Source: a virus. From it: a stretch of 30,750 bases of DNA. The stretch is taken from positions 1 through 30,750 of IMG/VR virus record IMGVR_UViG_3300030688_000091; one strand, given 5' to 3'. Both the position numbers and the translations under genes were made by a program. Of this stretch, positions 1 through 30,750 are shown one piece after another; position 1 is the first letter of the stretch; each line of letters begins with the position of its first letter. The notes beneath the pieces were generated by a model. It did no database searches. It saw only the letters and a list, made by a program, of their open reading frames with translations, and was not told the origin of the DNA.

Positions 1-1
1 A

Positions 2-568
2 TATCATGGTTTTGCAACTAAAAATATTGGTAATGCCGGATTGTTCGGCATTATACAAAACTCAGCAGCTCTAGCTAATGGAGTAACTACCGGTAAACAA
101 GGAGGTCTGCTGAACTTGCGGGGCTATCGTGGAGACGCGCAACCAGGTGATGTTTACGTAAATGATCCGAGCAGAGCATTAGCATTAACCTGCGGTCTAA
201 TGTTGGCTACTGCTCAGATTACAGCAGGAACATATAATGTGCCACCAACCCCAGGAACAGCGGGCGCTTACTTTTCCCCATCGGTTTATACATTTACGGG
301 ACCTGCCAGTAGCATTCTAACTTTGAATGGCGGGTATGCTTCATCTACAACACAACCTGTCAATGTATCAGGAAACGAACAGAACATTGGGTTATTTCAG
401 ATTATAGTTAATGCAACTGCAAACCCCGTTACTATTGCAACACAAGGCGGAACGCAAAATATAATCGGTCATGGCGCATCCGGCACTACATATACATTAG
501 CAGCAAATACCGCAGCTATATTCGTATCAATTAGCAATGCCGGAACTGGAGCATGGTTAGTTATTTAA
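2..568 (+). CDS. C-terminal part of a tail/virion structural protein (5' end outside window)
   Basis: The frame is open from the left edge (YHGFATKNIGNAG...) to TAA at 568, so about 188 C-terminal residues are visible and the start lies outside the window. The sequence is rich in Gly, Ala, Thr, Ser and Asn with alternating short hydrophobic stretches, as in beta-rich fibre, spike or appendage proteins. No catalytic motif is visible. It lies just upstream of the lysis block on the same strand. The assignment to a tail or fibre protein rests on composition and position only. Confidence 0.6.
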   Translation, partial: YHGFATKNIGNAGLFGIIQNSAALANGVTTGKQGGLLNLRGYRGDAQPGDVYVNDPSRALALTCGLMLATAQITAGTYNVPPTPGTAGAYFSPSVYTFTGPASSILTLNGGYASSTTQPVNVSGNEQNIGLFQIIVNATANPVTIATQGGTQNIIGHGASGTTYTLAANTAAIFVSISNAGTGAWLVI

Positions 569-582
569 TTTAGGAGTAAAAA

Positions 583-1107
583 ATGCCAACACAAACAATC
601 AACGGCGTGACCATTGTCACAGACGAAACCGGGAAAATAATCAGCGCAAATACAAGCGAAAATCCCTATTTTACCGCGGGAAAATCGTTTTTAGCGGCGG
701 CGGCGGCGGAAGCTAGTCCGGCAACTATTCATCAGGCATTAACGAACATAGGAGCACAGATACCGGCACCTGTGCCAATTATTGGATTAGCCGCCATTGC
801 CGCAACACCAAGTGTTCAAGATGCACTGGTAAATGTCGCACTGTCGGCGGCATCCGGCAACTGGGTGGCTGCAGCTGGAATGCTAACCGGGGTGGCGATT
901 ACTGGCTATTCCATATTTACAAAATCTCAACTTCAAGGCGTTACAAATGACCAGCTTCAAACGTATATTAAAAACCTTACTCCTGCCCTGCTTGATGCTG
1001 CTATCGGCTTGTCAAACGCCAACACCAGCAACAATATCGGCAATGCCAACGCCGCCGCCGTCAGTCAACATTCCGGGGTGTCAACAAATACCGCAACTAC
1101 CCAGTGA
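583..1107 (+). CDS. Small phage protein with hydrophobic segments, holin-like candidate
   Basis: 174 aa with a good ribosome site (TAGGAG, about 6 nt before ATG). Residues about 60-85 and 92-112 are hydrophobic; the second segment (AAAGMLTGVAITGYSIF) could span a membrane. The C-terminus is low-complexity (Asn, Ala, Ser, Thr), perhaps because its last 160 nt also encode the o-spanin-like lipoprotein in another frame. Its place before that lipoprotein, the XhlA-like protein and the lysozyme suggests a lysis role such as a holin. A minor virion protein is equally possible. I do not recognise the family. Confidence 0.6.
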   Translation: MPTQTINGVTIVTDETGKIISANTSENPYFTAGKSFLAAAAAEASPATIHQALTNIGAQIPAPVPIIGLAAIAATPSVQDALVNVALSAASGNWVAAAGMLTGVAITGYSIFTKSQLQGVTNDQLQTYIKNLTPALLDAAIGLSNANTSNNIGNANAAAVSQHSGVSTNTATTQ

Positions 1108-1180
1108 TGCGGTTACTGTCGATCAAAAACAGCAATATTTGTTGCAACTATTAGAATATAAGCGAGATTGTACGCAATGA
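947..1180 (+). CDS. o-spanin-like (Rz1-type) outer-membrane lipoprotein, nested gene
   Basis: 77 aa. The N-terminus is a lipoprotein signal: basic MTSFKR, hydrophobic core ILKTLLLPCLML, lipobox LLSAC (Cys22). A Pro-rich stretch follows (QTPTPATISAMPTPPPS), the pattern of Rz1 o-spanins that join inner and outer membranes at the last step of lysis. AAGG lies 8 nt before ATG. About 160 nt overlap the end of the upstream gene in another frame, as Rz1 is embedded in Rz, although the upstream protein does not look like a normal i-spanin (no N-terminal anchor plus coiled coil). The stop overlaps the next start (ATGA). Confidence 0.75.
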   Translation: MTSFKRILKTLLLPCLMLLSACQTPTPATISAMPTPPPSVNIPGCQQIPQLPSDAVTVDQKQQYLLQLLEYKRDCTQ

Positions 1181-1383
1181 TTATTCAAGATGATAAAATA
1201 GCAGCGCACGAAGCTCGTCTTAATGTGCTTGACGAATATGTCAGCTCATTACACACTAAGATAGATCAAATGCTGGATTATCAGCGCAGACAGCAAGGAT
1301 TTATTGCTGGCATCGTGTTTACAGTCGGGGCATTCGCTTCTGGAATTGCGTGGTTTTTTAATGATGTATTTCATCTTAAATAA
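1177..1383 (+). CDS. XhlA-like small protein: coiled coil plus C-terminal membrane segment
   Basis: 68 aa from ATG 1177, which overlaps the upstream TGA; a TTG 9 nt earlier is in frame but less likely. Residues 1-42 form a charged, heptad-like helix. Residues about 43-62 (GFIAGIVFTVGAFASGIAWFF) form one transmembrane segment. This soluble coiled coil plus C-terminal anchor matches the haemolysin XhlA type of phage lysis protein. With the lipoprotein upstream it might instead act as the inner-membrane spanin partner. The architecture is visible; the role is inferred. Confidence 0.65.
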   Translation: MIIQDDKIAAHEARLNVLDEYVSSLHTKIDQMLDYQRRQQGFIAGIVFTVGAFASGIAWFFNDVFHLK

Positions 1384-1409
1384 CAATTAAATAATTTCTG
1401 TGAATATTT

Positions 1410-1655
1410 ATGTCAAAAATGAGAGCTAAGTTTCAAATTAATACAATAATTCCGTGCTTTGACGGCTGCGAAACACTAATAATGAGTGCAGTATGCGGTA
1501 AGCCGTTCGATGAAAATGGCATTAGCGAAGATAACACTTATGCTAAATATTGTCCGGCGGGATCGATGAGCTTAACCGTAAATAATCCGGCGCTGGCTGG
1601 GGCGTTTAAGGTAGGTGAAAAATACTACCTTGATTTCACGATTGCAAACGAATAA
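1410..1655 (+). CDS. Hypothetical phage protein
   Basis: 81 aa, not recognised with confidence. It reads as a small soluble beta protein: MRAKFQINTI near the start, a central DNTYAKYCPAGSMSLTVNNP, and a C-terminal FKVGEKYYLDFTIAN. Small proteins of this form are common among phage structural and lysis genes. No strong Shine-Dalgarno is visible. The stop abuts the next ATG (TAAATG), so the two are probably co-translated. Confidence 0.7.
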   Translation: MSKMRAKFQINTIIPCFDGCETLIMSAVCGKPFDENGISEDNTYAKYCPAGSMSLTVNNPALAGAFKVGEKYYLDFTIANE

Positions 1656-1946
1656 ATGCTCGATAACCTACTCTATGCGCCGCTTATAATTTTATATGGC
1701 GGCGCTGGATTACATCACTTAACAAAATGGAAAAACAAGATGACAATCTTAACCGTGAAAGTACCCGAAACCGTTGACGCTGAAATCGTGACCGGCTTGA
1801 CAGCAACTTTAGCAAACGGACAATCTGTAAACGTCCCGTCCGGCGTGAGCGTAGCCATTGGCGATAGCTATGTCGTTCCGCAAACCGGAATTACCGCTCC
1901 AACATTTTTGAGCGCAGCTATTTTGGCGGCTGATACAGTAGCATAA
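1656..1946 (+). CDS. Hypothetical phage protein, start uncertain
   Basis: 96 aa from ATG 1656, which directly follows the previous stop. With this start the N-terminus has a possible membrane segment (LLYAPLIILYGGAGLHHL). An internal ATG at 1740 would give a 68-aa soluble protein (MTILTVKVPETVDAEIV...), which looks more like a typical small phage beta protein. Neither start has a convincing Shine-Dalgarno. The stop overlaps the next start (TAATG). Confidence 0.6.
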   Translation: MLDNLLYAPLIILYGGAGLHHLTKWKNKMTILTVKVPETVDAEIVTGLTATLANGQSVNVPSGVSVAIGDSYVVPQTGITAPTFLSAAILAADTVA

Positions 1947-2206
1947 TGGCAACGGCCACCACTGAAATCTTAAAAGGCGATGTGGTGGCTATTATCAGAG
2001 TTTTTGACGAGTACGCACCCGAACCAGCGCCCTATAAATTTTTTACTGTAGCTGTAATCACTGACGGGGTTGCTGAAATTAAAGGATTGTCAGACTCAAA
2101 AATAAATAAAAGCGATATTAAAGCAATGGCGTTAGCTATTAAAAAACTAGGCGCATCATGGGCGCACTGGTCGCACAATGGCCGGCAATGGAGTTTAAAA
2201 TTATGA
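1946..2206 (+). CDS. Hypothetical phage protein
   Basis: 86 aa, starting inside the previous stop (TAATG) and ending inside the lysozyme start (ATGA at 2203). An N-terminal beta-like part (LKGDVVAIIRVFDEY, YKFFTVAVITDGVAEI) is followed by a helix (KSDIKAMALAIKKLG) and the aromatic end WAHWSHNGRQWSLKL. No recognised domain. The overlaps tie it to lysozyme expression. Confidence 0.65.
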   Translation: MATATTEILKGDVVAIIRVFDEYAPEPAPYKFFTVAVITDGVAEIKGLSDSKINKSDIKAMALAIKKLGASWAHWSHNGRQWSLKL

Positions 2207-2640
2207 TACCCAAACACCTGATACCGACATTTGAGTCAGTCGGCAGTGCGCTTAATTTTCCGCCTGAAATTTTAGCAGGTATCGCATGGCGCGAAAGCTG
2301 TTTCGGCGCAACTCTCGATCACAATGGTTATGGCGATCATGGCAACGGATACGGCATTATGCAGGTTGATAGGCGTTCGCATATGCTAGTAGGTAAACCT
2401 GATAGTATCGAGCATGTTACCCAAGGAGCGCATATTTTGAACGATATGCGCAATGCTATCAGTAAAAAACATCCCGACTGGTCAAAAGCTGATCAATTGC
2501 GCGGGTCGATTGCGGCTTATAACGTTGGGCCTGATAATATTAGGACTGTGGATCATATGGACTCAGGCACTACGGAAAATAATTATTCTGCGGATGTTTT
2601 GAACAAAGCAAGAATGCTTAAAGAATATTTTGTTGTATAA
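2203..2640 (+). CDS. Endolysin, goose-type (G-type) lysozyme family
   Basis: 145 aa. It would cleave the MurNAc-GlcNAc bond of peptidoglycan to release progeny. Residues 23-59 carry the family signature: the helix ILAGIAWRES with candidate catalytic Glu31, then GYGDHGNGYGIMQVDRRSH. A second conserved-looking stretch is IAAYNVGP near residue 105. There is no signal peptide, so a holin would have to release it. ATG 2203 is preferred over the in-frame ATG at 2158 because GGAG lies 9-10 nt upstream and the codon overlaps the previous stop. Confidence 0.9.
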   Translation: MIPKHLIPTFESVGSALNFPPEILAGIAWRESCFGATLDHNGYGDHGNGYGIMQVDRRSHMLVGKPDSIEHVTQGAHILNDMRNAISKKHPDWSKADQLRGSIAAYNVGPDNIRTVDHMDSGTTENNYSADVLNKARMLKEYFVV

Positions 2641-2679
2641 TTAACCGGAACTAAAACCAATCTTTTAAAAAAGGAAATC

Positions 2680-2776
2680 ATGAAAATTTCAAAGACTACC
2701 ACGGCATTTTGATGGTGGCGACGAAGAAGAAATTACAGCGCATGGCGGTGGTGCTGGCTTTCGACAGATTGCGTAA
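2680..2776 (+). other. Mini reading frame with possible +1 shift (MKISKTTTAF / DGGDEEEI...)
   Basis: A strong Shine-Dalgarno (AAAGGA) precedes ATG 2680, which opens a 10-codon frame ending at TGA 2710. Skipping one base at TTT-TGA opens a 21-codon frame to TAA 2774 that reads like coding sequence (DGGDEEEITAHGGG...). It may be a decayed gene, a one-base indel or a recoding site. It sits between the lysozyme and the terminator. Confidence 0.3.
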
Positions 2777-2805
2777 AGCTTAGTTACCCGTAAGACTCGT
2801 GCAAG

Positions 2806-2831
2806 AAGCCGGCTTAATCGCCGGCTTTTTT
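2806..2831 (+). terminator. Rho-independent terminator
   Basis: Perfect 8-bp stem AAGCCGGC (2806-2813) / GCCGGCTT (2820-2827), 6-nt loop, then a T run. It ends the rightward lysis transcript just before the convergent leftward recombination operon. Confidence 0.85.
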
Positions 2832-2856
2832 ATGTTTGTTAAGTTTTGTTAAGATC

Positions 2857-3231
2857 CTATGCCGTTAATCTTGCACTCGATTGATCCATAGCGGCGTCAA
2901 TAGCTCCATAGGGCGTGTGATGAACGCCTAAAGTATTACCAAAAAAATTAATAGCTTTAAATGTATGTCCAACTTGCTCAATCTTGATAGTATTGCGAAC
3001 CATAAACTCAAGACGGGCTTTATTCGCCATCAACCCCGGAAAATCAACCCGATAAACCGCTACAATGTTATTTGCCTCTGCAAGCTGTTTACGGGTTTCG
3101 ACTAATTCCTGCTTAGCTTTAGCAAGATCAAGTTCGCTTTCTTTTAGCGCCTGCCGTGCGGACTTTAAATGCCTGTCCTTGACGACTAAATCGGTGTGTA
3201 GCTTTTCGGTTTGCGCTTCTATAGTAGCCAT
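2857..3231 (-). CDS. Coiled-coil phage protein of unknown function
   Basis: 124 aa. Residues 1-55 are a strongly charged predicted coiled coil (KLHTDLVVKDRHLKSARQAL...). The C-terminal half is globular with an ending of the form FKAINFFGNTLGVHHTPYGAI. AAGGGG lies upstream of ATG 3231. It is the last gene of the recombination operon, 17 nt after the exonuclease. A recombination accessory role is inferred from position only. Confidence 0.65.
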   Translation of the reverse strand: MATIEAQTEKLHTDLVVKDRHLKSARQALKESELDLAKAKQELVETRKQLAEANNIVAVYRVDFPGLMANKARLEFMVRNTIKIEQVGHTFKAINFFGNTLGVHHTPYGAIDAAMDQSSARLTA

Positions 3232-3248
3232 AAATCACCCCTTATTAT

Positions 3249-3836
3249 TTACGCCGCTTCCGTGAGCTTTGCATCTGCGTCTTTAACTGCAAAGTAAACA
3301 GCAATCAGCGCGTTAACGTCATTCATGGCATCATGAGCGCCATCAAAGCCCTCTCCGAAAAAATGCTGATAAGCTTCGATCAATTTCGGCAGTTTATTTT
3401 TTGGCAAATTTGTATGCTTTCTTGCGGCATACATGGCGCATTCTTTCTCACCATTTTTCCATGCATCAAGCTGTTCCTCTGGCGATCCAAGCTTATGCTG
3501 TGCAATACGGATAATTCTAGCGTCAAACGATTCATTAAAACCTACGCGCTTGCGGCCTTTCCATAAGCCGAAAAACACTTGCAATGCGCGTGTTATGGTT
3601 ACTCCGGTTTCTAGCGCAAAATCGGTTGATATGCCATGAATTTCGGTTAATTCTTCAGGTATCGCCCATCCATCAGGCTTGATAATCAGATTAATGCTCG
3701 ATACCGTTTTGCGGGTTTCATCATCAACTAATGCAGCAGCAATTTGAACTATATGCGGCTGGTCTGGATGTTCGGAAGGCTCCTTAAAATTAGGTATGCC
3801 AGTTGTTTCGGTGTCGTAAAAGAATAGTAAGGCCAT
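3249..3836 (-). CDS. DnaQ-like 3'-5' exonuclease (DEDDh family)
   Basis: 195 aa. All exonuclease motifs of the RNase T / DNA polymerase III epsilon superfamily are visible: Exo I FFYDTETTG (Asp8, Glu10), Exo II with GFNESFD (Asp105), Exo III His168 and Asp173 in GAHDAMND. These residues bind two metal ions for 3'-5' hydrolysis of DNA or RNA. The ATG overlaps the stop of the upstream nuclease gene (TAATG), so the two are coupled. It probably trims or proofreads ends in recombination or replication. Confidence 0.88.
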   Translation of the reverse strand: MALLFFYDTETTGIPNFKEPSEHPDQPHIVQIAAALVDDETRKTVSSINLIIKPDGWAIPEELTEIHGISTDFALETGVTITRALQVFFGLWKGRKRVGFNESFDARIIRIAQHKLGSPEEQLDAWKNGEKECAMYAARKHTNLPKNKLPKLIEAYQHFFGEGFDGAHDAMNDVNALIAVYFAVKDADAKLTEAA

Positions 3837-6211
3837 TAGAATAAATCTCCAGTAGAAGGTTTTTGAATATTTCCGCCAAACTCCTTAATTAGCCAATTTT
3901 CGGCAGCACCCATATTCAAGCCAAACTCAGTGCGAACAAAGGAAATAACTTTTAGGCGTTTCGGACAGATTACGCCAAGCTTTCTTTCTTCTTTGACATC
4001 TTCATCCGCAATAATGGGGTCACTAGCGGCAACTTGCGGATCATCCCAGCCGGTTTTGCTTGGTGGTATGTAGGCGCCTAAAGGTATTCCTTCATACGTA
4101 ACATCAGCTTGCCCAGTAATGACAATTTCAACCAGCGTATTGTCATCACCATCAAATTCATCATCACTTAGTTTTTCAATTATGGCCTCTTTCGATGCGG
4201 ATATTGGCTTAACTGCGATAATCTCATCAGCCAAATTCATCAGCTGCTTTGAGTGCGCAGAATAGCTATTAACTTCTGCAAAGCTGGTGTTTTCGGTAAT
4301 TAAGTCGAATAAGCGTTCGCTTTCGGCCATGACTTCTTTAGCATCAAGCGCCAAAATATCTACGCTTTCATCAAGCCAGCTTGCAGCAAGTTCGATATTG
4401 GCTTTTATCCTAATTTGAATATCAAGCTCTTTTTCAAGCTTGCTGGCTTTAATATTCAATGATTGGGCTTGAGATTCTTCTGCACGGCGTGTCGTTCCGT
4501 TATCGCAATACTGAGCGCTTTGGTAAATATGTGAAGCTCTTTCGCGCAGGTCTTTTATTTCGGCGCGGATTGCGTCATCGGGATCAACCTGACCGGCTTC
4601 TGATTGAACTGCGGCCAACAATGCACCGGCTATCTCAGCATCGGCGTTCATTTTATCGGCAAGGATTGATAGCTTAATGCTGTAACATTCATAGCCGTCA
4701 GCCTCGACAGCATTCATGCCCTCTTTTATCAACCCAAAAAGCCTAGCCGATTCAGTCCTTACTTGATCGACATTAAAGCTAACGTCTACCGGATTTAACA
4801 TGCTTTTAGCAAGTTCGGTTTCAGTCAAAAGCCTTTTGTTTATGGCTATACGCTCGTTTTTTTCATCCTCGGCTTTTTGCTTTGCGTCAGCCTTAGCTTT
4901 TTCTTCTGCAAAATACTCGGATATTTTGCTTTTAACCAGGAGTTCAAAATCTTCTTTTGGCTTGTAAATAATGGATTGCAGGGAATCAAACAAAAACCCC
5001 AGGTCTTTAAAGTCTTCTGTGAATTTGTACTCGTTAAACCATGCTGCTTTTTCAAGTAGTTCAGCATAAAGATTGTCCGCCTCGATTTTTGCTCGGTCCA
5101 TTTCGGCGCCGATGGCGCTACTCAGTGAGTCATGGTTTTTGGTGCGTGAGCATTTACCCATAAAATCAGGCAAATTAAAGACAAGAGAAATGTCGTAATC
5201 TGCTAATTTTGCGCCTAATTCATCAACATAAGCATTAAATTCAACAAGCGCATCATCACAAGCCTTTTGCCTAATTTCCCGTCTAAAATCCGTTACTGTT
5301 TTATTGCAATAAATCCGTCCGGCAGCCAAGTATTTTTTAATCGACTTCAGCTCTGCAATCAAATCTATGACCGGCGTAGCCTCCGTGGTGATGCGTTTTA
5401 ATACCTCGTCAATCAAACCTTCACCATTCTCAAACTCGTCGGCTATAGCTTTAAAATCTCCGGCATTTTCAGCGGTAATGGTTTTTTTTGTGATTGCTTC
5501 ATACTTGGTTTCACGGATCGCAAACCAATTTTTGATATTACTGGTTAAAGCAATACCTCCTCCTTGGAATGTGACGACCGGAAGTAGGTTTTCGCGTGAC
5601 TCGCCCTCTTCGATAAACCGTACCGTTTCAACATCAACAAAGTCGGCTTCAGCTTCGTGAAATTTCTCCCACAACTTGGGAATATTGGCGATAAATTCCG
5701 GATCAGGCAAAACATCTATATAAACGAAATCGGTAGCATCTTCATTTCCAACTGCAAAAAAACAAACCTCAGCGCCGCTACACATCAATCCTTGCTGTAC
5801 CTGCGGCTTATGGTAGTCAGGCAATATTCCATTGCTCACAGACTCCCATAACGCTTTATTGAATTGCTTTATTTCCAGAGAAAAAGTACCGAAAATATTT
5901 AGGCCATCCAGTGACGCCGATTGACTCCCATAAGCAAAAACCTTGGGAATGAAATCTTCATCTAGTCTTTTCTCAACCAATGCCCGGATAAGCGCCTCGA
6001 CACGATGTCCATTCGGAAAAATAACATCCTTAACAAACTGCGAATATTCAAGTCCATTGCCTGATTTACGTGCCCTGATTAAATCGTTTCGGCTGGCATA
6101 TGGCGATATATTCATCGCAATGGCTAATTCGCTGGCGTTGTCATGGGTTAGCCTGTGTTGCAGCCATGACTCGCTGCCTTGCTCTAATTCAAGCTCTATG
6201 CGTTCAAACAT
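3836..6211 (-). CDS. YqaJ/lambda-exonuclease-type recombinase nuclease with long C-terminal extension
   Basis: 791 aa from ATG 6211; an in-frame GTG at 6220 would add three residues, but GGGG lies 8 nt before 6211. Residues 1-160 match the YqaJ/lambda-exo fold: GSESWLQHRL with Ser/Trp/Arg, Glu73 (GHRVEAL), Asp102 (SLDGL), Glu113-x-Lys115 (LEIK) and QVQQGLMCSG. Such enzymes resect double-stranded ends for a partner annealase. The remaining roughly 600 residues are mostly charged helices and coiled coil, far longer than the usual 200-350 aa. Its start overlaps the recT stop, so the exonuclease-annealase pair is coupled. Confidence 0.85.
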   Translation of the reverse strand: MFERIELELEQGSESWLQHRLTHDNASELAIAMNISPYASRNDLIRARKSGNGLEYSQFVKDVIFPNGHRVEALIRALVEKRLDEDFIPKVFAYGSQSASLDGLNIFGTFSLEIKQFNKALWESVSNGILPDYHKPQVQQGLMCSGAEVCFFAVGNEDATDFVYIDVLPDPEFIANIPKLWEKFHEAEADFVDVETVRFIEEGESRENLLPVVTFQGGGIALTSNIKNWFAIRETKYEAITKKTITAENAGDFKAIADEFENGEGLIDEVLKRITTEATPVIDLIAELKSIKKYLAAGRIYCNKTVTDFRREIRQKACDDALVEFNAYVDELGAKLADYDISLVFNLPDFMGKCSRTKNHDSLSSAIGAEMDRAKIEADNLYAELLEKAAWFNEYKFTEDFKDLGFLFDSLQSIIYKPKEDFELLVKSKISEYFAEEKAKADAKQKAEDEKNERIAINKRLLTETELAKSMLNPVDVSFNVDQVRTESARLFGLIKEGMNAVEADGYECYSIKLSILADKMNADAEIAGALLAAVQSEAGQVDPDDAIRAEIKDLRERASHIYQSAQYCDNGTTRRAEESQAQSLNIKASKLEKELDIQIRIKANIELAASWLDESVDILALDAKEVMAESERLFDLITENTSFAEVNSYSAHSKQLMNLADEIIAVKPISASKEAIIEKLSDDEFDGDDNTLVEIVITGQADVTYEGIPLGAYIPPSKTGWDDPQVAASDPIIADEDVKEERKLGVICPKRLKVISFVRTEFGLNMGAAENWLIKEFGGNIQKPSTGDLF

Positions 6212-7247
6212 TGGCTTCACCCCAATTCAATATTTCAGACTGCTGATCGTCAGTCAAAGCGTGTTTTTTACCCATGTCAGCAATCAGCTTTTCCGGTGTA
6301 ATTTTTTTGTTTGCAACATGATCAAAATATTTGCGGCGGATTTCTGCGAATTGTTCTGCTGTGCAAAACTCATTTACTACATTGCTTTGATCTTCGCCAT
6401 GGATTGTCTGATCGTTCGCTGTAATTGGCTCTGAAGTACTATCAATATAATCAAAGTCGCCATTTTCGGAATTTGCGGCCATGCCATCCTTAACAAAAGC
6501 GTCCGACATTTCTGTAGACATAATCCCCCACTTGCTGATTAGCTGGCGCAACATGGTTTTAAAAGCCATTGCATCAAAGTCTTTATACCAAAAGCTAGAA
6601 TACTTCCAAGCATCCTCTACCTTTTCGCCGGCCTGTAACTTTTCGTAAATAGCCCGATTAAAAGCCCCTGAATACTTGTCTGCATGACTAAGCATTTTAT
6701 TTTTAGACCAGTACATTTCTTTGCGAAAGCCATTAAGATATTCAAACATACAATAATAGCCTGTCGTTTCCGCTGATTCGCGCTCTAATTCGTCGTCAAT
6801 CAGATTTACTTCAATTTCTTCAAGCAAAGGATTAAACCGTACTAACTCGCCTTTTTTAATATCCAGTACGTTAATTTTAAGATAGAAATTTGAACGCAAG
6901 GCCAATTGAATATATCCTTTATATCCTAGCTGGAATTGCGCAAGTATAGCCTCTGTAATGCCTTTATTGGCATTAGCCTTGCGCTTGTATGGCACCATAT
7001 AATACTGCCCAAGCTGCGGACTTGGCGACAGATTAAGCGCCTCTCCAAGCAAAGCCGAGGACAATATAGAGCCTGATTCGCATTCTTGCAGGCCTGGATT
7101 TGTTGCTACAGCGCTGGATATTGCGCCGATAAAGCGATCAATCCTTTTAGGATCGCGCAATGTTGTTTTAATCAGGTTTTGATAGCCATCTGATTGAATG
7201 GCTAAGCTAAATTTCTTTTTAGCTTGTGGTACAACTGCAGTAGACAT
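6204..7247 (-). CDS. recT: RecT-family single-strand annealing protein
   Basis: 347 aa. Characteristic RecT sequence: a helical N-terminus with PKRIDRFIGAISSAV, then LLGEALNLSPSPQLGQYYMVPY, FQLGYKGYIQLALRSNFY, and KDFDAMAFKTMLRQLISKWG. RecT-type proteins bind single-stranded DNA and anneal complementary strands. The C-terminal 70-90 residues (after FVKDGM) are variable. The next gene, overlapping by 8 nt, is the partner exonuclease. Expression is probably from the promoter at 7368-7396 through a structured leader. Confidence 0.93.
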   Translation of the reverse strand: MSTAVVPQAKKKFSLAIQSDGYQNLIKTTLRDPKRIDRFIGAISSAVATNPGLQECESGSILSSALLGEALNLSPSPQLGQYYMVPYKRKANANKGITEAILAQFQLGYKGYIQLALRSNFYLKINVLDIKKGELVRFNPLLEEIEVNLIDDELERESAETTGYYCMFEYLNGFRKEMYWSKNKMLSHADKYSGAFNRAIYEKLQAGEKVEDAWKYSSFWYKDFDAMAFKTMLRQLISKWGIMSTEMSDAFVKDGMAANSENGDFDYIDSTSEPITANDQTIHGEDQSNVVNEFCTAEQFAEIRRKYFDHVANKKITPEKLIADMGKKHALTDDQQSEILNWGEANV

Positions 7248-7279
7248 AAATTACACCCATAAAAAAAGCCATACTTTAA

Positions 7280-7356
7280 ATCCGGTGATAGTTGGGAAAT
7301 GGTTTCCCTCGGATAAAAAATACAGCTTTGTTTAACCACTTTATTCGGCCTATCAC
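7280..7356 (-). promoter_or_regulatory. Structured 5' leader upstream of recT, possible pseudoknot
   Basis: Inside the roughly 115-nt leader are the hairpin GGGAAA/TTTCCC (7294-7299 with 7303-7308), an enclosing pair ATCCG/CGGAT (7280-7284 with 7310-7314), and GTGATAG/CTATCAC (7285-7291 with 7350-7356). The last pair crosses the enclosing one, so together they would form a pseudoknot. The function is unknown. Confidence 0.4.
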
Positions 7357-7367
7357 AGCCCGTTTAA

Positions 7368-7396
7368 ATACTAGCTCACATCGGATATTTAGTCAA
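7368..7396 (-). promoter_or_regulatory. Sigma70-like promoter for the recT operon
   Basis: On the minus strand: -35 TTGACT (7396-7391), 17-nt spacer, -10 TAGTAT (7373-7368). The start would be near 7361, upstream of recT. It lies just after the stop of the preceding gene. Confidence 0.6.
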
Positions 7397-7747
7397 TCAA
7401 AATTTACCAAGTTCGCCAACGCATGTATTTGCGTTTTCTTTGATGAAATCAATAGCTTCTTTGTAAGTCCCTTCAAACTTTCTAATATCGAAATTACCGG
7501 ATGAAAGCCAAAAATTAGCATAGCGTTTTATTTCTCCTGGCTTACTGACCAGCTTGTGATCCTTTTCGCCTTGAGCTCTAAATCCCGTCTCAATATCACG
7601 AATACCTCCTGAATAGCCTGTCAACATGTCCAGCACAGTTATAATGCCAATGTTTTTAACATTAACCGTAGCTATATTGTCTGTTTCGTGAATATTTTCC
7701 ATTACAAAGTCATTTGGATTTAATAAATTTTCTTGATATACATCCAT
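7397..7747 (-). CDS. Hypothetical phage protein
   Basis: 116 aa, not recognised. ATG 7747 follows GAGGAG at good spacing; an in-frame ATG at 7702 (MENIHETDN) is less well placed. The sequence is soluble and mixed alpha/beta with KNIGIITVLDMLTGYSGG in the middle and TYKEAIDFIKENAN near the end. It sits between tiny membrane-protein genes and the recT promoter. Confidence 0.65.
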   Translation of the reverse strand: MDVYQENLLNPNDFVMENIHETDNIATVNVKNIGIITVLDMLTGYSGGIRDIETGFRAQGEKDHKLVSKPGEIKRYANFWLSSGNFDIRKFEGTYKEAIDFIKENANTCVGELGKF

Positions 7748-7750
7748 AAA

Positions 7751-7825
7751 TCAACTCCTCGTAGCATAAAGGCAGCCAGCAATAAACAAAGCCCCGATTA
7801 CCGTATAAATAACAAAATAAATCAT
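7751..7825 (-). CDS. 24-aa membrane micro-protein
   Basis: Short frame starting inside the upstream stop (ATGA) and ending just before the Shine-Dalgarno of the next gene. Almost the whole peptide is one membrane helix (IYFVIYTVIGALFIAGCLY) with a basic C-terminus (ATRS). Position and hydrophobicity support a real gene. No function can be assigned. Confidence 0.55.
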   Translation of the reverse strand: MIYFVIYTVIGALFIAGCLYATRS

Positions 7826-7902
7826 AATTTTTTCTCCAGGTCATTAAGAACATGCCAAACAACGGCAACAAAAAACACAATGGTTATGCATGCTAAAATC
7901 AT
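7822..7902 (-). CDS. 26-aa membrane micro-protein
   Basis: It starts inside the stop of the 55-aa gene (ATGA) and ends inside the start of the 24-aa gene (ATGA). The N-terminal membrane helix (ILACITIVFFVAVVWHVL) is followed by a charged tail (NDLEKKL). It is the middle member of a three-gene overlapping chain of one-helix proteins. Confidence 0.55.
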   Translation of the reverse strand: MILACITIVFFVAVVWHVLNDLEKKL

Positions 7903-8066
7903 TGATTTGCACCGATAACGCACAGCGCAAACCCAAGCAAGCCAAGCGCTGCCATAAACCACAGTGAGCCGAAAATACGCATCCATGCGCTTGTGTATGG
8001 CTTGCCTTCAATCGCGGCTTTACGCCGCGCCATTGCGTCTAAATCTGGTGCATAATATTTCTTCAT
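7899..8066 (-). CDS. 55-aa single-pass membrane protein
   Basis: Basic N-terminal part (MKKYYAPDLDAMARRKAAIE) followed by a membrane segment (IFGSLWFMAALGLLGFALCV) and a short tail. TTTGGGGG before the ATG is a good ribosome site. Both ends overlap neighbours by ATGA. Probably an inner-membrane protein expressed early with the recombination genes; function unknown. Confidence 0.65.
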   Translation of the reverse strand: MKKYYAPDLDAMARRKAAIEGKPYTSAWMRIFGSLWFMAALGLLGFALCVIGANQ

Positions 8067-8278
8067 AAAACCCCCAAATTAATAAAATTGATCGCCCAAC
8101 GCGCCCGGAACCCTAACCGAAACGCCCTGTGATTTTTAAAACCATCAGCAATACATCTGAGTTTTTCACTTAATAGCGACGGCCTTAATTGTCGGCGCCG
8201 TCTCACGCCGTTAGCTGAGCGATCAGAAAAACATCGGCGCGCTTTGTTAGCTAGACTGGCTGCGCGTATTCGTGCCAA
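8063..8278 (-). CDS. Possible small basic protein (Arg-rich), start uncertain
   Basis: 71 aa from TTG 8278, or 47 aa from an internal GTG (MRRRRQLRPSLL). Very basic (LANKARRCFSDRSANGVRRRR). It ends in an ATGA overlap with the next gene, the spacing typical of this operon, which favours a real gene. No good ribosome site is seen and the composition is odd, so chance is possible. Confidence 0.4.
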   Translation of the reverse strand: MARIRAASLANKARRCFSDRSANGVRRRRQLRPSLLSEKLRCIADGFKNHRAFRLGFRARWAINFINLGVL

Positions 8279-8311
8279 TGATAGTACCGATGTTTATCTC
8301 ATCACTCAAAA

Positions 8312-8335
8312 CTTACCCGGCGCTAACCGGGTAAG
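8312..8335 (-). terminator. Strong hairpin, possible weak terminator
   Basis: Perfect 9-bp stem CTTACCCGG (8312-8320) / CCGGGTAAG (8327-8335), 6-nt loop. On the minus strand only four T follow, so termination would be weak. It sits just after the stop of the 8352-8672 gene. Confidence 0.4.
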
Positions 8336-8351
8336 GTAAAACGGTTAAAAT

Positions 8352-8672
8352 TTATGACGGCGTGGCCGCGCCGGTGTCGGTGTCAACGGCGACTTCGCTA
8401 ACAAAAGCAACATGGACAGAAATAAACACGCCGACAACATGCGAAACATCGTCAACGATTTGAGTGTTAATCCAGCCTCTCGCAGTTAGAGAAATGTTTT
8501 TATTGACCGGCGTTTCAGGCAGCACCGTTAAAACTGTTTTATGAACTTCCAAAACCTGGCTTTGATCGTTTGCATGAATCGGTTGACTATCGACAACAGA
8601 TTGAAATTGGGCTTTAGATAAACTCAAAACCTCGTCGGCATCACCGCCAACAACTGAATAACTGTATGACAT
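8352..8672 (-). CDS. Hypothetical phage protein
   Basis: 106 aa with a clear Shine-Dalgarno (TTGGAGAT, about 6 nt before ATG). Acidic and soluble, with several beta-like stretches (KTVLTVLPETPVNKNISLTA, VVGVFISVHVAFVSEVAV). No recognised domain. It is the first gene leftward after the terminator at 8800-8824 and is followed by a hairpin. Confidence 0.65.
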   Translation of the reverse strand: MSYSYSVVGGDADEVLSLSKAQFQSVVDSQPIHANDQSQVLEVHKTVLTVLPETPVNKNISLTARGWINTQIVDDVSHVVGVFISVHVAFVSEVAVDTDTGAATPS

Positions 8673-8799
8673 TTTTTATCTCCAAAAAAAATTACCCACT
8701 GTTCGGCTTATGGTTGACGCCTATAGTTTTCGCTTTGTAAATCCGCCCAACCCCTACGACTGCAATTAATGACTCATCAATAAGCGGCTAAGCGGATTT

Positions 8800-8824
8800 A
8801 AAAAGCCGGCTCAACGTGAGCCGG
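8800..8824 (-). terminator. Rho-independent terminator after the tRNA-like gene
   Basis: Minus-strand stem CCGGCTCA / TGAGCCGG (8806-8813 with 8817-8824), 3-nt loop, then CTTTTT. It lies 8 nt beyond the tRNA-like 3' end and would end the leftward accessory transcript. Confidence 0.8.
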
Positions 8825-8832
8825 TATAGTAT

Positions 8833-8910
8833 ACGGTAGCTTTGCCGGAATTGAACCAGCGTCTGGGTTTATGACGCCCATGTCTTGCCAACAAGACCAT
8901 CTACTACCGC
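8833..8910 (-). tRNA. tRNA-Met(CAT)-like gene, non-canonical
   Basis: Visible elements on the minus strand: 7-bp acceptor GCGGTAG/CTACCGT; D-arm GTCT-TGTTGGCA-AGAC with GG in the loop; anticodon arm with loop GTCATAA (U33, anticodon CAT, A37, A38); T-arm GCTGG-TTCAATT-CCGGC with a canonical T-loop. Oddities: six instead of two bases between acceptor and D-stem, four extra bases (AAAG) between T-stem and acceptor, a C-A mismatch at the anticodon stem top, and no encoded CCA. It may be a degenerate tRNA. A 48-codon frame overlaps its 5' half. Confidence 0.5.
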
Positions 8911-9015
8911 AGCCCTACCAGATTGCATATCCGGGCCAGAACTCATGTTCACATCGTCACGCCTGGTTCGCGTTTGTAATTCGAGGCCGGATTCTTTCCA
9001 TCCGGCGTAAGTCAC
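8869..9015 (-). CDS. Possible 48-aa protein overlapping the tRNA-like gene
   Basis: Frame from GTG 9015 to TAA 8869. The composition is protein-like (TYAGWKESGLELQTRTRRD, then DMQSGRAAVVDGLVGKTW). An internal ATG (MSSGPDMQ...) is an alternative start. The GTG is 10 nt after the stop of the frameshifted reading frame. The last 40 nt are shared with the tRNA-like structure. No strong ribosome site. Confidence 0.35.
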   Translation of the reverse strand: MTYAGWKESGLELQTRTRRDDVNMSSGPDMQSGRAAVVDGLVGKTWAS

Positions 9016-9024
9016 CTTCTATGC

Positions 9025-9168
9025 TCAGGTTTGCTCATAAGCGCCAATAGTGCGCATTGAATTTGTTTCCGCACACTTATAGCCGATGCGGTAGCTTTTA
9101 TCGCTAACACCATGCCATGTAACCGACTTGCGGAATACTGGGGATGGCGGCGCGGGTAAATCGGTTAT
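9025..9168 (-). pseudogene. Reading frame continuing the 9165-9650 gene after a -1 shift
   Basis: 47 sense codons without any ATG, GTG or TTG before a late internal ATG, yet clearly protein-like (SVTWHGVSDKSYRIGYKCAE, then SMRTIGAYEQT). It joins the upstream gene if ribosomes slip back one base on the A5 run before its TAA (CAA AAA TAA read as CAA AAA ATA ACC). Either a frameshift mutation removed the original C-terminus, or this is programmed frameshifting. Confidence 0.45.
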
Positions 9169-9650
9169 TTTTGTTTTATCAATTCTTTATGCAATGCTTG
9201 CGGCAGCGCGTACTTATAAGCCACAAAATCTTTACCGGTTATGCTCGTCGTGCCGTCCTGCCATGCATTAATCAATTCATTTGTTTTATTAAAACTATGA
9301 AAGTGAGCAATCCTTGCACCAGTTCCATTGCAAAAGTCATCCAATTCGTAAAACACAACAACTGGCTCGTCAACTTTTAAAGTATCCCAAGGAACTTTAT
9401 TTATTTCAGCCAGCACCCTGATAACTTGAGCGTGTTTTTCTACTTGTGAAACTATTAAATCAGTAATTCTATTCATTTCCGTACCCTCTAAATTGTAATA
9501 TTCACTGGCTTCTTGAAAGTCATCAAAAGTTATTGGTGCATTAAAAACAACTTCTTTGTAAATTTCGCATTCACCTTGTTTAAATGCTCGGCATTCAAAT
9601 CCACATCTACCGCTTTGCGCCTCGTCGAAACATAAACCGTGAATGCTCAT
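9165..9650 (-). CDS. Hypothetical phage protein with Cys-rich N-terminus
   Basis: 161 aa. The N-terminus holds four spaced Cys (C7, C16, C20, C28 in the CFDEAQSGRCGFECRAF region), which suggests a small metal site. The rest is soluble (FDDFQEASEYYNLEGTEMNR, VDEPVVVFYELDDFCNG). No known domain recognised. The frame ends within a poly-A context, and a further 47 codons follow in the -1 frame, so the annotated C-terminus may be truncated. Confidence 0.65.
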   Translation of the reverse strand: MSIHGLCFDEAQSGRCGFECRAFKQGECEIYKEVVFNAPITFDDFQEASEYYNLEGTEMNRITDLIVSQVEKHAQVIRVLAEINKVPWDTLKVDEPVVVFYELDDFCNGTGARIAHFHSFNKTNELINAWQDGTTSITGKDFVAYKYALPQALHKELIKQK

Positions 9651-9660
9651 AAATCACCTA

Positions 9661-9942
9661 TTAATCGTAATCACACTCAGGCGTATATTCTGCAATAGCC
9701 TGATAAGCCGCTTCTTCAATTTTGTCTGCAACCTCAGAGTCAAGCAAAAACATTGCGTCTATCCATTGTTTTGCGCCGGTATCGTCTTTTACCAATACCT
9801 CTAAATTCTCCCAAGACTCAATTTCTCCGACTTCTTCCGGTGAGCTGTTTTCGGGCAGTCCACAAACACTGGCAGGAACAAAAGGAGTCGCCTTTACATC
9901 CGCTGAAAATTCAAGGCCAAGTGTTTTAAAGTGTAGGTTCAT
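9661..9942 (-). CDS. Small acidic phage protein
   Basis: 93 aa, acidic. The layout (N-terminal beta FKTLGLEFSADVKATPFVPAS, Pro/Glu stretch PENSSPEEVGEIESWENLEV, C-terminal helix DKIEEAAYQAIAEY) resembles small phage proteins common in enteric and Pseudomonas phages, but I cannot name the family. Its ATG sits in GAAAAGACAATGA, a sequence shared exactly by the next two upstream genes. Confidence 0.65.
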   Translation of the reverse strand: MNLHFKTLGLEFSADVKATPFVPASVCGLPENSSPEEVGEIESWENLEVLVKDDTGAKQWIDAMFLLDSEVADKIEEAAYQAIAEYTPECDYD

Positions 9943-9951
9943 TGTCTTTTC

Positions 9952-10185
9952 CTATTCTTCTGGATAACCAGCAATTTGATCAAAATCAGGATCGCCGATT
10001 AATTCACTTTCAAGAAATATTCTATGCATTCCATCTTTTGGGTTTCTTACTGCCACTACAGGCTCAACGCCTTTTTGAAATGTAATCCCGCAAACTTCGT
10101 ACATTTCCTCATTAACAATATCGTTTCTTAAGTTGACTCTATGAATTACTATTTCCCCTAAGCCGAATTTTGATTCAAAAATCAT
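9952..10185 (-). CDS. Hypothetical phage protein
   Basis: 77 aa; KFGLGEIVIHRVNLRNDIVNEE followed by YEVCGITFQKGVEPVVAVRN suggests a small beta-barrel-like protein. No family recognised. It ends 9 nt before the next ATG, and its start lies in the shared GAAAAGACAATGA context, so translation is probably matched with its neighbours. Confidence 0.65.
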   Translation of the reverse strand: MIFESKFGLGEIVIHRVNLRNDIVNEEMYEVCGITFQKGVEPVVAVRNPKDGMHRIFLESELIGDPDFDQIAGYPEE

Positions 10186-10194
10186 TGTCTTTTC

Positions 10195-10404
10195 TTATTT
10201 GTTTAGCTGTTCAATCAAAGCATCTGCTACGGCAATAGCAACTATTGCGTCATCTTTCCATTCATGATTTGATGAGTTTATGATTATTATTGACATAAGA
10301 TGCAGAGCAAAGTAGTAGCGCTTAGACAATCCAGTAGATATACTGGAGTCGCCGTTTAAATTTGTTTCAACCAATGGAAACGCTAATTGGTCGCCTTGTG
10401 TCAT
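10195..10404 (-). CDS. Small phage protein of the SKRYYFA...ADALIEQLNK type
   Basis: 69 aa. The pattern LSKRYYFALHLM near the middle and AIAVADALIEQLNK at the end is familiar from small accessory proteins in many siphovirus and podovirus genomes; their function is unknown. First of three genes with the same initiation region (GAAAAGACAATGA). Preceded by a roughly 90-nt leader that follows a terminator. Confidence 0.7.
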   Translation of the reverse strand: MTQGDQLAFPLVETNLNGDSSISTGLSKRYYFALHLMSIIIINSSNHEWKDDAIVAIAVADALIEQLNK

Positions 10405-10505
10405 TGTCTTTTCCCATTCAATTAATTTTTGTAATCGCCCGATTGTCGGTTTCCGCGCCTAAGTCGTAGGGAATTGCCGAACCAACCAGGCGATTTCAAA
10501 AAATC

Positions 10506-10523
10506 CCGGCCATGATCGACCGG
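10506..10523 (-). terminator. Rho-independent terminator after the Ser-X peptide gene
   Basis: Minus-strand CCGGTC-GATCAT-GGCCGG stem followed by GATTTTTTG (T run 10503-10498). It ends the 10954-10542 two-gene unit 19 nt after its last stop. Confidence 0.7.
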
Positions 10524-10541
10524 AAATTATTTTTAAGACCT

Positions 10542-10685
10542 CTACCACAACCACGACCGATACCCCGACCTCGACCCCGACCCCGACCTCGACCCCGACC
10601 ACGACCACGACCCCGACCCCGACCACGACCTCGACCACGACCACGACCCCGACCCCGACCTCGAATGTTTTTTTATAGCAATCAT
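10542..10685 (-). CDS. Ser-X dipeptide repeat micro-protein (47 aa)
   Basis: ATG 10685 overlaps the stop of the upstream gene (ATGA), the coupling typical of this genome; TAG is at 10542. After MIAIKKH, every second residue is Ser (TCG) and the alternating residue is Gly (GGG), Trp (TGG) or Arg (AGG), for about 16 repeats, ending YRSWLW. The DNA is a CGACCN hexamer array in which only the sixth base varies (A, C or T). A terminator follows 19 nt later, which supports expression. Frames encoding (Arg-Pro)n on the plus strand and (Gly-Arg)n on the minus strand also exist, but only this one has a coupled start. Confidence 0.5.
   Translation of the reverse strand: MIAIKKHSRSGSGSWSWSRSWSGSGSWSWSGSRSGSGSRSGYRSWLW
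10567..10664. repeat. Degenerate CGACCN hexamer tandem array (about 16 units)
   Basis: Sixteen consecutive CGACCN units in plus-strand orientation; N runs T C C T C A A C C A T A A C C T and is never G. Less regular copies extend left to about 10540. The array lies within the Ser-X reading frame. Confidence 0.9.
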
Positions 10686-10954
10686 TTTAGTACGCCAAAT
10701 GACTCAACCATGCTTGTCATAATGTAAAATTCGTTTGGCAGTGATTGTGCATCTTTCCATTCCGCGCTTGTAAATGCGCCGGTTTCGTAAACAATCTTTG
10801 GGTTTTCGAGCTTGACGTATTTATCGTTTACGCCAACAAGTTTACCTGTGTAAATGTACACCGCGCAAAATAATGTTATTGTTTGCCCGATTAGGCTAAC
10901 TAAGCCTTCATTTTCGACTTCAATTACTTCTACGGTTGGAGCTGCTATTTTCAT
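10682..10954 (-). CDS. Small phage protein (YTGKLVGVN...VYETGAF type)
   Basis: 90 aa. The sequence LIGQTITLFCAVYIYTGKLVGVND, then NPKIVYETGAF and LPNEFYIMTSMVESFGVLK, resembles a widespread small phage and bacterial protein family of unknown function, with a beta-rich SH3-like look. CAAGGA lies about 8 nt before ATG. The leader carries a hairpin-T-run module also found before the leucine-rich-repeat gene. It is coupled to the Ser-X micro-gene by ATGA. Confidence 0.7.
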   Translation of the reverse strand: MKIAAPTVEVIEVENEGLVSLIGQTITLFCAVYIYTGKLVGVNDKYVKLENPKIVYETGAFTSAEWKDAQSLPNEFYIMTSMVESFGVLK

Positions 10955-11023
10955 AATTTTTTCCTTGATTAAAAAGACCCGACACCAAGGCCGGGAAAGG
11001 TTCTTTAAGGGTGTAGCGATAAA
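10955..11023 (-). promoter_or_regulatory. Repeated intergenic module, copy 1
   Basis: Minus-strand order: TTTATCGCTACACC (11023-11010), TTAAAGA (11008-11002), hairpin CCCGGC/GTCGGG (10995-10978) with a T run, then AAGGAAAAAATT-ATG. The same elements in the same order lie at 11338-11405. It acts as terminator of the upstream gene and possibly as attenuator of the downstream one. Confidence 0.6.
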
Positions 11024-11025
11024 AG

Positions 11026-11337
11026 TTATTCTGGTTTATTGTCAGCGCTGTCGGCATACAGGTATCTCAGGCTTGATGGCAGCTCTGGCAGAGTCGTTGC
11101 GCTGTTGGCAGACAGGGTTTCCAGGCTTGCTGGCAGCTCTGGCAGAGTCGTTGCGCTGTTGGCAGACAGGGTTTCCAGGCTTGATGGCAGCTCTGGCAGA
11201 GTCGTTGCGCTGTTGGCAGACAGGGTTTCCAGGCTTGCTGGCAGCTCTGGCAATTCATCAAAACCATACAAATTAAGCTCAGCGCCTGTATCGTTGTTTT
11301 CTTTCCATTCGTTTATCAAATCTTGTGCTGTTTTCAT
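11026..11337 (-). CDS. Small leucine-rich-repeat protein
   Basis: 103 aa. After an N-terminal helix (MKTAQDLINEWKENN) come tandem 18-residue repeats of the form LPELPxSLETLSANSATT, where x alternates Ala/Ser. The LPELPxSLxxL core matches bacterial LRRs of the YopM/IpaH type, although here the units are 18 rather than 20-22 residues and few. Such folds bind proteins, so a decoy or host-interaction role is possible. At DNA level the repeats are nearly identical 54-bp units, so copy number may vary. Flanked on both sides by the repeated intergenic module. Confidence 0.7.
   Translation of the reverse strand: MKTAQDLINEWKENNDTGAELNLYGFDELPELPASLETLSANSATTLPELPSSLETLSANSATTLPELPASLETLSANSATTLPELPSSLRYLYADSADNKPE
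11072..11254. repeat. 54-bp tandem repeat inside the LRR gene
   Basis: Unit starts at 11072, 11126, 11180 and 11234 (CTTG[A/C]TGGCAGCTCTGGCA), almost identical except the A/C alternation; the last copy is partial. In frame, so unit gain or loss would change only LRR number. Confidence 0.9.
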
Positions 11338-11405
11338 TTTTTCCTCGTTTAAAAAATCCCAGCCTAATATTGACCGGGTAGTGTCTTTAATGGTGTAGCG
11401 ATAAA
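11338..11405 (-). promoter_or_regulatory. Repeated intergenic module, copy 2
   Basis: TTTATCGCTACACC (11405-11392), TTAAAGA (11390-11384), hairpin CCCGGT/GCTGGG (11378-11358), T run, then GAGGAAAAA-ATG. Same layout as copy 1. Here the hairpin lies a few bases before the ribosome site of the LRR gene, so it could attenuate it. Confidence 0.6.
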
Positions 11406-11408
11406 TCT

Positions 11409-11522
11409 TTAAGTCTGTCCGTTATGGTCAACGCTGATAATTACTTCTTCATCAGCGTCAACAGAAACGGTTATTTCGTCGCCAGCCGCTAAATGGTCTG
11501 CTGGGTCTCAATCAACATACAT
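11409..11522 (-). pseudogene. First gene of leftward operon, interrupted by in-frame TGA
   Basis: ATG 11522 lies about 13 nt after the predicted start of the leftward promoter. The frame reads MYVD, TGA (11508-11510), then DPADHLAAGDEITVSVDADE and EVIISVDHNGQT to TAA 11409. The downstream part is clearly protein-like and has no start codon of its own. Protein-like codons also precede the ATG (IVLPDIAA). One change from TGG would restore a Trp. Either a recent nonsense mutation or read-through; the four-residue peptide could also act as a leader. Confidence 0.5.
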
Positions 11523-11541
11523 TGCTGCGATGTCGGGAAGA

Positions 11542-11570
11542 ACTATAAATCATTAAAATTTTTTTGTCAA
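11542..11570 (-). promoter_or_regulatory. Leftward sigma70 promoter of the accessory operon
   Basis: Minus strand: -35 TTGACA (11570-11565), 17-nt spacer, -10 TATAGT (11547-11542). A near-consensus promoter back to back with the rightward promoter; their -35 boxes overlap. Confidence 0.7.
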
Positions 11571-11598
11571 ACTTTTATTTGATGTTATAATTTTAGCC
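11564..11598 (+). promoter_or_regulatory. Rightward promoter giving a leaderless mRNA, with operator candidate
   Basis: -35 TTGTCA (11564-11569), 16-nt spacer, -10 TATAAT (11586-11591). The start site would fall at about 11598-11599, on the ATG of the HTH gene, as for lambda cI from PRM. An inverted repeat TCAAA-N6-TTTGA (11567-11582) lies between the boxes and is a candidate operator for both directions. Confidence 0.65.
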
Positions 11599-11787
11599 AT
11601 GAAAAAACTTAAAGAATTGATACAAAAACGGGGCGATCAGGCCAAGCTGGCAAGGCTAATCGGTGTTTCACAACCATTACTATCTTACTGGTTGAAAGTA
11701 GGACAAATTCCTGTGCATCAGATTTATTTTGTTAGCAGGAAAACTGGTATCGCTGAAGAAGATTTATTACCTGAGAAAAAAGAATGA
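11599..11787 (+). CDS. Cro/CI-like (YdaS-type) helix-turn-helix regulator
   Basis: 62 aa. The HTH is visible at residues about 14-35: DQAKLARLIGVSQPLLSYWLKVG. The short size and the VSRKTGIAEEDLLPE C-terminus match Cro/YdaS-type DNA-binding proteins. It has no Shine-Dalgarno, and its ATG coincides with the predicted transcription start, so its mRNA is probably leaderless. It sits at a divergent promoter pair and probably represses one or both. Overlaps the next gene by 4 nt (ATGA). Confidence 0.8.
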   Translation: MKKLKELIQKRGDQAKLARLIGVSQPLLSYWLKVGQIPVHQIYFVSRKTGIAEEDLLPEKKE

Positions 11788-12050
11788 AACCTGAACAAGA
11801 ACCAAAATACAACGTAAACGAACTTGGACGCATTTATAACCGAGAAACTGGGAATGCCATACCAGACGATGAACCCGTATTTATTTTACGGGCGCGAGAT
11901 ATTCACGCGGTTGATGCGCTGGTTGAATATTTGCGTTTGTGCAAAGTCGACGGGCATAAAACAGTTGTAATGAGGCGCCTGCAAGATTTTAAGAATTTTG
12001 CTGCAGATAACCCGGAACGGATGCGCGAACCCGGTAGTCATAGACCGTGA
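11784..12050 (+). CDS. Small phage protein co-transcribed with the HTH regulator
   Basis: 88 aa. The sequence NELGRIYNRETGNAIPDDEPVFILRARDIHAVDALVEYL resembles a known family of small phage proteins with the pattern 'GxIVNRETGxPIPDDEPVFxLRxRD'; function unknown. ATGA overlap with the regulator upstream, GTGA overlap with the micro-gene downstream. Confidence 0.75.
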   Translation: MKPEQEPKYNVNELGRIYNRETGNAIPDDEPVFILRARDIHAVDALVEYLRLCKVDGHKTVVMRRLQDFKNFAADNPERMREPGSHRP

Positions 12051-12106
12051 AAAACGCAATCATAGTCACAATCTACGCCGCATGGTTATCCATAGCTTAC
12101 TTATGA
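12047..12106 (+). CDS. 19-aa membrane micro-protein
   Basis: GTG 12047 overlaps the upstream stop (GTGA). The peptide MKNAIIVTIYAAWLSIAYL is a single hydrophobic helix. Third member of the short rightward operon. The chance of a random frame is appreciable at this length; coupling and hydrophobicity favour it. Confidence 0.4.
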   Translation: MKNAIIVTIYAAWLSIAYL

Positions 12107-12117
12107 CTATGGATAAC
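12085..12117. promoter_or_regulatory. 11-bp inverted repeat with two DnaA-box-like motifs
   Basis: GTTATCCATAG (12085-12095) and its complement CTATGGATAAC (12107-12117), 11-nt loop. Each arm contains TTATCCATA, one base from the DnaA box TTATCCACA. It lies between convergent transcripts next to the sliding-clamp gene. It may also be a terminator-like hairpin, but no T run follows. Confidence 0.5.
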
Positions 12118-12160
12118 TGATAAAGATTTTAGGCTGGTTGAGTAAAGCATAAAGCCGGTT

Positions 12161-13216
12161 TTACATTCGCATCGACATAACTAATTGCAAGTTGTTTTTA
12201 TTGTCGTTTTTCATGGTAATAAATTGAGAACAGATATCTAACTCGATAGCTCCTTCAATCTTTTTTGCAGCATCAATCAAAAGTGTTTTGCAAAATCCTA
12301 CGGATATATCACCTGAAAATTGACATTCAACTTCTGATGATGATTGTTCGCCATTCTCGTTAAATGATTCTATCCCTATCTCATTTTTAGAAAAATTCAA
12401 GACAACCGCCATGTACCTTGAATCTGAGTTTATGCCGCCAGCCTCAATACAGTTAATAAAATCACTAGATTCTATTTGAGCCGGGACGGTTGGAATATAA
12501 AATATTTTGTTAAAAATAGGGTATTTTGCATCAATATTTTTTGAAATTAGCTTGATATTGTCACTTTCTATAGACAGGCTATTACGATTTAAAACTATCT
12601 CTATATCGCCAGATTGAAACAGCTTTGCAATAGTCAAAGCCGACTGCTTAGGTATTACGCATTCTATTTCGCCATCGTAGTTTACAGGTATTTTAGATTG
12701 AGATAACCTCTTGCTATCAGATGTTGTTATTGTTGCAAATCCATCTTTAATAGCAATATAAAACCCGTTTAGAGCGATTGAAGTATGATTAACTGCAACC
12801 GATATTGATGTGTAATTAATGGCATTAGAAAAAGTTTCGGCGTCAATTGTTACCGATACCGATCCTTCTGTAGATACCAACATAGCCGGGAAATTTTCGA
12901 CCGGCATAAAATTAATATTGCTTCTACTTTTTGACTTTAACGATAGCTTTTCTTTGTCGAATTTTATCTCTATTTCGTTTTTACCGGCAACCTTGGCAAA
13001 CTGAGCAAGTTTGTCGGCATCGGCGCAAAATGACATAGGCTTTATTACTTCGCAATCCAAAAAATACTCGATTTGCATTTCAAGATTAGATGCAGTCATG
13101 TTCATTTTGTTATTGTCGGCTTCGACCTTGATACACTTTAAAATAGGCATAGGCGTTTTCCCGGCCGCAATGCCTAATATTGATAATACTGGGCTTAGAT
13201 TTGATATTTTAATCAT
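12161..13216 (-). CDS. dnaN: Phage-encoded DNA polymerase III beta sliding clamp
   Basis: 351 aa, near the usual 366 of bacterial DnaN. Three-domain clamp features are visible: N-terminal LSPVLSILGIAAGKTPMPILKCI, domain-2 region ETFSNAINYTSISVAVNHTSIALNGFYI with TSDSKRL, and the C-terminal end QLVMSMRM, like the cellular PMRL ending. It would tether a polymerase to DNA as a dimeric ring. Ten bases separate it from the methyltransferase stop upstream, with GAGA before ATG. Part of a clamp-methylase-helicase operon; sequence divergence from cellular clamps suggests long phage residence. Confidence 0.88.
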   Translation of the reverse strand: MIKISNLSPVLSILGIAAGKTPMPILKCIKVEADNNKMNMTASNLEMQIEYFLDCEVIKPMSFCADADKLAQFAKVAGKNEIEIKFDKEKLSLKSKSRSNINFMPVENFPAMLVSTEGSVSVTIDAETFSNAINYTSISVAVNHTSIALNGFYIAIKDGFATITTSDSKRLSQSKIPVNYDGEIECVIPKQSALTIAKLFQSGDIEIVLNRNSLSIESDNIKLISKNIDAKYPIFNKIFYIPTVPAQIESSDFINCIEAGGINSDSRYMAVVLNFSKNEIGIESFNENGEQSSSEVECQFSGDISVGFCKTLLIDAAKKIEGAIELDICSQFITMKNDNKNNLQLVMSMRM

Positions 13217-13225
13217 TAATTATTC

Positions 13226-14137
13226 TCAGAAAGTTTCAAAAATATCTTGCGTACCATTTTTCGCTGATTTAAGATTAATGGCAGCTTGCTTGTAATATGA
13301 CTCTTTAAGCTCTATACCAACAAATTTTCGATTCATCTGCAAGCTTACATATCCTTCTGATCCTATGCCGGCAAACGGGCTTAAAACCGTATCTCCGGGA
13401 TTAGTCCACAACTCAACTCCGCGACGAATAACTTCTAATTGTAAAGGGCATATATGCCGCTCGTCGGCATCTTCGCGCGCGGATTTTCCTTGCAATGTCT
13501 CATTGGGATTTATATCCATCCACACAGGGCTGGCATATTGCTGCCATTTTTGAACTGGCAATACTTGAGACTCATCGCGGCCACTGCATTCTGCGTTATC
13601 GCGATAATGAATTACATGTTCTTCGCATTCGCCTGGCGTTCGCATAGTCACTAGATAGTCTGGTATGCCTTGGCGTGACATTGCGCCATTTCCGCGCACG
13701 GTTTTATGCAACAATCCAAGTGCTTTTGTACGCTGCATAGCGGTGACCGGATCCTTCCAAATAACAACTTCGCTGTGAAAAATAAAGCTGTGTTTTTGAT
13801 ATGCGCGGATTAGATCGCCGCGAAAATCCTGCAAACCGATATACCCATGATGCGCTTTTGACGTTGGCAATAACATGCAGTGCATTGATACGTTTCTGCC
13901 GGGCTTCATGACTCTGGCTAGTTCTTTGATAATAAAATCAAAGTGCACAAAAAAATCATCATAATCTCGGCAGTTTCCAAGGTCACGCGGCGAATTTGAA
14001 TAGGTATATAGCGATGCAAAAGGAGGGCTATGAATGCAGTAGTCAACACTATTATCTGGCAACATTGGCAATATTTCGCACGAATCGCCATTATACAAGG
14101 CAAAGTCATTGCCCATTTCTTGGTTTAAAATATTCAT
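13226..14137 (-). CDS. DNA methyltransferase, beta class (N4-cytosine or N6-adenine)
   Basis: 303 aa. Catalytic motif IV is SPPF at residues 37-40, near the N-terminus. The SAM-binding motif I is near the C-terminus (LSPFAGIGSEGYVSLQMNRKF, about residue 255), followed by VGIELKESYY. This order IV-target domain-I defines the beta class. The SPPF tetrad fits N4-cytosine or N6-adenine amino methylation and does not separate them. GAAGG lies upstream of ATG 14137, just after the helicase stop. No restriction partner is visible; protection against host restriction is likely. Confidence 0.85.
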   Translation of the reverse strand: MNILNQEMGNDFALYNGDSCEILPMLPDNSVDYCIHSPPFASLYTYSNSPRDLGNCRDYDDFFVHFDFIIKELARVMKPGRNVSMHCMLLPTSKAHHGYIGLQDFRGDLIRAYQKHSFIFHSEVVIWKDPVTAMQRTKALGLLHKTVRGNGAMSRQGIPDYLVTMRTPGECEEHVIHYRDNAECSGRDESQVLPVQKWQQYASPVWMDINPNETLQGKSAREDADERHICPLQLEVIRRGVELWTNPGDTVLSPFAGIGSEGYVSLQMNRKFVGIELKESYYKQAAINLKSAKNGTQDIFETF

Positions 14138-14139
14138 AA

Positions 14140-15510
14140 TTAGACCTTCAAAAAGTTAGGGATTATTATTTTTTTATCAGGGGCGTAAATATTTGATTCT
14201 TTATTAACGCCTAGCACTTCGTTTCTAACAGATTCCGACACAATAGCCGTTAACTCGGCAGCCATAACATCAGACTCTTTTTCTTTGCGCTGCAAGTTAG
14301 TTAAAACTGCGCCTTCTGTATCTGCGCTAAAAACATGCACATGCACAGGCTTGTGCTGACCAAATCGCCATGAACGCCTAACAGATTGGTAGTAGCTTTC
14401 AAATGAGTCTGTCACGCCCACAAAAGCCATATGATTGCAAATCTGAAAATTGAGACCCCATCCGGCTATTTTGCTTTTAGAAATTAATACGCGAGTTTTC
14501 CCATGCGCAAAATCCAAAAGCCGTTTTTCTTTGATTTCCTCTTTATCGCTACCTCGCACTTCGACAGCATCAGGTATTAATCTTTTAAGTTCGTCGGCTT
14601 CGGAATTTAGTTCACACCAAATAAGCCAAATTTCTGGAGACTCATTCACTATTTTTGCGCACTCGGCAGCACGAACAAATAGAGACTTTTTCCTGGCTTG
14701 CTTGCGCTCCATTAGTGTTTGAGCCTCAACAGCAAACAAGCTACCTTCATCAGCCTGAGTTAAAATAGTATGCTGATAAGTATGCAATGGCGGCAACTGA
14801 TACATACTTCCATCAAAACCTAAATCGGCAGGATTGCGCACCATCGCCGCCCAAGACGATACCCATTTCCAAAAGTCTGCGCGGGCGTGGCCTTTTAATC
14901 TCCATTTCTGGGTTTCGCCACCATCATGCACAAAAAACTCAGCGAGCATTTCAGATCGTGACCGAATACCTAAAAACTCCGCATGAGTTCCTAGCTCGGT
15001 AAAATCGTTCGGGCTTGGTGTTGCGGTGGCTAAAAGCTTAAACGGCGTTCTGGCGAATCCTTGACACATTAAGTCAAAGGTTTTTGAATCGTGATGCTTG
15101 ATAATTCCAGATTCATCGCCAAACATGCCGCCAAACCGATCTAAATCAAATTTATGTAGCCGGTCGTAGTTGGTAATGTTGATACCTGGCCGAACTTCGC
15201 TATCATCGTGAACGTGATTAATTGTCAAGCCAATTTTAGCGGCCTCTTCAACAATTTGAGCAGCAACCGCCAGAGGGCATAAGCCAATTACATCGGTTTT
15301 TTGATAATGCGCCACTGCATCAGCATAAGCTATCTCCATGCGCATTTTACCAAGACCAGTGCCGGAAAAATTAGCAGAACGCCCTCGGCGCAAAGACCAG
15401 TTAACCAATGCGCGTTGATGTGGAAATAACTCTTTTACACGACATTCTTTATCCATTCCGGTTGGAGGCAAGTGTGCAAGTTTTTTGCTTATAAACTCTG
15501 TATATTCCAT
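14140..15510 (-). CDS. SNF2/superfamily 2 helicase-like ATPase
   Basis: 456 aa from ATG 15510 (GGGG upstream); a GTG at 15546 would add 12 residues. Motifs: Q-like LFPHQRALVNW, Walker A SGTGLGK (Lys55), motif II GDESGIIK, motif III LLATATPSPND, motif V KSKIAGWGLNFQ, motif VI QSVRRSWRFGQ. The order and the Arg-rich QSVRRSWRFGQ match SNF2-type translocases. Paired with a methyltransferase as in many phages. It shares a divergent control region with an Arc-like repressor. Confidence 0.85.
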   Translation of the reverse strand: MEYTEFISKKLAHLPPTGMDKECRVKELFPHQRALVNWSLRRGRSANFSGTGLGKMRMEIAYADAVAHYQKTDVIGLCPLAVAAQIVEEAAKIGLTINHVHDDSEVRPGINITNYDRLHKFDLDRFGGMFGDESGIIKHHDSKTFDLMCQGFARTPFKLLATATPSPNDFTELGTHAEFLGIRSRSEMLAEFFVHDGGETQKWRLKGHARADFWKWVSSWAAMVRNPADLGFDGSMYQLPPLHTYQHTILTQADEGSLFAVEAQTLMERKQARKKSLFVRAAECAKIVNESPEIWLIWCELNSEADELKRLIPDAVEVRGSDKEEIKEKRLLDFAHGKTRVLISKSKIAGWGLNFQICNHMAFVGVTDSFESYYQSVRRSWRFGQHKPVHVHVFSADTEGAVLTNLQRKEKESDVMAAELTAIVSESVRNEVLGVNKESNIYAPDKKIIIPNFLKV

Positions 15511-15536
15511 AAAATCCCCTGTAAAGTTCGGCGTAA

Positions 15537-15565
15537 ACTGTAACACGTTTGTTTTTACATTGCAA
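15537..15565 (-). promoter_or_regulatory. Leftward promoter for the helicase-methylase-clamp operon
   Basis: Minus strand: -35 TTGCAA (15565-15560), 17-nt spacer, -10 TACAGT (15542-15537). The -35 lies within the first operator-like decamer. Confidence 0.5.
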
Positions 15566-15607
15566 ACAAAAAAATAAATTTACAAACAATTGAAAACAAT
15601 ATAGAAT
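15560..15607 (+). promoter_or_regulatory. Rightward promoter with three phased operator decamers
   Basis: Promoter -35 TTTACA (15579-15584), 17-nt spacer, -10 TAGAAT (15602-15607). Decamers TTGCAAACAA (15560), TTACAAACAA (15580) and TTGAAAACAA (15590) are spaced 20 and 10 bp, so on one helix face. They overlap both divergent promoters and fit an Arc-type operator. Confidence 0.65.
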
Positions 15608-15629
15608 GCTAAAAACTTTAGGGGATTTT

Positions 15630-15767
15630 ATGAAAACAGAAGCTATAGGATTGAGAGTTTTACCGGAACTTAAGGAAAAAATAAAACAGGATGCAAAAAA
15701 AAATAACAGATCACTATCTCAGCAGGTGGCCTGGATAATTGAAAGGCACTTTGAAAAAAAAGACTAG
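15630..15767 (+). CDS. Arc-like ribbon-helix-helix repressor (45 aa)
   Basis: Frame from ATG 15630 with AGGGG upstream. MKTEAIGLRVLPELKEKIKQ is the beta-strand and first helix; DAKKNNRSLSQQVAWIIERH is the second helix with the conserved Ser-Leu-Ser turn of Arc/Mnt proteins. Such proteins bind DNA as dimers and tetramers through the beta ribbon. The phased decamers in its own promoter are the obvious target, implying autorepression and control of the leftward operon. Three nucleotides separate it from the initiator gene. Confidence 0.85.
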   Translation: MKTEAIGLRVLPELKEKIKQDAKKNNRSLSQQVAWIIERHFEKKD

Positions 15768-15770
15768 GTT

Positions 15771-16604
15771 ATGGCTGGCTGGATTTGTCTTTATCGGGAC
15801 ATTCAAGACCATTGGATTTTTTCTGATGCCGAGCACTTTAGGGCGTGGGTGGATTTATTGCTATTGGCTAATCATGAGGATACAACAATTATGCTGAAAG
15901 GTCAGGTTGTTAAATTACTTAGGGGTCAAGTGGGTTGGTCGCAAGTTGCACTTGCTAGTCGATGGAAATGGGGTCATAGAGACCGAGTGTCAAGATTCCT
16001 AAAAAAGCTATCTAATGAGGGTATGATTGAGCTAGAAACCACACATCTAAACAGTGTTATAACTATTTGTAATTATTGTAAATACCAAGATAATTACGCA
16101 CCTGATAAGGCATCAGGTAAGGCACCTGATAAGGCAGCAGGTAAGGCACCTGATAAGGCAGCAGGTAAGGCACAGACAACAATAGAACAATTAAACAATG
16201 AAAACAAGATAACAAATTTAGAAGAAGATAAATCTTCTTCTTGTCTGGAGGCGAAAAAAATAAACGTGTTTTTAAGTTTGCCGCTAAACAAAAAAGACGA
16301 GCTACACGACATAACCGACGACGAGATAGAGCTGTATCGGCAGCTTTATCCGGCAATCGACGTTGAACAGGAATGCAGAAAAATACTTGGGTGGTGCATC
16401 GCAAACCCATCCAAGCGAAAAACCAAGACCGGCGTAGCAAAATTTATTAACACTTGGCTTTCAAAAGCTCAAGATCAGAGCGGGTCAAGAATTCAATCAA
16501 ATTCACCAGTTCTTAGCAAAACCGAAGCGCTTACCGAACGAAACAAGCGCAATATTCAATCATGGCTTGATAAAAAAATGGGGGCTGAAAATGCAAGCAA
16601 CTGA
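15771..16604 (+). CDS. Replication initiator-like protein with in-gene iterons
   Basis: 277 aa. Residues 1-95 form a winged-helix-like domain (WICLYRDIQDHWIFSDAEHFRAWVDLLLLANHE, in two halves around residue 20; then WSQVALASRWKWGHRDRVSRF), as in phage replication proteins. Residues about 110-135 are KAPDKAAG repeats encoded by three 24-bp DNA repeats. An AT-rich stretch and a 10-bp dyad follow. The C-terminal half (LYRQLYPAIDVEQECRKILGW) resembles helicase-interacting regions. The layout parallels lambda O with its origin inside the gene. Confidence 0.75.
   Translation: MAGWICLYRDIQDHWIFSDAEHFRAWVDLLLLANHEDTTIMLKGQVVKLLRGQVGWSQVALASRWKWGHRDRVSRFLKKLSNEGMIELETTHLNSVITICNYCKYQDNYAPDKASGKAPDKAAGKAPDKAAGKAQTTIEQLNNENKITNLEEDKSSSCLEAKKINVFLSLPLNKKDELHDITDDEIELYRQLYPAIDVEQECRKILGWCIANPSKRKTKTGVAKFINTWLSKAQDQSGSRIQSNSPVLSKTEALTERNKRNIQSWLDKKMGAENASN
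16098..16169 (+). repeat. Three 24-bp iteron-like direct repeats
   Basis: Copies at 16098-16121, 16122-16145 and 16146-16169, the second and third identical, the first differing at one base. Each contains inverted ACCTG/CAGGT arms (copy 1: ACCTGA/TCAGGT). Followed by AT-rich DNA. Confidence 0.9.
16170..16241. other. AT-rich segment and 10-bp dyad, candidate replication origin
   Basis: AT-rich DNA follows the iterons and ends in the perfect dyad AGAAGAAGAT / ATCTTCTTCT (16220-16229 and 16232-16241). Iterons, then AT-rich DNA, then a dyad inside an initiator gene is the lambda-ori arrangement. Confidence 0.55.
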
Positions 16605-17235
16605 TTATCCAAGATTCTCTGCATTAATGATGGGAGTTGGAGAATATTACAATAGAGAAATATCCGAAGTGCTTATAGATATATATCTCGAAGGACTCAA
16701 GCACTACGATTACGAAACCCTAAGCAAAGCCGCGCAACTCCACATGTCCAACCCGGACACCGGCCAATTCTTCCCGAAAATATCCGATTTTGTGAAGCAT
16801 ATCGGCGGTGGTAATTCTGATAAAGCTCTTGAAGCGTGGACAAAATTCGATAAAGCCGTGCGAACAGTCGGTCCGTACCGCACTGTTGTTTTTGACGATG
16901 CGATTATTCACGCTGTAATTTCTGATATGGGCGGATGGATAGAGTTTGGCAATAAATCGCTAGAAGAATGGCCTTTTATCCGAAACGAGTTTGTTAAGCG
17001 ATTTCATGGTTATTTGCTCAAAGGCGTTCCTACTGACTATCCGGCAAAAATTACCGGAATTGCTGATATGCATAACCAAGAAATCGGCATCGTAAACAAC
17101 AAGGAAACCGTGCTAATCGGTCATCAGCAAAAAGCACTAGAAGTGCTTAGACTTGGCGCAAATAGCGGCGTTCGCAATCCGGTTACATTGCTTTCTGACT
17201 ATCGACCTAAAACTAATCTGAGAATTGAAAAATGA
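16591..17235 (+). CDS. DUF6475-like replication-associated phage protein
   Basis: 214 aa from ATG 16591 (GGGGG 8 nt upstream); a start at 16567 is in frame but poorer. The pattern YYNREISEVLIDIYLEGLK, then HMSNPDTGQFFPKISDFVK, FDDAIIHAVISDMGGW and EWPFIRNEFVKRFHGYL matches a family found next to phage replication initiators (DUF6475-type). A helicase-loader role is plausible from position but unproven. Overlaps the initiator stop and the next start (ATGA). Confidence 0.7.
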   Translation: MQATDYPRFSALMMGVGEYYNREISEVLIDIYLEGLKHYDYETLSKAAQLHMSNPDTGQFFPKISDFVKHIGGGNSDKALEAWTKFDKAVRTVGPYRTVVFDDAIIHAVISDMGGWIEFGNKSLEEWPFIRNEFVKRFHGYLLKGVPTDYPAKITGIADMHNQEIGIVNNKETVLIGHQQKALEVLRLGANSGVRNPVTLLSDYRPKTNLRIEK

Positions 17236-17687
17236 ACGCCAAGGAAAATATAGCCGCCATTAAATCGCGTTTATCCGGTAAAAATATCGGCATGGAGGCT
17301 GCTATCGCTGAAAATCAAGCAATAGCCGCAAAAACGGCGATAGAGGCGCGAAAATCAGAAACCGAAGCCAAGGCACGGATACGCGAAGAACATCCAGCCA
17401 CAGCAGAATTTATGCGGTTAATGATGGCATCTGGCATGATGGATAAGACCAAAGGCGCGGCATATCACATCACGGCGCCCGGTATTGATTTAAAAATGGG
17501 AAGTTTTGAGCCGAAAATAACCGTAGGCTGGAATCCGTTAAGCGCAGCAGAATACAGGCGGCTCGGGAAAGACTGCGAGCAGTGCGGATTTTATAAGCAT
17601 GGTAGCTGCATAAATGGCGCGAAAGCCGTGAAAAAATCCGCAAATGATACTTGTTCAAAACATAGCTGGAAGGGGTTTTTTGCATGA
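17232..17687 (+). CDS. Hypothetical phage protein with C-terminal Cys cluster
   Basis: 151 aa. The N-terminal half is a charged helix (AAIAENQAIAAKTAIEARKS). The C-terminus has CEQCGFYKHGSC and a later Cys (DTCSKHSW), a probable metal-binding cluster of CxxC...C...C type. ATGA overlaps at both ends. Unknown function; position suggests replication accessory. Confidence 0.7.
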   Translation: MNAKENIAAIKSRLSGKNIGMEAAIAENQAIAAKTAIEARKSETEAKARIREEHPATAEFMRLMMASGMMDKTKGAAYHITAPGIDLKMGSFEPKITVGWNPLSAAEYRRLGKDCEQCGFYKHGSCINGAKAVKKSANDTCSKHSWKGFFA

Positions 17688-17797
17688 TCGAAATTTACTA
17701 TAGATACGATTTTAATTTATCGCTAAACATTCCTTATGTACTGAAATTTAGAGTTGTGAATCGGACCCGTTATTGTGCCGCCATTACCATTTTTTGA
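17684..17797 (+). CDS. Possible 37-aa protein
   Basis: ATG 17684 overlaps the previous stop. The peptide (MIEIYYRYDFNLSLNIPYVL, then KFRVVNRTRYCAAITIF) is beta-like and basic. It may be a real small gene or the N-terminal half of a frame broken near TTTTTTGA at 17791-17797, since another frame continues at 17806. Confidence 0.4.
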   Translation: MIEIYYRYDFNLSLNIPYVLKFRVVNRTRYCAAITIF

Positions 17798-17805
17798 ATT
17801 TTAAA

Positions 17806-17973
17806 ATGACGCCTAGAAACCCTTATTACATGCCAATTTCAAAAGTTTTGGCCGAAATGCGAGACAGCAACACGCCAATTCGATTCAGGCTGATGATTGA
17901 ATGGACTCCATTTCAAGATAGGCGATACCACAAAATTAAACGATGGCCTAAATTATTGAGGGGATGGAAATGA
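17806..17973 (+). CDS. Possible 55-aa basic protein
   Basis: Frame from ATG 17806 (no clear ribosome site) ending in an ATGA overlap at 17970. Basic C-terminus (DRRYHKIKRWPKLLRGWK). An ATG at 17830 is an alternative. It starts 9 nt after the stop of the 37-aa frame, so a frameshifted single gene is possible. Confidence 0.45.
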   Translation: MTPRNPYYMPISKVLAEMRDSNTPIRFRLMIEWTPFQDRRYHKIKRWPKLLRGWK

Positions 17974-18209
17974 TCGAAGCAACCGAACAAGAAAAAGAAC
18001 TTATGCGTCATGCTTTGGGTATTCGTCATGCAAAAAGCAAAATTTACCGAAACCATTTCCAAGCCGGTGAATGGCATAAAGATTTTGCTAACTGGTTAGT
18101 GATGGTAGATAAAGGATTCGCGAATAAACACAATAAATTTAGCTTGGATTTTTTTGTAGTAACAAAATTAGGTGCAAAACAACTCGGCAGGAGATTGCCA
18201 AAATTATGA
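17970..18209 (+). CDS. Hypothetical phage protein
   Basis: 79 aa from ATG 17970, preceded by GAGGGG; an in-frame ATG 6 nt upstream is possible. Mostly helical, His- and Lys-rich (EKELMRHALGIRHAKSKIYR, then FQAGEWHKDFANWLVMVDKG). No family recognised. It ends in an ATGA overlap with the next gene. Confidence 0.65.
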   Translation: MIEATEQEKELMRHALGIRHAKSKIYRNHFQAGEWHKDFANWLVMVDKGFANKHNKFSLDFFVVTKLGAKQLGRRLPKL

Positions 18210-18649
18210 GCACAACACGCACCCCAAGAAGCGCAGATAAAATCCGATCTCTAAACGACAACAAAGCGCAATGGCCTATCCTTAAAGCGTTTTCAAAGCA
18301 TCTTCAATGGCCGATTGAAGGCGAATTGCAGTGGATTGACGATAAATCTTTTAAACACATCCTGACAGCTGGATTTATAAAATACATGAAGTCGCTGGGA
18401 CCTGAAGAAGCGTGGATGGTTGCCAGATACGAAGTACAGACTTTGGCGGCCGGCTTTGATCTTCATTCTCACAATTGCTACGATCAAAGGGGGACTGTAA
18501 TGATGGGCTATAAAACGCGAGAATTTGACGAAAAACTTTGGCCGTACTGGATGGAATTTTTAAACGCGGCGGCCACTAATTGTGGCGTAAAAGTCCCTGT
18601 TAGCAAAAAACAAGCCGCACAATACGAGAATAAAAACAATGAAAGCTAA
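18206..18649 (+). CDS. Hypothetical phage protein in replication block
   Basis: 147 aa, soluble, Trp-rich (WPILKAFSKHLQWPIEGELQW, WPYWMEFLNAA). No catalytic motif recognised. Its end overlaps the HNH-nuclease start by about 11 nt. Possibly a recombination/replication accessory like the nin-region proteins; the sequence does not settle it. Confidence 0.65.
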   Translation: MSTTRTPRSADKIRSLNDNKAQWPILKAFSKHLQWPIEGELQWIDDKSFKHILTAGFIKYMKSLGPEEAWMVARYEVQTLAAGFDLHSHNCYDQRGTVMMGYKTREFDEKLWPYWMEFLNAAATNCGVKVPVSKKQAAQYENKNNES

Positions 18650-18932
18650 AAAGCCAACTCCTGCACAGCGGGCGCGGTGGGAACAGATCAGGGAGCTTGG
18701 GTGTATAGCGCCAGTTTCTTGCGAACTAAGATGCAGCAAACATGCCGTTATTCACCACATTGAGACGGGAGCCGGTGGTCGCCAAGATCATGACCGTGTT
18801 ATTCCGTTATGCTGGGATCACCACGATAGAATGTCTCCGGTTGGGTTGCATTCTGGACGGAGAAAATGGCAGGAAATTTTTGGAACCGAACAAGAATTAT
18901 TAGAAAAAGTCGATGAACTTTTAAAATTATGA
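18639..18932 (+). CDS. Ref-like HNH nuclease
   Basis: 97 aa. HNH features: HAVIHHIETGAGGRQDHDRV with the paired His, IPLCWDHHDRM, then GLHSGRRKWQEIFGTEQELL. This order and the last motif match the recombination enhancement nuclease (Ref) family known from phage P1. Cys residues at the start (CIAPVSCELRC) may bind zinc. Coupled by overlap to genes on both sides. Confidence 0.78.
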   Translation: MKAKKPTPAQRARWEQIRELGCIAPVSCELRCSKHAVIHHIETGAGGRQDHDRVIPLCWDHHDRMSPVGLHSGRRKWQEIFGTEQELLEKVDELLKL

Positions 18933-19135
18933 CATCAATAAAAATAAGAACAAAACCATCAGATGCTACGTGTAGGTATTGCATGTTTATGACAGAAACC
19001 GCAAGGGCGCCTACGGACAATATTCGTGGTGGTGCTTGGGTATGCGGACAGATAGCGCCATCAAAACCCGGTATTGTTGCCGAGGGCGCGGCATACAGAG
19101 TTACTGCCGATAATTACTGCGATTTATTTACTTAA
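18929..19135 (+). CDS. Small Cys-containing phage protein
   Basis: 68 aa. CRYCMF near the start and WVCGQI and YCDLFT later give a possible zinc site. ATGA overlap with the nuclease upstream. A 50-nt gap with an eight-residue mini-frame (19164-19190, after AAGGA) leads to ssb. Function unknown. Confidence 0.65.
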   Translation: MTSIKIRTKPSDATCRYCMFMTETARAPTDNIRGGAWVCGQIAPSKPGIVAEGAAYRVTADNYCDLFT

Positions 19136-19163
19136 AATACCTACCAAGACCAAGGAATTATCA

Positions 19164-19190
19164 ATGAACTACCCAAAGGAAACAAAATAA
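19164..19190 (+). other. Eight-residue mini-frame in the ssb leader
   Basis: MNYPKETK with CAAGGA upstream; its TAA overlaps the ssb ATG (TAATG). It could couple ssb translation to an upstream initiation event. Confidence 0.35.
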
Positions 19191-19600
19191 TGAGTAACGT
19201 ATTTAGTGCTGTAGTGACGGTTTCAAAAGATGCTGAAATCAGGTATTTGCAATCCGGTACAGCAATTTTGACTTTTAACGCTGCTAACAATGTCGGATAT
19301 GGCGATAAGCAAAAAACAAATTGGTTGCGCGTTTCTTTATTCGGCAAGCGCGCCGAAGGAAGATTAATTCAGTTTTTAAAAAAAGGCCAATCTGTTTTTG
19401 TTAGCGGTGAATTGCTATTAAATGAATTTGAAAAAGAAGGCATTAAGCACCAATCTTTGGAATTAAACGCACAAATTGTCGACCTTGTAGGCAAGAAAGG
19501 CCCGACTCCAAACTCAGATCAAATCGCACCAGCGGCGGCAGGATCGGCACCGTCAAGAGATTCGTACGACGATTGGGATGCTGACGAAATCCCTTTTTGA
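19190..19600 (+). CDS. ssb: Single-stranded DNA-binding protein
   Basis: 136 aa. N-terminal OB fold (FSAVVTVSKDAEIRYLQSG, then TNWLRVSLFGKRAEGRL and LKKGQSVFVSGELLL), a Gly/Ala/Ser/Pro linker and an acidic tip DDWDADEIPF, the form that recruits partner proteins. Slightly shorter than cellular SSB because of a short linker. It protects single-stranded DNA during replication and RecT recombination. Confidence 0.93.
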   Translation: MSNVFSAVVTVSKDAEIRYLQSGTAILTFNAANNVGYGDKQKTNWLRVSLFGKRAEGRLIQFLKKGQSVFVSGELLLNEFEKEGIKHQSLELNAQIVDLVGKKGPTPNSDQIAPAAAGSAPSRDSYDDWDADEIPF

Positions 19601-19643
19601 ATCAATGACTTAACTTTATTTTAACTTAAATTTAGGGTATAAT

Positions 19644-20018
19644 ATGGCACTAGAAACACTACCAAAAATTGCAAAAATGCTAGGCGTAGGAAAATCCACG
19701 CTATCTGATGCCATGCATCACATGCCTGATTTTCCTAAGCCGTTTAGACCTGATAGTTATCGCCGTCACTGGGACTCAATGCATGTTGCAAGTTGGATTG
19801 TTAAGGTCGGCGGTAAGGATGCGGCTGGCGATTTGATACGCGAAAAAGCGATAACCGAAAGACAGGAGCGCATTGGCAGGCCAAGAAGGATTTACGAAAC
19901 TGCCTCAAAACTTGATGATAAAACGGCTTGGTGTATTCCGGCTCCAAGCGATCATGTGACGCTGACTAATCCTGATTTGTTGGCATTTACTCGCAGAAAA
20001 TTGGTGCAACATGCCTAG
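19644..20018 (+). CDS. Small helix-turn-helix phage protein
   Basis: 124 aa. Residues about 5-30 (LPKIAKMLGVGKSTLSDAMHHM) form an HTH. A basic middle (ITERQERIGRPRRIYETAS) follows. TAGGGT lies before the ATG. It resembles AlpA-like or excisionase-like DNA-binding proteins in layout, but the family is not certain. Overlaps the next gene by 8 nt. Confidence 0.65.
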   Translation: MALETLPKIAKMLGVGKSTLSDAMHHMPDFPKPFRPDSYRRHWDSMHVASWIVKVGGKDAAGDLIREKAITERQERIGRPRRIYETASKLDDKTAWCIPAPSDHVTLTNPDLLAFTRRKLVQHA

Positions 20019-20193
20019 ACCAATAAACCCCGATCGCCAGTCGGCTTACATTGAAAATTGCAAGAAGCAAGCGGAAAAGCGGAGACAACGCAAACGGCGT
20101 GGCGATTATCCTTGCATACCCAACAGGGCAGCAAAAGCGTTTCAACTGCAACAGTTACAAGAATTTACTAAGAATAAGGAAGCGCCGAGATGA
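20011..20193 (+). CDS. Small basic phage protein
   Basis: 60 aa, strongly basic (CKKQAEKRRQRKRRGDYP), helical. Both ends overlap neighbours (ATGA with the nuclease). It may bind nucleic acid. No recognised domain. Confidence 0.6.
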   Translation: MPRPINPDRQSAYIENCKKQAEKRRQRKRRGDYPCIPNRAAKAFQLQQLQEFTKNKEAPR

Positions 20194-20537
20194 ATAAAAA
20201 ATCACTGGCGTTAGGCAGGTTACCGGCTGGCGTGATGAATGCAACTGAAGCCGCCTACGCTCAAAAATTGGAATTAGAGAAACGCGCTGGCGCAATCCAT
20301 GACTATCAATTCGAACCATGTTCGTTGCGATTGGGCAGAAATCTGCACTATACGCCTGATTTTTTGGTAATTGATTTTGATATGGTGGTGGAGTTCCGGG
20401 AAGTAAAAGGCCATTGGGCTGATGATGCACGAGCAAAAATTAAGATGGCTGCGGAAAAATTCCCGTGGTTTAGGTTTGTCGCGATCCGCAAGCAAGCCAA
20501 AAAAGACGGTGGCGGATGGGATATTGAGGTATTTTAG
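20190..20537 (+). CDS. PD-(D/E)XK nuclease, DUF1064 / Holliday-junction-resolvase-like
   Basis: 115 aa. The fold signature is clear: YTPDFLVI (Asp), then EFREVKGHWADDARAKIKMA with Glu-x-Lys, followed by a helix and FRFVAIRKQ. This matches the DUF1064 family of phage nucleases related to Holliday junction or endonuclease I resolvases. It probably resolves branched DNA before packaging. AGGA precedes the start. Confidence 0.82.
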   Translation: MNKKSLALGRLPAGVMNATEAAYAQKLELEKRAGAIHDYQFEPCSLRLGRNLHYTPDFLVIDFDMVVEFREVKGHWADDARAKIKMAAEKFPWFRFVAIRKQAKKDGGGWDIEVF

Positions 20538-20566
20538 TTGACATTCGACATTCGGGTAACAAAATA
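20538..20566 (+). promoter_or_regulatory. Candidate antirepressor promoter with 7-bp direct repeat
   Basis: TTGACA (20538-20543) immediately follows the upstream stop; a weak -10 (AAAATA, 20561-20566) lies 17 nt on. A tandem GACATTC (20540-20553) overlaps the -35. Confidence 0.45.
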
Positions 20567-20581
20567 GTAAATTGAAATTGC

Positions 20582-20678
20582 TTTTATCAAACGCCGTGCG
20601 GGTAATTTTGATAAAGGTTAAACCTTTGAGCCTGATTCTTTCCTTGTGCCGCACCGCAGGGAGAAATCAGGCTTTTTT
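20582..20678 (+). ncRNA. Structured leader, candidate C4-type antisense RNA with terminator
   Basis: Three consecutive hairpins: TTTATCAAA/TTTGATAAA (20583-20591, 20607-20615), AAAGG/CCTTT near 20613-20627, and GCCTGATT/AATCAGGC (20630-20637, 20665-20672) followed by six T. Loop segment GTGCGG (20596-20601) is complementary to CCGCAC (20649-20654). It sits between a promoter and an antirepressor gene, as the C4 RNA of phages P1/P7 does. Class membership is inferred from position and architecture. Confidence 0.5.
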
Positions 20679-20692
20679 ATGCGAGAAGTAAA

Positions 20693-21439
20693 ATGCAAGA
20701 ATTATCAGTTTTAAAATCAAACAAACAAACCATGAGCAGCTTGGAAATAGCTGAACTGACAGGCAAAGAGCATTCAAAAGTTATGGCCGACATCCGGCAA
20801 GTACTAGATGAGGCAGGAATAGGATACGCGGATTTCGGCGGCTCCTATTCAACCAAGCAAAACAAAGTCTTATCTTGTTTTTATCTACCTAGATATGAAT
20901 GTGATTTGGTAGTATCCGGCTATTCTGTGTTATACAGGGCTGCAATTATTAGCCGTTGGCACGAGCTTGAGACGGAGAAAATTAAAAATGAAATATCGTT
21001 GCCATCAAATTATATTGAAGCACTGCAAGCCTTAGTAGTTTCCGAAACCGAAAAAGAAGAACTGCGGTTAATCTCTGCTGGACAAGCTTCGCAAATCGAA
21101 CACCAAACCGAAGTTATTAAGCAAAAAGACCAGTACGTTATCGCCTCCAACGAAGCCAGCATCAAGGCCGGCGAGATTTTAGTTCGGGAGTTTTGCAAAA
21201 GCGTAGACATTGTTGATATTGGAGAAAAACAGTTTTATCAGTGGATGCGAGATAAAGGTATTGTCAGCGAAAATAACGAGCCGTACAGTCAGTTTGTAAA
21301 AGCCGGATATTTTACCTATAAGCCGACTGAAGAAATGCACGGCGGAAAATACCGCTATACCATACGCATAACGCCGCGCGGCAAGGTGTGGCTGGCGTCT
21401 AAATATTTGCTACATATTGATACGCAATTGGAATCATGA
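20693..21439 (+). CDS. ant: Rha-KilAC phage antirepressor
   Basis: 248 aa. Residues 1-95 match Rha (MSSLEIAELTGKEHSKVMAD, then FYLPRYECDLVVSGYS). Residues about 150-245 match the KilAC/ANT DNA-binding domain (REFCKSVDIVDIGEKQFYQW, then PYSQFVKAGYF, RITPRGKVWLASKYL). Such proteins relieve phage repression. Expression is probably limited by the leader RNA upstream. The stop overlaps the next ATG. Confidence 0.88.
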   Translation: MQELSVLKSNKQTMSSLEIAELTGKEHSKVMADIRQVLDEAGIGYADFGGSYSTKQNKVLSCFYLPRYECDLVVSGYSVLYRAAIISRWHELETEKIKNEISLPSNYIEALQALVVSETEKEELRLISAGQASQIEHQTEVIKQKDQYVIASNEASIKAGEILVREFCKSVDIVDIGEKQFYQWMRDKGIVSENNEPYSQFVKAGYFTYKPTEEMHGGKYRYTIRITPRGKVWLASKYLLHIDTQLES

Positions 21440-21576
21440 TTAAACTATGCAAACAGATAGACGAATACTTTTTCGCACAATTCGACCGTCTGACAGACTG
21501 TGAGCCTGGAGCTATTGGTCAGGTGTTGTTGGGGCTCTGCGCCTTGGGGCTGATAATTAACTTTTTGGTGATGTGA
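21436..21576 (+). CDS. 46-aa membrane protein
   Basis: ATG overlaps the antirepressor stop. N-terminal amphipathic part (CKQIDEYFFAQFDRL) and a C-terminal membrane helix (AIGQVLLGLCALGLIINFLV). The stop overlaps the next start (TGATG). Unknown function. Confidence 0.6.
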   Translation: MIKLCKQIDEYFFAQFDRLTDCEPGAIGQVLLGLCALGLIINFLVM

Positions 21577-21944
21577 TGGAAATCAATCGATATAACCGTG
21601 GACTATGGAAATTTGGTCCGCTTGAGCAATGCAAAGATGGGGAGCTGGTTTTTGTTAAGGACATACAGCCGGTTATTGATGATATGGCGTTTTCTTTAAA
21701 TAAAGCAGAAAACGAACTGCTAGACGAGAAAAATACATTTGCCAGGATTGCAAAATGCAATGAAAGCAACTTAAAAAAAATAGATATTTTGCGTAAGTCA
21801 ATGGAATATCATCGCGGATTAACCGAAAAAGATAAGGATTTACTATACAAGCTCAGAAACAAAAACGGCTTATTATGCTGGTGCTTGGCGGCTACGTGGT
21901 TAATTGTTATCTCTCTTACTGGTAATGCTGTGGGGTTGTGGTGA
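21576..21944 (+). CDS. Coiled-coil protein with C-terminal membrane anchor
   Basis: 122 aa from ATG 21576 (TGATG). Residues 35-85 are a charged coiled coil (FSLNKAENELLDEKNTFARI); residues about 97-120 (GLLCWCLAATWLIVISLTGN) form a membrane segment. Overlaps the next gene (TGATG). Function unknown. Confidence 0.65.
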   Translation: MEINRYNRGLWKFGPLEQCKDGELVFVKDIQPVIDDMAFSLNKAENELLDEKNTFARIAKCNESNLKKIDILRKSMEYHRGLTEKDKDLLYKLRNKNGLLCWCLAATWLIVISLTGNAVGLW

Positions 21945-22093
21945 TGAAGCAATACAGACCAAACAAGCCGCATTTAAGCCTTTTTTTGGATTCTTGGTGG
22001 TGCATTATGGGCGATTTATCAATAGTCGCACCGACATGGCAAGAAGCCTTAAATATTTTTATGGTTGCAAAAGAAATCGAGTCGAAAGCATGA
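21944..22093 (+). CDS. 49-aa phage protein
   Basis: ATG 21944 overlaps the previous stop; TGA overlaps the next ATG. MKQYRPNKPHLSLFLDSWWC, then PTWQEALNIFMVAKEIESKA. Protein-like and coupled on both sides. Not recognised. Confidence 0.55.
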   Translation: MKQYRPNKPHLSLFLDSWWCIMGDLSIVAPTWQEALNIFMVAKEIESKA

Positions 22094-22278
22094 AAAAGCC
22101 TAAAATCAAAACAAATAAACCTGAGCCGATAGACTTTCGCTGCTGTTTTTGCGGGGATGTTGCGAAAACCGTAGAAAGACACCCGCATGGACGCGCCCAG
22201 GTGCAACGTAAGCCGCTAGTGAATTTTGCAATGACTAAAACGCCGCCTCCGCGTGGATGGATGGATTACGAACAATGA
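22090..22278 (+). CDS. Small zinc-binding-like protein
   Basis: 62 aa from ATG 22090 (ATGA overlap). FRCCFCGDVAKTVERHPHGR gives a Cys/His cluster. A basic N-terminus (MKKPKIKTNKPE). An upstream in-frame extension to 21904 is unlikely because two coupled genes cover it. Last gene before a roughly 210-nt gap. Confidence 0.6.
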   Translation: MKKPKIKTNKPEPIDFRCCFCGDVAKTVERHPHGRAQVQRKPLVNFAMTKTPPPRGWMDYEQ

Positions 22279-22492
22279 TAAGAGCGCGTATCCATTATGA
22301 TTGTTGATGCTGGATTAAGTGAAGATGCTAACAACAATGCTCTCACCTTTTATTTCAAAAATAGCTATATCGGGTTTTCCTTCCTCGCATCTATCTTCAA
22401 TTTCCATTGCCTTAATTCCTATGGTTGGTTTGGTTAATCGCCATCCTTGGCGGTGGGGGTTTACGCCGCAAGTTTGCGAATGCGGCGAGTTG

Positions 22493-22729
22493 TTAAGTTA
22501 CCTCAACGCATTTTGAGGTAACCGCCAAATTTGGCCGGTATGTGTGGCTGCCAACCACACAAGTTATCAACGATCCTTCAACGTTCTTGTAAACCCGGAA
22601 GGCATGCCTTCCGGGCGCACAAATGAATGACTCAATACCCCAAGAATTTGGGGTTTTGGCAACAGCGCCAGCTTTGGCGCTGTTTGTTGAAAAAAAAGTT
22701 TTTTTCCCTTCTTCTTTAAACGTTTTCAT
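22493..22729 (-). CDS. 78-aa protein encoded within a hairpin array
   Basis: Good ribosome site (AAGGGG) before ATG 22729. MKTFKEEGKKTFFSTNSAKA, then FICAPGRHAFRVYKNVEG and CVVGSHTYRPNLA. Not recognised. The coding DNA contains several perfect inverted repeats, so protein sequence and RNA structure are both constrained, or the frame is incidental to the array. Confidence 0.5.
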   Translation of the reverse strand: MKTFKEEGKKTFFSTNSAKAGAVAKTPNSWGIESFICAPGRHAFRVYKNVEGSLITCVVGSHTYRPNLAVTSKCVEVT

Positions 22730-22799
22730 ATTTTTCCCCTTGGGGTAAGCCCGGAAACCGCCGGGCCGGTTGTGGGTTGGTTAAGCCCCTTTCGGGGCT
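22497..22799. repeat. Dense array of distinct perfect hairpins
   Basis: At least eight inverted repeats: 22497-22522 (10-bp stem), 22524-22535 (12-bp palindrome), 22541-22561 (7 bp), 22594-22615 (22-bp palindrome), 22638-22653 (6 bp), 22661-22684 (10 bp), 22736-22745, 22749-22766 (6 bp), 22784-22799 (6 bp). Sequences differ from each other, so it is not a tandem repeat. Confidence 0.85.
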
Positions 22800-22806
22800 G
22801 GGGTGG

Positions 22807-23106
22807 TTATGCAATTACAAAATTATGACCGGTAAAATCGGTAACGCCTTCCAATCCGTCCGCAATCCATTTATTATTTAATTTTATGCCTTCCGGCTTA
22901 CCCCAGTCGCAAGCGTCCCCGCCGTCTTCACCATCCCATGATTCAAGAGTATTCCAGCGGACTAAAGCGTAGTTGGCGGGATAGCCGCTTTCGTTGCCGT
23001 TGTCGGTGTTGTCTATGTCGTTTTGGCTTAATTCAGCGCGAGCCGAATAATCGCCATCGTCATCTAGAAAGGCGTCTTGTGTCAGGGTTACTGTGATTGT
23101 TTTCAT
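22807..23106 (-). CDS. Hypothetical acidic phage protein
   Basis: 99 aa, very acidic (FLDDDGDYSARAELSQNDID, then LESWDGEDGGDACDWG). TTGGAG lies before the ATG. Asp-rich segments could bind cations or mimic DNA. It is followed by the hairpin array and preceded by a candidate promoter sharing TGTTGACACAAA with the next gene upstream. Confidence 0.65.
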   Translation of the reverse strand: MKTITVTLTQDAFLDDDGDYSARAELSQNDIDNTDNGNESGYPANYALVRWNTLESWDGEDGGDACDWGKPEGIKLNNKWIADGLEGVTDFTGHNFVIA

Positions 23107-23155
23107 TTTCGTTCTCCAAGTGGTTTTTTAATGTGGGTATAGTATCTTGCATTAT

Positions 23156-23341
23156 TTAATTTGTGTCAACAAAAAGATTCAATCGAGACAGAATAAATTT
23201 GCTCACACTTTGATTTGCTTGGCTTGCAAGCTCGTTAAGTCTTGATTCCTCCATATCTGTAACCCTGAATTTCACAAATTTAGAGCGTGTAGCGGGTTTA
23301 GCTGCATTGCGCTTTCCGGTCATGCCGTGCTGTTTAGTCAT
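23156..23341 (-). CDS. Ribbon-helix-helix-like regulator
   Basis: 61 aa. Basic N-terminus (MTKQHGMTGKRNAAKPATRS), then KFVKFRVTDMEESRLNELAS (strand plus helix) and QANQSVSKFILSRLNLF (second helix), the RHH layout of CopG/MobC-type proteins. GAGGTGAAATT precedes ATG. Divergent from the terminase gene across an operator-like palindrome, so it is a candidate repressor of the terminase and capsid genes; this is inference from position. Confidence 0.7.
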   Translation of the reverse strand: MTKQHGMTGKRNAAKPATRSKFVKFRVTDMEESRLNELASQANQSVSKFILSRLNLFVDTN

Positions 23342-23358
23342 AATTTCACCTCATGGGT

Positions 23359-23387
23359 ATTATAGCGCATCCTTTTTGTGTCAACAA
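23359..23387 (-). promoter_or_regulatory. Leftward promoter of the RHH gene
   Basis: Minus strand -10 TATAAT (23364-23359); -35 TTGTTG (23387-23382) at 17 nt, or TTGACA (23384-23379) at 14 nt. Shares the element TGTTGACACAAA with 23157-23170. Confidence 0.5.
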
Positions 23388-23395
23388 TAAATCAA

Positions 23396-23416
23396 AAATT
23401 AAACACTGTTCAATTA
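23396..23416. promoter_or_regulatory. Operator palindrome, site A (terminase promoter)
   Basis: AAATTAAACA-C-TGTTCAATTA, a slightly imperfect copy of the palindrome at 28811 and 28870. It overlaps the -35 of the terminase promoter. Confidence 0.75.
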
Positions 23417-23437
23417 ATCCGAAATGATGGGTATAAT
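23409..23437 (+). promoter_or_regulatory. Terminase operon promoter
   Basis: -10 TATAAT (23432-23437), 17-nt spacer, poor -35 TTCAAT (23409-23414) inside operator A. The ATG is 6 nt after the -10, so the mRNA would be leaderless. A poor -35 suggests activation or dependence on regulator release. Confidence 0.5.
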
Positions 23438-23443
23438 TGAGGC

Positions 23444-23977
23444 ATGGCAAAAAAACTCACACCGGAAGAATGGCAAGAAATAATTAGGCTGCATCTGATA
23501 GATGGTATCGGCGTAAGAGCGCTGTCTAAGCAATTTGGAGTGCCATCTAGTACGATTCAATCTCGTACAAAAACCGCACAAATCGCACAGGTAAAAGAAG
23601 TTGCAAATCAAATAGTTGATGTAAACCATAGATTCACTGATTTAGACGATTTCGCACAAGAATTAACAACTAGCCTAGCCTGCAAATTGCAGAATATTTC
23701 CGATTTAGCGGCCAGTGTTGCAGAGTCAGAAGCCAAGAGCGCAAGGAAGTTGTCAGCGATTAAAAGCATTCAGATTTTGAACTTAAATAAAGAAAATCCT
23801 GACCTGCAATCAGTGGCATTGATAAAGGTGCTTGGCGAGGCAGTCAATGACTCCATGAAGCCGGCATTTAATCTAATGAGTGCAAACAAGGAGGCAATCG
23901 ATAGACTCAACGGTCCCCAGGACAATAGCCTGCTGGAGTTGCTCGAAGAAATCGAAGACGAACTGAAAGATGACTAA
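23444..23977 (+). CDS. Terminase small subunit
   Basis: 177 aa. N-terminal HTH (EEWQEIIRLHLIDGIGVRAL, SKQFGVPSSTIQSR) for packaging-site recognition, a helical core and an acidic C-terminus (LLELLEEIEDELKDD). It overlaps the large subunit by 8 nt. Assignment rests on the HTH plus position directly before TerL. Confidence 0.8.
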   Translation: MAKKLTPEEWQEIIRLHLIDGIGVRALSKQFGVPSSTIQSRTKTAQIAQVKEVANQIVDVNHRFTDLDDFAQELTTSLACKLQNISDLAASVAESEAKSARKLSAIKSIQILNLNKENPDLQSVALIKVLGEAVNDSMKPAFNLMSANKEAIDRLNGPQDNSLLELLEEIEDELKDD

Positions 23978-25505
23978 AGCCGAGAAGGTTCGTAGGCTTG
24001 CAAAGCTGAAAGGCAGCTACAAGCTATTTGCGGCCAAGTGCTTAAAGATTAAAACCAAGTCCGGCGCTATCAGGCCTTTAATTTTCAACGGTCCACAGAA
24101 ATACATCGACGATAAGTTAAACGAGCAGCTCAGCAAAACTGGCAAGATTAGAGCGCTGATATTAAAAGGCCGGCAACAAGGCGCGTCGACATACACGGAA
24201 GGGCGGTTTTATTGGCGTACAGCGCTAAGTAAAGGCAAACAGGCGTACATCCTCACGCATGAGCAAGCTGCTACTGACAATCTGTTTGGGATGGCCAAAC
24301 GGTATCACGATAACTGCCATGCTGGAATCAGGCCGGTAACCAAGGCCGCAAATGCAAAAGAATTATCTTTCGGAGCGCTGGACTCTGGCTACAAGATCGG
24401 TACGGCTGGAAGCAAAGCGGTCGGCAGGTCAGGCACTATCCAATACTTTCATGGCAGCGAACTAGGATTTTGGCCGAACGCAGACGAACATTTTGCAGGC
24501 GTGGTGCAATGTATTGCTGATGCGGCGGGAACAGAAATAATTCTAGAGTCTACGGCCAATGGTGTTGGCGGAAAATTTCACGAACTATGGATGAAGGCCC
24601 AAGCAGGCGAAGGTGACTACATCGCTATTTTTGTTCCTTGGTTTTGGTCGCCGGAATATAGAGCTAACGCAACAGGATTTGTACCAACCAAGGACGAACT
24701 GAAAAAGCAAACGCTTTACGGCGTTACTCTTGAGCAATTGGCATGGAGGCGAGCCAAAACTAACGAAATAGGGAAAGATTTAACCGATCAAGAATACCCA
24801 TACTGCTGGCAAGACGCATTTCTCAGCAGCGGGCGCACGGTTTTTGACAAAGATCACATGTCGTCGGCCATAAAAGAGACATGGAAACCTATTGAGCAAT
24901 TAGAGTTATCTGGCGGACAATGGATAAAACGTGATGATGGGCGGCTAAAAGTATGGCAAAGGCCGGAGCGAGGCGTCAAATATTTTATTGGCGCGGACGT
25001 AGCGGAAGGGCTGGAAACCGGGGATTATTCCAGCGCTGATGTGCTAGAGTCACCATCTGGTCGGCAGGTTGCGCAGTGGCACGGTAAGTGTCCACCGGAT
25101 GTTTACGGTAAAATTATCCTAAAATCATTGGGAAACTGGTACAACCAGGCGTTTATCGGCGTTGAGAACAACAATCACGGACTTGCAACAAACATTGCAT
25201 TACGCGATTCAGGTTATGCTAATTTGTACGTGGAGCACCGGCTAGACGATAGAGGCAGCAACGATAAGGAAACCAAGCGACTTGGCTGGATGACGACCAG
25301 CAAGTCAAAGCCATATATAATCGACCAGTTGGCAGCGGAATTGCGCGACGGTACGCATGGCTTGGCGTGTAAAGAGACTGTTCAGGAAATGCAAACTTTT
25401 ATCGTGCTAGAAAACGGCAGCTATTCCGCAAACCTGAATTGCCACGACGATCGCGTTATGAGCCGCGCCATCGCCGGAGAAATGCTTAGACAACAACGAA
25501 TTTAA
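23970..25505 (+). CDS. Terminase large subunit (packaging ATPase-nuclease)
   Basis: 511 aa. Walker A LKGRQQGAST (residues 65-74), Walker B region TEIILESTANGVGGKF, and an RNase H-like nuclease with FIGADVAEG, VENNNHG and CHDDRVMSRAIA. The ATPase pumps DNA into the prohead and the nuclease cuts the concatemer. Full length. Followed 15 nt later by the portal gene. Confidence 0.95.
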   Translation: MTKAEKVRRLAKLKGSYKLFAAKCLKIKTKSGAIRPLIFNGPQKYIDDKLNEQLSKTGKIRALILKGRQQGASTYTEGRFYWRTALSKGKQAYILTHEQAATDNLFGMAKRYHDNCHAGIRPVTKAANAKELSFGALDSGYKIGTAGSKAVGRSGTIQYFHGSELGFWPNADEHFAGVVQCIADAAGTEIILESTANGVGGKFHELWMKAQAGEGDYIAIFVPWFWSPEYRANATGFVPTKDELKKQTLYGVTLEQLAWRRAKTNEIGKDLTDQEYPYCWQDAFLSSGRTVFDKDHMSSAIKETWKPIEQLELSGGQWIKRDDGRLKVWQRPERGVKYFIGADVAEGLETGDYSSADVLESPSGRQVAQWHGKCPPDVYGKIILKSLGNWYNQAFIGVENNNHGLATNIALRDSGYANLYVEHRLDDRGSNDKETKRLGWMTTSKSKPYIIDQLAAELRDGTHGLACKETVQEMQTFIVLENGSYSANLNCHDDRVMSRAIAGEMLRQQRI

Positions 25506-25520
25506 TTGCCGGGAGGCATC

Positions 25521-27731
25521 ATGCAGCTAATACCAACCCTTAACACAGACCCAACTGAAGATAAAGGCGCTGGAGATGTAACCACCGCTAGCGATGATGT
25601 TTTGGGCATGATGCTGCAAAAAAAGTGGACTAATTGGAGCACTACGCGCCGCAGGATTGAAGAGCGATGGCTTGAAGATTTGCGCACGTTTAGTCAGCAG
25701 AACGAGCCGGGCGAGGAATTAAGCAAGTTTCACGGCCATATCTATATCGGCCAAAACCGGGTCAAATGCAACTCAGCCTACGCACGAATAGTCGATCTGC
25801 TATTTGCGACCAACGATGAGCATTGGTCAATCAAGCCAGTGCCGGTAACCAGCCGAGACGAGTCAAACCCGGCTAATTTTGCGGCGATAGAGGCCGATAA
25901 GCAGGTCTCCGAAGCGATGACTGTAGAGGTCGAAGCGCAGATGAAAGACTTGAAATACGATGATTACATCAAGCAAGCTTTGCACGAAGGATCAATTATT
26001 GGGACTGGATGCGTAAAAGGGATCATTCCAACAACCAGATTCGATGAATCGTGGCAAAAAACAGTTGGAATTGATGGCACGACAACATGGGAATTGGTAA
26101 AAACAGAATACCCAGCTCCGGAAATGGGCGCCCCATCGGTTTTTAATGTCTACCCAGATCCATACGCCACTCGAAAAGAGGATATGTCGGGCGTATTTGA
26201 ACGCCATTCGCTCAATCGTCAACAGTTTGTTGACCTGAAAAACGACAAACGATTCGACTCGACAAAAATTGATGAGATATTACGAGAATCGTCGCTTGGT
26301 AACCATACTGCGCTATGGCATGAGTCCATTAGACGGACTATCGCTGAAATTACCGACACCACCGCAAATATGGCCGAACAGTACGATCTATTGGAGTATT
26401 GGGGTCAAGCTACTGGACTTGTTCTGCAACAAGCCGGCATGTCCCAAGCCGATGAAATAGGCGTTTATTGGGTCAATGTCTGGACGTGCGCATCAAAAAC
26501 ACTGCTGTGCAAAATAATGCCGATGAAACGGCAGGTCATACCATACAATTTCTTTATCTACGAAAAAGTTCCACACCAGTTTTGGGGGGTTTCGCCAGCA
26601 AGGACAGGCAGGAGTTCGCAGCTAATTATCAATGGCGCGTGGCGATCTACGCTTGACGGCATGGCGATGGCATCCGGCCCAATGTCGGAAGTTAATGTGT
26701 CAATGCTTCGAGAAGGTCAAGACCCGACAAAACTTAGACCGTGGCAAACGTTTGTTAGAGATAAAGGAGATCCGAGTTACCCGGCTGTGCGATGGTTTCA
26801 GCCGGAGATTCCGGTCGCTGCTCTGATGAATATATTAGAGGCAGCGAAAACCACAAGCGACGAAGAGACCAGTATGCCGGCGTACAGCTACGGATCTGAC
26901 TCCCCAGGCATAAACGACAATACAGCTAGTGGTACGGCAATGCATCTAAATCAAGCAAGCTTGCCCATTAAGCTTGTGGTGCGCAATGTTGAGGACGGAT
27001 GCATTACGCCCGTGGTGCAAAGCCTTGTTGACTGGAATATGCAGTGGTCAGACAAGGAGGAAATCAAAGGCAATCACAAAGTCACGGTTAACGGCGGATC
27101 TACAATGATCATGAAAGAGCAGCAGGTACAGCAAAAAATTCACTTTTTAGCTATGACGGCCAACCCAATAGACGCGGCGTTCGTTGATCGCAAATATTTA
27201 CTGCGCGAAACCGCAAAGGATATGGATATTGACGCTACGCTAGCTGTTCCCGATCAATTGCCGCAATTTGATTTACCGCCGCCACACCCCAACCCGGTCG
27301 AAGAAGCGAAGGCCGGATTGCTGCAAGCACAAGCCAAGCTTGCCGAGGCCAATACCAGATTGGCGGACGCCAATGTTGCCAACAAAAACATTAATACGCA
27401 GTTCGAAAGCGTCATGACTGGCGGCCAAATCCTTGCTAACCCTGGAACCGTAGCTGTTTCTGACTCGCTACTGCAAAGCGCTGGATATGTTGATGCTAAC
27501 GGCGCGCCGGTTGCTAATGTTCCGCTTGGAGCTAGACAAATGCCAGTACCGGCACAAGTTCAAGGCGTACCAATGCCGCAAAACACCCACCCGAACATGC
27601 CAGCATTGCCACCGCAACCAGGATCACCGGGCATAGGTGCGCGGGAAGGAATCGAGGGCGGCGGAATACAAGCCAGGGCAACAGGCGGCCCAGTTGAAGC
27701 TGGAAAGCCGTACTTAGTTGGTGAGCAATGA
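25521..27731 (+). CDS. Portal protein (podovirus-type, large)
   Basis: 736 aa from ATG 25521 (GGGAGG upstream); a TTG at 25506 is less likely. It forms the ring through which DNA enters. Typical portal regions: ERWLEDLRTFSQQN, YIGQNRVKCNSAYARIVDLL, IIGTGCVKGIIPTTR, FNVYPDPYA, FFIYEKVPHQFWGVSPA and ASGTAMHLNQASLPI. A C-terminal helix (AKAGLLQAQAKLAEAN) follows. The last residues ATGGPVEAGKPYLVGEQ match a motif usually continued by GPEL; here TGA interrupts it. Confidence 0.88.
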   Translation: MQLIPTLNTDPTEDKGAGDVTTASDDVLGMMLQKKWTNWSTTRRRIEERWLEDLRTFSQQNEPGEELSKFHGHIYIGQNRVKCNSAYARIVDLLFATNDEHWSIKPVPVTSRDESNPANFAAIEADKQVSEAMTVEVEAQMKDLKYDDYIKQALHEGSIIGTGCVKGIIPTTRFDESWQKTVGIDGTTTWELVKTEYPAPEMGAPSVFNVYPDPYATRKEDMSGVFERHSLNRQQFVDLKNDKRFDSTKIDEILRESSLGNHTALWHESIRRTIAEITDTTANMAEQYDLLEYWGQATGLVLQQAGMSQADEIGVYWVNVWTCASKTLLCKIMPMKRQVIPYNFFIYEKVPHQFWGVSPARTGRSSQLIINGAWRSTLDGMAMASGPMSEVNVSMLREGQDPTKLRPWQTFVRDKGDPSYPAVRWFQPEIPVAALMNILEAAKTTSDEETSMPAYSYGSDSPGINDNTASGTAMHLNQASLPIKLVVRNVEDGCITPVVQSLVDWNMQWSDKEEIKGNHKVTVNGGSTMIMKEQQVQQKIHFLAMTANPIDAAFVDRKYLLRETAKDMDIDATLAVPDQLPQFDLPPPHPNPVEEAKAGLLQAQAKLAEANTRLADANVANKNINTQFESVMTGGQILANPGTVAVSDSLLQSAGYVDANGAPVANVPLGARQMPVPAQVQGVPMPQNTHPNMPALPPQPGSPGIGAREGIEGGGIQARATGGPVEAGKPYLVGEQ

Positions 27732-27935
27732 CCGGAACTGATCATCCCACAGCAAGGAGGCCAAGTTCTAAATAACAATCAAACCGTGCAAGCCTTCGGC
27801 GCTGGGATGAATGGCGCACCTTTGCCAACTCCTGAAAGCCCTGATTATGATGTTGCCGGATATGTGGCTAAGTATGGTCAGCCCGACCAAAGCAAAGGTC
27901 AGCACTCGGTCATAGCGGAAATATTATGCACGTAG
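27729..27935 (+). pseudogene. C-terminal portal extension beyond an in-frame TGA
   Basis: After TGA 27729-27731 the same frame continues for 67 codons to TAG 27935: PELIIPQQGGQVLNNNQTVQ, then PDYDVAGYVAKYGQPDQS. With TGA read as GGA the junction would be LVGEQ-G-PELIIP, exactly the common phage motif, so the original protein probably ran through. An internal ATG (MNGAPLPTP) could restart translation without a good ribosome site. Confidence 0.6.
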
Positions 27936-28075
27936 AGTATTCCAACGGCGGAAAATACAGCTTCAGCGGAGTAGATAAAGAGTCGTATAATAAGCTGATG
28001 GAATCGGACACAAAAGGATCATATTTACACAAAATGGGGCTAAAAGGCACTAAGATCGAGGAAGTTAATCAATGA
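27926..28075 (+). CDS. KTSC-domain-like small protein
   Basis: 49 aa: MHVEYSNGGKYSFSGVDKES, then YNKLMESDTKGSYLHKMGL. The pattern of a YxF-V-xxY core and SKG-like segment resembles the KTSC domain often found in phages. Starts inside the end of the portal extension and overlaps the next gene (ATGA). Confidence 0.6.
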   Translation: MHVEYSNGGKYSFSGVDKESYNKLMESDTKGSYLHKMGLKGTKIEEVNQ

Positions 28076-28221
28076 CATACATCCTAATAATTTTCTATGC
28101 GCTTGGCGGTTACAGCATGACTGAGTTTAGTTCTCTGGCAACGTGCGACAACGCGGCTAAGGCAGCCATTGAAATTAATGTTAACCAGTTTCCAGTAACA
28201 ACAGCGTGCGTTAAAAAATAA
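28072..28221 (+). CDS. 49-aa protein with N-terminal signal-like segment
   Basis: MTYILIIFYALGGYSMTEFS is hydrophobic like a signal or anchor; two Cys (ATCDNAA, TTACVKK) could form a disulfide outside the cytoplasm. Small phage proteins of this layout are common. Coupled by ATGA upstream and TAATG downstream. Confidence 0.6.
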   Translation: MTYILIIFYALGGYSMTEFSSLATCDNAAKAAIEINVNQFPVTTACVKK

Positions 28222-28505
28222 TGTCGGCTAAAATACTCGAATTCAAAAAGCCAGAGCCAAACGAACAAACCGGATTCGGCTTGGCGTTTTGCATTGACTG
28301 TAATCACGAATGGCAAGCTGTCGCACCAACCGGCACCACATTTCTTGAATGCCCTGAATGCAAAACCATGAAAGGAAAATATAGATTCGAGTTCCAGCCG
28401 GAAACGCGCCGCGTCTGCAATTGCGGCAACGATCTTTTTCACCTTACGCGCGAAGGTCACTTATGCCCACGGTGCGGAATTTATCAGAGGTATGACAATG
28501 AATAA
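28221..28505 (+). CDS. Zinc-ribbon phage protein
   Basis: 94 aa with two CxxC pairs forming a first ribbon (CIDCNHEW, ECPECKTM) and another (VCNCGNDL, LCPRCGIY). Such ribbons bind zinc and often nucleic acid. The ATG overlaps the previous stop; the end overlaps the next gene. Role unknown. Confidence 0.75.
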   Translation: MSAKILEFKKPEPNEQTGFGLAFCIDCNHEWQAVAPTGTTFLECPECKTMKGKYRFEFQPETRRVCNCGNDLFHLTREGHLCPRCGIYQRYDNE

Positions 28506-28716
28506 AGCCGACGCCGAAAGCATTTACCAGATTGTAAACCACAAGCATTGGCCGGAAATTGAAAGAATTATGTCTGATAGACTTGCCGCTCATCATGAAG
28601 AACTAGAATACCAGTCAGGTAACGATTTTTATCGAACTCAGGGAAAATGCGCAGGCATCAAGCTTATGCTAAAGTTGAGAAAAGAAGTTAACTACACCCT
28701 GACTCCGCTAAAGTAA
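28498..28716 (+). CDS. Hypothetical helical phage protein
   Basis: 72 aa from ATG 28498, with GAGG 8 nt upstream; ATG 28492 is also in frame. NKADAESIYQIVNHKHWPEI, then KCAGIKLMLKLRKEVNY. Helical; related small proteins occur next to phage portals. Last gene before the terminator. Confidence 0.65.
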   Translation: MNKADAESIYQIVNHKHWPEIERIMSDRLAAHHEELEYQSGNDFYRTQGKCAGIKLMLKLRKEVNYTLTPLK

Positions 28717-28738
28717 ACGCAATAACCAATCAATCAAG

Positions 28739-28761
28739 ACCGGCCCCATGCCGGTTTTTTT
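28739..28761 (+). terminator. Rho-independent terminator after the portal operon
   Basis: ACCGGC (28739-28744) / GCCGGT (28750-28755), 5-nt loop, then a run of seven T. Confidence 0.85.
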
Positions 28762-28775
28762 ATGCCAAAAAAAAA

Positions 28776-28805
28776 CGTCACTAAGCGTCACTAAGCGTCA
28801 CTAAG
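28776..28805 (+). repeat. Three tandem 10-bp repeats upstream of the capsid promoter
   Basis: CGTCACTAAG occurs at 28776, 28786 and 28796 without spacing. One helical turn per unit, 28 nt before the -35; candidate activator-binding array. Confidence 0.85.
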
Positions 28806-28810
28806 ACAAA

Positions 28811-28831
28811 TAATTGAACACTGTTTAATTA
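28811..28831. promoter_or_regulatory. Operator palindrome, site B
   Basis: TAATTGAACA-C-TGTTTAATTA, one mismatch from perfect symmetry, just upstream of the -35 of the capsid promoter. Confidence 0.8.
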
Positions 28832-28833
28832 TT

Positions 28834-28863
28834 TTGTTTCAAATCAGTAAAATGGTGTAGAAT
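28834..28863 (+). promoter_or_regulatory. Promoter of the scaffold-capsid operon
   Basis: -35 TTGTTT (28834-28839), 18-nt spacer, -10 TAGAAT (28858-28863). The start would be near 28870, at the edge of operator C. Confidence 0.55.
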
Positions 28864-28869
28864 TATTTG

Positions 28870-28890
28870 TAATTAAACAATGTTTAATTA
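28870..28890. promoter_or_regulatory. Operator palindrome, site C
   Basis: TAATTAAACA-A-TGTTTAATTA, a perfect 10+1+10 palindrome covering the predicted transcription start. Bound protein would block initiation or elongation. Confidence 0.85.
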
Positions 28891-28953
28891 CCGTGGGAGC
28901 AAGCGTTAAGCCCTCCTTATGTCGTGAGACAAACCCAAACTTAATTGAGACTT

Positions 28954-29865
28954 ATGGCAACCATTGACCATGAAGCGCTAGATAAAGAGGCTGACGCCGA
29001 AATTGCCGAACTATACGGTATAGATACGGCGCTCAGCCCTGATTCCCTGGAAACCAGCACAGAATCGAACAAAAACACTGATGTGGTAGTTGACCCCGGC
29101 AAAGACGCAGGCACAGTCGAGACCATTAATAATGCAGAAGAAACCGTGCCTAAATCACGGTATGACGCTGCTGTTAGAGCGATGAATGACGCACAGAGAG
29201 AGGCGGCGGCACTGAGAAATCAGGTTGGGCCTATCGAAGCGGAAAACCAACAGCTCAAGCAGCAAATCACTGTATTGCAACAAAAGGAATCTGATGTTGA
29301 TGCAGATCCAGATGACGTAAGCAAATACTCACTGGACCAAGCGCAAAAACTCTACCCAGAATTAACGGCAGCATTTAAAGAAATAGCTGATCTGAAAGCA
29401 CAACTTTCCACGGTCACTAAAGATTTCGGCAATGTCAAAACCGTTACAGACGAGTTTCAGCAAACAGCGCAACTTACAGCTGCACAGCAACATTTTGCTG
29501 CTATAGACGCAGCCCACCCTGATCGTAAAGAAATCATGGCAAGCCCTGAGTTTAGTGATTGGCTTATAAACCAAGGTCCACTTACTCAGCAAGCAATACG
29601 CCAAGGCACGACCAGGGACGTTATTTCGGCATTCGATTTGTTCAGAGCCGCGCATCCTCGCGCCAAGCAAGCGGCAGATCAAAGCAAAGCAGACAAATTA
29701 GCCGCAGCCCGCGACGCCTCTAATCCGAACATCAAGACAACACAGAGAGCGGAAGGCAAGGTTAAGTACACACTACGAATGATCGACGCTATGGACGCCA
29801 AAGAGTACGCGAGGCATGAAGATGCAATCGACGCAGCTTTGGCGGCTGGCGAGGTCGAACCTTAA
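28954..29865 (+). CDS. Scaffold-like capsid assembly protein
   Basis: 303 aa from ATG 28954; a TTG 9 nt upstream is in frame. Acidic N-terminus (IDHEALDKEADAEIAELYGI), a long coiled coil (about residues 75-175, AVRAMNDAQREAAALRNQVG) and a helical C-terminus. Size, composition and position directly before the coat gene fit a scaffold that guides prohead assembly. First gene of the regulated capsid transcript. Confidence 0.7.
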   Translation: MATIDHEALDKEADAEIAELYGIDTALSPDSLETSTESNKNTDVVVDPGKDAGTVETINNAEETVPKSRYDAAVRAMNDAQREAAALRNQVGPIEAENQQLKQQITVLQQKESDVDADPDDVSKYSLDQAQKLYPELTAAFKEIADLKAQLSTVTKDFGNVKTVTDEFQQTAQLTAAQQHFAAIDAAHPDRKEIMASPEFSDWLINQGPLTQQAIRQGTTRDVISAFDLFRAAHPRAKQAADQSKADKLAAARDASNPNIKTTQRAEGKVKYTLRMIDAMDAKEYARHEDAIDAALAAGEVEP

Positions 29866-29896
29866 TTAGCTACAGTCGCGATGACTAGGAGCATTC

Positions 29897-30750
29897 ATGC
29901 CAGTTACTATTGCAAGACAGGGTAATAACTTACCCAATGGCGTATTTTTACCTACCATTTGGTCTAAAAAGCTGAATGCTAAGTATTATGCGCAAACATT
30001 CTTGAACGACATTACCAACTCGGATTACGAAGGTGAGATTGCCGGACAAGGTTCGCAGGTTAATATTCGCCAGCGCCCAACTGTGGAAGTTGTAGACCAC
30101 CAGGAAGATTCCGACATTGAATACCAAGACATTTCAGACGAAATGATTTCATTGTCCATCAACTACGCTAAACGATTTGCTTTCAAAGTTGGCGACATTG
30201 ATAAAGCTCAATCTGATATTGCCATACTCAATGAACTGACGACTGACGCCGGCTTTCAGATGAAAATCTCAATTGACCAAACAGTGTTGGGTTCGATTTA
30301 CGGTAGTGCTGGCACTGTGTTGCCAACGATTACACTGGATAAAACCAACGTAGTTGATTGGCTGATCGACCAAGAAGTGGCGCTGGAATTGAACAACATT
30401 CCACCAAACCAACGCTGGGCAGTCATTTCACCCAAAGTCGCCGGTTTGATCCAAAAATCAGACCTTAAAAACGTGAGCTTAACCGGGGATACCAAATCTA
30501 TTATTCGGTCAAACTTGAATAATGGCAGGCTAGGCGAGGTCGGAGGCTTGACTTTGTACGTGTCAAACAACTTGGCTCGCGCAGGCAATCTGTATCAATG
30601 CGTTTCCGGGCATAAATCCGCAGTCACCTATGCCTCACAGATCACGAAAGTCGAAAACGTGCGGCTGGAAAGAAAATTCGGCGATGCAGTAAGGGGCTTG
30701 AACGTCTATGGGTTCAAGGTGTTAATTCCGTCTGGTCTGGTTTCTGCTCC
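29897..30750 (+). CDS. Major capsid protein (3' end outside window)
   Basis: ATG 29897 follows TAGGAG. 284 residues are visible and the frame is open at the right edge. MPVTIARQGNNLPNGVFLPT, then IWSKKLNAKYYAQTFLNDIT and DYEGEIAGQGSQVNIRQRPT, with WAVISPKVAGLIQKSD and VGGLTLYVSNNLARAG, are typical of HK97-fold coat proteins of podovirus-like phages. Order terminase-portal-scaffold-coat supports it. Confidence 0.88.
   Translation, partial: MPVTIARQGNNLPNGVFLPTIWSKKLNAKYYAQTFLNDITNSDYEGEIAGQGSQVNIRQRPTVEVVDHQEDSDIEYQDISDEMISLSINYAKRFAFKVGDIDKAQSDIAILNELTTDAGFQMKISIDQTVLGSIYGSAGTVLPTITLDKTNVVDWLIDQEVALELNNIPPNQRWAVISPKVAGLIQKSDLKNVSLTGDTKSIIRSNLNNGRLGEVGGLTLYVSNNLARAGNLYQCVSGHKSAVTYASQITKVENVRLERKFGDAVRGLNVYGFKVLIPSGLVSA

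Follow-up and report, generated by a model that had tools for sequence, protein, structure and literature searches.

Palindromes at the terminase and capsid promoters of a phage as probable operators of a host TetR repressor linked to phospholipid repair

The DNA analysed here, referred to as the window, is a stretch of 30,750 nucleotides (positions 1 to 30,750 of the IMG/VR virus record IMGVR_UViG_3300030688_000091). It carries three copies of a 21-bp palindrome at the predicted promoters of its packaging and head genes. The question raised by this locus is which protein reads these palindromes, and whether that protein is encoded by the phage or by its host.

Palindromes at the packaging and head promoters

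The first-pass annotation had claimed three palindromes at 23396-23416, 28811-28831, and 28870-28890, here named A, B, and C. They were confirmed there with 2, 1, and 0 mismatches, respectively. Promoter prediction also bore out the claimed layout, in which the scaffold-capsid promoter lies between B and C, and A overlaps the terminase -35 box. The features of this region are as follows.

23156-23341, minus strand: RHH (NikA-like) gene, divergent from TerS (PF21983)
23396-23416, no strand: putative operator A, AAATTAAACACTGTTCAATTA, 2 mismatches, in the divergent gap between RHH and TerS, overlapping the terminase -35
23409-23437, plus strand: predicted terminase promoter, TTCAAT (23409-23414), 17 bp, TATAAT (23432-23437), by consensus prediction only
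23444-23977, plus strand: candidate terminase small subunit (TerS), with a homologue (56% amino acid identity) in a Methylococcales MAG contig
23970-25505, plus strand: terminase large subunit (TerL; phrog_2, phrog_24361)
25524-27731, plus strand: SU10-type portal protein (PF23899)
28811-28831, no strand: putative operator B, TAATTGAACACTGTTTAATTA, 1 mismatch, either over the scaffold -35 or just 5' of it
28825-28863, plus strand: predicted scaffold-capsid promoter region, TTAATT-17-TAAAAT (28825-28853) or TTGTTT-18-TAGAAT (28834-28863), by prediction only
28870-28890, no strand: putative operator C, TAATTAAACAATGTTTAATTA, 0 mismatches (a perfect palindrome), beginning at the predicted scaffold start site
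28894-28953, plus strand: conserved leader with a GTCGNGAGAC hairpin, situated behind operator C and ahead of the scaffold gene
28954-29865, plus strand: scaffold-like gene 5' of the major capsid gene (phrog_13678, function not annotated; scaffold by position)
29897-30748, plus strand: major capsid protein, the gene being cut by the window end

By consensus prediction only, each of the three palindromes lies at the promoter of its putatively regulated gene, and the right arm of A coincides with the terminase -35 box. The start site of the scaffold transcript was placed approximately, since two overlapping -10 boxes are possible (TAAAAT at 28848-28853 and TAGAAT at 28858-28863). None of 100 dinucleotide shuffles contained a match to the palindromes, chance expectation in the window being none, and a search of the whole window with up to four mismatches revealed no copies beyond A, B, and C. 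A role of the palindromes as RNA hairpins was rejected: as A and B are located upstream of the predicted transcripts, DNA operators are the preferred reading.

The leader behind operator C is common to the phage loci L006, L007, L022, and L052 (14480-14545 in L006 and 4015-4085 in L007). The relative L006, whose TerL is 62% identical, has the palindrome AATTAAACATCGTTTAATT at the same place, 5' of the scaffold gene. The relatives L007 and L022 keep the leader with its hairpin although both are devoid of the operator, which speaks against the TetR reading given below. When the capsid leader and the whole contigs were scanned against Rfam, nothing passed the threshold. A scan of viral contigs for the leader motif returned 28 stretches, with the true leader only in L052 and L147, which are relatives of the window. 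It should be noted that in L007 (80-1531 and 5250-6250) TerL apparently contains an intein, and an insert that codes for a homing-endonuclease-like protein splits the capsid gene.

Repeats were also seen in the window. Three tandem copies of GTCACTAAGC (28776-28805) lie immediately 5' of operator B. A tandem repeat gene at 11026-11337 is built of SLETLSANSATTLPELP units with near-identical DNA repeats, and in a long simple repeat at 10512-10700 one strand codes for a Pro-Arg run and the opposite strand for a Val-Gly run.

The palindrome in bacterial genomes

One genome per species (84,980 in all) was scanned with TAATTRAACRNYGTTYAATTA, which gave 68 loci, many of them in Methylobacter, Methylomonas, and Methylomicrobium. 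A TetR protein of one family was encoded within 400 bp of the site in 21 of the 68 loci. In 14 of them, mainly from methanotrophs, the site was directly 5' of a gene for an Aas-type acyltransferase, followed by lplT where seen. We take these two genes to be aas and lplT from sequence resemblance recognised on reading, not by family search. Twelve aas promoters of methanotrophs were examined, and in each of them the TTGAAC of the operator forms the -35 box and stands 16-17 bp from the -10.

The exact 19-mer was present in 24 of 201 sampled Methylococcales genomes, nearly always as a single copy, and the same sequence written backwards was present in none (0/201). All 24 site-positive genomes encode the TetR protein, which was found in 60 of 121 Methylococcales genomes overall (E ≤ 0.001). 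It is also encoded in MAGs whose operators lie in phage sequence, and it is present in every Methylococcales genome or MAG with the operator that was checked. The first-pass annotation would have taken many copies scattered at random in the host genome as a refutation. The opposite was found: host genomes mostly have a single exact copy, placed at a functional promoter.

In many cases no more than about 5 kb separates the TetR gene from the site, as in the Methylobacter order TetR - MFS - lplT - aas - site. Its product consists of the TetR_N (PF00440) and TetR_C_33 (PF13305) domains and resembles the uncharacterised structure 3cjd (E 8.6e-38), and an NCBIfam search gave no equivalog above the cut-off. 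The front of the TetR gene often has two to three operator copies, which fits the expectation for autoregulation. On this genomic evidence, the methanotroph TetR appears to control the aas-lplT operon of lysophospholipid repair; in other proteobacteria, it is the TetR gene itself that the site adjoins. Methylobacter sp. BlB1, whose TetR protein is encoded at L203:1310-1909, Methylomonas koyamae R-45383, and Methylomicrobium sp. RS1 have the host side of the circuit, which is consequently open to direct testing.

Bacteroidota (Spirosoma and Algoriphagus; L195 and L215) also have the operator beside a TetR gene matching the same profile, with a TolC-like gene adjacent. At single genome loci it stands before a desaturase-like (L212), a FabH-like (L191), and a PspA-like gene (L192), hinting at a wider membrane regulon.

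A Methylococcales host for the window phage is indicated indirectly. The TerS homologue in the Methylococcales MAG contig has an operator with one mismatch at the promoter of its operon, and positions 27666-27905 of the window are 69% identical in DNA to a Methylobacter phage contig. A comparison of the window DNA with 311 Methylococcales genomes brought up homologous stretches as well as the host operator; it yielded no CRISPR spacer that was convincing. Such a host is disfavoured by the near absence of the window TerL from Methylococcales genomes, 301 of which gave one weak relative only.

The palindrome in other phages and prophages

The palindrome was found in many other phages of the IMG/VR collection, some of them having two to four copies. 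The first-pass pattern AATTRAACANNGTTYAATT gave many asymmetric chance matches among the matches listed, and those with an asymmetric centre were therefore used as an internal control for the symmetric sites. Among the matches listed, the ratio of intergenic to other positions was 45:9 for symmetric-centre sites and 10:30 for asymmetric-centre look-alikes of the same pattern (Fisher p = 1.4e-8). The 21-mer occurred in 22 stretches of the viral collection, compared with 0 for an inside-out palindrome of equal composition. Comparison of the sites, together with the scans of genomes and viral contigs, yielded the refined consensus AATTRAAC-RNY-GTTYAATT, which B and C fit exactly and A fits exactly over the 19-bp core AATTAAACACTGTTCAATT.

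The phage genes next to the sites belong to families led by terminase (TerL and TerS) and major head proteins; protease was also matched. Control intergenic points from the same short contigs gave no TerL or major head family among the best 25 families listed, a comparison that is qualitative. The operator precedes TerS in one phage (G007), is present in two copies ahead of TerS-TerL in another (G004), and in a third (G005) stands before the scaffold gene, the portal gene, the head of the structural operon, and a virion gene. In a phage contig of a Methylobacter MAG (G015:C212), sites are located directly before TerS, before the scaffold gene, and before a large virion gene. A prophage beside csrA, lysC, and alaS in a Methylococcaceae MAG (G016) has a site directly 5' of TerL. 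A prophage remnant in a Methylococcales genome (G163) has operators directly 5' of TerL and of the portal gene, and the same genome also contains the aas operator and TetR.

The site-bearing phages fall into four clusters without detectable shared proteins, or nine at 50% identity. In several independent lineages, phage promoters are enriched for the sites, and phages with no fewer than four unrelated head modules have the operator immediately 5' of TerS/TerL, portal, or scaffold/capsid genes. According to promoter prediction, most phage sites cover the -35, the -10, or the start, and the position of the operator relative to the promoter varies between sites. In the locus L186 (6726, 7204, and 12053), a cassette of an operator followed by a TTGACATTCC promoter is repeated 5' of two distinct small genes, and an additional operator adjoins sigma-like and Rha/Ant-like genes.

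A probable host repressor at phage late genes

We consider it likely that the palindromes are operators of the host TetR protein (TetR_N + TetR_C_33), by which the phage late genes would be wired to a host repressor. A TetR profile search of 5,420 ORFs from phage loci revealed no member of the family, and no TetR homologue was found in a scan of the viral contigs that used two short peptide patterns only. As judged on the window of an incomplete phage genome, the phage does not appear to have a TetR gene of its own.

The idea of the first-pass annotation that one repressor acts on both terminase and capsid is well supported: the layout fits it and recurs in the Methylobacter phage contig and in the prophage remnant with sites at TerL and portal. 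Its candidates for the repressor, the RHH protein (23156-23341) and the Cro/YdaS-like HTH protein at 11599, fared differently. For the RHH protein it may be said that its gene diverges from the terminase operator in the window and that an RHH-like gene is also beside the TerL operator in the G016 and G163 prophages. However, the operator is not restricted to RHH-encoding phages, as bacterial genomes have it next to the TetR gene and in aas promoters, away from any phage, and it is also seen in phages without RHH at the site. The gene at 11599 has no operator in its vicinity. It is thus very unlikely that a phage-encoded protein of either kind occupies all three sites and shuts down terminase along with capsid; RHH could be just another regulated gene.

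In the mechanism that we propose, the phage would have put the host operator over the terminase -35 and on either side of the scaffold-capsid promoter. A dimer of the host TetR would bind these sites as it would at aas and block RNA polymerase, so that packaging and head genes would be kept silent in a prophage or at an early stage of infection. Since the host TetR site precedes packaging or capsid genes in several unrelated phages, it is probably the host switch that decides the timing of virion building. The sequences show the sites, their positions, the host consensus, the linkage to TetR and aas, and the recurrence in unrelated phages; from these we infer binding, repression, and the release signal. 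Release might be brought about by a lipid ligand reporting membrane damage; as Aas-LplT repairs lysophospholipids and protects against phospholipases, TetR may sense lysophospholipid-type lipids. Alternatively, a scarce repressor might be titrated as phage genomes, with three operators each, multiply. As the host usually has one exact site, such titration could couple head building to replication, and both ways of release may act together.

The number of sites also bears on a different reading, in which they are decoys: multicopy phage operators would titrate the host TetR, and the derepressed aas-lplT would guard the membrane of the infected cell, with effects on phage promoters being secondary. 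Given that host genomes usually have a single exact copy, the small number of operators in each replicating phage genome could suffice for this. The sites are not placed arbitrarily, however: in unrelated phages they coincide with or adjoin promoters that immediately precede the genes for TerS/TerL, portal, and scaffold, and we regard the decoy role as unlikely. Occlusion need not be the sole mode of action, given the variable spacing between operator and promoter, and TetR might instead activate, or repress at some sites and activate at others. Site B and the L186 sites, which are upstream of predicted -35 boxes, would suit an activator. Against this, the sites at host aas, at window A, and in L067 overlap the -35, and those at C and in L006, L189, and L278 cover the predicted start, as fits blocking; we hold activation, whether at all or at some of the sites, to be highly improbable.

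Starting from the preferred reading of a host TetR repressor, a broader proposal can be put forward tentatively, and we hold it to be possible rather than probable. Unrelated phages of methanotrophs and other proteobacteria may have independently put virion assembly under a host repressor of membrane phospholipid damage. Heads would then be started only upon membrane damage or repressor titration, making a lipid-gated or copy-number-gated late switch.

Host LexA is a repressor with an inducing signal that is used as a lysogeny switch, and it responds to DNA damage. Temperate phages under LexA control, GIL01 among them, are a precedent for regulation by the host (PMC6182141). The present case is alike in involving a host repressor and differs in its operator, AATTRAAC-RNY-GTTYAATT, which is linked to TetR_C_33 and aas-lplT. 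The closest concept is the "lytic deferment" described for CtrA, whose sites recur in unrelated alphaproteobacterial phages and are bound by host CtrA, which regulates these phages (PMC9437464). In both cases, sites of a host regulator are concentrated in promoters of several unrelated phage lineages, and entry into the lytic cycle is proposed to depend on the state of the host. Binding was demonstrated experimentally for CtrA, a response regulator of the cell cycle (PMC9437464), whereas here a TetR linked to phospholipid repair has predicted sites known from sequence, and these sites, unlike those of CtrA, are located at packaging and head genes.

Work on Aas-LplT, cited in PMC12663445, describes a system of lysophospholipid repair and protection against phospholipases; in methanotrophs, it is to aas-lplT that the host copy of the operator belongs. 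Searches of the open-access literature found no report of a TetR operator for aas-lplT or of its link to phages, and no match for a TetR-controlled phage late region. The use of a phospholipid-repair TetR for phage late genes, for which we thus found no prior report in that literature, would add to the known cases of phage expression controlled by host regulators. If true, it would link the timing of phage late genes to the envelope-repair circuit of the host, assign a predicted operator to a TetR family that has not otherwise been characterised, and give a regulator and operator to a little-known group of phages that infect globally important methane oxidisers.
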